DNA of 47,107 bases from Pseudomonadota bacterium (lineage in GTDB: Bacteria; Desulfobacterota; Desulfobulbia; Desulfobulbales; Desulfocapsaceae): NCBI GenBank assembly GCA_018817385.1, contig JAHIUA010000031.1:1-47107 (forward strand). Reading direction: 5' to 3'. The position numbers and the translations under genes were made by a program. The notes beneath the pieces are model-generated. The model was given only the letters and a program-made list of their open reading frames with translations. It was not told the DNA's origin and did not search any database. Positions within the stretch are counted from its first letter, which is position 1. Every line of letters starts with the position of its first letter. Shown here in pieces: positions 1-47,107 of this stretch.

Positions 1-48
1 ACCCCTGGCGTGACAGGCCAGTATTCTAACCAGCTGAACTACCGCTCC
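1..48 (-). tRNA. tRNA-Asp (GTC), 3' part cut by window edge
   Basis: The reverse complement starts GGAGCGGTAGTTCAGC, has a D-arm GGTTAGAAT and an anticodon loop CTGTCAC with anticodon GTC (bases 12-14). The T-arm and acceptor 3' strand lie beyond the window. It follows tRNA-Val on the same strand by 16 bases, so both are probably one transcript. Confidence 0.9.
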
Positions 49-64
49 TAAGAATCAAATTGAA

Positions 65-140
65 TGGTGGGCGGTACAGGGATCGAACCTGTGACCCTCG
101 GCTTGTAAGGCCGATGCTCTCCCAGCTGAGCTAACCGCCC
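65..140 (-). tRNA. tRNA-Val (TAC), CCA encoded
   Basis: A full cloverleaf is visible on the minus strand: acceptor GGGCGGT paired with ACCGCCC, anticodon loop CTTACAA (anticodon TAC, bases 105-107), a T-arm containing GGTTCGATCC, and a genomic CCA end at 65-67. It is transcribed toward tRNA-Asp. Confidence 0.97.
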
Positions 141-161
141 CCGCAATCAATTGTGGACATC

Positions 162-190
162 TATTTAACAGGAAGGCCCTGAGCCGTCAA
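162..190 (-). promoter_or_regulatory. sigma70-type promoter for tRNA-Val/tRNA-Asp
   Basis: On the minus strand TTGACG (185-190) is followed by a 17-base spacer and TAAATA (162-167). The predicted start lies about 10 bases before the tRNA-Val 5' end. The call rests on match to consensus, spacing and position only. Confidence 0.7.
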
Positions 191-221
191 GCAAAAAAGT
201 GAGTATTGAGTATTATATAAC

Positions 222-2618
222 TCATTGGGGAGTATTATGTGAAGACACTGTGAAATCCCCATAAACAGAGGCCAGCGATACATCTTTAAAGAGACTTTCG
301 TTCTCTTTTAAAACAAGCGCTCTTTCAAGTACCTCGTCAACATTATCGACGCAATGAATGACCAGACTATTGCGGATTTTCATAGGAACATCTGAAAGAT
401 TGCGCTCGTTAGCCTTAGGGATAATAACTTCTCTGATATTGCCCCTCTTCGCTGCCAGTAATTTTTCAGTAAGGCCACCAATGGGCAGAATCCTGCCCCG
501 TAAAGTGATCTCGCCGGTCATAGCCAACTCATGCCTCACCGGCAATTTAAGGATAGCAGAAACCAGTGTGGTAGCAATGGTGATCCCAGCCGAAGGACCA
601 TCCTTGGGGATAGCGCCTTCGGGTACATGCACATGAATATCAAGCTTCTGATAAAAATCAGTACTCAGGCCAAGACGCATGGCTCTGGAACGGACATAAC
701 TGAGCGCGGCCTGGGCAGACTCCTGCATAACCTCACCAAGCTTTCCGGTAACAATCATCTTTCCAGTACCCGGCATAAGCGTAGCCTCGATTTGCAGGAT
801 TTCCCCCCCCACAGAGGTCCAAGCCAGTCCAGTAGTCAGACCGACCTCATCACGCTCCTCGGCCAAGCCATATCGATATTTGGGTGTCCCCAGGTATTTC
901 AATACCGATTGTGCCGTAATCTTATACTTCTTATCTGTTACCTTCTTTTTCAGTCGTTCCCGAGCTATCTTTCTACACACCGAGGCAATCGTTCGCTCAA
1001 AACTCCTTACGCCGGCTTCCCTTGTATAACGGCGAATGATCTCCATGACTCCACCCTCTGTCATGACAATGTCTTCCGGTTTAAATCCGTTAACCTTCAG
1101 CTGCTTGGGAATCAAAAATCCTTCGGCAATTTTTTGTTTCTCTTCTTCAGTATACCCATTGAGACGAATTATCTCCATCCTGTCCTGTAAGGGCAATGGT
1201 ATCCCGTCTAAGTTATTGGCCGTAGTGATAAAAAAGATCTCCGAAAGATCGTACTCGAGATCCAGATAGTGATCATTAAATGCGAAATTCTGCTCCGGAT
1301 CCAAGACTTCAAGAAGTGCAGAAGATGGGTCACCACGAAAATCAGTACTCATCTTATCCACCTCATCAAGACAGAAAACAGGGTTTGCAACCCCAACCCT
1401 CTGCATTGACTGAATAATCTTCCCAGGCATGGCACCCACATAGGTTCGTCGATGGCCTCTTATCTCAGCCTCATCGCGTACACCTCCCAGAGAAAGACGT
1501 ACGAACTTCCTCCCCATGGCCCTGGCAATAGAACGACTGATTGAGGTTTTACCAACACCTGGCGGTCCAACAAGGCAGAGGATAGGTCCCTGCAACTTTT
1601 TGACCTGAGCCTGTACTGCAAGATATTCAAGAATCCGCTCCTTGGTTTTTTCAAGACCATAATGATCTTCATCAAGAATTATCTCAGCTTTATTGATATC
1701 CAGGTGTGCCCTGCTCTTTTTCCCCCAGGGAAGGGTGAGAATACAGTCAATATAATTACGAACAACTGTGGTCTCGGCTGACATTGGCGGCATATTGCGG
1801 AGTTTTTTTAACTCCTTCGTTGCCTGGTTGCGAACATTTACAGGTAATTTTTTCTTTTTAATGGTTGCTTCCAGTTCACTGATCTCATCCAGTCCTTCCT
1901 CATTTTGACCAATTTCAGTCTGGATTTCTTTGACCTTTTCTCCAAGAAAATAATTACGCTGGGTTCTGCCCATCCGCTTTTTCACTCTGGCATTGATATC
2001 CTTTTCCAGTTCAGCCAGCTCGACCTCCCGATTGATATACTCAAGAATTTTTTCGATCCTTTGCGAGAGAGAGTCAATCTCAAGAATGCTTTGTTTTTCT
2101 TTCGACTTCAAAGGCAAGTGGGCACTGACCACATCAATCAGCTTTCCATGATCCTCAATGGTCTCGATGGATTTAAGAACTTCACGCGGTATCTTTCTAT
2201 TTAGATCTGCAAACTCGTGAAACTTTACGCGCAGCTGACGGACAAAAACAACAGTTTCCCCTTTGTCCTGATCAACATCCTCTCGGATACGAAGCTCAGC
2301 CTGCATAAACTGCTCATGAGGCAAAAACGAAACCACCTCTGCCCTTCTTTTTCCTTCAACCAAGGCCTTGATTGTTCCATCAGGAAGACGAAGAAGCTGC
2401 ATAACCACAGCCAGTGTACCAACCTTATAGATCTCACTCTCTTCAGGATCATCAACCTTCGAGTCCTGCTGAGCCACAAGAAAAATCTCAGTTCGTTTTT
2501 CCATGGCATCTTCCAGGGCATGGATAGACTTACTCCTGCCCACTACCAAGGGAGCAACCATATGCGGGAATATAACAATGTCACGGAGCGACATAAGCGG
2601 GTATAGACTGGTATTCAT
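222..2618 (-). CDS. lon: ATP-dependent protease Lon (LonA type)
   Basis: 798 residues, typical LonA length. The N-terminal LON substrate-binding domain (about residues 5-200) and a coiled-coil stretch are followed by an AAA+ module with Walker A GPPGVGKT. The C-terminal protease domain has the catalytic Ser676 in PKDGPSAG and Lys719 in [11 protein letters not shown], 43 residues apart as in known Lon proteases. Lon is a cytosolic hexamer that degrades misfolded and selected regulatory proteins. The start ATG has GAGG at a normal distance. It is the last gene of tig-clpP-clpX-lon, 56 bases after clpX, an arrangement common in proteobacteria. No convincing terminator is seen between lon and the tRNA promoter. 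Confidence 0.98.
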
Positions 2619-2674
2619 TTTACCTCAACATTTAAAGAAAATGAGGGATGAATCCCCCTCGTGGCATTTTGCTC

Positions 2675-3946
2675 TCAAACAGTCCCCAGACGTTTATCTT
2701 CAGGCTTATTCTCGTACAAAATTACCGGATAATCACCATCATTAATCACCTGCTCACTAATGACACACTCCTGAACATTTTCTTGAGACGGAAGGTCATA
2801 CATGACATCCAACATGGCAGCCTCTATCACCGAGCGAAGGCCACGTGCTCCAGATTTGCGACTCAATGCTTTTCTGGCGATGGCGACCAGAGCACCTTCT
2901 GTAAAACGCAGACGAATGTTATCAAATTCAAAAAGCCGCTCATACTGTTTGGTCAGAGCATTCTTGGGTTCCTTTAGAATACGCACCAGATCATCTTCCT
3001 TCAGCTCCTTCATGGTGGCAATAACAGGAAGACGCCCTACCAACTCAGGAATAAGTCCGAACTTGAGAAGATCCTCAGGCTGAACAGCTTCCAGGAGCTC
3101 TCCGATATCCAATTCCTTTTCACTGATAACTTTGGCACCGAAACCCATGGATTTAGTCCCACTACGTCTCTTGACGACCAAATCCAAACCGACAAATGCG
3201 CCTCCACAGATAAAAAGAATATTAGTGGTATCTATCTTTACTAATTCCTGCTGTGGATGCTTACGCCCTCCCTTGGGAGGAATAGAAGCCACTGTACCTT
3301 CGATGATCTTCAACAATGCCTGTTGAACACCTTCTCCGGAAACATCGCGGGTAAGCGATGGACTATCTGATTTCCGGGCAATCTTGTCGATCTCGTCTAT
3401 ATAGATAATACCGTGTTCAGCCCGGTCAATGTCATAATCAGCGGCCTGAAGAAGATTAACCAGGATGTTTTCCACATCATCTCCAACATATCCAGCCTCA
3501 GTCAATGTGGTCGCGTCTGCCATGCAGAAAGGAACATTAAGAACCCTGGCCAGGGTCTGGGCCACCAGTGTCTTCCCGCTTCCAGTAGGACCAATCAAGA
3601 TAATATTGGCTTTCTGCAGTTCCACGTTGTCCTCAGACGTTGGTGCCTCAATTCGTTTGTAATGGTTATGGACAGCCACGGAAAGAATTTTTTTCGCATA
3701 TTCCTGACCAATTACATACTCATCCAGATGGGCCTTGATTTCCATAGGTTTGAGGACACCGGCCTTTATATCCTGGCCATTGCCGACATCTGCGACCTCC
3801 TCGTCTTTGACGATCTCAATGCAAAGATCTATGCATTCGTCACAGATAAAGACCTCAGGGCCGGCTATGAGCTTAGATACCTCTTCCTGACCCTTTCCGC
3901 AAAAAGAACAATGTGAACTACTTTCTCTTTTTTCAAAATCGTCCAT
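2675..3946 (-). CDS. clpX: ATP-dependent Clp protease ATP-binding subunit ClpX
   Basis: 423 residues, full length. The N-terminal zinc-binding domain has four Cys ligands at residues 13, 16, 35 and 38. The AAA+ module follows, with Walker A GPTGSGKT, Walker [12 protein letters not shown] and a GYVGDD pore-type loop. The sensor region contains SGARGLRS. ClpX unfolds tagged substrates and feeds them to ClpP. The gene starts one base after the clpP stop, which suggests coordinated translation. Confidence 0.98.
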
Positions 3947-3947
3947 T

Positions 3948-4550
3948 TCAATCTTCCTCTACAGGATCAAGTCGTTTCACTAACACCTTATCTATTATAC
4001 CATATTTTTTGGCTTCTGTCGGGCTCATAAAATTATCACGGTCCGTGTCCGACTGGATTTTTTTCTTTGTATGTCCAGTGTGAAAAGCAAGAATCGTATT
4101 TAAGTCATCACGCATACGCAGAATTTCTTTGGCGTGGATATCTATCTCAGTGGCCTGTCCCTGAAAACCACCCATAGGCTGATGAATCATGATTCTGGAA
4201 TTAGGAAGAGAATAACGCTTACCGGCAGCACCTGCAGCCAGCAGCAATGCCCCCATGGAAGCAGCCTGCCCCATACACAACGTAGCAATATCACATTTTA
4301 CATATTGCATGGTATCATAAATAGCAAGTCCGGAAGTGACCGAGCCACCGGGAGAATTGATATAAAAGGTGATATCCTTATCAGGATCCTCGGCCTCGAG
4401 AAAAAGGAGCTGGGCAATAATAGAACTCGCCACCTCATCTCCCACCGTTGTCCCCAGAAAAATGATCCGTTCCCGCAGCAGTCTGGAATAAATATCAAAG
4501 GCTCGTTCCCCTCGGGGACTCTGCTCTACAACCATTGGTACAAGATTCAT
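3948..4550 (-). CDS. clpP: ATP-dependent Clp protease proteolytic subunit ClpP
   Basis: 200 residues. The serine protease triad is visible: Ser98 in GQAASMGA, His123 in RIMIHQP and Asp172 in TDRDNFMS. The oligomerisation and peptide-binding signature INSPGGSV is at residues 64-71. Fourteen subunits form the barrel docked by ClpX. The gene lies between tig and clpX on the same strand. Confidence 0.98.
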
Positions 4551-4690
4551 CTTCCTTCTCCTTAAATAACACGACTGCAGAGGCCTCGTGGGCAGCTGCA
4601 GTCGTTCAATTACACTATCAGATCAGACAAGTTTCTCCTGCCCAATCAATATTTGGTTAAAATCTATTACATGCACAGACCGTCTATCAG

Positions 4691-6016
4691 TCAGTCAGTA
4701 CTCTTTTCAGTCTTTTCTTCCTGAACAACAGGGTTCGCCTCAACAAACTTGACATTCTCTCGAAGAAAAGTGAGGATTTTCTCATTTAAGATCTCATTCA
4801 TAAACGGGAGCAAATCATCACGACTTTGAAAAAACTCTTTCACTTGGGAAACAGGCATATTGTACTGATCACCAACCCGTTTAAAAGCACGATCTAGATC
4901 TTCATCATTGACCTTGATCTCTTCTACTTGGGCAATTTTCTTCAGGATAAAATCACCACGCACCCGCTTTTCCGCTGTTTCCTTATTCTTTTCTGCCAAA
5001 TCATCACGATTAATCCCGGCAGCTTCCAGATTCATACCGTTCTGTTCAAGAGATTTTTCAGTGTTTTTAATCATCTCTTCAATTTCGAAACGTACCAGTC
5101 GGGAGGGAACTTCAAATTCATGCGTGTCAAGAAGCTTGAGCATTATACGATCAGTTATATCTCCGTCTGCACGAGCATCCTTTTCCTTCTGCAAACGTTC
5201 ACGAATAGCATTCTGCAAGTCAGCAAGGGTCTCATATTTCTCATCAACGTCTTTGGCAAACTCGTCATTGAGTTCTGGGAGAACACGTTCTTTGATATCT
5301 TTCACTTTAACCCGAAACTCAACCTTCTTTCCGGCAAGAACAGGATTGGGATATTTGGCAGGAAACTCCACCTCATGCCTGGCCTCTTCTCCGCCATTCA
5401 TTCCCACCAGTTTTTCTTCAAATTCCGGGCTAAGCCTTCCAGAACCAACATCCACAGAGTAGTTGTCGTTCTTCACTTCTTTCATGGCTTTTCCGTTGTG
5501 AAACCCTTCAAAATCAACAACTACTACATCTCCTTGTGCAATAGCCCTGTCGGTAACTGAACGGAGCGGTGCCATATCATGGCGAAGGCTTTCAATCTCT
5601 ACCTCTATTGCAGCATCGCTCACTGCATTAACGACTTTCTCTACCTCGATCCCTTTGTACTCGCCAAGCTCAAACTCAGGTCGAATATCAATTTTTGCCA
5701 CATAAACAAAAGTTCCGTCTTCTTTAAAAGCCGGATCAGAAATTTCAGGATGGACAACAGGATCAATATTATTCTGTTCAATGGCGTCAAAATAAGTATC
5801 CTGAACGAGTTTCTCGCCGATCTCACTCTCTACCTGATGCTTAAAATTCTTAATAATGACGGAACGAGGCACTTTTCCACGGCGAAACCCTTTCATCTTG
5901 GTCTCACGCTGCAATTTATCAAAGGCCTTCTCCAGTTTCTTCTGAACACTGTCTTTAGGTAACGTTATGGTCACCTTTTTGGTGAGTGCGCTGACATCTT
6001 CAACAACTACTTCCAT
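4691..6016 (-). CDS. tig: trigger factor (ribosome-associated chaperone and prolyl isomerase)
   Basis: 441 residues from the chosen start. The N-terminal ribosome-binding domain carries the signature GFRRGKVP. An FKBP-type isomerase domain follows (about residues 155-240, with the motif GDVVVVDFEGF), then a helical, charged C-terminal chaperone arm. It binds nascent chains at the ribosome exit. Four in-frame starts are possible. The best ribosome site AAAGG abuts the first ATG (6025) but sits 6 and 9 bases before the ATGs at 6019 and 6016. I chose 6016 because MEVVVEDVSALTKKV matches the family's N-terminus. It begins the tig-clpP-clpX-lon cluster. Confidence 0.95.
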   Translation of the reverse strand: MEVVVEDVSALTKKVTITLPKDSVQKKLEKAFDKLQRETKMKGFRRGKVPRSVIIKNFKHQVESEIGEKLVQDTYFDAIEQNNIDPVVHPEISDPAFKEDGTFVYVAKIDIRPEFELGEYKGIEVEKVVNAVSDAAIEVEIESLRHDMAPLRSVTDRAIAQGDVVVVDFEGFHNGKAMKEVKNDNYSVDVGSGRLSPEFEEKLVGMNGGEEARHEVEFPAKYPNPVLAGKKVEFRVKVKDIKERVLPELNDEFAKDVDEKYETLADLQNAIRERLQKEKDARADGDITDRIMLKLLDTHEFEVPSRLVRFEIEEMIKNTEKSLEQNGMNLEAAGINRDDLAEKNKETAEKRVRGDFILKKIAQVEEIKVNDEDLDRAFKRVGDQYNMPVSQVKEFFQSRDDLLPFMNEILNEKILTFLRENVKFVEANPVVQEEKTEKSTD

Positions 6017-6218
6017 CATATCCATCCTTTATTAAGATTCTTACTCAGTTACTTTGAGAACTCGTCTCTCAGACTCAGATTAGTTTAAATTGTAAGCTAA
6101 TTATCGACCACTAAAAATCTTAGGGATCATTTTTGCCTGAACGATGAGCACCGTCAGGACACCTACTGGCTATATTGATACGAAACACAAAACGAAATAC
6201 GAAATAAAAAGAAACAGT

Positions 6219-6303
6219 TGGTGCGAAAGGGGGGACTCGAACCCCCATACCGTAAGGCGCTGGTTCCTAAGACCAGTGCGTCTACCAATTCCGCCACTCT
6301 CGC
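6219..6303 (-). tRNA. tRNA-Leu (TAG), CCA encoded
   Basis: An 85-base class II tRNA on the minus strand. Acceptor GCGAGAG pairs with CTTTCGC allowing one G-U. The anticodon loop is CTTAGGA with TAG at 6267-6269, a long variable arm follows, the T-loop is TTCGAGT, and CCA is encoded at 6219-6221. It lies about 200 bases upstream of tig on the same strand. Confidence 0.97.
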
Positions 6304-6672
6304 AAAGCAAATACTTTCAACAGACCATCAAACAGTCCCTTGACAAAGGCTAAACAATCTCTATCAAACCATCAAAGGAAAATCAGATAACCTCTTAGTA
6401 ATTAATTCACATCCAGCTTACAGTCAAGACCGATACGCTTATGGAACAAAAAAATCCTCTGCTTTTACGCAAAGATTCAGATAACGATAAGATCATTTTT
6501 CCTAATGCAGCTTGCCAAACAACCTCACAAAGACTATTATTCTGCACATATTGGAAGGATTTTCTAAGACTGCAATCCTTCTGCTTTTATTCCACTGGCT
6601 GGTCGGATATTACAATTAAACGCATCAACCTTCCGTCCCAGATCAATCATCAATTTTAGAATTGAGGAACCA
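6304..6672. other. intergenic stretch without a convincing gene
   Basis: This is the divergent gap between tRNA-Leu (minus) and the selenoprotein gene (plus). It is AT-rich. A 72-codon plus-strand frame at 6441-6659 has no ribosome site and no recognisable motif, so I do not call it. No clear paired -35/-10 boxes were found for either flanking gene. Confidence 0.5.
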
Positions 6673-7536
6673 ATGACGTACAAACAGACCATCACAGCCT
6701 GTGCCCTACTCATGCTTTCCTTCCCGCCTTCCCTGGTTTTTGCTGCGACCGATACTCAAGGAGCGTCAAAAATTCAGTGGCAGGTGGAAAAAAGCTGGAA
6801 ACTGCCGAGCACACCTTTAGATATTGTTTATTCCCTTGACGGAAAACGGGTTTTCATTCTTACCGATAAAAATGAAGTCCTGGCCTATACAGATACAGGT
6901 GAACTTCTTGGCTCCATACCTGTCGATAAAGGCGTATCTGCCATTGACATTGCCCCCCGAGGAGAAAAACTTTTCCTTATCAACCAGGCAGAAAACAGCT
7001 TCTCCGACCTCTCGGTGAGCTTTATTGTCAACATTGACACCACAGGATCGCCCTTTCTCGGAAATGAGAATGCACCGGTGACCATCGCCGTTTTCACGGA
7101 CTTTGAGTGACCTCACTGCGGCAAAGCAGTGCCGCTACTCGAGCAGGTGCTCGAGCATAATCCTGAGACAGTAAAAATTGTACTCAAAAACTTACCCCTT
7201 AATTTCCATAAATTTGCTCAACCTGCGGCACTTGCAGCGCTTGCAGCTGGTAACCAAGGAAAATACTGGGAATTTCATGACGCTCTTTTCGAAGCCCCTA
7301 AACTGGATGCCACTACCATTGATACCATTGCCACCAAACTTGGACTTGACATAAAAGTATTAAAAGAAGATATGGCCTCTGCTCAAATCCAGCAGAAACT
7401 CGCCAAAGATGTCTTTGATGCCCAGGAGGCAGGGGTAAGAGGAACTCCAACCATTATTATAAATGGTAGGTTGTTAAAGGAACGAAGCCTTGCCGCCATT
7501 CAGAAGGTTATTGATGAAGAACTCGCGAAGAAATAA
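6673..7536 (+). CDS. DsbA/thioredoxin-fold periplasmic protein, probable selenoprotein (TGA = Sec146)
   Basis: Read through one in-frame TGA at 7108-7110, this is a 287-residue protein. It has a signal peptide (cleavage near residue 24), then an N-terminal segment with two beta-propeller-like strand repeats (around YSLDGKRVFIL and IAPRGEKLFLI). A DsbA-type domain starts at GNENAPVTIAVFTDFE. The TGA falls exactly where the family has the first Cys of C-P-H-C, giving U-P-H-C. Downstream, 142 codons stay open and carry the cis-proline motif GTPT, so a nonsense pseudogene is unlikely. Known relatives act as thiol oxidoreductases or disulfide isomerases outside the cytoplasm. The start has GAGGA 8 bases upstream. 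Without Sec decoding the product would stop at 145 residues without the redox motif. Two hairpins just after the TGA could serve as the selenocysteine insertion element. The substrate is unknown. Confidence 0.85.
7108..7155 (+). promoter_or_regulatory. Sec codon TGA with candidate bacterial SECIS hairpins
   Basis: Directly after TGA (7108-7110) there are two perfect inverted repeats. The first is CACTGC (7114-7119) with GCAGTG (7126-7131) and loop GGCAAA. An outer GAGT (7105-7108) could also pair with ACTC (7137-7140). The second is CTCGAGC (7138-7144) with GCTCGAG (7149-7155) and loop AGGT. Bacterial elements are known to sit within about 40 bases of the UGA with G in the apical loop. The second loop starts 34 bases after the UGA and resembles the AGGU of E. 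coli fdhF. Which hairpin binds SelB is undecided. Confidence 0.6.
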
Positions 7537-7583
7537 TTCGCTACAGGACAAGAGTATCTAAAATCGCTCAACCTAAAACCTGT

Positions 7584-7629
7584 AAGCATTCAGGCACGAA
7601 ACTCTACCGAGTCTCGTGCCTGAATGCTT
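7584..7629 (+). terminator. strong hairpin after the selenoprotein gene
   Basis: A 16-bp perfect stem (7584-7599 with 7614-7629) is topped by ACTC/GAGT around TACC. It is followed by CCCCCC rather than a T-run, so intrinsic termination is plausible but not classical. It lies between the selenoprotein stop and the phoH start. Confidence 0.55.
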
Positions 7630-7658
7630 CCCCCCTCATAAAAAAGGCCAACTGAAAG

Positions 7659-8672
7659 ATGGCAGGCGAGCAACTGAGCAAAGATCTTTGTTTCCCGGAT
7701 AACAATCTGGCAGGGATCCTTTATGGAGAACTGAACAAAAACCTTCACTCACTAGAACAAAATACCGGTGTTCAAATTCATGTCCGTGGTAACGGGCTCC
7801 ACCTCATCGGTCTTAGCCATGAGATTGAGCTGGCAACGAATCTCCTCCAACAGTTTTATGGACTCATCAGCAAAGGATTTAAGGTCTACAGCTCAGATTT
7901 CGCCTTTGGCCTCCGTGTCCTCGAAACAAATCCGAACTGTCGTCTCGACAAGATTTTCCTGGACAAGGTCTACATCACAGCCCAAAATCGCATCATCTCT
8001 CCTAAGACCCAAAATCAGAAGACCTATATCGATTCCATCCGGAATAACGACATTGTCTTTGGAATCGGACCTGCCGGTACCGGAAAAACATACCTGGCCG
8101 TAGCGATGGCTGTTTCCGCGTTGAACAGCGGCCAGGTCCGTTCCATTATCCTTACCCGCCCTGCAGTAGAAGCCGGAGAAAAGCTCGGATTTCTACCCGG
8201 CGACCTGGCTCAGAAGGTCAATCCTTATCTAAGGCCTCTCTATGACGCCCTGAGTGACATGCTCGGAGCTGAAAAGAGTGCCAGCTTTATTGAACAGGGA
8301 ATCATTGAAATCGCCCCTCTCGCCTTTATGCGGGGAAGGACATTGAGTGATGCATTCATTATCCTGGATGAAGCCCAGAACACAACCAGAGAACAGATGA
8401 AAATGTTCCTGACCCGGATCGGATTCGATTCGTTAGCAGTCATCACCGGCGATGTTACTCAGGTGGACCTGCCACGCGCGGAACAGTCCGGATTATTGCA
8501 GGCAAAAAAGTTTTTACAAGGAATCGACGGAATCTCCTTCTGCAGTTTTTCAAAACAGGATGTTGTCAGGCACCCTTTGGTCCAAAAAATCATCGCCGCC
8601 TATGAAAACAATTCAGATTCCCATAAAATACGTCCTCGTCTCTCAGAACGTTTGCACTCCCCAAACCAATAG
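7659..8672 (+). CDS. phoH: PhoH-family ATPase (YbeZ-like)
   Basis: 337 residues. The N-terminal part resembles a small KH-like nucleic-acid-binding region (about 30-75). The PhoH P-loop ATPase domain has Walker A GPAGTGKT at 137-144, then LTRPAVEAGEKLGFLPGD and Walker B AFIILDEAQN. PhoH/YbeZ proteins usually sit next to YbeY and are linked to RNA metabolism. Here the ybeY reading frame starts 39 bases downstream. The start ATG has only a weak ribosome site, and no better start is seen. Confidence 0.93.
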   Translation: MAGEQLSKDLCFPDNNLAGILYGELNKNLHSLEQNTGVQIHVRGNGLHLIGLSHEIELATNLLQQFYGLISKGFKVYSSDFAFGLRVLETNPNCRLDKIFLDKVYITAQNRIISPKTQNQKTYIDSIRNNDIVFGIGPAGTGKTYLAVAMAVSALNSGQVRSIILTRPAVEAGEKLGFLPGDLAQKVNPYLRPLYDALSDMLGAEKSASFIEQGIIEIAPLAFMRGRTLSDAFIILDEAQNTTREQMKMFLTRIGFDSLAVITGDVTQVDLPRAEQSGLLQAKKFLQGIDGISFCSFSKQDVVRHPLVQKIIAAYENNSDSHKIRPRLSERLHSPNQ

Positions 8673-8711
8673 AACCTGACATGAACCACTCCCCTGTGTC
8701 CCGACAGTAAC

Positions 8712-9908
8712 ATGCCGGCAAATATCACCATAAACTCGAACACCAGCAGATATCACCTGAACAGTAAGCTTCTGCAACGACGTGCAACATGGCTCATGCG
8801 CCAGCATCAGGTGGCAAACCATGAAATGAGTATTCTTTTTGTCGATGACCAGGAAATAAGCTGGCTCAACAACCATTATCGAGGCAAAACTGGTCCAACC
8901 AATGTCCTCTCTTTTCCCTTCGCAGATGATGCCGATCCTTGCCCAGGTATTATACCTATTCAGGAACTGGGCGATATCATTATCTCTGTGGAGACCGCTC
9001 ACAAGGAAGCCATCGATCTCAAAGTTTCTCTCCATGACCGGCTGACCTGGCTCATTACCCATGGCCTGCTCCACCTTCTCGGTTATGACCATGAGCGTTC
9101 CGAAAAAGAGGCTGAGGAGATGTGGGCCCTCGAAACCAACCTGATTCATCAGTTACAATCCTCCAGGAGTTATCAAATGACACATCTAGCTATTAACGTT
9201 GATCACGTCGCCACAGTACGCCAGGCCCGTGGCATCAACGAACCAGACCCTGTTACGGCCGCTGCGATCTGTGAACTTGCAGGTGCTGCCGGCATTGTTG
9301 TCCATCTGCGCGAAGATCGACGCCATATCAATGATCGCGATGTCCGGCTGCTACGGGAAACCATCAAAACCAGAATGAATTTGGAAATGGGGGCTAACAA
9401 AGAAATCATCGAAATCGCCCTGAAACTCAAACCTGATATGATCACCCTGGTACCCGAAAAACGCCAGGAACTGACCACGGAAGGTGGTCTGGACGTGGCA
9501 GGACAAAAGAAAAAACTTGCCAAAACCATCGCCAAAATGAACAAGGCAGGGATTCCAGTCTCACTCTTTATTGACCCTGAACTCAAACAGGTCCAAGCAG
9601 CCCTGGCAATTGGGGCCACCTATGTGGAACTCCACACCGGACGCTACTGCGATGCCACAAATGAAGAGCAAAGAGAAGAAGAGTACCAACTCATTGCCTC
9701 TGCTGCTGAAGAGGCATATCAGATGGGCTTACGGGTAAATGCCGGTCATGGACTCGACTACCAGACCACTTCAAAAATAGCATCCCTGGATACCATTGAA
9801 GAACTCTCCATTGGCCATGCCATTATCAGTCGGGCGGTTTTCGTCGGTCTCGACCAGGCAGTGAGAGAAATGCTGGCCATCGTTCGCAATGCATCAATTG
9901 TTTTTTAA
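8712..9908 (+). CDS. ybeY-pdxJ: in-frame fusion of YbeY (16S rRNA maturation RNase) and PdxJ (pyridoxine 5'-phosphate synthase)
   Basis: One open frame of 398 codons. Residues 1-155 are a full-length YbeY with the metal-binding motif HGLLHLLGYDHE (H-x3-H-x5-H) near residue 120. YbeY is a single-strand endoribonuclease for rRNA maturation and ribosome quality control. From Met156 on, a complete 243-residue PdxJ follows: it begins MTHLAINVDHVATVRQARG, the normal PdxJ N-terminus, and carries LVPEKRQE and HTGRYCDA. PdxJ condenses 3-amino-1-hydroxyacetone phosphate with deoxyxylulose 5-phosphate in PLP synthesis. No stop codon separates the two. However, the internal ATG at 9177 has its own ribosome site, so PdxJ may also be made separately. 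The neighbour phoH fits YbeY. The fusion could also reflect loss of a ybeY stop codon. Confidence 0.88.
   Translation: MPANITINSNTSRYHLNSKLLQRRATWLMRQHQVANHEMSILFVDDQEISWLNNHYRGKTGPTNVLSFPFADDADPCPGIIPIQELGDIIISVETAHKEAIDLKVSLHDRLTWLITHGLLHLLGYDHERSEKEAEEMWALETNLIHQLQSSRSYQMTHLAINVDHVATVRQARGINEPDPVTAAAICELAGAAGIVVHLREDRRHINDRDVRLLRETIKTRMNLEMGANKEIIEIALKLKPDMITLVPEKRQELTTEGGLDVAGQKKKLAKTIAKMNKAGIPVSLFIDPELKQVQAALAIGATYVELHTGRYCDATNEEQREEEYQLIASAAEEAYQMGLRVNAGHGLDYQTTSKIASLDTIEELSIGHAIISRAVFVGLDQAVREMLAIVRNASIVF
9165..9179 (+). promoter_or_regulatory. internal ribosome site and ATG for stand-alone PdxJ
   Basis: AGGAG at 9165-9169 precedes an in-frame ATG at 9177-9179 by 7 bases. The ATG is the position where PdxJ proteins normally start. 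A separately translated PdxJ would be 9177-9908. Confidence 0.65.
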
Positions 9909-9916
9909 TTGTTAAT

Positions 9917-9951
9917 CCTGACTGACAGACCCAAAACAGTGGTCAGTCAGG
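9917..9951 (+). terminator. terminator after ybeY-pdxJ
   Basis: A 10-bp perfect stem, CCTGACTGAC (9917-9926) with GTCAGTCAGG (9942-9951), has a 15-base loop and is followed by CCTTT. It begins 8 bases after the stop codon. The T-run is short, so strength is uncertain. Confidence 0.6.
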
Positions 9952-10124
9952 CCTTTATCAAAGTACTGAAAAGAAGCGTCTCTTCAAAGAGAGCCATAAT
10001 CTTCTACAGTTGCCAACTAAAACTGACACATCACTACCAATAAATTCAACAACATACCGGATTCGTTATTTTTTTACAAAAATCCAGTTAATGATTCTAT
10101 AACGATAAACACCGTTTTTGGCAA

Positions 10125-10154
10125 TTGACAAACAAAACAGCTCTATGGTACAAA
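10125..10154 (+). promoter_or_regulatory. promoter of tRNA-Leu(TAA)
   Basis: A perfect TTGACA (10125-10130), an 18-base spacer and TACAAA (10149-10154). The tRNA 5' end is 9 bases further on. Confidence 0.7.
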
Positions 10155-10163
10155 CAGTGCATT

Positions 10164-10250
10164 GCCCGGATGGCGGAACTGGTAGACGCAAGGGACTTAA
10201 AATCCCTCGGTCGTAAGGCTGTGCGAGTTCGATTCTCGCTCTGGGCACCA
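10164..10250 (+). tRNA. tRNA-Leu (TAA), CCA encoded
   Basis: An 87-base class II tRNA. Acceptor GCCCGGA pairs with TCTGGGC. The anticodon stem AGGGA/TCCCT closes loop CTTAAAA with TAA at 10198-10200. There is a long variable arm, T-loop TTCGATT and genomic CCA at 10248-10250. Confidence 0.97.
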
Positions 10251-10255
10251 AATAA

Positions 10256-10299
10256 AACAGGCACTTAGGACTAACGTCCCTAAGTGCCTGTTGTTTTTT
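10256..10299 (+). terminator. intrinsic terminator of tRNA-Leu(TAA)
   Basis: AACAGGCACTTAGG (10256-10269) pairs with CCTAAGTGCCTGTT (10279-10292), with an inner GAC/GTC extension. It is followed by TTGTTTTTT. It starts six bases after the tRNA. Confidence 0.9.
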
Positions 10300-10385
10300 A
10301 GGAGTACGCGAAAAACGAAAAAGACTATTTTTTGCTATTCCTTATCGTCTGATTACAAAGCCCAAGCCCCTTCTAACAATCAGTC

Positions 10386-10520
10386 TCATTGCGAATCCAG
10401 TTGCGTAGTTGTCGTACACGACGAATTGATTCCAAAGACAACACACGAAATGGTAGCCCCCAAAAAGCTGACTTTCAACTGATCCCAGCTGTACAGGTCC
10501 CTTCTCATAGTGATCAGCAT
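10386..10520 (-). CDS. possible 44-residue membrane-type small protein
   Basis: The only support is a very good ribosome site (GGAGGAGG, 8 bases before the ATG at 10520) and a hydrophobic centre (VSFLGATISCVVFGI) that could span a membrane. It starts MLITMRRDLYSW. It sits at the 3' end, in minus-strand sense, of repeat copy A. The equivalent GGAGGAGG exists at copy B, but no ATG follows it there. I do not recognise the sequence. A chance frame remains quite possible. Confidence 0.3.
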   Translation of the reverse strand: MLITMRRDLYSWDQLKVSFLGATISCVVFGINSSCTTTTQLDSQ

Positions 10521-10526
10521 GGTCGC

Positions 10527-10970
10527 CCTCCTCCTTTCCTTTGTCTGGTGGTAATCTTCCCCTAAGGACCTGAGGATGATAAGCGGCAACATCATGACTG
10601 ATCCTCTGCGGCAGGACCAGTTATAAAGAACAACACTCACTTCTGCCAAAAAAAAGAGGGCGCTCTATAAAAAAACACTATTCCTATGCACTTCAGCAGC
10701 AATATTTTCCTGACAATCGATATAAGTTCAGTGCCTTGTCGAGATTAGCGTTTCCCCCCCACTTCTTTCCGAAAATAAGAATCTATTTTTCTGCAACTGT
10801 CACATGGTCGCTGCCAGCTGTTTCGTTAACTTTGATCAAGCACACAGGATCAAGGTGCTTACTCCGACATCATAACTCAAAAAATGAACGTTATTGATTG
10901 TGACTTCCCACCAATTACGTAAATCGCCACCAGTTCAGTTAACACAGCGGAATTTGACTATGTTTCCTCG
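10527..10970 (-). repeat. diverged intergenic repeat, copy A (possible gene remnant)
   Basis: Bases 10591-10845 align almost without gaps to 27814-28065, at roughly three-quarters identity by eye. Weaker similarity runs out to about 10527 and 10970. On the minus strand both copies give related peptide fragments: here DHVTVAEK, a stop, then FGKKWG; in copy B DHLTVASKQIGIFNKKWG. This suggests two decayed copies of one gene or element. I do not recognise the family. Together with the stretch up to 11064 this accounts for the gap between tRNA-Leu(TAA) and the alcohol dehydrogenase leader. Confidence 0.6.
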
Positions 10971-11064
10971 TTATCAGAGGTAATATATGAGACATAACTT
11001 CTTCAAAAAACACTTTCTATTAAATTAATTACCTGATTTTCCGTCCTTCCTCTAGCTTCAACCA

Positions 11065-11096
11065 TTCGCTCCCACTAGGCGTAAGTACCTAGCGAA
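11065..11096. promoter_or_regulatory. inverted repeat upstream of the adh promoter, possible operator
   Basis: CTAGG (11075-11079) pairs with CCTAG (11088-11092), flanked by TTCG (11065-11068) and CGAA (11093-11096). It ends 20 bases before the -35 box, a usual place for an activator site. Only the symmetry and position support this. Confidence 0.35.
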
Positions 11097-11115
11097 AAAT
11101 TAGTATATATACCTA

Positions 11116-11145
11116 TTCACAAACAGCATCCAACTCCTGTATAAT
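11116..11145 (+). promoter_or_regulatory. sigma70-type promoter of the alcohol dehydrogenase leader
   Basis: TTCACA (11116-11121), an 18-base spacer, then a perfect TATAAT (11140-11145). Transcription from here would give an untranslated leader of about 535 bases before the dehydrogenase ATG, including both leader repeats. Confidence 0.6.
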
Positions 11146-11408
11146 AAATTTCCAATCAAAATTTACACAAGTTAACACGCTATAGACATTACTTCCTACT
11201 ATTGCTTACCAAGAAGAGAGGAAGAGTTAATATCTGTGTTCCATTTGCTACATAAAGTTATTACTTGAGTGTCAAGCACATAATTTTATAGCACTATTCA
11301 CTATCTTGCTTGCCTCTCGCATTTTCTGACATTTCTTTATTTGTTACATTTAAGACCCTACATCAGGCGCCCAGACACTCCTCACAGGGCAACGAAATCA
11401 AAGTTTTA

Positions 11409-11545
11409 TTTTTAGATGCACAGCCAATTACTAATTGCCTGAGGATCATGTCCGTTGCAATAGGCATACTGCGCAGGACACGGACCCAGGCGAGGCAGGA
11501 AACCACTCAACATCAACTCAGCAAAAAAGGGAGGGATCATTCATT
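11409..11545 (+). ncRNA. structured leader element, tandem copy 1
   Basis: It shares about 70% identity with copy 2 at a period of 143-145 bases. Pairings: GCCTG (11437-11441) with CAGGC (11487-11491) outside; GTCC (11450-11453) with GGAC (11476-11479) and TGC (11456-11458) with GCA (11473-11475) inside. These are separated by an unpaired GT on the 5' side and closed by a loop containing ATAGGCATACTG. An alternative GTCCGT/ACGGAC pairing (11450-11455 with 11480-11485) is possible and could form a switch. It ends with AAGGGAGGGATCATT, a copy of the dehydrogenase ribosome site without an ATG. The motif matches no riboswitch class I know. Confidence 0.55.
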
Positions 11546-11550
11546 TAGAT

Positions 11551-11686
11551 TTTTAGAAATGCATGGCCAATCGATAATTGCCTGAGGATGCATGTCGTTT
11601 ACGATAAGCATACTGCGTAAGACAATGGATCCAGGCAGAGCAACAGATCAATCAAAATACACTCAGCTAAGAAGGGAGATATCATT
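11551..11686 (+). ncRNA. structured leader element, tandem copy 2, ending in the adh ribosome site
   Basis: The same architecture as copy 1 with changed bases. GCCTG (11580-11584) pairs with CAGGC. The inner stem is GTC/GAC plus TTACG/CGTAA, again separated by GT on the 5' side and closed by a loop with ATAAGCATACTG. The compensating changes (TGC/GCA here TTACG/CGTAA) favour a conserved RNA fold. The copy ends AAGGGAGATATCATT directly before the ATG of the dehydrogenase, so the fold could control translation. Repeated GGA motifs in unpaired or ribosome-site positions would also suit a CsrA-type binder. Confidence 0.55.
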
Positions 11687-12868
11687 ATGGCAATTCGTGA
11701 AGAAGTATACGGATATTTCATTCCCAGTGTTACCCTGATAGGTATTGGCGCAGCAAAAGAGATTCCAGCTAAGATCAAAGATCTTGGCGGCAGCAAACCG
11801 CTGATTGTCACCGACAAAGGGATTACCGGTGTAGGAATAACTAAACAGATCACCGACTTGCTCGACGAAGCCGGTATGAGTTATGTTGTTTACGATGATA
11901 CCATCCCTAACCCCACGGATACAAACGTACATGATGGTGTTGAGGTCTATAAAAAGAACTCCTGTGACAGTCTGATTACTCTTGGCGGCGGTAGCTCGCA
12001 TGACTGTGGTAAAGGCGTCGGCCTGGTTATAGCGAACGGTGGTAAAATTCATGATTACGAAGGAGTAAACAAATCTAGCAATCCTATGCCTCCATATGTT
12101 GCGGTCAACACAACAGCCGGAACAGCTTCGGAAATGACCAGATTCTGTATTATCACTGATACGTCCAGAAAGGTGAAAATGGCTATTGTCGACTGGCGAG
12201 TGACTCCGGGGATTGCCCTTGATGATCCGCTTCTGATGATGGGTATGCCTCCAGGGCTGACAGCGGCTACCGGCATGGATGCTCTCACCCATGCCGTCGA
12301 AGCGTATGTTTCTACCATTGCAACCCCGATGACCGACTCTGCTGCTGAAAAAGCCATTGAACTTATTGCTGAGCATCTCCGCCCGGCAGTTGCCAACGGC
12401 AACGACATCGTGGCCCGTGAAGGCATGTGTTTTGCACAGTATCTCGCCGGGATGGCATTCAATAATGCCAGTCTGGGTCATGTGCATGCCATGGCTCACC
12501 AACTCGGTGGTTTTTATGACCTGCCGCACGGTGAATGTAATGCTATCCTACTCCCCCATGTCTGCAATTTCAACCTGATTGCCAAGCTGGATCGTTTTAT
12601 CACAATTGCCCAGCTGATGGGGGAAAATGTTAATGGTCTCTCTCCACGTGATGCTGCAGCACGTGCACTGGTGGCAATTAAAACGCTCTCCACAGATATC
12701 GGCATCCCAGCAGGGTTGATCGAACTCGGTAAGCGCTACGGCAAAGACGTCAAGGCTGAAGATATCGACACCATGACCGGCAACGCCCAGAAAGATGCCT
12801 GTGGCATGACCAATCCTCGCACTCCTAGCGATAATGACGTCAAGGCTATTTACAAAGCAGCACTCTAA
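11687..12868 (+). CDS. iron-containing alcohol dehydrogenase, group III
   Basis: 393 residues, usual for the family. The N-terminal Rossmann-like domain has the NAD-binding GGGSSHDCGKG (about residues 104-114). The C-terminal helical domain carries metal ligands in GMDALTHAVEAY and HAMAHQLGGFYDLPHGECNA. Relatives include methanol, 1,3-propanediol and ethanol dehydrogenases, so the substrate (a short alcohol or its aldehyde) cannot be set from sequence. Codon use looks smoother than that of its neighbours, which suggests high expression. AAGGGAG lies 8 bases before the ATG. It has a long structured leader and stands 101 bases before nuoA. Confidence 0.93.
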   Translation: MAIREEVYGYFIPSVTLIGIGAAKEIPAKIKDLGGSKPLIVTDKGITGVGITKQITDLLDEAGMSYVVYDDTIPNPTDTNVHDGVEVYKKNSCDSLITLGGGSSHDCGKGVGLVIANGGKIHDYEGVNKSSNPMPPYVAVNTTAGTASEMTRFCIITDTSRKVKMAIVDWRVTPGIALDDPLLMMGMPPGLTAATGMDALTHAVEAYVSTIATPMTDSAAEKAIELIAEHLRPAVANGNDIVAREGMCFAQYLAGMAFNNASLGHVHAMAHQLGGFYDLPHGECNAILLPHVCNFNLIAKLDRFITIAQLMGENVNGLSPRDAAARALVAIKTLSTDIGIPAGLIELGKRYGKDVKAEDIDTMTGNAQKDACGMTNPRTPSDNDVKAIYKAAL

Positions 12869-12886
12869 TAACGACGCAAAACAATG

Positions 12887-12920
12887 GGTTCGGGGTACGA
12901 GATCATCCGTACCCCGAACC
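12887..12920 (+). terminator. hairpin between adh and nuoA (no T-run)
   Basis: A 13-bp perfect stem (12887-12899 with 12908-12920) surrounds AGATCATC. The following bases AACTGTTGTT are only weakly T-rich. It could end the dehydrogenase transcript, or stabilise its 3' end while letting transcription run on into nuo. Confidence 0.6.
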
Positions 12921-12969
12921 AACTGTTGTTACCAAGAAGTAAGAAACAAAGAGCAGCGAAAGGGGAAAG

Positions 12970-13329
12970 ATGTCGATGGAACTCATTATTTCAGCAGCGG
13001 CTCTCATAGGTCTTGCTGCTATTATTCCCTGCCTGATGGTGGCGACGAGCGTCTTTGGCCCCCGGTCCAAGGGAAAAATGAAAAATGAAGCCTACGAAAG
13101 TGGTGTCGGTTCAGTAATCGGAGCGGTTGACCAGAAGTTCAGCGTCAAATTTTATCTCCTTGCCATCCTCTTCCTGATTTTCGACATTGAAGCAGTGTTC
13201 ATGTACCCATGGGCTGTTTGCGTCCGTGATCTCGGCTGGTTCGGCTTTACAGAAATGGTAGTCTTCATGCTCCTCCTTCTGACTGGACTGATCTATATCT
13301 TGAAAAAAGGGGTGCTCAATTGGCGTTAG
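12970..13329 (+). CDS. nuoA: NADH-quinone oxidoreductase subunit A
   Basis: 119 residues with three membrane helices (about 5-30, 60-82 and 90-112). The loop GSVIGAVDQKFSVKFYLLAILFLIFDIEAVF (written here only as its position, residues 48-77) is the family signature. NuoA is a small membrane subunit near the quinone channel of complex I. GGGGAAAG directly precedes the ATG. First gene of a 13-gene operon. No clear promoter is visible in the 49 bases after the preceding hairpin. Confidence 0.96.
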   Translation: MSMELIISAAALIGLAAIIPCLMVATSVFGPRSKGKMKNEAYESGVGSVIGAVDQKFSVKFYLLAILFLIFDIEAVFMYPWAVCVRDLGWFGFTEMVVFMLLLLTGLIYILKKGVLNWR

Positions 13330-13832
13330 GATTAGAAGCAAGTCTCGGCGACACAGTCATCACCACGAAACTCAATAAAATAGTCAACTGGGGTCGACAG
13401 TACTCTCTCTGGCCGTTTGTCTATGGCACAGCCTGCTGTGCCATAGAGTTTATGAGTACAGCAGCGAGCCAGTACGACATCTCTCGTTGGGGTGCTGAAG
13501 TAGTCAGGTTTTCTCCACGCCAGGCCGATCTTCTGCTTGTCTGTGGAACCATAAGCTATAAACAGGCACCGGTTCTCAAGCGCATCTATGAACAAATGCC
13601 TGATCCCAAATGGGTTGTTGCCATGGGAGCCTGTGCAAGCTCCGGAGGAATATACGACAATTATTGTACAGTCCAAGGGATTGATACCATTATTCCTGTG
13701 GACATATATATCTCTGGCTGTCCTCCAAGACCGGAAGCTGTTCTGGATGCTCTCATTAAAATCCAGGAGCAGATAAAAGGCGAAAGCATATTGGAAGACC
13801 GCCATAAAGACTTTAAAGGGATTCTCGACTGA
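13320..13832 (+). CDS. nuoB: NADH-quinone oxidoreductase subunit B (cluster N2)
   Basis: 170 residues. The N2 [4Fe-4S] ligands are visible in GTACCAIEFM, GACASSGG and SGCPPRPEA. NuoB passes electrons to the quinone. The start is TTG at 13320, overlapping the nuoA stop by ten bases with AAGGGG a few bases upstream. No ATG or GTG occurs before the conserved core, so TTG is the most likely start. Confidence 0.95.
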   Translation: MALGLEASLGDTVITTKLNKIVNWGRQYSLWPFVYGTACCAIEFMSTAASQYDISRWGAEVVRFSPRQADLLLVCGTISYKQAPVLKRIYEQMPDPKWVVAMGACASSGGIYDNYCTVQGIDTIIPVDIYISGCPPRPEAVLDALIKIQEQIKGESILEDRHKDFKGILD

Positions 13833-13833
13833 T

Positions 13834-15549
13834 ATGAATACGACGGCGCTAGAAAATCTCCAAGCCGCGTTTCCAGACGCGACCTGTAAAGTTGTTCTGA
13901 ATTCAGTGGTTGTTGAAGTTCAGCCTGAAAACCTGGAGAATACCCTTGGCCGGCTTAAAAACGAGCAAGACTTTAACTGCGGTCTGCTTGTTGACATCAC
14001 GGCAATAGATTACCTCGAATATCCACAACAACAGGAAAGACGATTCCATGTAGTCTATACCCTACGTAACTGGAAAACCAATCTTCTCGTCCAGGTACGA
14101 ACACCGGTAACTGATGCGGAGGAAGGCATTCCTACTGCCACCCATCTATGGGAATCGGCCAACTGGGGCGAGCGAGAAGTCTACGACCAGTATGGTATCC
14201 ACTTTCAGGGGCATCCCGACCTGAGGAGAATTCTCAATCACTGGCAATTCGAAGGCCACCCCCTGAGAAAAGATTACCCTATCGAAAAAGGACAGATTTG
14301 TTTCGATACCGATAGGATGGAGAATGCAATTCGCGCCAGACTGGTAAAAAATGGTGTTGATGAAACAACGATGAAGGATATCAACACCGAAGTCATGTTT
14401 CTCAACATTGGACCTTCTCACCCTGCAACACATGGTGCTATTCGACTTCTCGTGGCCCTTGACGGTGAAACTATCCTCGCCAACGTGAATGAGGTTGGCT
14501 ACCTGCATAGAGGTTTCGAAAAAACTGCGGAGCAGAGGACCTACAACCAGATTGTCCCCCTCACTGACCGTCTCAACTACTGCTCCTCCATGATGAATAA
14601 TATCGCCTACGTCAAGGCCGTTGAGTCGTGGTTAGGAATTGAGATAACCGAGCGGGCAAAATTTATGCGGGTTGTCCTTTCCGAATTTTACCGAGTGCTC
14701 GACCACATGGTCTGCCTTGCAGCCGCTCTGGTTGATATGGGTGGCCTGACCAACTACTGGTACCTCTATAACGAGAAAGAAGCTGCTTACGACTTTATCA
14801 GCCGGCTGACAGGTGCTCGCCTTACTAGTTCTTTCACCCGTGTCGGCGGCATGTACCGTGATTTTTACGACGGATGGCAAGATGATCTAGAAGCCCACAT
14901 TCGTGGTCTGGAAAAAGGTATGGGTGATACCTTAAAGCTTGTGGACACCAATCGAATTGTCCATGAGCGCACACAAGGGGTTTGTGTGATATCTGCCGAA
15001 TCAGCACTTAGCTATGGAATGACCGGCCCGACGCTGAGAGCAAGCGGGGTACCATATGATCTTCGCAAAGACGCCCCATATTATAATTACGATTCGTTTG
15101 ATTTTGCGGTACCCGTCGGCAGTAATGGCGATATATATGATCGTTTCATGATCCGTTTCTATGAGATGTTTGAATCAATCAAAATTATCCGTCAGGCATT
15201 AAAAGACATACCGGAAGGTCCGATTAATGTCGTGGACAGCCAGATATCTCTGCCACCCAAAAAACAGGTCTACGGCAACATTGAGGGCCTGGCTAATCAT
15301 TTCAAACTCATTTTTGAAGGAGTCAAAGTCCCCCAAGGCGAATGGTATGATTCCTTTGAAGCAGCAAATGGCGAACTCGGATTCCATTTTGTCTCAGACG
15401 GATCTGGCACACCATATAAATTGAAAGTTCGACCACCCTGCTTTTATACCATGGGAGCTTTCGCAAAGATGGTTGAGGGAAACATGATTGCCGACGCTGT
15501 CATCAACCTAAGTTGCATCAACATAATCGGTGGGGAATTGGACAGATGA
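13834..15549 (+). CDS. nuoCD: fused NADH-quinone oxidoreductase subunit C/D
   Basis: 571 residues. A NuoC domain (about 1-150, with the HLWESANWGEREVYDQYGI-type signature) is joined by a short linker to NuoD (about 185-571, with NIGPSHPATHG and VVDSQISLPPK). NuoD helps form the quinone pocket with NuoB. The C-D fusion is known in many bacteria and is normal for this operon type. The ATG follows the nuoB stop by one base. Confidence 0.96.
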   Translation: MNTTALENLQAAFPDATCKVVLNSVVVEVQPENLENTLGRLKNEQDFNCGLLVDITAIDYLEYPQQQERRFHVVYTLRNWKTNLLVQVRTPVTDAEEGIPTATHLWESANWGEREVYDQYGIHFQGHPDLRRILNHWQFEGHPLRKDYPIEKGQICFDTDRMENAIRARLVKNGVDETTMKDINTEVMFLNIGPSHPATHGAIRLLVALDGETILANVNEVGYLHRGFEKTAEQRTYNQIVPLTDRLNYCSSMMNNIAYVKAVESWLGIEITERAKFMRVVLSEFYRVLDHMVCLAAALVDMGGLTNYWYLYNEKEAAYDFISRLTGARLTSSFTRVGGMYRDFYDGWQDDLEAHIRGLEKGMGDTLKLVDTNRIVHERTQGVCVISAESALSYGMTGPTLRASGVPYDLRKDAPYYNYDSFDFAVPVGSNGDIYDRFMIRFYEMFESIKIIRQALKDIPEGPINVVDSQISLPPKKQVYGNIEGLANHFKLIFEGVKVPQGEWYDSFEAANGELGFHFVSDGSGTPYKLKVRPPCFYTMGAFAKMVEGNMIADAVINLSCINIIGGELDR

Positions 15550-16052
15550 GTGATCGTTCACAACTGATTTCCACAGGGAAACCATTTCAGTACGACAAGG
15601 AAAGGGATGCTGAATTTGAGAGGCTGGTGAAACGCTACCCAACACGGGAGTCGATGATCCTGCCCTCTCTCTGGCTTATACAGGAACAGGAAGGGTGGGT
15701 AAGTCAGGAAGCTATTGCCTATGCAGCCGATCGCATTGGGACCTTCGCCAGCAAGGTGTATGAAGCAGCAACCTTCTACACCATGTACCACCTGCACCCG
15801 ATGGGCGAAAATCACATCTGTATTTGTCGTACCTTATCCTGCTGGTTACGAGGCAAACAAGAAATTGTCGACTACCTGGAAACCAAAATCGGAATAAAAC
15901 CCGGCCAGATAAGCGAAGACGGTAAGTTTAGTCTGGAAGAGGTTGAATGCCTGGGTCACTGCGGTACCGCTCCGGTTGTTCAGGTCAATGGCGAATTCCA
16001 CGAAGATATGGACGTGGACAAGCTTAAATCGCTACTGGCCACATTGCTATAA
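15546..16052 (+). CDS. nuoE: NADH-quinone oxidoreductase subunit E (cluster N1a)
   Basis: 168 residues with a thioredoxin-like [2Fe-2S] domain. The ligands are in CRTLSC and CLGHCG. It belongs to the NADH-dehydrogenase module E-F-G. The start ATG at 15546 overlaps the nuoCD stop (ATGA) and has GGTGGGGAA upstream. The frame is open further 5', but that part lies inside nuoCD and is not conserved. Confidence 0.95.
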   Translation: MSDRSQLISTGKPFQYDKERDAEFERLVKRYPTRESMILPSLWLIQEQEGWVSQEAIAYAADRIGTFASKVYEAATFYTMYHLHPMGENHICICRTLSCWLRGKQEIVDYLETKIGIKPGQISEDGKFSLEEVECLGHCGTAPVVQVNGEFHEDMDVDKLKSLLATLL

Positions 16053-16066
16053 AGAGGTGGAAGGAT

Positions 16067-17347
16067 ATGGAAGTCAAAATTCTCAGTGCCAAGTTCGATA
16101 TCAAGGACGCCCACAAGATTGAAGTGGCCAAAGAACACGGCGCCTATTCCACCTTGGACAAACTTTTTTCAATGACATCAGCAGAGGTCATTGAAGAAGT
16201 GAAGAGCAGTGGGCTCAGGGGCAGAGGTGGGGCCGGTTTTCCAACAGGTGTAAAATGGAGTTTTCTCCCCAAAGACACCGGTAAACCGGTATACCTCGCA
16301 GTCAATTCCGACGAATCGGAACCAGCAACCTTTAAAGATCGTTATATCCTCGTCAAAGATCCCCATATGATGATCGAAGGCATCATCATATGTAGTTATG
16401 CCATTGGCTCCCATGACACCTATATTTATATCCGCGGCGAATATACCACTCAGTTCAAGGCCCTGCAGGCGGCAATAGAGGAAGCGTATGAGGCGGGTTA
16501 TCTCGGTGATACAGTAGCCGGGAACAATTTCAAACTCAACGTAACCGTTCACCGTGGAGCGGGAGCATACATTTGCGGAGAAGAAACTGCTCTTCTTGAG
16601 TCCATTGAGGGCAAGAAGGGACAACCACGAAGTAAACCACCCTTCCCTGCAGTTGCCGGTCTTTACGGCTGTCCAACAATTATAAACAATGTCCAGACCA
16701 TTGCATCCCTCCCTTTTATTCTCAACAGCGGCGCGGATGCTTACAAGGCCTATGGTACAGAAAAGAGTTCTGGAACCCATCTGTTTGGTATCTCCGGCCA
16801 CGTTGAAAAGCCAGGCATGTACGAGTTGCCCCTGGGCTTGCCTCTCCTTGAGGTTATCGAAAAAGTAGCTGGAGGCGTTTTGAACGGCAGAAAACTCAAA
16901 GGAATTATACCCGGCGGAAGCTCCACCCCTGTCCTGCTCCCAGATGAAGCAAAAACTGTGACCCTCGACTACGAATCTATGGCCGCACACAAGACGATGT
17001 TCGGATCTGGCGGTATTGTGGTCCTTGACGAAACAGTCGATATTGTTGAACTTGTAAAAAACCTCATCGACTTTTATCACCACGAATCCTGCGGACAGTG
17101 CACCCCTTGCCGGGAAGGCCTTGGCTGGATGTTGAAAATTGTCAAAAAGATACTCAGCGGCAAAGGAAAAATGGACGATGTCGACCTGCTGCGTGAGCTC
17201 TGCGATAATATTGAGATGAAAACAGTATGTGTCTTATCTGCCGCCTGCACCATGCCGGTTCGCAGTTACCTGGACAAATTCAGGCACGAATTCGAGGCGT
17301 ATGTGACGACGGAAGATTTTTCAGCAGCAGAAGCGAAAGAGGAATAG
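16067..17347 (+). CDS. nuoF: NADH-quinone oxidoreductase subunit F (NADH/FMN, cluster N3)
   Basis: 426 residues. The NADH- and FMN-binding glycine motifs are GRGGAGFPTGVKW and GAGAYICGEETAL. The N3 cluster ligands are in ESCGQCTPCREG plus the Cys of KTVCVLSAAC. It oxidises NADH. No extra N-terminal thioredoxin domain is fused, unlike many hydrogenase-type homologues. Ribosome site AGGTGGAAGG. Confidence 0.96.
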   Translation: MEVKILSAKFDIKDAHKIEVAKEHGAYSTLDKLFSMTSAEVIEEVKSSGLRGRGGAGFPTGVKWSFLPKDTGKPVYLAVNSDESEPATFKDRYILVKDPHMMIEGIIICSYAIGSHDTYIYIRGEYTTQFKALQAAIEEAYEAGYLGDTVAGNNFKLNVTVHRGAGAYICGEETALLESIEGKKGQPRSKPPFPAVAGLYGCPTIINNVQTIASLPFILNSGADAYKAYGTEKSSGTHLFGISGHVEKPGMYELPLGLPLLEVIEKVAGGVLNGRKLKGIIPGGSSTPVLLPDEAKTVTLDYESMAAHKTMFGSGGIVVLDETVDIVELVKNLIDFYHHESCGQCTPCREGLGWMLKIVKKILSGKGKMDDVDLLRELCDNIEMKTVCVLSAACTMPVRSYLDKFRHEFEAYVTTEDFSAAEAKEE

Positions 17348-17355
17348 GGCACCCC

Positions 17356-18918
17356 ATGGCTGAAAAGATTAAACTTTTTGTAAACGGAGTCGAGGTCGAG
17401 GTTGAAGCAAAAAAAAACCTGATCGATGCAATTAGTGCCGTTGGCATCGAGATCCCTCACTTATGTTACCACCCTGCACTCGGTGCAGACGGCAATTGCC
17501 GCATGTGTCTGGTCGGGATTGAGGACGGCAGGCCGCCGCTTGTTCCGGCATGTAAGACCCCGGCAAGAGAAGGGATGAAGGTATTGCTTGATGCTGAGCA
17601 TATTAAAAAAATTCAGCACGATGTCATGGAACTTGAGCTGATCAATCACCCCATTGACTGTCCGGTTTGTGACCAGGCCGGGGAATGCAAGTTGCAGGAC
17701 TACTATATGTCCTATGACCAAAAGGAGAGTCGGATGACTGTTCCCCAGGTCACCAAGGGCAAGAAATTGGATTTTGGCAGTGGCGTCATCCACGATCAGG
17801 AACGGTGTGTGGTGTGCGGTCGATGTGTTCGCTTTTGCCGCCAAATCACCAAAACCGGAGAACTCGGGGCTATTAACAGATCCGATGACACCCGAATAAA
17901 TATTTTCCCCGGTCGACCTCTTAACAACCGGTATGCTCTCAACGTTGTTGACCTCTGTCCGGTTGGGGCCATGACCAGTAGCGATTTTCGTTTCAAACAG
18001 CGCGTCTGGTTTCTAAAAAAGGCACCTGGTATATGTCACGGTTGTGCAAAGGGCTGCAACATAACCATTGATCATAACCGCCAGAAATATGAAGACGATA
18101 TCATTTACAGGTTCCGCCCCCTCCTCAATAAGCAGGTCAATGGCTATTTCATCTGTGATGAAGGACGACTGAGCTATAAACAGGAGAACGACGGGCGCCT
18201 TATCGAAGCAAGGCTTTCCACGCAACCCCGTTCAATTGATGAGATACTGACTGCCAGTACAAAAGAAATTGACCGGGCTGAAAAGATCGTCATTTCCCTT
18301 TCCCCAAACTGTTCATTGGAACAGATGATAACGATCAAGGCTCTTTCTGAAAAACTCGGGGCAACCCTCACAGGGTATAGTGAAGGGTACATCAAGCAAG
18401 ATGACGGTGACGATTTTCTCATTCAGGATGACAAATCAGCAAACCGAGCCGGTCTTCAGCTACTTGAGATCGACAATTCACGAGACACCTTTACTGGTGC
18501 CATCCGGGAAGCAGACTTGCTCATCAATTTCAACAACAACCTGCTCCTCTCCTTTGCTGAAAAAGAGATCAGCAAGCTCCTCAAAGGCACCAAAGTCATT
18601 ACAGTCACCAGTCACGACACCCCATTCACTACCATGGCAGATATGGCAATACCGGTTGCATCCTTCAGTGAATACGCCGGAACTGTGGTTAATAGTGACA
18701 ACATTCTCCAGAGTTTTGGCAAAGCCATAACCAAAAACATTGATTTGGATGATATCTCAGGAATTGCGGCCAGACTCGGCAGTCCTCTGCAGACTCCCGG
18801 AGAACGATTTGCAGCCCTGCAGCAAATCATTAGTGCACTCAACGGCTTTGAACCTGACAATATCCCGGCAGAGGGATTGAAACTAAAAGAGAGCGAGGCA
18901 GCCAATGTCACTGCTTGA
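17356..18918 (+). CDS. nuoG: NADH-quinone oxidoreductase subunit G, short form
   Basis: 520 residues from the ATG at 17356; the frame is open upstream but that part is nuoF in another frame. The [2Fe-2S] ligands are Cys37, 48, 51 and 66. A His-Cys3 cluster site is in NHPIDCPVCDQAGEC. A ferredoxin-type 4Fe motif CVVCGRCVRFC pairs with CPVGAM. A further C-x2-C-x3-C with a distant Cys (CHGCAKGC ... CDEG) fits the N7-type site. The C-terminal molybdopterin-like domain is much shorter than in the ~900-residue E. coli protein. NuoG wires electrons from NuoF to the quinone arm. Confidence 0.94.
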   Translation: MAEKIKLFVNGVEVEVEAKKNLIDAISAVGIEIPHLCYHPALGADGNCRMCLVGIEDGRPPLVPACKTPAREGMKVLLDAEHIKKIQHDVMELELINHPIDCPVCDQAGECKLQDYYMSYDQKESRMTVPQVTKGKKLDFGSGVIHDQERCVVCGRCVRFCRQITKTGELGAINRSDDTRINIFPGRPLNNRYALNVVDLCPVGAMTSSDFRFKQRVWFLKKAPGICHGCAKGCNITIDHNRQKYEDDIIYRFRPLLNKQVNGYFICDEGRLSYKQENDGRLIEARLSTQPRSIDEILTASTKEIDRAEKIVISLSPNCSLEQMITIKALSEKLGATLTGYSEGYIKQDDGDDFLIQDDKSANRAGLQLLEIDNSRDTFTGAIREADLLINFNNNLLLSFAEKEISKLLKGTKVITVTSHDTPFTTMADMAIPVASFSEYAGTVVNSDNILQSFGKAITKNIDLDDISGIAARLGSPLQTPGERFAALQQIISALNGFEPDNIPAEGLKLKESEAANVTA

Positions 18919-20191
18919 TTATTTTATGATTGCCCTCCGTGTTTCCTTCAGCGCCTTTATTCCGCTCTGTTTCGTAGCTGTTTGTGTCTGGATGGAGCGG
19001 AGAGGAGCTGGTTACTTCCAGGATCGCTCCGGACCGAACCGTGCCAACATCTGTGGTTTCAGAGCTGCCGGGCTTGTACAAAACCTCTCCGATGGCATTA
19101 AACTTGCTTTCAAAGAGGATATGATTTCGGATCATATCAAACATAAATTCTTCTTTGTGATAGCGCCAGTCATTGTCTTTTTTACCGCAGTTGTCTCTTT
19201 TGCTGTCGTTCCCTATGCTGACACTCTGATCCTGGGCGACAGCAGCTATCTCATGCAGGGAATTCCAGTTGACCTCGGCATACTCTGGTTCCTGGCTCTT
19301 GCAGGTTTCAGCGTATACGGAATCATTCTCGCCGGCTGGTCGTCATCCAATAAATACGGAATACTTGGCGGGCTGCGTTCTGCAGCCCAGGTCATCAGTT
19401 ACGAAATCCCCATGGGTCTCGCTCTTGTTAGTCTGCTCGTTGTCTACGGTACGGTTAACCTCAATGAAATAGCCCAATTTCAAGGCAAACTCCTCTTCGG
19501 TTTCATCCCTATGTGGGGAGCGATTCTTCAACCTCTTAGTATGATCATTTTCATCATTGCCGCTTTTGCTGAATGTAACAGAACACCGTTTGATCTTGCT
19601 GAAGGAGAAAGTGAGATTGTAGCTGGATTCCATGTCGAATACAGCGCCATGAAGTTTGCCGTTTTCTTCCTTGGTGAATATGTTGCCATGTTTGCCTCAA
19701 GCGCAATAATAATTACCCTCTTTTTTGGAGGATATCAGGTTCCATTTCTCTCCACCGACTCTCTCATACGCTATGCGAAACCAATAGCTTTCCTGCTCAT
19801 GATCACCTTGCCCCTTTTTATGTACTTTTTCGCCGGTTGGATAAGGAGAAGCAACATCAGCCATTATCCGCGGGAAAACGATCCCCGTGTGTTTGAAGCA
19901 ACTATTTACATCAAGTGTTTTTGGGGACTGATCGTCCTATTGGAGCTTATCTTACTGGTCATCCTCTTTTGCGAATCAGGTGGATCGGCGGCCGCTATTT
20001 TCGTCGCCCTGCTCCAGGTGTGTACATTCCTGTTGAAAGTCACCATGATGATTTTTGTCTACATCTGGGTACGCTGGACCATACCCCGTTTTCGTTACGA
20101 TCAGTTACAGAAATTAGGATGGCAGGTGCTTTTACCACTGGCACTTCTGAACATCTTCATAACAAGCGCAGTTGTCGTAGCGTTGAGCTAA
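18905..20191 (+). CDS. nuoH: NADH-quinone oxidoreductase subunit H, extended form
   Basis: 428 residues, about 100 more than E. coli NuoH. The signatures are in place: ERRGAGYFQDRSGPNR, DGIKLAFKED, ISYEIPMGLAL and the acidic loop ECNRTPFDLAEGESEIV. The extra length lies between the GGYQVPF segment and the final WTIPRFRYDQL. It includes two added hydrophobic stretches (around KPIAFLLMITLPLFMYF and WGLIVLLELILLVILF). NuoH forms much of the quinone-access channel. It overlaps the nuoG end by 14 bases. Confidence 0.94.
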   Translation: MSLLDYFMIALRVSFSAFIPLCFVAVCVWMERRGAGYFQDRSGPNRANICGFRAAGLVQNLSDGIKLAFKEDMISDHIKHKFFFVIAPVIVFFTAVVSFAVVPYADTLILGDSSYLMQGIPVDLGILWFLALAGFSVYGIILAGWSSSNKYGILGGLRSAAQVISYEIPMGLALVSLLVVYGTVNLNEIAQFQGKLLFGFIPMWGAILQPLSMIIFIIAAFAECNRTPFDLAEGESEIVAGFHVEYSAMKFAVFFLGEYVAMFASSAIIITLFFGGYQVPFLSTDSLIRYAKPIAFLLMITLPLFMYFFAGWIRRSNISHYPRENDPRVFEATIYIKCFWGLIVLLELILLVILFCESGGSAAAIFVALLQVCTFLLKVTMMIFVYIWVRWTIPRFRYDQLQKLGWQVLLPLALLNIFITSAVVVALS

Positions 20192-20205
20192 GAGAGGATG
20201 ATAAC

Positions 20206-20730
20206 ATGAGTGCAACCGTCAAAACAATAGAGCGGAAAGGATCAAGTCTTAGAGAAAAGCTCTACCTCATAGAGATTGCAAAGGGTATGGCCACAACTTT
20301 TGGTCATCTTTTCAGGAACCTCAAGGACAACAGAAAACTCTACGTGCGTCACTATCCGGAGGTCCAACCAGAAATTCCCGCTCGCTGGCGAGGTCGACAG
20401 AGACTGACAACCCACGAGGACGGAACCGTAAAATGTGTGGCCTGCTTTATGTGCCAGACCAACTGTCCAGCAAACTGCATCATGATTGAAGCAGGAGAGC
20501 GGCTTGACGGCAAAGCTGAAAAAATGCCAGTCAAATTTAATATCGACCTGCTTGAATGCATTTACTGCGGTTACTGCGTTGAGGCTTGTCCCTTGGACGC
20601 AATCCGTATGGATACCGGGATCTTCTCCGTTACCGACAACAACAGGGACTCCTTCGTGCTTGGCCTCAAGGAATTGTTAGCAACCCCCGGGGCCTATTCC
20701 GAAGAAGAATACAAGAAAGGGGGCGCTTGA
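20206..20730 (+). CDS. nuoI: NADH-quinone oxidoreductase subunit I (clusters N6a/N6b)
   Basis: 174 residues with two ferredoxin-type motifs, CVACFMCQTNCP and CIYCGYCVEACP. I chose the ATG at 20206 (MSATVKTIERKGSSL) because AGAGAGG lies 9 bases upstream and the longer frame overlaps nuoH. It links NuoG to NuoB electronically. Confidence 0.95.
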   Translation: MSATVKTIERKGSSLREKLYLIEIAKGMATTFGHLFRNLKDNRKLYVRHYPEVQPEIPARWRGRQRLTTHEDGTVKCVACFMCQTNCPANCIMIEAGERLDGKAEKMPVKFNIDLLECIYCGYCVEACPLDAIRMDTGIFSVTDNNRDSFVLGLKELLATPGAYSEEEYKKGGA

Positions 20731-20734
20731 TATC

Positions 20735-21247
20735 ATGTTTGTCGACGGGTTATTTACCGCATTTTCAGTGCTGGCCGTTTTGGGTGCATTAGGACTGATT
20801 CTCTTTCGTCATCCGATGCAGGGAGCTATGAGTCTGATTGTAACGATAATCTCTCTTGCGGGACTGTACGCGCTGCTATCCGCCGAACTGATTTTTGTCC
20901 TCCAACTCATAGTCTATGCAGGAGCAATCATGTCTCTGATCCTGTTCATCATCATGTTCCTCAATATCCAAACAAAAGATCTTCCCGAGGAACCTGCTCG
21001 TTTCTATTACTTTATTGGTGGGATTATCCTACTTGTCCCTGTCGCATCGTTTCTCCTCAAGATAGTGCAGAGTCTTCCAGATGCTGAGACGACTATCGTC
21101 GGAAACGGTTTTGGCGGGGTGAAAGAGGTTGGCATGATTCTCTTCCAGGACTGGTTACTCCCTTTTGAAATAGTTTCAATTCTCCTGCTGGTGGCTCTCG
21201 TAGGCTCGGTAGTACTTGCAGGGAGCAAGAGGAGGTTGAGCAAGTGA
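20735..21247 (+). CDS. nuoJ: NADH-quinone oxidoreductase subunit J
   Basis: 170 residues, five predicted membrane helices. The family pattern is PMQGAMSLIV and LQLIVYAGAIMSLILFIIM. It is a membrane subunit of the proton-pumping arm next to NuoK. The ATG lies four bases after the nuoI stop. Confidence 0.94.
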   Translation: MFVDGLFTAFSVLAVLGALGLILFRHPMQGAMSLIVTIISLAGLYALLSAELIFVLQLIVYAGAIMSLILFIIMFLNIQTKDLPEEPARFYYFIGGIILLVPVASFLLKIVQSLPDAETTIVGNGFGGVKEVGMILFQDWLLPFEIVSILLLVALVGSVVLAGSKRRLSK

Positions 21248-21540
21248 TTCAGAATTATCTCATTCTCAGTATCATTCTTTTCTGCCTGGGAATATTAGGG
21301 GTTATTACCAGACGGAATGTATTCACTGTGTTCATGTCCATAGAACTCATGCTCAATGCAGCAAATCTGGCTTTTCTTGCTTTTTCACGACTCCATGAAA
21401 GTATGGACGGCCACGTTCTGGCCATGATGGTCATGGCTGTCGCAGCAGCCGAGGCAGCATTGGCCCTCGCCGTAGTTATTCTCCTTCACAAGCACAAAGG
21501 CAAACTGGACACTAACCTGTTCAGCCTGTTAAAGGGTTGA
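21244..21540 (+). CDS. nuoK: NADH-quinone oxidoreductase subunit K
   Basis: 98 residues, three helices, with the signature SIELMLNAANLAF and a second acidic residue in VAAAEAALALAVV (both Glu are proton-path residues in the family). It begins with GTG, overlapping the nuoJ stop as GTGA, with GAGGTTGAG upstream. Confidence 0.95.
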   Translation: MIQNYLILSIILFCLGILGVITRRNVFTVFMSIELMLNAANLAFLAFSRLHESMDGHVLAMMVMAVAAAEAALALAVVILLHKHKGKLDTNLFSLLKG

Positions 21541-21544
21541 TAAT

Positions 21545-23458
21545 ATGGAACATACTTCCACATACATTGGATTAACACCTTTGTTTCCGCTGTTAGGAGC
21601 ACTCGTGCTCGGGCTCATGCATATGTTGACATGTACGAAAACCCGCTTGCCTGAAAAATTATACGGGGTTCTGGCCTGTGTTGGGCCGTTGCTGTCGTTC
21701 TTTTTGGCGCTGGTGATCTTCTATCATCTCAAGGGACTTCCCACCGAGGAACGCTTCCTCAGCCACAACGCCTTTACCTGGTTTGCAGTTGGTGACTTAC
21801 ACGTCAACATGGGTTTTCTCGCCGATCCGCTCAGTTCTCTCATGCTGCTCTTTGTTACCTTTATCGGCTCTCTCATTCATATCTATTCGATCGGATACAT
21901 GGCCGGAGACAAGAATTTTGGAAAATTCTTCGCCTACCTGAACCTCTTTCTTGGCTCAATGTTGATACTGGTTTTAGGGAGCGGTCCAATCGTTATGTTT
22001 GTAGGATGGGAAGGGGTCGGCCTCTGTTCCTACCTGCTGATCAGTTTTTACAGTGAAGACACGGATAATGTACTTGCTGGAAACAAAGCATTCATCGTCA
22101 ATCGTATTGGCGACCTTGGATTTGTCCTCGGCATGTCCTTTTTATTCTGGGCCATTGGAACCAACGGCTTTGACTATCTCTCCCTGAAAGTTAATGCCCA
22201 TAATCTGACCCCGGCAATAGGAATTACTGTTTGCCTGCTTCTCTTTATCGGAGCCTGTGGTAAATCGGCCCAGATCCCCCTATACGTCTGGCTTCCTGAC
22301 GCCATGGCTGGTCCAACTCCAGTCTCCGCACTCATCCATGCAGCAACCATGGTCACCGCCGGTGTATATATGGTAGCGCGCTTCAGTTTTCTCTATACTC
22401 ATTTTCCATTGGCCGGTTCGGTTGTGGCTTGGATTGGCATATTAACTGCCCTGCTGGCCGCCACTTTCGGTATGTTTCAGAAGGATATCAAAAAAATACT
22501 CGCCTACTCGACGGTGAGCCAGCTCGGTTATATGTTTGCCGCGGTGGGCATTGCCGCCTATTCAGCCGGTATTTTTCACGTCTTTACCCATGCTTTTTTC
22601 AAGGCCCTGCTCTTTCTCGGCGCCGGTTCAGTCATCTATGCCCTGCACCATCAGCAGGATATATGGCAAATGGGTGGCCTGAAAGACAAGATGCCAACGA
22701 CCTACAAGACCATGGTAATTGGCGCCTTAGCACTTTCCGGAGCCCCGCTCTTCTCAGGCTTCTTCAGTAAAGACGAAATCCTCTTTTCTGCCCTGGCCAG
22801 TGGCCATAGCGGAATTTGGATCATTGGCGTATTGGTTGCAGGAATGACTGCCTACTACACCTTCCGCATGATTTTCCTCGTCTTCCATGGTGAGCCCAGA
22901 GACAAGGACCTATACGAACATGCCAAAGATGCTCCTCCACTCATGACCATACCTCTCATCATTCTGGCCGTTGGAGCGGCATTTGCCGGTGTTCTGAACT
23001 TACCCGCAATATTTGGTGGTAGTCTCACAATTTCACACTGGTTGGCCCCAAGTCTGGTAGAGCATCATCCTCATGTGAGCATTTGGATTGAAATCCTGGC
23101 AATCGTCACCAGTGTTGCAGCATTTGCTATCGGTATCACCATAGCCTACAAAAAATTCGCTCATGGAGCGGAAGAGCCTGTGTACACAGGGTTAGGTAAA
23201 TTCGGTTACAACAAGTTCTATGTCGATGAGATCTACAATGCAGTCTTTGTACAACCATACAAAGCTGTCGGCGCAGTCATCTCAAAATTTCTGGAACCAA
23301 ATGTCACTGATATTCATGTGAAGCTTTCCTCCTGGCTCTATCAGAAGGCTGGAAAGGCATTTAAGGTTTTTCAAGTCGGTTATATTCGGGTCTATGCAAT
23401 CTACATGGTTATAGGGCTGAGTCTTATGAGTCTCTTCTTATCTCATTCGATCAACTAG
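21545..23458 (+). CDS. nuoL: NADH-quinone oxidoreductase subunit L
   Basis: 637 residues, antiporter-like with about 15-16 helices. Conserved motifs are FVGWEGVGLCSYLLI, KSAQIPLYVWLPDAM and GPTPVSALIHAATMV. The C-terminal lateral helix and anchor are present (about residues 530-637). It is the distal proton-pumping subunit. AAAGGG lies near the ATG, four bases after nuoK. Confidence 0.95.
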   Translation: MEHTSTYIGLTPLFPLLGALVLGLMHMLTCTKTRLPEKLYGVLACVGPLLSFFLALVIFYHLKGLPTEERFLSHNAFTWFAVGDLHVNMGFLADPLSSLMLLFVTFIGSLIHIYSIGYMAGDKNFGKFFAYLNLFLGSMLILVLGSGPIVMFVGWEGVGLCSYLLISFYSEDTDNVLAGNKAFIVNRIGDLGFVLGMSFLFWAIGTNGFDYLSLKVNAHNLTPAIGITVCLLLFIGACGKSAQIPLYVWLPDAMAGPTPVSALIHAATMVTAGVYMVARFSFLYTHFPLAGSVVAWIGILTALLAATFGMFQKDIKKILAYSTVSQLGYMFAAVGIAAYSAGIFHVFTHAFFKALLFLGAGSVIYALHHQQDIWQMGGLKDKMPTTYKTMVIGALALSGAPLFSGFFSKDEILFSALASGHSGIWIIGVLVAGMTAYYTFRMIFLVFHGEPRDKDLYEHAKDAPPLMTIPLIILAVGAAFAGVLNLPAIFGGSLTISHWLAPSLVEHHPHVSIWIEILAIVTSVAAFAIGITIAYKKFAHGAEEPVYTGLGKFGYNKFYVDEIYNAVFVQPYKAVGAVISKFLEPNVTDIHVKLSSWLYQKAGKAFKVFQVGYIRVYAIYMVIGLSLMSLFLSHSIN

Positions 23459-23471
23459 GTAAGGTGTAACA

Positions 23472-24995
23472 ATGTTTGAATATGCCCTTTCAGTCATGAT
23501 TTTTTTGCCAATCGTTACGGGACTGGTAATGCTTCTCTTCCCTCTCAGTAAGGAGACCGCCAGAATTACTGGCTTTATCGTTACGGTGGCCATCCTCTTC
23601 CGTGGAATAGAAATATTCCTCAGCTTTACCGGCACCGGTGGCATGGAATATGTTGAGAGTCGGTCCTGGATCCAATCCCTTGGCATAAGCTATGGCTTAG
23701 GTATTGACGGCATCAGTCTTCTGGTCCTCATGGCAGGAACCGTTCTTTTCCCCATGCTCTTTACAATTTTCAAAACCCAGCCAAAAGGGTATTACGCCAA
23801 CCTACTCATCGCTCAGGGAGCCATGATCGGTGCCATTTGCGCTACTGATCTGGTGCTCTTCTATATCTTCTGGGAAGTGATGCTGTTGCCGATTTTCTTT
23901 ATGATCGGTCTTTATGGCGGTTCAAAACGACTGCCCGCAACTTTAAAGATAACCATCTACACCATAGCTGGCTCCCTGCTCATGCTTGCCGCCCTCGTGT
24001 ATGTTGGAGTTTCCTACCACACACAGTTTGGAAAATGGACCTTTGCTATCGTTCAATTGAGTGAGCTCGAGCTTGGCGGTGGTTTTGCAGTCCTGGCCTT
24101 TTTTATGTTCATGGTAGCTTTTGCGATTAAAATCCCTTTGTTCCCTTTCCATACATGGCTACCAGACGCATATACAGAGGCACCAACAGCTACCACTTTT
24201 GTTCTCTCTGCAATAATGGCCAAAATTGGTGTGTATGCTGTTATTCGCTTTGTCATGCCAGTATTTGAGATTGAGTTTGCCAGGTTTGCGGTACTGCTTT
24301 CTCTGGCCGGAGTGACCGGGATGATATACTGTGGACTCGCTGCTATTTCCCAAAAAGACATGAAACGAATGCTGGCATTTTCTTCCGCTTCACACATGGG
24401 GATCATTGCCCTGGGTGTTTTCTGTATGAATGTGCAGGCCCTTACCGGCACCCTGTTTCAGATTGCAGCACATGCAACCAGTACCGGCGTTCTCTTTCTC
24501 TTTGTCGGCCTTATGGAAGAAAGAATGCAGACCAGGAAAATCGAGAATCTCGGTGGAATTGCTTATCGGGCACCGATTTTTGCCACCTTTTTTGCCATAG
24601 CCATGCTGGCCTCAGTGGGTTTACCTGCCACCAGTGGTTTTATCGGGGAATTTCTCATTATCCTCGGGGCCATCAAGTTCAATGCCTTTATCGGAATCCT
24701 CGCAGGAACGACCCTTGTCATCGGAGTCTGCTATATGCTTTGGATGTTCCAAAGGGTTTTCTTTGAGAGATCCAATGAGCGTACCGAGAACTTTCAAGAT
24801 CTCAATCTTTCCGAAGCACTTACTTTTCTTCCAGTCATAGTACTGATTTTTGCCATGGGTATTTTCCCCCAGGCTTTTATTAAAAAAATCGAACCAGCTG
24901 CCCAGCAACAGATAGCAAAAGCCTTTGCTATGCCCCAAGCCCAAGTTGCTGAGACAATAGTCCCGACTCCTGGACACAATAACCACAAGGAATAA
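23472..24995 (+). CDS. nuoM: NADH-quinone oxidoreductase subunit M
   Basis: 507 residues, antiporter-like, about 14 helices. Motifs: FYIFWEVMLLPIFFMIG (pumping Glu), KIPLFPFHTWLPDAYTEAPT and SSASHMGIIALG. The start has AAGGTG 8 bases upstream. Confidence 0.95.
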   Translation: MFEYALSVMIFLPIVTGLVMLLFPLSKETARITGFIVTVAILFRGIEIFLSFTGTGGMEYVESRSWIQSLGISYGLGIDGISLLVLMAGTVLFPMLFTIFKTQPKGYYANLLIAQGAMIGAICATDLVLFYIFWEVMLLPIFFMIGLYGGSKRLPATLKITIYTIAGSLLMLAALVYVGVSYHTQFGKWTFAIVQLSELELGGGFAVLAFFMFMVAFAIKIPLFPFHTWLPDAYTEAPTATTFVLSAIMAKIGVYAVIRFVMPVFEIEFARFAVLLSLAGVTGMIYCGLAAISQKDMKRMLAFSSASHMGIIALGVFCMNVQALTGTLFQIAAHATSTGVLFLFVGLMEERMQTRKIENLGGIAYRAPIFATFFAIAMLASVGLPATSGFIGEFLIILGAIKFNAFIGILAGTTLVIGVCYMLWMFQRVFFERSNERTENFQDLNLSEALTFLPVIVLIFAMGIFPQAFIKKIEPAAQQQIAKAFAMPQAQVAETIVPTPGHNNHKE

Positions 24996-25010
24996 GGTAG
25001 AGTAACCATT

Positions 25011-26420
25011 ATGGATGATCTCATGTTATTATTTCCTCTTCTCATCATCGGTTCAGGGGCTCTCCTGTTGATGCTTCTCGCCGCCTTTGAAAAAATCGAG
25101 GTGGAGAGCGCATCCTATATCAGCATGGGATTCTTTGCTGCGGCTTTTTTTGTTCAACTACTCGTTGCTTCCACCCCTGAAACGGTCCTCTTTGGTAAAA
25201 TTTTCAACGGGATGCTGGTCTCCAGCAATTTCACTACGATTGCCGGACTCATCATTCTCGGATGCGGCTTTTTCACCACAATGAGTTCGCATACCTATTT
25301 CAGGGTGAACCTCTTCTGTACGCTGGAATTCTATGCCATCATACTCTTTGGTACCTGCGGTATGCTCCTGCTAACCCTGTCTCAAGAGCTCATTACCGCT
25401 TTTATTTCCCTTGAAATAATGTCGCTTTCTATCTACATTCTGGTAGGTTATGACCGATCCAATATTCGCTCTACCGAAGCCATTCTTAAATATTTGATGC
25501 TCGGAGCATTTGCCGGAGCCTTTTTTATCATGGGTACCGCCTTCATTTATGGTGGAACCCAAAGCACAAAATTTGCAGAAATCGGTTCGTTTGTCGCAGG
25601 CCATTCCGCTACCAATCCACTTGTTCTGGGAGGAGTCTTTTTTATCTTTGTGGCATTCCTCTTCAAAGCTGCCGCCTTCCCCTTCCATGCCTGGGTTATT
25701 GACGTCTATGACGGCGCTGCTGCCCCTGTAACTGGCTTTATGGCTACCGCACTCAAAACCGCAGTGTTTACCATCTTTGCCAATTTTTTAGCAATCAATG
25801 GTGCGCTCCACCAAGGCTGGATCACCTTCCTGTTTTACATTGCAGTATTCACCATGTTTGGCGGCAACCTGATAGCCATAGGCCAACACAGTATTAAAAG
25901 AATGCTTGCTGCTTCGGGTATAGTCCACTCCGGCTATCTGCTGATTGCTTTAGTAGCAATCAGCACCGATCATTTTACTGGTACCGTTATCGGCTATTAC
26001 CTGGCCGCCTACGCTGTTGGCACCTTAGGTATTTTTTCAGCCCTCTCCTATTTGGGCGGGGAAGGAGAAAAACGGGCCACTTTTGAAGATTTCAAAGGCC
26101 TTGCTAAAGTTCGTCCATACTCTGCTGCTGCTATTACCGTATTCCTTCTTTCCATGGCCGGAATTCCGCCAACGGCCGGTTTTATGGCCAAATTTTACGT
26201 TATAACCAGTGCTGTCACTGCTGGTCACATGACGCTTGCGCTACTCGGAATAATGAGCAGCATTCTCTCCATCCGCTATTATCTGCGACTTATAATTAAT
26301 ATGTATTTTCATGAGGCGGAAGAGTACTTTGAGACAGGAGGGTCACCTTGGGCTACAGCAGCAACCTTTATCCTTGTATTCTGTGTTTTCGCTATTGGTC
26401 TCTACCCAATAGTTATATAA
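25011..26420 (+). CDS. nuoN: NADH-quinone oxidoreductase subunit N
   Basis: 469 residues, antiporter-like. Motifs: SLEIMSLSIYILVGYDR, FLFKAAAFPFHAWVIDVYDGAAAPVT, and ASGIVHSGYLL. It is the last gene of the nuo operon, followed at once by a strong hairpin. ATGGATGAT after AAGGTAGAG is the chosen start. Confidence 0.95.
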   Translation: MDDLMLLFPLLIIGSGALLLMLLAAFEKIEVESASYISMGFFAAAFFVQLLVASTPETVLFGKIFNGMLVSSNFTTIAGLIILGCGFFTTMSSHTYFRVNLFCTLEFYAIILFGTCGMLLLTLSQELITAFISLEIMSLSIYILVGYDRSNIRSTEAILKYLMLGAFAGAFFIMGTAFIYGGTQSTKFAEIGSFVAGHSATNPLVLGGVFFIFVAFLFKAAAFPFHAWVIDVYDGAAAPVTGFMATALKTAVFTIFANFLAINGALHQGWITFLFYIAVFTMFGGNLIAIGQHSIKRMLAASGIVHSGYLLIALVAISTDHFTGTVIGYYLAAYAVGTLGIFSALSYLGGEGEKRATFEDFKGLAKVRPYSAAAITVFLLSMAGIPPTAGFMAKFYVITSAVTAGHMTLALLGIMSSILSIRYYLRLIINMYFHEAEEYFETGGSPWATAATFILVFCVFAIGLYPIVI

Positions 26421-26468
26421 TACCTTAGAAATTCTTTTCGTGTTTTTTTGAAAAGAATTTCTAAGGTA
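26421..26468. terminator. 19-bp perfect hairpin ending the nuo operon
   Basis: Bases 26421-26439 pair perfectly with 26450-26468, and the loop GTGTTTTTTT carries the T-run. The sequence after the stem is CTTTCACTCC, so a classical trailing T-run is absent. It starts directly after the nuoN stop codon. Confidence 0.75.
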
Positions 26469-26602
26469 CTTTCACTCCTCAAGGGAGGTACTGCACTGAG
26501 TGCAAGCTTACTGTTCATCACCAGTGTTATAGAAATAACTGGAAAAAGAATTCAGAGCAGCAATCGTGTGTTACTGACTGACTAAAAAAGGGAATCTGCA
26601 AT

Positions 26603-27043
26603 ATGAAAGTAAAAGAAATTCTGGCGACCAAAGGAAATGAAGTTGTTACCGTCGAAGAGAATACTACTGTCATCGACGCCATGACCATCTTTTCAGCAAA
26701 CCGGATCGGTTCTCTCCTGGTGGTTGACAAAGATGATACCATACAAGGAATTATCGATGCCAACGACGTATTGACAGCAGTAGTTAATCAGCTTGAAAAT
26801 ATCAAAATCCTTACAGTCAATAAGATCATGACCACCAACCTCATTGTTGCCACAGAAGATGATGATATCGACTATATCCTCGCCGTAATGACCGAAAACA
26901 GAGTTCGTCATATTACAATTCTTGCCAACAAAGAACTCAAAGGAATGATTTCCATTGGAGATGTGGTAAAGTCACAACTCAAGCAAATGGACGTCGAAAA
27001 TAAATATTTAAAAGATTATATCGCTGGAAAATATCAGGAATGA
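26603..27043 (+). CDS. CBS-domain pair protein, copy 1
   Basis: 146 residues made almost entirely of two CBS motifs: residues about 8-60 (ITERIGSLLVVD-like core, here FSANRIGSLLVVD) and about 75-130 (IMTTN, RVRHITIL, GMISIGDVVK). Such stand-alone pairs usually bind adenosine nucleotides and sense energy charge, but the partner is unknown. The ATG has AAAGGGAA upstream. It shares about 120 of 146 residues with the next gene by my count. Confidence 0.88.
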   Translation: MKVKEILATKGNEVVTVEENTTVIDAMTIFSANRIGSLLVVDKDDTIQGIIDANDVLTAVVNQLENIKILTVNKIMTTNLIVATEDDDIDYILAVMTENRVRHITILANKELKGMISIGDVVKSQLKQMDVENKYLKDYIAGKYQE

Positions 27044-27203
27044 GGATCCGAATCTTTATAAGATATCATGTAATCCCAGTATGATGCTCTTTATTCTTTG
27101 CATCAGGTGAAAAACACTCGCTTTATAGAACGGCCTGGAAAAACAATTAATTCAAACCAACAAGCTTTGATTTGTTGACTGATCAAAAAGGGGAGTCTGC
27201 CAT

Positions 27204-27644
27204 ATGAAAGTGAAAGAAATTCTGGCGACCAAAGGAAGTAGAGTTGTTACCGTCGAAAAGAGTACTACTGTCATCGACGCCATGACCATCTTTTCAGCAA
27301 ACCGGATCGGTTCTCTATTAGTAGTTGACAAGGATGAGACCATACATGGAATTATCGGTGCCAAAGACGTATTGATGGCCGTAGTTAATCACCTTGAAGA
27401 GATCAAAACCCTCACAGTCGATAAAATCATGACAACCGACCTCATTGTAGCCACAGAGGATGATGATATCGACTATATCCTCGCCATAATGACCGAAAAC
27501 AGAATTCGTCACATACCAATTATTACCAATAAAGAACTCAAGGGATTGGTTTCCATTGGAGATGTGGTGAAGTCACAACTCAAAGTAATGGATATCGAAA
27601 ACAAGTATTTAAAAGATTATATCGCTGATAAATACCCTGGCTGA
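27204..27644 (+). CDS. CBS-domain pair protein, copy 2
   Basis: 146 residues, same length and architecture as copy 1. There are about 26 differences, many conservative and several in the second CBS motif (RIRHIPII, GLVSIGDVVK) and in the linker. The DDDIDYI segment is unchanged. AAAGGGGAG precedes the ATG. Both copies lack any disabling change, so both are probably in use, perhaps as a heterodimer. Confidence 0.88.
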   Translation: MKVKEILATKGSRVVTVEKSTTVIDAMTIFSANRIGSLLVVDKDETIHGIIGAKDVLMAVVNHLEEIKTLTVDKIMTTDLIVATEDDDIDYILAIMTENRIRHIPIITNKELKGLVSIGDVVKSQLKVMDIENKYLKDYIADKYPG

Positions 27645-27732
27645 GCATCTGAATCTTTATGAAACATCAAGGAATCCTGACGGGGGCTCCTTATTGGTTG
27701 AATCACCTAGTCTGCAATTGTTTTGCAATAAA

Positions 27733-28175
27733 GCCTCCTCCCAGGTGAAAAGGTAACAAGGAGTCGCTTTGCGAACTGGAATCCCTATGAGTCTGGAGAT
27801 AATACCCTGCGAAATCATGACAACTCTTCTGCGGCAGGACGAGTCATAAAGAACAGCACCCACTCCTGACAAAAAAAAACAGGAGTTCTGCAAAAACACC
27901 ATCCCTGTCCACTCTACCGGCAAGATATTCCTGACAATCAATACAAGCTCAGGACCTTATCGAGAGTACCTTTTTCCCCCACTTCTTGTTGAAAATACCA
28001 ATCTGTTTTGATGCAACCGTCAAATGATCGTCGCCAGCTGCTTGATAAACCTTGGTCAATCACATGGGGACGACTTTTTATGATTTTTGTCCTGAATCTT
28101 GCGTAATACCAGGTAACGTTAAGAGAATTTCCTAAATCTGTTTACTTCTGTTGACTCCATGGTATACTCCTCTTT
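27733..28175 (-). repeat. diverged intergenic repeat, copy B (possible gene remnant)
   Basis: Partner of copy A; the best core is 27814-28065. In minus-strand sense it begins with a ribosome-like GAGGAG and ATG (MESTEVNRFRKFS, then a stop). It continues through broken frames (DHLTVASKQIGIFNKKWG, then ELVLIVRNILP) and ends at GGAGGAGG (27733-27740). In-frame stops at different places in the two copies fit a decayed gene. A 7-bp hairpin ACTCCTG/CAGGAGT around an A-tract (27871-27895 region) is present only here. Confidence 0.6.
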
Positions 28176-28702
28176 TATGTTAGCGTTTGAGATTTGACAC
28201 GAAGAGGAATGAGAGACGGGTCTTGTTTTTTCCAGTTCCATCACGGCTCCGTCCACTGAAACAATTGGTTGCCTGGACACCATCTCTATTGTAGACATCA
28301 GGATACTAACCCATTATGGATCCACGCTTTTCCTCCCAGATTTCCAACGGTATATTTAAAAGTCATAAGAGGTTAACACAAATAAAACAAGCCAGCGCAG
28401 CTGGTTCTACGTGGTCATTCCATTCGAAATGAATCGTAAATTGAAGAAAGGAGATTGAACCACAAAAAAAACTATGAAAAGTGTAGTTTCATGAGTTTCT
28501 CGCTCTGCCGAATAACAGCAGGAATTCAGGGAGGTTTTCTCCAACTGTCTGTTGTTGTTTGGAGACCGCCACCTTACTCCAATTGGCTCCGTGTTACCCT
28601 GTAAGGCCATTCTGTCATGATTTGTCCCCCTGAACCACAATCACCATTCAGCCAAGATGGACAAAATTTTTCACCCACTTCTTTTCAACTGATTACGACG
28701 CA
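28176..28702. other. gene-poor stretch before the hybrid kinase
   Basis: No frame with a ribosome site and recognisable content was found on either strand. A 77-codon minus-strand frame (28407-28640) lacks support. A short dyad (CATTTCG/CGAAATG type) lies near 28416-28432. No consensus promoter for the kinase was evident. Confidence 0.45.
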
Positions 28703-30769
28703 ATGCGTATAACCATTCGTACACGTATCCTCTTTCTTTTTATCGGGATCGTCTTGATCCAGGGACTGCTGCTGTGTGCATTTTTCCTTAACCAACACTC
28801 CAAATCCCTGCGAAATGAGGTTGATAATCGCCTGAAAACAGTAACGGCCAGGATTAATACTCAAATTATAAATTACCTGGAACGTTCTACTCATAGTCAA
28901 CAACCATTGAGACAAAAGGCAAGGCGGATGCCCCTGGATTGGGAGCAGCAATACAATTTGGTCACTAGCTTCGAAAATACCAAACTCTCGTCTCCAATAC
29001 ACCTCTCTAACGAGGAGCGCGATACTGTCAATTACGAGCGCCTGCAGGAGATTGTTGACCAGACAATCTGCCCTTCCGGCCAAAATATTTTTATCCTCAA
29101 CAGTCGGGGAAAAGTCCTCGCCAAAAAGATACAGAGCAGGTCCGAACCTCATTCATTTCCTGTTGATCGCGTCAGGAATGGAGAAGTCCTCATCGATAAA
29201 ACATTCTTTATCACCGCATCTTCCTCACTCTACGTGAATGGCCAAAAATTCATTATAGTCGCAACAATGAACAAGCAAACGGCCCTCGCCCCGGCTCTTA
29301 AAATATTTCAGCTTCTCACCTTCCTGGTATTTCTCCTTTTTCTGATTTCTCTTCTTATCGGCTGGACAACCTTCAAACATATCATAACCCCCCTGCAACG
29401 GCTTGCTGGCTCTTCTGCCACCCTTCGCCAGGGAAAGGATATTGATATTTCTCTTCAAGGCGACGCAGAGTTACAGGATCTCGCCCAGGCCATGAATAGT
29501 ATGAACAAGGAACTTCAAACATCAAATATGAGCCTTGAACAGGAGATACTCCTTCGCCGCCGGGAAGAAAAAAAAGCAATTCAGGCAAGAATAGATGCCG
29601 AAAAGACGAGCCAGGCCAAGTCCATCTTTCTGGCCAATATGAGCCACGAGATTCGGACTCCCCTGCACGCAATGATAGGATTGCTCAACATGCTGGACAA
29701 TAGCCCCCTGAGCAATGAACAAAAAAAACTCCTGACAATGGCGTCAGTTTCAGGAAAACGACTACAAACCATAGTCAACTCTATCCTTGATCTCTCTCGA
29801 ATCGAATCGGGTAAATTCCAGCTCCATCACTCAATTTTCCCCCTCTCCGCCTTGATTACCGAAGTCACAGAGCTCATGCAAATTCATGCCAATGAGAAGC
29901 ATCTCGAGCTAACGGCCAGCCAGGATAGTGACATCCCTGACATCCTCCAGGGCGACAGTGGCCGCATTCGACAGATTCTTATCAATCTCCTCAACAACAG
30001 CATTAAATATACAGACCAGGGAGGAATACATCTTACAATTCATCTTCAATCAATTCCTAACGACCAGGAGGTCGAGCTCCTTTTTTGTATTAAAGACAGT
30101 GGCAGAGGAATTTCTGCTGAAAGTCGAGAGACGATATTTGACCCCTTTGACCAGGGAGAAATTAAAGCAGATAAGGTCACTGAGGGAGTTGGCTTAGGTC
30201 TTGCCATCAGTAATGAATATGTTCATCACATGCAGGGCAGAATATGGCTGGAGAAAAGCGACGAACATGGCAGTATGTTTTGCTTTACCATCCGCTGTGA
30301 AAAGGCAGAAGAGCCTATACCTGAATCCGAGGAAGAGCCCAAAAAGGCAAAGAAAAAACTTGCAACAATCCACATCCTGCTCGCCGATGATGAATTCATC
30401 AATCAACGGATTGTTTCAGCCTACCTCGAAGAACTGGGAGCCACAGTAAGTATCTGTGAAAATGGTCAGGAATTATTGGAAAAGATGGACCAGGAGAGCG
30501 CAGATATCATCCTCATGGATATCTGTATGCCTATTCTTGATGGACTGGAGGCAACAAAGATTATCAGGGAGAAGGAAGCAAATGGCAATCTTCCCCGTGT
30601 TCCCATCATTGCCCTCACCGCCCAGGCCACCACAGACCTTAAGGCAAAGTGCAAAGCGGCCGGCATGGATGACTATGTCACCAAGCCGATCCCCTTTAAC
30701 GATCTGACGCGCATCATCTGTGAGCTCCATGAAAATGCCGGAACTCACAGAAGTACGCCCCTGACCTGA
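28703..30769 (+). CDS. hybrid sensor histidine kinase with receiver domain
   Basis: 688 residues. Membrane helix 1 is at about 9-30; a periplasmic sensor region without a recognised fold spans about 31-195; helix 2 is at about 200-222. A HAMP linker follows (to about 275). The HisKA domain carries the phospho-acceptor His315 in NMSHEIRTP. The HATPase has the N box (NLLNNSIKYT), G1 (DSGRGIS), the F box (FDPFDQGE) and G2 (GVGLGLAI). The C-terminal receiver has Asp606 in LMDICMP and Lys in VTKPIP. No Hpt domain or cognate regulator is encoded nearby, so its target is unknown. Its stop codon abuts the purC stop on the other strand. Confidence 0.93.
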   Translation: MRITIRTRILFLFIGIVLIQGLLLCAFFLNQHSKSLRNEVDNRLKTVTARINTQIINYLERSTHSQQPLRQKARRMPLDWEQQYNLVTSFENTKLSSPIHLSNEERDTVNYERLQEIVDQTICPSGQNIFILNSRGKVLAKKIQSRSEPHSFPVDRVRNGEVLIDKTFFITASSSLYVNGQKFIIVATMNKQTALAPALKIFQLLTFLVFLLFLISLLIGWTTFKHIITPLQRLAGSSATLRQGKDIDISLQGDAELQDLAQAMNSMNKELQTSNMSLEQEILLRRREEKKAIQARIDAEKTSQAKSIFLANMSHEIRTPLHAMIGLLNMLDNSPLSNEQKKLLTMASVSGKRLQTIVNSILDLSRIESGKFQLHHSIFPLSALITEVTELMQIHANEKHLELTASQDSDIPDILQGDSGRIRQILINLLNNSIKYTDQGGIHLTIHLQSIPNDQEVELLFCIKDSGRGISAESRETIFDPFDQGEIKADKVTEGVGLGLAISNEYVHHMQGRIWLEKSDEHGSMFCFTIRCEKAEEPIPESEEEPKKAKKKLATIHILLADDEFINQRIVSAYLEELGATVSICENGQELLEKMDQESADIILMDICMPILDGLEATKIIREKEANGNLPRVPIIALTAQATTDLKAKCKAAGMDDYVTKPIPFNDLTRIICELHENAGTHRSTPLT

Positions 30770-31660
30770 TCAGTCCTGGGTGATTTTTGCCAGGGCCTCT
30801 TCGTAACGGTTCTTTGTTTTCTCAATGATTTCCTGAGGGATCTTGGGTGCCGGAGGATTCTTATCCCAATCAAGGCCCTCAAGATAATCTCGCAGGAACT
30901 GTTTATCAAAACTGGGTTGTCCCTTTCCTGGAGTATACTGATCCAGAGGCCAGAAACGAGAGGAGTCAGGAGTCAGGACCTCATCGATGAGAATCAGACG
31001 GTCACCAAGGATACCAAGCTCAAACTTGGTATCAGCAATAATAATCCCCTTTGCACGCGCATAGTCCGCCGCCTTACTGTATAAGGCAACACTGATCTCG
31101 GCTATCTGACGAGATTGCTCTTCACCCAGCAGCTTCTCCATGGCCTCGATGGAGATATTCTCATCGTGATCGCCAAGCTCTGCCTTGGTGGATGGGGTAA
31201 AGATGACCTCAGGTAATTTGTCAGATTCCTGCATTCCTTCCGGGAATTCAAATCCACAGACAACTCGATTTTTCTTATATGCCTTCCAGAAAGAACCGGA
31301 GATATAACCACGGACGATACATTCCACGCTTAAGGGTTTGGTTTTATGCACCAGCATGGAGCGTCCCTCAAGTTCTTGAGCATAAGGCTGGCAGGCCTCA
31401 GGGTACTCATCGACCTTCGCTGTGATCAGATGATTTTCGACTATATCGCCAAGGAGCTCAAACCAGAACAGAGAAAGCTGGGTCAACACCTTGCCCTTGC
31501 CCGGGATGGCATCAATAACCACGTCAAAGGCGGAGATACGATCAGTAGCCACCATCAGCAACTTATCATCATGACCTGGGATGGCATACATATCACGTAC
31601 TTTTCCCCGGTGCACCAGATTCAGTCCTGCAAAATCCGTTTCTCTTACTGCATCAGTCAT
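30770..31660 (-). CDS. purC: phosphoribosylaminoimidazole-succinocarboxamide synthase
   Basis: 296 residues. Motifs of SAICAR synthase: [34 protein letters not shown] and a C-terminal [22 protein letters not shown] block. It joins aspartate to CAIR in purine synthesis. The length fits the longer bacterial/eukaryotic-type enzymes. TAGGGAG precedes the ATG. It is convergent with the kinase gene without a spacer, leaving no room for a separate terminator. Confidence 0.97.
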
Positions 31661-31822
31661 TATGTGCTCCCTAAATTTGTTGCATTTGGCCTGAATAATA
31701 GAATACCTCTAATCTTCTCTTCAAAAATCACCGTAATTCACGGCGGAGGATAATATAAACATTTTTCCTGTCAATGCCAGTTAAAAGACCAATCGAGACC
31801 GGAGATTCTCCAATATTTTGTA

Positions 31823-32692
31823 TCAATCTCCCAGGTCAAGCGCTCTTGCATGTTGAACCGACTCCGGGAGCTTACGCTGTTGCCGACTCTGTTCTGGACA
31901 AAAAGGATTGTCATAGGAGGTCAGTTCCGCTGTCAGGGAACCAATAAGGATCTTGGAGTTAATACGGACCGGGACGCGACAGAGATCATCAGTAAACCAG
32001 ATCACTGTGTCACCATTCTTATCGTACAACCCTTTGAATTTCATAACAGGGACTACCGGAATGACATTTACATCGCCAAGCAGCGTACCAGATATTCGTG
32101 TCGTCTCTCCTGTGTGGACTACTACCTCATGGCGCTTACCATCGGCAAAGGTGGGAACAATCACCGGACGCTCAGGGTCAAGATGGAGGACACGGGTTAA
32201 AAAGAAAGAGGAAAATTCGTTGTGTGTTACTCCTTCCACCTGATACTGCTGCCAGGGCTGCTCATTTTTTTGATAGCGGATTGAGCCAGTGAGTTGATGG
32301 TACTCGGTTTTTCTTGTGGCCTCATAGCTGCTGCCTTCTTTCTGATGCACATGGTACGATACGGGTAATCGCTGCTGCCCCTCAACGACGGTAATAAAGC
32401 TATCATCCACTGGATAGAAAAAATGAAAGAGGCCAGAATCCTTGACCCTGGCCCGCAATTCGTAGCGCTCTCCAGAAGCCCACGCCACCCTGTTCATTTC
32501 CAAGTGTAATTCACCAATCTTGAGGCCTCCTGTCCATGAGACATCATAATCGAGGCGTTCTCCTCCCTGATAGGCGACAGCGAGTATCTCCCCATCAATC
32601 TCAGCAAGGGCCAAGGAGGCAGCATGCGCCAAATATGGCAACAGGAGCCAGCAAAGGGTGAAAACAACAAAGCGCATCCCTTGTAGGTACAA
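31823..32692 (-). CDS. DUF3108-like exported protein
   Basis: 289 residues. A signal peptide (hydrophobic stretch FVVFTLCWLLLPYLAHA) is followed by a beta-rich domain typical of DUF3108 proteins (GERLDYDVSWTGGLKIGELHLE; WFTDDLCRVPVRINSKILIGSLTAEL). Function unknown; DUF3108 proteins are thought to sit in the periplasm or outer membrane. The TTG start at 32692 is 5 bases after GGGG at the ubiA stop; the ATG at 32677 is an alternative. It is the last gene of the menaquinone cluster and may have an unrelated role. Confidence 0.8.
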   Translation of the reverse strand: MYLQGMRFVVFTLCWLLLPYLAHAASLALAEIDGEILAVAYQGGERLDYDVSWTGGLKIGELHLEMNRVAWASGERYELRARVKDSGLFHFFYPVDDSFITVVEGQQRLPVSYHVHQKEGSSYEATRKTEYHQLTGSIRYQKNEQPWQQYQVEGVTHNEFSSFFLTRVLHLDPERPVIVPTFADGKRHEVVVHTGETTRISGTLLGDVNVIPVVPVMKFKGLYDKNGDTVIWFTDDLCRVPVRINSKILIGSLTAELTSYDNPFCPEQSRQQRKLPESVQHARALDLGD

Positions 32693-32694
32693 AG

Positions 32695-33555
32695 TTACCC
32701 CTTCTCTGTGAGCAGAGACAGCCAGGTTGCAGCAAAAAGGGCCAGACTGATAAAACCGTTCATGGAGAAAAAAGAGACCTGGATCTTGGAAAGATCATTT
32801 GGATTAACGATCATGTGCTGATAGAAAAGAGCTCCGGCTGTGAGTACTATCCCTATATAATAAACATAATTCAGTTCTGACTGGAAACCTGCCAGGGTGA
32901 AAAGAATAAATGCCAAGACATGAAAGACTGCTGCCAGCCGAAAGGCATTACGCCTTCCCAACCGGGAAGGCAAAGAGTGGAGGCCGGCATTACGATCAAA
33001 TTCAGCATCGAGACAGGCATAAACCGTATCAAATCCTGCCACCCAAAAAAGAACACCGGCTGACAGGGCCCAAGGAAAAGAGTCAAGAGTTCCCTGCACT
33101 GCCACCCAGCCGCCAAGAGGAGAAAAGGCCAGGGCAATGCCCAGGATGAGGTGACAAAACGAGGTAAAACGTTTGGTCAGAGAATAGAAAAGGGTGAGTC
33201 CAAGGGCAAAGGGGGCAAGCTTCAAGGTCAATAAATTTAAAGACCAGGCCGCAATAAAGAAAAGAAGTCCAGCCAGGATTACCATAGTCCAGGCCTCTTT
33301 CATATTCACAACCCCCGATGGAATGGCACGGTCGGCAGTGCGTGGATTTGCCTTATCAAACTTGGCATCCACAATGCGATTAAACCCCATGGCACAGGTC
33401 CTGGCCCCAACCATGGCCAACACCACCCAAAGAAAGGTCATCCCCTCCGGTATTCCTCTCGCTGCCAGAAAGGCACCCATAAAGGCAAAGGGCATGGCAA
33501 AGATGGTCAATTTGAACTTGATCATCTCCAAGAGGATAGCAATTTTCTCAAGCAT
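32695..33555 (-). CDS. ubiA: UbiA-family prenyltransferase, menaquinone (futalosine route)
   Basis: 286 residues with about nine membrane helices. Two Asp-rich motifs are present: NRIVDAKFDKANPRTADR and YACLDAEFD. The family attaches a polyprenyl chain to an aromatic acid. Given the mqn genes around it, the likely acceptor is 1,4-dihydroxy-6-naphthoate (the role named MqnP elsewhere) and not 4-hydroxybenzoate. The start overlaps the ubiX stop as TAATG, indicating translational coupling. Confidence 0.9.
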   Translation of the reverse strand: MLEKIAILLEMIKFKLTIFAMPFAFMGAFLAARGIPEGMTFLWVVLAMVGARTCAMGFNRIVDAKFDKANPRTADRAIPSGVVNMKEAWTMVILAGLLFFIAAWSLNLLTLKLAPFALGLTLFYSLTKRFTSFCHLILGIALAFSPLGGWVAVQGTLDSFPWALSAGVLFWVAGFDTVYACLDAEFDRNAGLHSLPSRLGRRNAFRLAAVFHVLAFILFTLAGFQSELNYVYYIGIVLTAGALFYQHMIVNPNDLSKIQVSFFSMNGFISLALFAATWLSLLTEKG

Positions 33556-34130
33556 TACTCATCATCTCCCCAACGTTTGCGGCCTTCCATAGTCAATCCG
33601 AGCTGATCTCCCAGACGCCAGGAAAAGGTTTCGGCAGCCTCTTTCAGGCTCTTCGGTTTGAGATAGAGACTGGGTTGCGGAGGACAGATTACAGCGCCGG
33701 CATCATGGGCGGCAAGCATGTTCTTGAGATGTGTTCTGTTCAAGGGAGTCTCGCGAACAACAAGGATCAGTTTTTTCCGCTCTTTCAGCATGACATCGGC
33801 TGCGCGATGGATAAGGTTGGAGGTCAGTCCAGAAGCAATGGTCGCCAGCGTCCCCATGGAACAGGGGATCACAACCATAGCATCATAGCCGGCAGAACCG
33901 GAGGCAGGAGGGGCAGCAAAATCTCGACAATCAAACCACTTACTGACCCCAGGGAGCTGCCGGGAAAGACAGTGGTGTTCCAATTCCAGGACCTTTTCAC
34001 CCGCCTCGGAACAGATACCATGCACCAACACATCCTCTCCCGTCAGCAATTCCAGGAATGATTGAAGGTAGAGCATGGCCGAGGCACCAGTAACAGCCAC
34101 AAGAATTTTTTTCTTTTTCCCACTATCCAC
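33555..34130 (-). CDS. ubiX: UbiX-type flavin prenyltransferase
   Basis: 191 residues from the GTG at 34130, which has GGGAG 8 bases upstream; a TTG at 34157 inside mqnA is possible but less convincing. Family motifs: KILVAVTGAS near the N-terminus, SMGTLATIASGL, and VVRETPLNRTHLKNM, with CPPQPSLY at the end of the core. UbiX makes prenylated FMN for UbiD-type decarboxylases. No ubiD homologue is in the window, so the decarboxylase step must be encoded elsewhere. The usual GASG is GASA here. Confidence 0.9.
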   Translation of the reverse strand: MDSGKKKKILVAVTGASAMLYLQSFLELLTGEDVLVHGICSEAGEKVLELEHHCLSRQLPGVSKWFDCRDFAAPPASGSAGYDAMVVIPCSMGTLATIASGLTSNLIHRAADVMLKERKKLILVVRETPLNRTHLKNMLAAHDAGAVICPPQPSLYLKPKSLKEAAETFSWRLGDQLGLTMEGRKRWGDDE

Positions 34131-34146
34131 TGTCAACGCTCCCAAC

Positions 34147-34992
34147 TCAACCAGCAAGTTCTTCTATTTTTAAGGGTATCGAGCCTACAGAGGCCTCATT
34201 CCTGTCAATCAGGTATTGAAAAAAACGTTCCAAAGCGAGTTGTTTGCGCTCACTCAGATCATATTCAATGGCACGCAGATAGACATAGCACTCATCCGGG
34301 TGCATGGGAATACGCGGCGCTACCTTTAAACAGATGGATTCGAGCTGCTGCCGTCCTTTTCCTCGACAGAGGAGAAACTCCCGATGGATGGCAGCCACCG
34401 TTTGCGGCGCTCTCCGGCAGAATTCCTCCCGGACAGCGCAGACAGCAAAGACAAAGGGCAAATCTGTGTAGCGACACCAGACCTCTCCCAGATCGAGCTT
34501 ATAGGCAAACTCACTGCCGGCTGAAAGACGCAACGCCTCATCCCCGATGGCCAGAACTCCTCCAGCCCGGTCAGCGGCCTCGCTTATCACATCTCCTACC
34601 ACATACCTCGGTTTGACGTGGTAAAATTCCTCCAGAATAACCTTTACCAGACAGATGGATGTCTGGGACTGGCCACTGAGGAGTACTGTATGATCACCAA
34701 GCGTTGCCGGATCGACTCGGGAAAAAAGAAAGACTGAACCCACCGGCCCGGTGGCACTGATAGAAAGATCTCCAAGGATACGATAGTCTTGGGGCCGAAC
34801 TCCATACTCATAAGCAGAGACAAAACCGAGGTCAAGTTCTCCTGCGGCAAGCATCTTGTTCAGAGTTGAGGGCGGAGCCTCCACAACCTGCCAGTCTTGA
34901 GGGTGCTTTCTTTTCTTCCATGTCTCATAAATGGGGGCTGTATTGATGAAATTGACCATCCCAATCCTGGCCCTGGTGATTTTATTGTCCAT
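34147..34992 (-). CDS. mqnA: chorismate dehydratase
   Basis: 281 residues. The start is ARIGMVNFINTAPIYETW, close to the family N-terminus, and FVSAYEYGVRPQDYRIL and SGQSQTSICLVKVIL follow. MqnA converts chorismate to 3-[(1-carboxyvinyl)oxy]benzoate, the first step of the futalosine route. It has a periplasmic-binding-protein-like fold. I chose the ATG at 34992 (AGTGGAG upstream); the frame extends to 35058. Confidence 0.94.
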   Translation of the reverse strand: MDNKITRARIGMVNFINTAPIYETWKKRKHPQDWQVVEAPPSTLNKMLAAGELDLGFVSAYEYGVRPQDYRILGDLSISATGPVGSVFLFSRVDPATLGDHTVLLSGQSQTSICLVKVILEEFYHVKPRYVVGDVISEAADRAGGVLAIGDEALRLSAGSEFAYKLDLGEVWCRYTDLPFVFAVCAVREEFCRRAPQTVAAIHREFLLCRGKGRQQLESICLKVAPRIPMHPDECYVYLRAIEYDLSERKQLALERFFQYLIDRNEASVGSIPLKIEELAG

Positions 34993-35014
34993 AAAAAACT
35001 CCACTCTCTTACTG

Positions 35015-36283
35015 CTATAACTCTGCCTTGATCCAGGAAACAGATTCGGGACGTCCACAGGACGTCAAACGTTTAAGGAGCTGCTCTGCATTCTCTACCT
35101 TTTCATATTCACGCCCTTGCACATGAAGAAAGCACCCACTCCGATTCGGGGCGAGACTGCCAAAATCAGCTTCCCGATGCAGGGCTCTTGCCCCGCCAAG
35201 GGTTGCCATGGCCAGTATGGAGGCTGAATCAACACGAGGATGCTCCTGACTCAGGAGCGACATCTCCTGCCATAAATCCAGAAGTGTATTGGAAGCGATG
35301 GAATCGGTTCCCAATGCCGGGAGCATTCCTGCTGCCAGCATCTTTTCCAAAGGAGCAGTACCAACACCTAAGAAACGGTTACTCCCAGGGCAAAGACAGA
35401 TATGAGCGCCGGCTCCTGCTATGGCCAGTATGTCATCATCATTCAGATGGACACAGTGGACACAAAGTGTCTTATCATCGAAAAGATTCAGATCATCTAA
35501 GTACCCCACCACACCCCGGCTGTCAATTCCTTGAACAGGAAAGGTCTGATCCCATGCTCCACGTTGTTTGAGAAACCTGGCAAAGCAGCCCCCTCCCTCA
35601 ACCAGGAGCAGGCTTTCATCCCTATTCTCAGCCAGATGAAAAGAGAACATCGTCCCCTGCCTCCTGCACCTCTTTTTGATAAAGCTGATCAGGTCAGGTC
35701 CCGTGGAATACGGAGAATGTGCGGTCACCGGCAGGTCGCTGGGAAAATCTGCAAGTGTGTTCATGACGGCCTGCTGGGCATCCTGGGAAGGACCGAGCAT
35801 TTCAAGAAGAGAAATGATTTCAAGCCCTGTAGTGTCTCGGCGTTGCAGAGGAAGGTTTCCGATATCGAGCATGAGTCCCACCCCGGAAGCATATTGGTCG
35901 ATAACAGTCTTTGCTGCTGCATCTTCCATCGCTTCCCCGGAAAAATGGGCCTTCTCCCGCTTTTTCAGAAGGATGCTGATCCAGTCACACATGGTAGAGG
36001 CGGGTGAATCAGGATAGACGCTCCCCATTATCGAGAGATCGAGATGAATATGCGCATTGACCAGGGCCGGCAAAAGAACTCCCTGGCAGGAAGAGAGAGG
36101 CAAATCAGGAAAACGAAGAGACAGTTCGTGATACGGACCAACAGCTACTATTTTGTTGTGAGCGACAACAACAGCTCCGTCTTGGAGGACAGGGGAACAA
36201 ACAGGAATGACCCATGGGGCTCTAAAAATGCTACAGGCGGTATTGCTTTCTGCGCCCTGGCCAATCACCGGATAAGGAGACAC
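35015..36283 (-). CDS. amidohydrolase, probable aminofutalosine deaminase
   Basis: 422 residues. Amidohydrolase metal ligands: HxH in NAHIHLD, His in FSFHLAE, His in HCVHL, and Asp in LGTDSIASN. The family includes 6-aminodeoxyfutalosine deaminase (MqnX), adenosine-type deaminases and guanine deaminases. Its place between mqnC and mqnA is the main reason for the specific call. The product would be futalosine, then split by MqnB (not in the window). The start is GTG at 36283 with a weak ribosome site. Confidence 0.8.
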   Translation of the reverse strand: MSPYPVIGQGAESNTACSIFRAPWVIPVCSPVLQDGAVVVAHNKIVAVGPYHELSLRFPDLPLSSCQGVLLPALVNAHIHLDLSIMGSVYPDSPASTMCDWISILLKKREKAHFSGEAMEDAAAKTVIDQYASGVGLMLDIGNLPLQRRDTTGLEIISLLEMLGPSQDAQQAVMNTLADFPSDLPVTAHSPYSTGPDLISFIKKRCRRQGTMFSFHLAENRDESLLLVEGGGCFARFLKQRGAWDQTFPVQGIDSRGVVGYLDDLNLFDDKTLCVHCVHLNDDDILAIAGAGAHICLCPGSNRFLGVGTAPLEKMLAAGMLPALGTDSIASNTLLDLWQEMSLLSQEHPRVDSASILAMATLGGARALHREADFGSLAPNRSGCFLHVQGREYEKVENAEQLLKRLTSCGRPESVSWIKAEL

Positions 36284-36292
36284 GAGTTGCTA

Positions 36293-37369
36293 TCAGGAAA
36301 CAAGTGTGTAGTCCATCACACGCTGCTTAGGCTCAAAACCAGCATCAGTGACGAGGCGTTTGATTTCCTGTTCGGAAAGTCTAAAACTGATCCCCGCAGC
36401 TGCGACCACATTTTCCTCGATCATGGTGGAACCGAAATCATTGGCGCCAAAATAGAGTGAGAGCTGGGCTATTTTGGGCCCCTGGGTCACCCAGGAGGCC
36501 TGGACGTTGGAAAAATTATCCAGATAGATGCGTGACAAGGCCAGCATGCGCAGATAGCCAAGACCTGTGCTCTTTTCAATTGTGGCCTGCTTTGCCAAGG
36601 CACTATTGTCCGGCTGAAAAGGCCAGGGAATAAAAGCGGTAAAACCATGGGTCCGATCCTGCAGATCACGCAGGCGACGCAGATGTTCCAGGCGCTCCTC
36701 TACGGTTTCGATGTGACCGAACATCATGGTGGCTGTGGTCCGAAGCCCTTGTTTATGGGCCTCTTCCATAACCTCGAGCCATTGATCTGCACTACATTTA
36801 CGCGGTGCAGTGGCTTCTCGCACCCGGTCGCAAAGAATCTCTGCCCCCCCCCCGGGAATGGAATCGAGACCGGCAGCTATCAAGCGGGTCAACACCTCGG
36901 AAACAGGCAATGCGGAGAGGGTGGCAAAGTGATACACTTCAGGAGGTGAGAAGCCGTGAACATGAATCCCGGTTTTCTTCATGAAGCGAAGCATATCTTC
37001 ATAATATTCGAGAGATAGATCTGGGTGTAATCCACCCTGCAGCAAGATCTGGGTTCCACCCAGATCTTGGGTCTCACGAATTTTCAGTTCCAGCTCCTCG
37101 CGAGAAAGCAGGTAACCTGTCTTATCTTCAGGGGACTTGAAAAAGGCACAGAATTTACAGGCTGAGACACAGATATCAGTGTAATTAATATTACGGTCAA
37201 TAACGTAGGTGACTACTTTCTCTGGATGCAATCGTTCGCGAATACCATTGGCCAGAAAAGCGAGTTGATAAAGATCCGCCTCTTTTTCCAAAAGGAGAAA
37301 TTCCTCATCGCTGATCCTGCCACCAGCTAATGCCTTCTCTTGAATATCCTTCATTACTTGAACCTTCAT
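36293..37369 (-). CDS. mqnC: cyclic dehypoxanthinyl futalosine synthase
   Basis: 358 residues, radical SAM. The cluster motif is CVSACKFCAF (C-x3-C-x2-C). GGTQILLQGGLHPDL, PGGGAEILCDRVRE and FIPWPFQPDNSAL are characteristic of MqnC. It cyclises dehypoxanthine futalosine. It overlaps the mqnE stop by four bases, so both are translated together. Confidence 0.95.
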   Translation of the reverse strand: MKVQVMKDIQEKALAGGRISDEEFLLLEKEADLYQLAFLANGIRERLHPEKVVTYVIDRNINYTDICVSACKFCAFFKSPEDKTGYLLSREELELKIRETQDLGGTQILLQGGLHPDLSLEYYEDMLRFMKKTGIHVHGFSPPEVYHFATLSALPVSEVLTRLIAAGLDSIPGGGAEILCDRVREATAPRKCSADQWLEVMEEAHKQGLRTTATMMFGHIETVEERLEHLRRLRDLQDRTHGFTAFIPWPFQPDNSALAKQATIEKSTGLGYLRMLALSRIYLDNFSNVQASWVTQGPKIAQLSLYFGANDFGSTMIEENVVAAAGISFRLSEQEIKRLVTDAGFEPKQRVMDYTLVS

Positions 37370-38469
37370 GAGTGAATCTGGATTGTATTGTATAACGTAT
37401 CCCGCTCAATGGCCACTCTTCCAGCCTCCTTGATCAGTTTCACTAAGGTGGTGGAGCCAATGGCCTGTTCGGTCTCTGCCCCGGCCATATGAGTAATGAC
37501 CTCCTCTTTCACGGTTCCGTCCATGTCATCAGCTCCAAAGGAGAGGGCAACCTGCGCAACTTTTGGGCCAATCATAACCCAGTAGGCCTTGATATGGGGA
37601 AAATTATCAAGCATGAGTCGGGCAACGGCAATACTTTTCAGATCATCAATACCTGTTGTACTGGAAAGCGATGCCATCTCTGTATTTTTCGGATGAAAGG
37701 CCAGAGGAATAAAGGCCAGGAAGCCATTAGTCTCATCCTGAGCCAGCCGTAAGGCATCCAGATGCTCAATGCGTTCCTCCATGGTCTCGATATGCCCATA
37801 CAGCATGGTGGCATTGGTATGCAGCCCATGACGATGAGCACTCTTAGCGACTTCCAGCCATTCCTTGCCAGGCAGCTTTTTCTCACAGGTAAGCTCACGA
37901 ATCCGTGGGGCAAAAACCTCCGCGCCACCACCTGGGATAGAGCCAAGTCCAGCCTCTTTGAGGATTTCAAGAGTATCACCCACAGATTTCCCGGCAAGAC
38001 CTGCCAGATGAGCAATCTCCACACAGGTAAATGCCTGGATATGGACCTCTGGCCGAACTTCTTTGATCCCTTTTAACAAGTCGGTATAATAGGAAAAAGG
38101 AAGATCTGGATGAAGCCCTCCCACCATATGAATCTCGGTGATGGGTTCATCTAAACGATCACGCACCTTCTGCTTTACCGTCTCAAGGTCCATCTCGTAG
38201 GCCTGATCCGAACTCTTGTCTTTGCCAAAGGCACAGAACTTACAGAGATTGGTGCAGATGTTGGAATAGTTGATATGCTGATTATAGATAAAGTAGGTAT
38301 TGTCACCGTTGATCCGGTTCCGGACCAGATTGGCCATATAACCCAACGGCAGGATATCATTACTTTTAAAGAGCATGATGCCATCATTACAAGAGAGACG
38401 TTCACCAGCCTCTACTTTTTCTAGAATGTCACCGAAACCTGCTTTTTCTATAAATTTTTTCATAGTCAT
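37366..38469 (-). CDS. mqnE: aminofutalosine synthase (radical SAM)
   Basis: 367 residues. Radical SAM motif CTNLCKFCAF; MVGGLHPDL, FTCVEIAHLAGLAG and IPGGGAEVF fit MqnE. It joins the MqnA product to SAM to make 6-amino-6-deoxyfutalosine. The N-terminus (GERLSCNDGIMLF...NTYFIYNQHIN) matches the family, so the start must be Met1 (38469) or Met3 (38463). Neither has a ribosome site: the preceding bases are the T-run of a terminator. First gene of the cluster. Confidence 0.94.
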   Translation of the reverse strand: MTMKKFIEKAGFGDILEKVEAGERLSCNDGIMLFKSNDILPLGYMANLVRNRINGDNTYFIYNQHINYSNICTNLCKFCAFGKDKSSDQAYEMDLETVKQKVRDRLDEPITEIHMVGGLHPDLPFSYYTDLLKGIKEVRPEVHIQAFTCVEIAHLAGLAGKSVGDTLEILKEAGLGSIPGGGAEVFAPRIRELTCEKKLPGKEWLEVAKSAHRHGLHTNATMLYGHIETMEERIEHLDALRLAQDETNGFLAFIPLAFHPKNTEMASLSSTTGIDDLKSIAVARLMLDNFPHIKAYWVMIGPKVAQVALSFGADDMDGTVKEEVITHMAGAETEQAIGSTTLVKLIKEAGRVAIERDTLYNTIQIHS

Positions 38470-38499
38470 AAAAAAAGGCCGGGAATAGACCCGGCCTTT
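38470..38499 (-). terminator. intrinsic terminator of the sigma-factor gene, abutting mqnE
   Basis: On the minus strand AAAGGCCGGG pairs with CCCGGCCTTT around TCTATT, followed by an unbroken T-run. The T-run ends at the base directly before the mqnE ATG (38467-38469). Confidence 0.9.
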
Positions 38500-38519
38500 A
38501 TCTCACTTGCTGTGATTAA

Positions 38520-39851
38520 TTAATCTAAAAAGAATTTCAACTTGTCTCGTCTGCTGGAATGCCGCAGTCGATTCAAGGCTTTCTTTTCAATCTGTCGGAT
38601 ACGTTCTCGGGACACATTAAAGCGTTTTCCTATTTCTTCCAAGGTATATTCTGCTTTTTCACCAATACCAAAACGAAGACGAATAATTTTTTCCTCACGA
38701 TCACTCAAGGTGGAGAGAATTTCTGTTACTCGGCCTGCCAACTCTCTGGTCTGAACCGCCTCATAGGGAGACTGGGATTCCTGATTTGGAAGAAAATCAC
38801 CAAGGGTAGAATCATCATCACCGACTGGTGTTTCCAGAGAAATGGGTTCTCTGGACGCCTCCAGAATGGCAAGAATCTTGTCCATGGGGAGATCAGTGGT
38901 CTTGGAGATCTCTAATGGGGTCGGCTCACGTCCCAACTCTTTATAGAGCGCATAAAATGCCTTGAAAAACTGACTGCGCAATTCGAGAAAATGAACAGGA
39001 AGGCGAATGGTCCGAGTCTTGTCAAGGATGGCACGGGTGATGGCCTGACGAATCCACCAGGAGGCGTAGGTGGAAAACTTATTACCCTTGGTGTAATCAA
39101 AGCGGAATACTGCACGCATCAGGCCAAGATTACCTTCCTGAATAAGATCAGCAAGGGTCAACCCCTGATGCATATACCGTTTAGCAATGGAAACGACCAG
39201 ACGCAGATTGGCACGAATCATACAATCTTTCGCAATCTCAATGGAGCGTGAATAAGCCTCCAATTTGGTCTGCAATTGAATCAATTCCTGCGAATCCGGG
39301 TATTTTTTGGCCGCACTACTCACACTGTAGCGCATGAAGTTGAGCTGCTGTTTTTTGGGTTTTAAGGTGGGATCCCGCTTTTCCCATAAAGCAATACGGG
39401 TTCGCAGAAGATTGAGTTCATTTACGGCCGAACTATCTAGTCTTATAGCCTCAATGATAGAATCAAATCCTTGGCGGATCGTCTTTGAATATTTTGCTTC
39501 CTCTTCGGGAGTCAGGAGATCAAAACGTCCCATCTCACGGAGATACGTGGTGGTTGTTTCTTCTCCGTCATGGGGTTCATCATCGGGAATGCCTGAAGAT
39601 TTATCAGATTTACTCTCATCTTCAGGCCCTTCCGACCGTTTCCAGATTTCACCGGACAGGGTTCTTTTTTCACCTGTTTTTTCTTCCAAAGTTACAACTT
39701 CTATATTATTTGCCCCCAGAAAATTGAATACTTTTTCAATGGCAGTAGGATCTTTAATTTCATCAGGAAGCAACTTATTCAGTTCTGTAAAACTGATGCA
39801 TCCTTTAGACTTTCCTGCCTTAAGCAGATTATCTTTAAGTTCAGCCAGCAC
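38520..39851 (-). CDS. RNA polymerase sigma70-family factor (RpoD/RpoS-like)
   Basis: 443 residues. A region 1.1-like N-terminus (about 1-55) and an acidic linker are followed by region 1.2 (TTTYLREMGRFDLLTPEEE). Region 2 contains DLIQEGNLGLMRAVFRFDYTKG and FSTYASWWIRQAITRAI. Region 3 includes REPTPLEIS. Region 4 has the helix-turn-helix TLEEIGKRFNVSRERIRQIE. It is shorter than the ~600-residue primary sigma of related groups, so it may be an alternative RpoS-like factor. I therefore give no symbol. The GTG start has AAAGGAGC 10 bases upstream. Confidence 0.9.
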   Translation of the reverse strand: MLAELKDNLLKAGKSKGCISFTELNKLLPDEIKDPTAIEKVFNFLGANNIEVVTLEEKTGEKRTLSGEIWKRSEGPEDESKSDKSSGIPDDEPHDGEETTTTYLREMGRFDLLTPEEEAKYSKTIRQGFDSIIEAIRLDSSAVNELNLLRTRIALWEKRDPTLKPKKQQLNFMRYSVSSAAKKYPDSQELIQLQTKLEAYSRSIEIAKDCMIRANLRLVVSIAKRYMHQGLTLADLIQEGNLGLMRAVFRFDYTKGNKFSTYASWWIRQAITRAILDKTRTIRLPVHFLELRSQFFKAFYALYKELGREPTPLEISKTTDLPMDKILAILEASREPISLETPVGDDDSTLGDFLPNQESQSPYEAVQTRELAGRVTEILSTLSDREEKIIRLRFGIGEKAEYTLEEIGKRFNVSRERIRQIEKKALNRLRHSSRRDKLKFFLD

Positions 39852-40339
39852 CAGGAAATTGCTCCTTTACCAAAGTGAAGAAAAAAAGAGTTAACATGCA
39901 GAAAAACTTACACTTTCCCCGAACATGTATATTTTTATAGTTTGTAGAACAAAAAAAGGCCTAGTGTAGCAAAAAAAAGTAGCAAAAAAAATGGCAGCCA
40001 CTACGCCGCCGCACACTCACCTTTCAGAACATCACATCATACAACGCCCACCCGCAAATTGCAATTAATTATCGATTTATCACCCACCGAAACACTCCGA
40101 ATACACAGCGAACGGACAAGATTGCCAATCACTCCTTCAGATGATACAGTAGGTGATAAAACGTAACTGTTTAATTAAGAATACGTTTCTTATCCTTTTC
40201 CATTTAAAAAGAAGAATATCGACAGGAATCTCGGAGTGGCAACATACAGACAGAACCCTCTCATTCAACAGTCTACATTCTCTCTTCGCCAGTCAACTCT
40301 GCAGACATACCTGTATAAATCCTCATCTCCAGGTGCATC
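39852..40339. other. divergent intergenic stretch between sigma factor and malQ
   Basis: No gene is supported. Three A-tracts (39951-39957, 39971-39978, 39984-39991), two inside the direct repeat GTAGCAAAAAAAA, would bend the DNA upstream of the sigma-factor gene. A weak minus-strand -10-like TATACA is near 39926-39932, without a convincing -35. A 68-codon frame at 40153-40359 lacks support. Confidence 0.45.
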
Positions 40340-41911
40340 ATGACAACATTTTTGAGTAAACGGGCCAGCGGTATCCTAGCACACATCACATCCCTTCCAT
40401 CTCCCTATGGAATTGGTGACATTGGTTACTCTGCCTATTCTTTTCTTAATTTTCTTCACGATGGAGGACAGAGCATATGGCAATTTTTACCCACAGGTCC
40501 TACAAATCCTGTTTTTGACAATTCTCCCTACATGAGCACCTCCGCTTTTGCCGGCTCCCCCCTCCTTATTTCCCTGGAACTACTTGTAGAAAAAAAACTC
40601 ATCGATCAGAGTGCTCTTGATCAAGCACCTCAATTTTCAGAGTACCTCACCGACTATTCCGCTGTTACTCAATTCAAGAATAGCATCCTCCAGCAGGCCT
40701 TTACAAGGTTTGATCAAAGCGCCCCGGATTTTCTTCAATTTGTGAAAAAGACATCCTGGCTTCGTGACTATTGCCTTTTCATGGTTCTCAAAGAAGAATA
40801 CGCGCAAAAAGGGTGGTTTGACTGGCCCTCAGACCTGGCTGGACATCAACTGAGCGCACTAGAGGAAAAAGAAAAACTCCACGCTGCACGAATTGCCTAT
40901 TATTCTTTTGAACAATTCACCTTCAACTGGCAGTGGCAAAAACTTCGACAAAAAGCAAGAGAAAAAGGAATTCGACTCATTGGTGACATCCCCATTTACA
41001 TGGGCTGGGACAGTGTCGATGTCTGGGTCAACCAATCCATTTTTTTTCTTAACAGCACAACCCACCATCCGACTCAAGTGGCCGGTGTCCCTCCCGACTA
41101 CTTTTCCAAGACCGGTCAACGATGGGGAAATCCACTCTATCGCTGGAACAGCGATGAGCAAACGATCCACAAACAACTGTATACCTGGTGGACAGGACGC
41201 TTTCGTGCAGTCTTTGAAGCAGTTGATATCGCTCGTGTTGATCACTTTCGCGGATTTGAGGCCTACTGGTCAATCCCTGGCACTCACAAAACAGCAATGA
41301 ACGGGAAGTGGGTCAAAGGACCCGGAATCGGGTTTTTCGAAGAAATCTATCAAGCTTTAGGCCCCTTAGAGATCATTGCAGAAGACTTGGGTGACATCAC
41401 TCCTGAAGTCATTGCCCTGCGTAAATCCTTGGGCTTTCCTGGAATGAAAATCCTCCAGTTTGCCTTTGACGGCAATAAGGAGAACAGCTTTCTCCCCTAT
41501 AATTTCACTACACCCAACAATGTCATCTACACCGGCACCCATGACAATGATACAACAGTAGGCTGGTATCTGAGCGACAAACTCAATGACAGCCAGCGCA
41601 AGGCCATCAGACAAATTTGCAACCGTACCCTGGAAGATGATAACGAAATCTACAAGGACATAATCCACCTCGCTCTTTCTTCCATCAGTCGTTTGGCCAT
41701 TTTCCCCCTTCAAGACATCCTCGGTTTTGGCAGTGACTGCAAAATGAATAGCCCAGGAAGCAAAAAAGGGAACTGGTCCTGGCGTTGCGCACCTCGCTTC
41801 CTCAACACCGAAATCAGCAACTGGCTCCATGAACTCTGTGATCAATTCGGACGCATCCCAGAAAAAATGAGCGTAACAACAGAAAAACAAGGAGAAACGA
41901 AAAATGCATAA
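40340..41911 (+). CDS. malQ: 4-alpha-glucanotransferase (amylomaltase, GH77)
   Basis: 523 residues, normal for GH77. N-terminal SGILAHITSLPSPYGIGDIG is characteristic. The catalytic residues are in ARVDHFRGFEAYW (nucleophile Asp), IIAEDLGDI (acid/base Glu) and YTGTHDNDTTVGWY (third Asp). It transfers maltooligosaccharide units in glycogen or maltodextrin metabolism in the cytosol. No other glycogen gene is nearby. It overlaps the next gene by eight bases. Confidence 0.96.
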   Translation: MTTFLSKRASGILAHITSLPSPYGIGDIGYSAYSFLNFLHDGGQSIWQFLPTGPTNPVFDNSPYMSTSAFAGSPLLISLELLVEKKLIDQSALDQAPQFSEYLTDYSAVTQFKNSILQQAFTRFDQSAPDFLQFVKKTSWLRDYCLFMVLKEEYAQKGWFDWPSDLAGHQLSALEEKEKLHAARIAYYSFEQFTFNWQWQKLRQKAREKGIRLIGDIPIYMGWDSVDVWVNQSIFFLNSTTHHPTQVAGVPPDYFSKTGQRWGNPLYRWNSDEQTIHKQLYTWWTGRFRAVFEAVDIARVDHFRGFEAYWSIPGTHKTAMNGKWVKGPGIGFFEEIYQALGPLEIIAEDLGDITPEVIALRKSLGFPGMKILQFAFDGNKENSFLPYNFTTPNNVIYTGTHDNDTTVGWYLSDKLNDSQRKAIRQICNRTLEDDNEIYKDIIHLALSSISRLAIFPLQDILGFGSDCKMNSPGSKKGNWSWRCAPRFLNTEISNWLHELCDQFGRIPEKMSVTTEKQGETKNA

Positions 41912-42476
41912 TCTGTTTATCCTAGGCAGTCCGCGCAAAAACGGAAATTCTGAGACCATGGCCCAGGCTGTTGCTGCCGGTCTCTTACAAAGTGGAGGCA
42001 ATAGTGTGGAATATGTGCGCTTGAACAAACTCCATATCACTCCCTGCCAGGCCTGCGGTGGATGCAATACCAGCGGCAATTGCATTATAAAGGATGACAT
42101 GAGCGAACTTTACGACAAGACCGACCAGGCAGATCGTCTCTTTCTTGTCAGCCCTATTTACTTTTACGCCCTCACAGCCCAGATCAAAGCCTACATGGAT
42201 CGATGCCAGGCAAGATGGTCACGAAAATATCTCCTTGGCCAGGAATTTCGTAAAGATGACCAACGGACAGGATATCTTCTTTCCTGTGCAGCAACGGCCG
42301 GCGACAAGCTTTTTGACGGGCCCATTCTTTCCGTCCAATGTTTGTTTGACACCCTGGAACTCCAATACGGTGAGCCACTTCTGATCAAATCATTGGAACC
42401 ACGAAATGCCATCCAGCAGCTCCCCGATAAACTTTCTGACTGCGAACGATATGGTAGACGAATAGCTACTCAGTAA
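41904..42476 (+). CDS. Isf-type iron-sulfur flavoprotein (NADPH-dependent FMN reductase family)
   Basis: 190 residues with a flavodoxin-like fold. The phosphate-binding loop GSPRKNGNSE is at residues 8-17. The compact Cys motif C-x2-C-x2-C-x5-C (CQACGGCNTSGNC) at about residues 49-61 can hold a [4Fe-4S] cluster, as in Isf proteins of methanogens and anaerobes. SPIYFYALTAQIKAYMDR is the usual flavin-site helix. Roles in O2/H2O2 defence are known for relatives. It is coupled to malQ by overlap, with GGAGAAACG upstream of the ATG. Confidence 0.88.
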   Translation: MHNLFILGSPRKNGNSETMAQAVAAGLLQSGGNSVEYVRLNKLHITPCQACGGCNTSGNCIIKDDMSELYDKTDQADRLFLVSPIYFYALTAQIKAYMDRCQARWSRKYLLGQEFRKDDQRTGYLLSCAATAGDKLFDGPILSVQCLFDTLELQYGEPLLIKSLEPRNAIQQLPDKLSDCERYGRRIATQ

Positions 42477-42545
42477 CTCCCCTGTCAAGAACCACAGTTA
42501 GCATAATAGAGACAAAATCATTTTCTGAAAAGCTCGAACAAATCC

Positions 42546-42574
42546 TTGACAAGCTTTTCCAGTTCAAGTAAATA
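42546..42574 (+). promoter_or_regulatory. promoter of tRNA-Glu(CTC)
   Basis: A perfect TTGACA (42546-42551), a 17-base spacer and TAAATA (42569-42574), 14 bases before the tRNA. An inverted repeat (CTGAAAAGCT with AGCTTTTCCAG, 42526-42563) overlaps the -35 box and might be regulatory. Confidence 0.75.
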
Positions 42575-42588
42575 GACACCCAATTCAT

Positions 42589-42663
42589 GGCCCCATCGTC
42601 TAGCGGTTAGGACGGCGGCCTCTCACGCCGTTAACAGGGGTTCGATTCCCCTTGGGGTCACCA
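42589..42663 (+). tRNA. tRNA-Glu (CTC), CCA encoded
   Basis: 75 bases. Acceptor GGCCCCA pairs with TGGGGTC. The anticodon stem GCGGC/GCCGT closes loop CTCTCAC with anticodon CTC. T-loop TTCGATT. CCA is at 42661-42663. It marks the border between housekeeping genes and the phage module. Confidence 0.96.
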
Positions 42664-42672
42664 TGGAAATTC

Positions 42673-42707
42673 AAGGAGTTAGCTGGAAACAGCTAACTCC
42701 TTTTTTT
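42673..42707 (+). terminator. intrinsic terminator of tRNA-Glu
   Basis: A 13-bp perfect stem (42673-42685 with 42690-42702) with a GAAA tetraloop and a T-run to 42707. Confidence 0.93.
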
Positions 42708-42911
42708 ATTTCCCGCCTCACTTGCTAGTTTTTGTAACAGCGGCCAAGTGTTTCAGACCAAGTTCAACAACCGGGTCCAAGCGTTTGCTTAAACCCGTTT
42801 TTTATTGAGAGGGGGGTGGGTTACTCAGATGCGTTTGGAGTTTGTACTGTAGCCGCGCGTTTGGTTTAAAACCGATTTGCGCGAGATTTAAAACCAAAAA
42901 TGCAATTTAAA
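42708..42911. other. gene-free stretch at the phage module edge
   Basis: AT/GC-patchy sequence without a frame I can support. Bases 42858-42900 form an imperfect dyad (TTTGGTTT-AAA with TTTAAAACCAAA around a GCGCG core). A prophage end or remnant could lie here, but no integrase and no attachment-site duplication can be seen within the window. Confidence 0.4.
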
Positions 42912-42943
42912 AACCTGGTTTGAACGTTGATTCAAGCCAGGTT
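42912..42943. terminator. bidirectional terminator downstream of dam
   Basis: AACCTGGTTTGAA (42912-42924) pairs with TTCAAGCCAGGTT (42931-42943) with one G-T. There is a T-run on the plus side and five A (T on the minus strand) at 42909-42913. It would end the minus-strand dam transcript. Confidence 0.85.
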
Positions 42944-42958
42944 TTTTTTGTGCTTTAT

Positions 42959-43732
42959 TCAGGTTGTTTTGTAGTTGGAAATAAGGAGTTCGGAGCGGGT
43001 CTTGTTTCGGGCTTTTTTTGTTGTGGCTATGGAGTATTTGAGGGTGGTGGTTTCGATGTTGAATGGGGCGAAGATTTCTCTTGTTTCTGGGGTGTCGTTT
43101 AGGGTCATGAGGAACTTGCCTTTTATGGTGGCGAGGATCTGGGCGAGGTCGAGGAAGTCTTGTTCTTCGAAGTCGTGTTTGTAGCCGGGGATTTTCCAGT
43201 ATGGTGGGTCCAGGAAGAAGAGGGTGTGGGGTCTGTCGTATCTGGGGATGAGTTCTCGGAAGTCTTTGCTTTCGATCTGGACGTGGGCGAGGCGTTGCCA
43301 GGCGAGTTCCAGGGTAGTTTGGAGGGTGAGGAGGTTGAGGCGGGGTTTGCCGGTGGTGCTGATGCCGTAGGTCTGTTTGGTACAGAAGCCGCCGAAGGCT
43401 GTTCTTTGTAGGTAGAGATAGTGAGCTGCTCTCTGGATATCGGTGAGGGTTTCTGGATCTATTTTTTGTTTGCGGTCGAATTCTGATCTTGCCACCAGGC
43501 TGAATTTGAACTGGCGGTGCAGTTCTTCCGGGTGGTGTTTGATAACTCGATATAATGTAACCAGGTCTTTGTCCAGGTCGTTTAATATCTCTGTTTTGGA
43601 TGGATCTTTGCTGAAAAATACGCTGGCCCCACCTGCGAATACCTCCACATAGCAATCATGGTCAGGAAATTTGCTGATGATGGTTTTTGCCAGTCTTGAT
43701 TTGCCGCCGAAATATGGAATGATGCTCCCCAT
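42959..43732 (-). CDS. dam: phage-type DNA adenine methyltransferase (D12 class)
   Basis: 257 residues. SAM-binding motif PYFGGKSRLAK at the N-terminus and catalytic FLDPPYW (about residues 172-178) define an N6-adenine methylase of the Dam/D12 type; GGASVFF is the usual second SAM contact. The target is probably GATC, but the sequence alone does not prove it. AAAGGAT precedes the ATG. Codon use is G-rich in the third position and unlike the housekeeping genes to the left, which fits phage origin. It is the last gene of the minus-strand tail module. Confidence 0.92.
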   Translation of the reverse strand: MGSIIPYFGGKSRLAKTIISKFPDHDCYVEVFAGGASVFFSKDPSKTEILNDLDKDLVTLYRVIKHHPEELHRQFKFSLVARSEFDRKQKIDPETLTDIQRAAHYLYLQRTAFGGFCTKQTYGISTTGKPRLNLLTLQTTLELAWQRLAHVQIESKDFRELIPRYDRPHTLFFLDPPYWKIPGYKHDFEEQDFLDLAQILATIKGKFLMTLNDTPETREIFAPFNIETTTLKYSIATTKKARNKTRSELLISNYKTT

Positions 43733-43789
43733 GTTTATCCTTTAATTTTTACAGGCAGTCTGCTACAACGTACCGCGTACACCACGTAC

Positions 43790-43877
43790 CGGGACTGAAG
43801 CAGGTTTACCTGTGGGCCTCCTTCCGGGTTGCTGCCCGGTTGAAAGGTTCGGGGATGTTTGTGCATCCCCAGTCCCG
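43790..43877 (-). ncRNA. cloverleaf-like structured RNA candidate in the phage module
   Basis: A closing stem CGGGACT (43790-43796) with AGTCCCG (43871-43877) encloses three perfect hairpins: CAGG/CCTG (43801-43812), CCGGG/CCCGG (43824-43839) and GGGGATG/CATCCCC (43851-43870). A four-way junction of this regularity is not expected by chance. It lies between the 74-codon gene and dam, and pairs equally in both senses; I place it on the minus strand with its neighbours. Phage C4-type antisense RNAs also have several short hairpins, and the resemblance is worth testing, but I cannot confirm the family. Confidence 0.65.
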
Positions 43878-43882
43878 TCCTC

Positions 43883-44107
43883 TTAGCTTACTGCGTCTTT
43901 GCCTTCATCTTCTTCTATTGATTTCCGACAGTGATTTCTGTCAAATTTATGGAGGATGAGGCAGAGGAGTTTCCAGCATCCACCCTTGCCCGCCCGGACT
44001 TCCTTCCCGGCCCGTGATGATATTGTTTCGTCCGGGTCTCCACCGATCGTGGCATTGACCAGTTGATCAAGTCCGATTAACAGGTTTTTTAAATAGCGTT
44101 TAATCAT
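43883..44107 (-). CDS. small conserved phage protein of unknown function
   Basis: 74 residues. It has the pattern NATIGGDPDETISSRAGK, followed by pairs CWKLLC and a C-terminal HCRKSIEEDEG. I recall similar small proteins among tail-end genes of prophages, without a known role. The first 20 residues (KNLLIGLDQLVN) could form one amphipathic helix. The ATG partly overlaps the preceding gene's stop region (2 bases apart). Confidence 0.75.
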   Translation of the reverse strand: MIKRYLKNLLIGLDQLVNATIGGDPDETISSRAGKEVRAGKGGCWKLLCLILHKFDRNHCRKSIEEDEGKDAVS

Positions 44108-44109
44108 TC

Positions 44110-44694
44110 TTACGATTCCCAGGTGATGGACAGGATCTCAGCCGCTGAGGTGGCTGCATCGATTGCCGTTTCTTTGGCCCATTTATGCTGATAGAGACCA
44201 AGGCCAAATTCCTGGATCTCATTGATGATGATCTGCAAGTCAGCAATTGAGACATCGGTAAAAGAATTATCGTAAAGCCTGATAGTGACACTGGATACGT
44301 CCATTCTGGTGCAGTAATCAAGTAGCTCCTGCATATTGTCTTTATCTAGTCTATCGGAATTGACTTTGAGGCCGATGGAGATATTCAGGCCTAGTGTCGG
44401 TACCATCAGGAACCTCTGCTTGATCATTTCTTTTTGTCGCGTTTTTAGCTCTTCCAAACTGTATTGTGGATTTTCAATGGAGTTTTTTGTCGTGTTAAAC
44501 CTGTTGATAACTTCCTGAAACGGAGCGATGTCATTGATGATTTCATTCGGACCATCTGTCAGCTCCAATTCACCAACATCCCCATTCCATTGAAGTGCAT
44601 GGATGTTTAAAGGAATACCGGTCATGTCAATACCTGCCAATCTATAGCCGTTAACTTGTACGAATCCGTCTACTGGTATAATAGTTACTTGCAT
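44110..44694 (-). CDS. phage tail-module protein, possibly fibre-assembly related
   Basis: 194 residues. The N-terminal half (VDGFVQVNGYRLAGIDMTG) is beta-rich. The C-terminal end (KWAKETAIDAATSAAEILSITW) resembles the helical tail of DUF4376-type proteins found beside tail fibres. Function not known. It follows the 80-codon gene by four bases. Confidence 0.7.
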   Translation of the reverse strand: MQVTIIPVDGFVQVNGYRLAGIDMTGIPLNIHALQWNGDVGELELTDGPNEIINDIAPFQEVINRFNTTKNSIENPQYSLEELKTRQKEMIKQRFLMVPTLGLNISIGLKVNSDRLDKDNMQELLDYCTRMDVSSVTIRLYDNSFTDVSIADLQIIINEIQEFGLGLYQHKWAKETAIDAATSAAEILSITWES

Positions 44695-44698
44695 GATA

Positions 44699-44941
44699 TC
44701 ACCTCATTGTTACCGGTTGCCCTGCTTCTGAGCGCATCTTTTGGAGTATGGCGCTTTGTCGTTCAGGGGAAAAGCGGACCTCTGCATTTACCGGGAAATA
44801 GATTGTGGTGCCGCAGGCCAGCACAAAATAGCGCACCTGCTGACCATCAATAAATCCGTCGCCAACCACATGCCTAAATCTGTGCCATCGGCTGAATAGT
44901 CCACCAATCCTATATTGTGCTTTAAAATGAATATCTGCCAT
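44699..44941 (-). CDS. small phage tail-module protein
   Basis: 80 residues without a recognised domain. It contains an RIGGLFSRWHRFRHVVGDGF segment and a strand-rich middle (FVLACGTTIYFPV). It starts at the tail-fibre stop (1-base overlap), so it is coupled to it. A role next to the fibre is inferred from position only. Confidence 0.65.
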   Translation of the reverse strand: MADIHFKAQYRIGGLFSRWHRFRHVVGDGFIDGQQVRYFVLACGTTIYFPVNAEVRFSPERQSAILQKMRSEAGQPVTMR

Positions 44942-45990
44942 TATCTCACTCTCATAATATAGAAACAGCTCAGAAACTTCGGCCTGTTATCCATTGTGGA
45001 TGCATCCCCGGATGTCCCTGTCCATGTACCTGACGTTCCTGACCATGCTTCTGTGTTTCCATGGTTATGTGACGCACCACCGCCCGTTGTTCCCGAGTTG
45101 ACTGTATACTCTCCAGAATTGGGTACTTCTGGTCTGGAAGTCCAGCCTCCTGAACCAGTCGCGTACCACTTTATGCTAAAATCACCGATATGATTATGCG
45201 CAGGCATCTCCGATAACGTTAGGGTATGAGCGGCAGTGGCATGAGCATGACTTGGAACGCTGTGAGAATGGCTTGGCACACTATGGGTGTGGGCCATGGC
45301 ATTATCACCACCAGTTGCTCCGGCAGCAGTGTCGCCCATGATAAAACGATCATCGGTCAAGTCTGGGAGAAAACGGCCTGCGGCACCAAAAATAGAGCTG
45401 AAAGAATCATTGAGTTCGGTGCCATCGCAGACGTGCCAGCCAGTGGGGTTCAGATGGGTATTGGCAGCGGCGATGGTATTTCCAAGCACCGAAGTGAATC
45501 CACTATTCCCTGCACCAGCGAAGTAGCCACCGATCCAAGGGACAATGGTCCCCACCGGAGGCCCCTGGTCAGGCGCGGCAACCGGACGTAGATCCGCCAC
45601 TCTGATCACTGCCGTTTCGCTGGTATCTACCAGGGCCAGAGGAATATAGTCCCCCGTTGGGGGGAGAATGGAGGCTGTCACAGTACCTATGTTGTTGATG
45701 TGAATCCAGTTGACCTGCTCCAGACCTGGCTGGGCTGCAGTGAGGGTTATGCTGCCAGCGGTAATGGCGTAGGTGGTTCCTGCCACTCTGACAATGGCAT
45801 CTGCATAGTCTGCGTTCAGACCGAACCCGGCACTTACCGCTCCGCCGCTGATTACCCGGTTGTCGGTGAGGAGTGCGCCCATGACCACATCGTCGATCTG
45901 ATCGTCGGTGTCCCTTTCGTCTTTCCAGTTTTCCTGCCCCTCATAGGGCATGCGTTTTTTAAGTCGATCGGTATAGGTGGTTACTTCCAT
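44941..45990 (-). CDS. phage tail fibre with collar domain
   Basis: 349 residues. The N-terminal part (ERDTDDQIDDVVMGALLTDNRVISGG) is the kind that attaches to the baseplate. The middle carries a tail-collar domain (GWHVCDGTEL, RFLPDLTDDRFIMG). A His-rich stretch HTHSVPSHSHSVPSHAH follows, as in collar proteins that coordinate metal along the fibre. The C-terminus NRPKFLSCFYIMRVR is typical for collar-type fibres. It would contact the host receptor. Confidence 0.88.
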   Translation of the reverse strand: MEVTTYTDRLKKRMPYEGQENWKDERDTDDQIDDVVMGALLTDNRVISGGAVSAGFGLNADYADAIVRVAGTTYAITAGSITLTAAQPGLEQVNWIHINNIGTVTASILPPTGDYIPLALVDTSETAVIRVADLRPVAAPDQGPPVGTIVPWIGGYFAGAGNSGFTSVLGNTIAAANTHLNPTGWHVCDGTELNDSFSSIFGAAGRFLPDLTDDRFIMGDTAAGATGGDNAMAHTHSVPSHSHSVPSHAHATAAHTLTLSEMPAHNHIGDFSIKWYATGSGGWTSRPEVPNSGEYTVNSGTTGGGASHNHGNTEAWSGTSGTWTGTSGDASTMDNRPKFLSCFYIMRVR

Positions 45991-45999
45991 GACTCCCCC

Positions 46000-46554
46000 T
46001 TATGCTGATATGGTGAGAATCCAGGTCATGACCATGGATTCACCGGCTTCTTTATTTTTCACCGGGAAGACCGAACGGCAGAGCATCTGGCCTGCAGAGG
46101 CAGAGTTAAATATCCCGGATTCGGTGATGGCTCCGGTGCCGTCTCCTGCTGCCCAGGTGCAGGTGTAGGTCACCTTGTTGGCATCGGCACCCGTGCCCTG
46201 GGTTCTGGAATCCAGGGCATTCCTATCCAGCTCTGTTTGCAGGGCCGTATTGGCATCCAAGGGTGTTGTCGTCCCGGTGCCGATTGCCATATGAGACATC
46301 TGGGCCTCTTGTCTGCCGGAGAGCTGATCGGCAATGTGATTCTTGCCGCTGGCTACCACCAGGTTCGGGTGCCAGGCATCGCAGGTGATCTGTCCGGTTC
46401 TTATGTTCCTGATTAGAAAATGGACCCGGCCAAAGGGATTGATCCCGTCGCGAAGGCTGAAGGCCACGTGTTTCATATTGGCAAGCGAGGCAAAGGTCAG
46501 GCGCAGGGCGCTGAGCCAGTAAAGGCCTTTGGTGAACAATTCTGTTATTCCCAT
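46000..46554 (-). CDS. phage tail-module protein of unknown function
   Basis: 184 residues. GFRVHFLIRN-like N-terminus (here GRVHFLIRNIRTGQIT), then LVVASGKNHIADQLSG, MSHMAIGTGTTTP and AITESGIFN. This pattern is common in phage proteins next to tail fibres and appears to form a beta-sandwich. It overlaps the previous gene by ten bases. Confidence 0.75.
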   Translation of the reverse strand: MGITELFTKGLYWLSALRLTFASLANMKHVAFSLRDGINPFGRVHFLIRNIRTGQITCDAWHPNLVVASGKNHIADQLSGRQEAQMSHMAIGTGTTTPLDANTALQTELDRNALDSRTQGTGADANKVTYTCTWAAGDGTGAITESGIFNSASAGQMLCRSVFPVKNKEAGESMVMTWILTISA

Positions 46555-46847
46555 GTGAAATATCCCCTATCTGTTTTTAATGTTGTTGCCGGGCTATAGG
46601 CCCTGACGTCTTTCTGACACAATGGACAATCAAAATCGGTTGGCTGCGTATTGTCTGCAAGGGGCGCCAAGTTGGTCAAGGCCACTCCTCCTGTCTTGCT
46701 TTTCAGGTAAAAAACGTGCTCCTTACAGTGAATACAAAAGACCCGGATAGCCTGTTGTTTTTTGATGATGAGCTTGTCGGAAGGAGCAATGTTGTCCTTG
46801 CGACACAAAAGCCTATTCAGCAGTGATAGTATTTTTCCCGGTTCCAT
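46545..46847 (-). CDS. small phage protein with zinc-ribbon-like Cys pairs
   Basis: 100 residues with CIHC (about 38-41) and CPLC (about 74-77), a spacing that fits a zinc ribbon. No further family is recognised. The start is 12 bases after the stop of the interrupted gene. Confidence 0.65.
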   Translation of the reverse strand: MEPGKILSLLNRLLCRKDNIAPSDKLIIKKQQAIRVFCIHCKEHVFYLKSKTGGVALTNLAPLADNTQPTDFDCPLCQKDVRAYSPATTLKTDRGYFTWE

Positions 46848-46859
46848 TTCGCTTTCCCG

Positions 46860-46976
46860 CTAAATCCCATAGGGCGACAACCCATAGCCTGAACTCAGTT
46901 TCCCGCCATATCCGGATGAGATAAGCAGGTTGTCTATCACCTGAGCTTCGTCGGTACGCAGTGCAGTAAGGAGCCG
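46860..46976 (-). pseudogene. 3' remnant of a phage gene cut by an insertion sequence
   Basis: A 38-codon open stretch in frame with a stop at 46860-46862 ends SSGYGLSPYGI and contains TALRTDEAQVIDNLLIS. An in-frame stop at 46977-46979 and the transposase immediately beyond suggest the upstream part was displaced by the insertion. The repeated SGYG pattern suits a structural protein. The parent gene cannot be named. Confidence 0.6.
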
Positions 46977-46998
46977 TTAATCAATAAACGTAACTAAT

Positions 46999-47107
46999 TT
47001 AGCCAGGATTCGGATCAATCCTGTAGTTCCATTCGCCATGAAACTCATTCCGTGTGATCCGGATTTTTTCAAACTCTATATTACTGACTTTGATGCCTGG
47101 CGGGTAT
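46999..47107 (-). mobile_element. ISAzo13-type transposase, C-terminal end (window-truncated)
   Basis: The minus strand reads YPPGIKVSNIEFEKI, then ITRNEFHGEWNYRIDP and a stop. GIKVS...EFHGEWNY is the recognisable C-terminal block of ISAzo13-family transposases. Only 36 codons are inside the window. The element's end must lie between about 46977 and 46998, but I cannot mark its terminal repeat with certainty. Confidence 0.8.

Follow-up and report, generated by a model that had tools for sequence, protein, structure and literature searches.

The stretch of DNA analysed here, referred to as the window (47,107 nt), is contig 78 of a 5.38 Mb genome assembly in 105 contigs, 100% complete and with 2.67% contamination. 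It encodes a DsbA-like protein in a single frame that runs from ATG to TAA and holds one internal TGA, at 7108-7110. The features of this gene, together with the next gene downstream, are as follows:

6673-7536, + strand: DsbA-like gene with a predicted selenocysteine (Sec), 287 amino acids when the UGA is read as Sec; signal peptide, YVTN-like segment and DsbA domain
6673-6744, + strand: signal peptide, residues 1-24, assigned by eye; the N-terminus is hydrophobic in relatives too
6778-7014, + strand: YVTN propeller-like segment, residues 36-114, about two blades (match to PDB 1l0q, family profile)
7042-7533, + strand: DsbA/Thioredoxin_4 domain, residues 124-287
7108-7110, + strand: UGA codon for the predicted Sec146; TGA in 59 and a Cys codon in 47 of 106 relatives
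7659-8672, + strand: phoH, the next gene downstream (Pfam PhoH, E 1.6e-97)

The C-terminal part is recognised by the Pfam families Thioredoxin_4 (PF13462; residues 124-282, E 1.6e-26, 93.9 bits against a cut-off of 23.2) and DSBA (PF01323; E 6.8e-19, 68.8 bits against 25.6). It is also the only part with a good AlphaFold2 model (residues 121-287, 10-residue means of 82-97); residues 1-117 remain mostly below 50, since the input consisted of 13 sequences, of which just four besides the query cover the N-terminus. Membership in the NCBIfam family NF041057 (Rcas_1661 selenolipoprotein) was rejected, with 68 bits against a cut-off of 190.

Residues 25-126 have no Pfam match above the cut-off, the best being PQQ_2 with 15.6 bits against 27.6. 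The propeller-like character that the initial annotation gave to this segment is nevertheless supported by the surface-layer YVTN beta-propeller PDB 1l0q, with whose repeats residues 36-114 align. The protein itself matches it over residues 43-114 (whole-sequence E 3.9e-8, no single stretch passing alone), and the family profile does so with E 9.3e-13 and two passing stretches, even though the internal repeat is weak (p 0.004, probability 8%). A closed propeller in one chain was set aside on grounds of length: a closed YVTN ring takes at least four blades, whereas the match spans about 80 residues, two blades by sequence, in a region where the AlphaFold2 model is unreliable. This two-blade segment may have a role in oligomerisation or docking.

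The active-site codon and its relatives

In the readthrough translation, the active-site motif U-P-H-C occupies residues 146-149 and G-T-P-T, taken from its sequence as the cis-Pro loop, residues 257-260; T258 and P259 are invariant in 40 aligned proteins of both the TGA and the Cys kind. The initial annotation had placed the TGA exactly at the first active-site Cys and proposed an alignment of homologues as the check. Homologues were found in 243 of 257 genomes of the class (protein search, E at most 1e-30), and 106 of these relatives (L001, L013-L041 and L069-L144), chosen among the matches listed and mostly best-scoring, were read codon by codon. The column holds TGA in 59 and a Cys codon in 47, and no other residue, a ratio that is not representative of the class because the sample consists mostly of best-scoring matches. 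Loci L042-L045 were left out of the count, three of them being duplicates of L013-L015 and one stopping before the Sec column. Named close relatives of the gene stand at 90% (a 'Proteobacteria' record), 89 and 68% (Desulfocapsa sp.) and 80% (a 'Pseudomonadota' record), which makes Desulfocapsaceae (Desulfobulbales) the probable lineage. Past residue 25, 104 of the 106 proteins have only two Cys or Sec residues. The window protein lacks one of the two cysteines of DsbA, the first active-site Cys being replaced by the predicted Sec, and its in-frame UGA is aligned with a conserved Cys of homologues, as in selenoproteins.

Beyond the TGA, the frame is continuous to the TAA, as had been noted, although over 141 sense codons rather than 142. 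The protein sequence of this downstream part is conserved in TGA and Cys forms alike, which argues that it is not decaying. A conserved stop followed by decay had been named as grounds for abandoning the selenoprotein reading; relatives instead exchange TGA and Cys, and the downstream part is intact. That the TGA is a plain stop in a dead gene, or a sequencing error, has next to no probability and was rejected: the stop does lie in frame, but 58 more relatives share it together with a conserved downstream frame, TGA alternates with Cys, the hairpins described below covary, and the genome has the sel genes. The product is very probably a secreted DsbA-like enzyme carrying Sec at its active site as the attacking residue, where it may raise reactivity, and its prediction as a selenoprotein of a known kind (DsbA-like, UxxC) is well supported.

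Those sel genes, whose absence would equally have spoken against the initial annotation, are all present: SelA (528.5 bits), SelB (373.1 bits, cut-off 242.25), tRNA-Sec (selC; 75.8 bits, cut-off 47) and two selD genes, each with its own in-frame TGA and with a hairpin that, read by eye, starts about 14 nt past the UGA. Across the class, selA has a match (E at most 1e-50) in 212 of 257 genomes. Among the 96 genomes behind the 106 genes, selA is matched in 44 of 53 with UGA forms only, in 30 of 39 with Cys forms only, and in all four with both kinds (G136, G140, G143 and G150). Loss of the Sec machinery as the general cause of Cys forms is not supported by these 30 Cys-only genomes. Five of the nine UGA-only genomes without a selA match have tRNA-Sec (G106, G121, G123, G126 and G179); neither was found in the other four (G059, G114, G122 and G157), which are 74-87% complete. 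Four assemblies of one or two contigs (G113, G117, G126 and G127) have tRNA-Sec and no selA match at 1e-50, among them the two-contig G113, with a Cys form, and the single-contig G126, with UGA forms; in these, selA was possibly missed, broken or replaced. In a number of assemblies (including the one of locus L004, G000:C92:718), selA starts within about 200-700 nt of a contig end, and an Rfam search of a 3.3 kb selA locus gave no RNA family that would account for a break.

On a tree of the 106 proteins, built by a quick method with SH-aLRT support and giving no direction of change, 22 changes between Sec and Cys are needed, at least 12 of them on well-supported (starred) branches. When a paralogous clade of nine rows (L136, L139, L140, L124, L127, L120, L117, L122 and L126) is left out, 20 changes are needed, at least 10 of them on starred branches. 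The exchange reaches close sisters, L121 having TGC and L125 TGA. Earlier work described 15 Sec-to-Cys events in four families, with remnant SECIS elements (PMC1794560).

The gene neighbourhood is shared by both forms. A phoH gene follows in 94 of the 102 relatives with at least 300 nt of sequence there (51 UGA and 43 Cys forms; median gap 8 nt), in L144 as a match to a phoH fragment only. The eight genes without downstream phoH all belong to the paralogous clade, whose remaining member L139 ends too early. Upstream, tig is found in at least 55 of the 95 relatives with at least 500 nt there, a lower bound owing to short flanks. In the window, YbeY (residues 26-148) and PdxJ (159-390) are fused in one frame of 398 residues at 8712-9908, and tRNA-Leu genes at 6219-6303 and 10164-10250 flank the dsbA-phoH-ybeY stretch. 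L042, L043 and L044 have two tRNAs each.

Two hairpins downstream of the UGA

Positions in the RNA are given as columns counted from the T of the UGA, column n being window position 7107+n. A search for a bacterial SECIS had been proposed, and one is found after the TGA, with covariation in the 59 UGA genes. Its SelB-type hairpin (7138-7155) starts 27 nt past the UGA, and a second, proximal hairpin, the most unusual feature and one absent from the initial annotation, occupies the gap. Their parts, each arm resting on the consensus fold and on covariation, are:

7118-7122, + strand: proximal hairpin, 5' arm GCGGC
7131-7135, + strand: proximal hairpin, 3' arm GCCGC
7138-7144, + strand: distal (SECIS) hairpin, 5' arm CUCGAGC
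7145-7148, + strand: apical loop AGGU of the SECIS hairpin, 34 nt after the UGA
7149-7155, + strand: distal (SECIS) hairpin, 3' arm GCUCGAG

The distal hairpin agrees with the bSECIS consensus in its loop (3-9 nt), its stem (7 bp in the window, 4-16 bp in the consensus) and the G in the first two loop positions, and its UGA-to-loop distance of 34 nt (columns 4-37) lies inside the published limits of 16-37 nt (PMC13188914). In contrast to Escherichia coli fdhF, where the upper hairpin lies about 11 nt past the UGA, this distance is 27 nt in the window. The element has no family match in Rfam 15.

RNAalifold, run unprompted on the 59 UGA genes, returns both hairpins with 10 of the 12 named pairs: proximal 11-15/24-28 without 13-26, and distal 32-37/42-47 around a loop at columns 38-41. 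With 13-26 and 31-48 added, 94.7% of the cells of the UGA genes pair (at most 50.3% in slid versions), and changes on both sides of a pair occur in 28 cells against 7.9 in shuffles. Of the 58 distinct rows, 4 have pair 13-26 broken and just 29 form 31-48, the outermost distal pair, so the common distal stem is of 6 bp. The distal loop is AGGU in 56 class UGA genes and AGUU in three. The window's own 66 nt fold into both hairpins at -24.2 kcal/mol (z -2.3), with 3 of 200 shuffles as stable; an extra stem in that fold, columns 5-8/57-60, was discarded as absent from the consensus of the 59 genes.

The clearest case of covariation is pair 12-27, formed by the third bases of the codons for Cys149 and Pro154, where both changes are synonymous. 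In the UGA genes it is C-G in 39, U-A in 19 and U-G in one, with no mismatch, and 7.7 of 8 independent contrasts on the tree go the same way and none opposite (p 0.0078); in the Cys genes it is 1.8 of 5, with 0.3 opposite, which is not significant. The distal pairs 33-46, 36-43 and 34-45 give 4, 2 and 1 contrasts, of which 2, 2 and 1 go the same way and none opposite, short of significance because the class offers too few contrasts.

The 47 Cys genes still have 54.3% of cells paired, a value that slid versions (44.3% at most) do not attain and 11 of 500 shuffles do; for their covariation score, 123 of 500 shuffles come out as high. On the tree, Sec goes together with the proximal hairpin in 8.4 of 12 contrasts and with the distal hairpin and loop in 9.9 of 12, none opposite in either case. 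The hairpins were also compared with synonymous shuffles drawn from the codons of the Cys genes. At the 5% level, the distal hairpin stands out in 55 of the 59 UGA genes and in 2 of the 47 Cys genes; for the proximal hairpin the counts are 27 and 4, with a mean z of -2.26 and -0.62. The proximal comparison is less telling, as G and C already come with the protein motif: the proximal arms overlap the conserved codons of Cys149, Gly150 and Pro154, from which part of their stability derives. The fold energy of columns 10-29 has a median of -9.7 in UGA genes, all at -4.9 or below, vs a median of -1.4 among the Cys genes, which range from -10.7 to 0. Since 25 of the 47 Cys forms have AGGU as well, this loop is not diagnostic by itself, and a test based on it was dropped. 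All six inner distal pairs are kept in four Cys genes (L023, L025, L038 and L121), three of which (L023, L025 and L121) also keep all five proximal pairs; that the hairpins are still there suggests a change from Sec to Cys in these four. As seen from these sequence comparisons, both hairpins are kept up through compensatory and synonymous changes for as long as the codon is UGA, and in most cases decay as Cys takes its place.

Three residues follow the same division. Gly150 is present in 55 of 59 UGA proteins vs 5 of 47 Cys ones, Glu157 in 58 of 59 vs 18 of 47, and Gln158 in 59 of 59 vs 24 of 47; for Gly150, 9.4 of 12 contrasts on the tree agree and 0.1 go the opposite way (p 0.0039). All three would be residues held in place by the RNA, which drift in the Cys proteins.

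To look beyond the class, 395 genomes were drawn evenly from the phylum; 86 of them have matches (E at most 1e-25), 16 of these being genomes of the class. Among the matches listed, 16 full-length ones outside the class and 16 short-form TGA genes were examined; of the short forms, L184, L185 and L188 come from genomes of the class, and L181 and L182 complete a set of 18 outside TGA genes. In these 18, the distal hairpin lies in the same columns, with 95.2% of cells paired and a loop of AGGU in 12 and AGUU in six. The in-class proximal pairing is complete in none of them; another register, 15-19/24-28, is complete in 16. Over both helices, both-side changes occur in 30 cells against 8.4 in shuffles, those in the proximal hairpin falling at pairs 15-28, 16-27 and 19-24, and RNAalifold returns the distal hairpin together with the proximal 15-19/24-28 one. 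When columns 10-29 are folded alone, 15 of the 18 take this register; the proximal hairpins of L176 and L178 are in other registers, and the preferred fold of L182 is a different hairpin, at columns 11-25. Against synonymous shuffles, 14 of 18 proximal and 16 of 18 distal hairpins stand out at the 5% level. Within the class, L139 is the one gene with the outside register.

In folds confined to columns 10-29, the proximal hairpin ends at column 28 in 55 of 59 class genes and 13 of 18 outside ones, and it starts at column 11 in 55 of 59 of the former and column 15 in 12 of 18 of the latter. The proximal hairpin has hence been constructed in different ways, with its 3' end mostly staying two nt before the distal hairpin.

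The other 14 short-form genes (L183-L196) match only the DsbA part of the query, do not have the two-hairpin arrangement, and show neither proximal register complete; L193 has 6 of 7 distal pairs and, like L195, folds into one long hairpin, at columns 15-33. At L176:1956-2726, a second copy beside the UGA copy has TCA (Ser) at the Sec column.

Possible working of the insertion signal

It is highly likely that Sec is inserted at this UGA and that the proximal hairpin is part of the signal for it. In the mechanism that we propose, SelB would bind the distal hairpin with its AG[G/U]U loop, and the proximal hairpin would fold the extra length away, so that SelB is brought within reach. In E. coli fdhF, the SelB hairpin lies 11 nt past the UGA (PMC8659212). 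Folding the proximal hairpin out leaves 9 unpaired nt (7+2) in the class and 13 (11+2) in the outside register; a role as a folded spacer is favoured because 27 nt shrink in this way to 9 or 13, either side of the 11 of fdhF, and we regard it as the probable one. Such a spacer would not be strictly required, since the distal hairpin alone is within the published limit of 16-37 nt (PMC13188914).

The main rival to the folded spacer, and an unlikely one, is that the proximal hairpin acts as a roadblock, which, placed at the mRNA entry of the ribosome, would pause the UGA in the A site and favour SelB over release factor 2, by analogy with the Sec redefinition element (SRE) of some animal selenoprotein mRNAs. 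The proximal hairpin starts 7 nt (class) or 11 nt (outside register) past the UGA, close to the mRNA entry of the ribosome. Animal SREs, too, are structures that follow the UGA and coexist with a separate SECIS (PMC8704476), and a register and loop that change while a hairpin persists suit a structural role rather than one of sequence. However, what a roadblock should keep constant is its distance from the UGA, whereas it is the 3' end of the hairpin that is nearly fixed (column 28, 55/59 and 13/18) and the 5' start that differs between the groups.

Even less probable is that the proximal hairpin has no present role, being either what is left of an older SECIS hairpin in the usual position or a by-product of G+C-rich codons together with protein constraint (Cys-Gly, Pro-Leu). 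The single long hairpin of the short-form L193 and L195 does occupy the place of the proximal one, and just 27 of the 59 class genes beat their synonymous shuffles at 5%. Yet a by-product would explain neither the synonymous covariation at pair 12-27 nor the changes on both sides of pairs 15-28, 16-27 and 19-24 in the outside genes, 14 of 18 of which beat the shuffles; nor does it fit the decay in Cys forms (median fold energy -1.4 vs -9.7) or the hairpin being present in another register in 16 of 18 outside genes and in L139 within the class.

Returning to the folded spacer, the whole would amount, with fair probability, to a two-part bacterial Sec signal, in which a SelB hairpin 16 nt farther away than that of fdhF is reached through a second, spacer-folding hairpin. 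The junction between the two would be nearly fixed while the proximal registers differ between classes of one phylum, and the RNA would dictate Gly150, Glu157 and Gln158, which drift once Sec gives way to Cys.

Redox role and known systems

The product would be a periplasmic thiol/selenol-disulfide exchanger, more likely a reductase or isomerase than a net oxidase. A selenenylsulfide is a weak oxidant, and the DsbB gene of the genome adjoins another, Cys-type DsbA-like gene (L002); both points favour the reductase or isomerase. Alternatively, the enzyme could be DsbA proper, the chief oxidase of the periplasm, partnered by DsbB and only sped up by Sec, which we consider possible but doubtful. 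The P-H dipeptide in its active site is that of E. coli DsbA, its domain and fold matches are of the DsbA type, and the genome does encode a DsbB. Against this, the DsbB gene is not at the window gene, the source genome has no match to VKOR, and its three DsbD/CcdA-type genes could feed a reductase or isomerase. Moreover, ScsC-type proteins, a group with isomerases among its members, are among the closest folds.

As a selenoprotein, the protein extends a known family, and the new part is the two-hairpin insertion signal, of which no description was found in the open-access literature searched, most subscription papers lying outside that search. Models of the bacterial SECIS limit the distance from the UGA to the SelB loop, and a tandem signal makes this constraint directly testable. 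The tandem arrangement seems to fold the extra length away; it occurs in the class and in relatives from other parts of the phylum, and decays together with Sec. The family also represents a natural experiment in the exchange of Sec and Cys, mostly in genomes that keep selA.

Among known systems, ScsC, BdbD, alpha-DsbA2 and PDB 3gyk match the window protein over the DsbA domain only and have no Sec. Closest to it are the DsbA-like and DsbG-like UxxC selenoproteins, listed from computational prediction in some deltaproteobacteria, which likewise have Sec for the first active-site Cys of a DsbA/Thioredoxin_4 domain (PMC1794560, PMC9312934, PMC13188914); as far as the accessible text of these sources describes them, the window subfamily differs in its YVTN-like N-terminus, its usual place before phoH and its two-hairpin signal. 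With the animal SRE it shares a structure just downstream of the UGA in addition to a SECIS, by analogy only, since the animal SECIS lies in the 3' UTR, whereas both hairpins of the window are in the coding sequence, 2 nt apart (PMC8704476). Compared with E. coli fdhF and the bSECIS model, as set out in the available text of their descriptions, the window family has a second, covarying hairpin between the UGA and the SECIS hairpin (PMC8659212, PMC13188914), the base of the latter lies 27 nt from the UGA rather than 11 (PMC8659212), and the consensus stem of the 59 UGA genes is without the bulged U (PMC8659212, PMC13188914).
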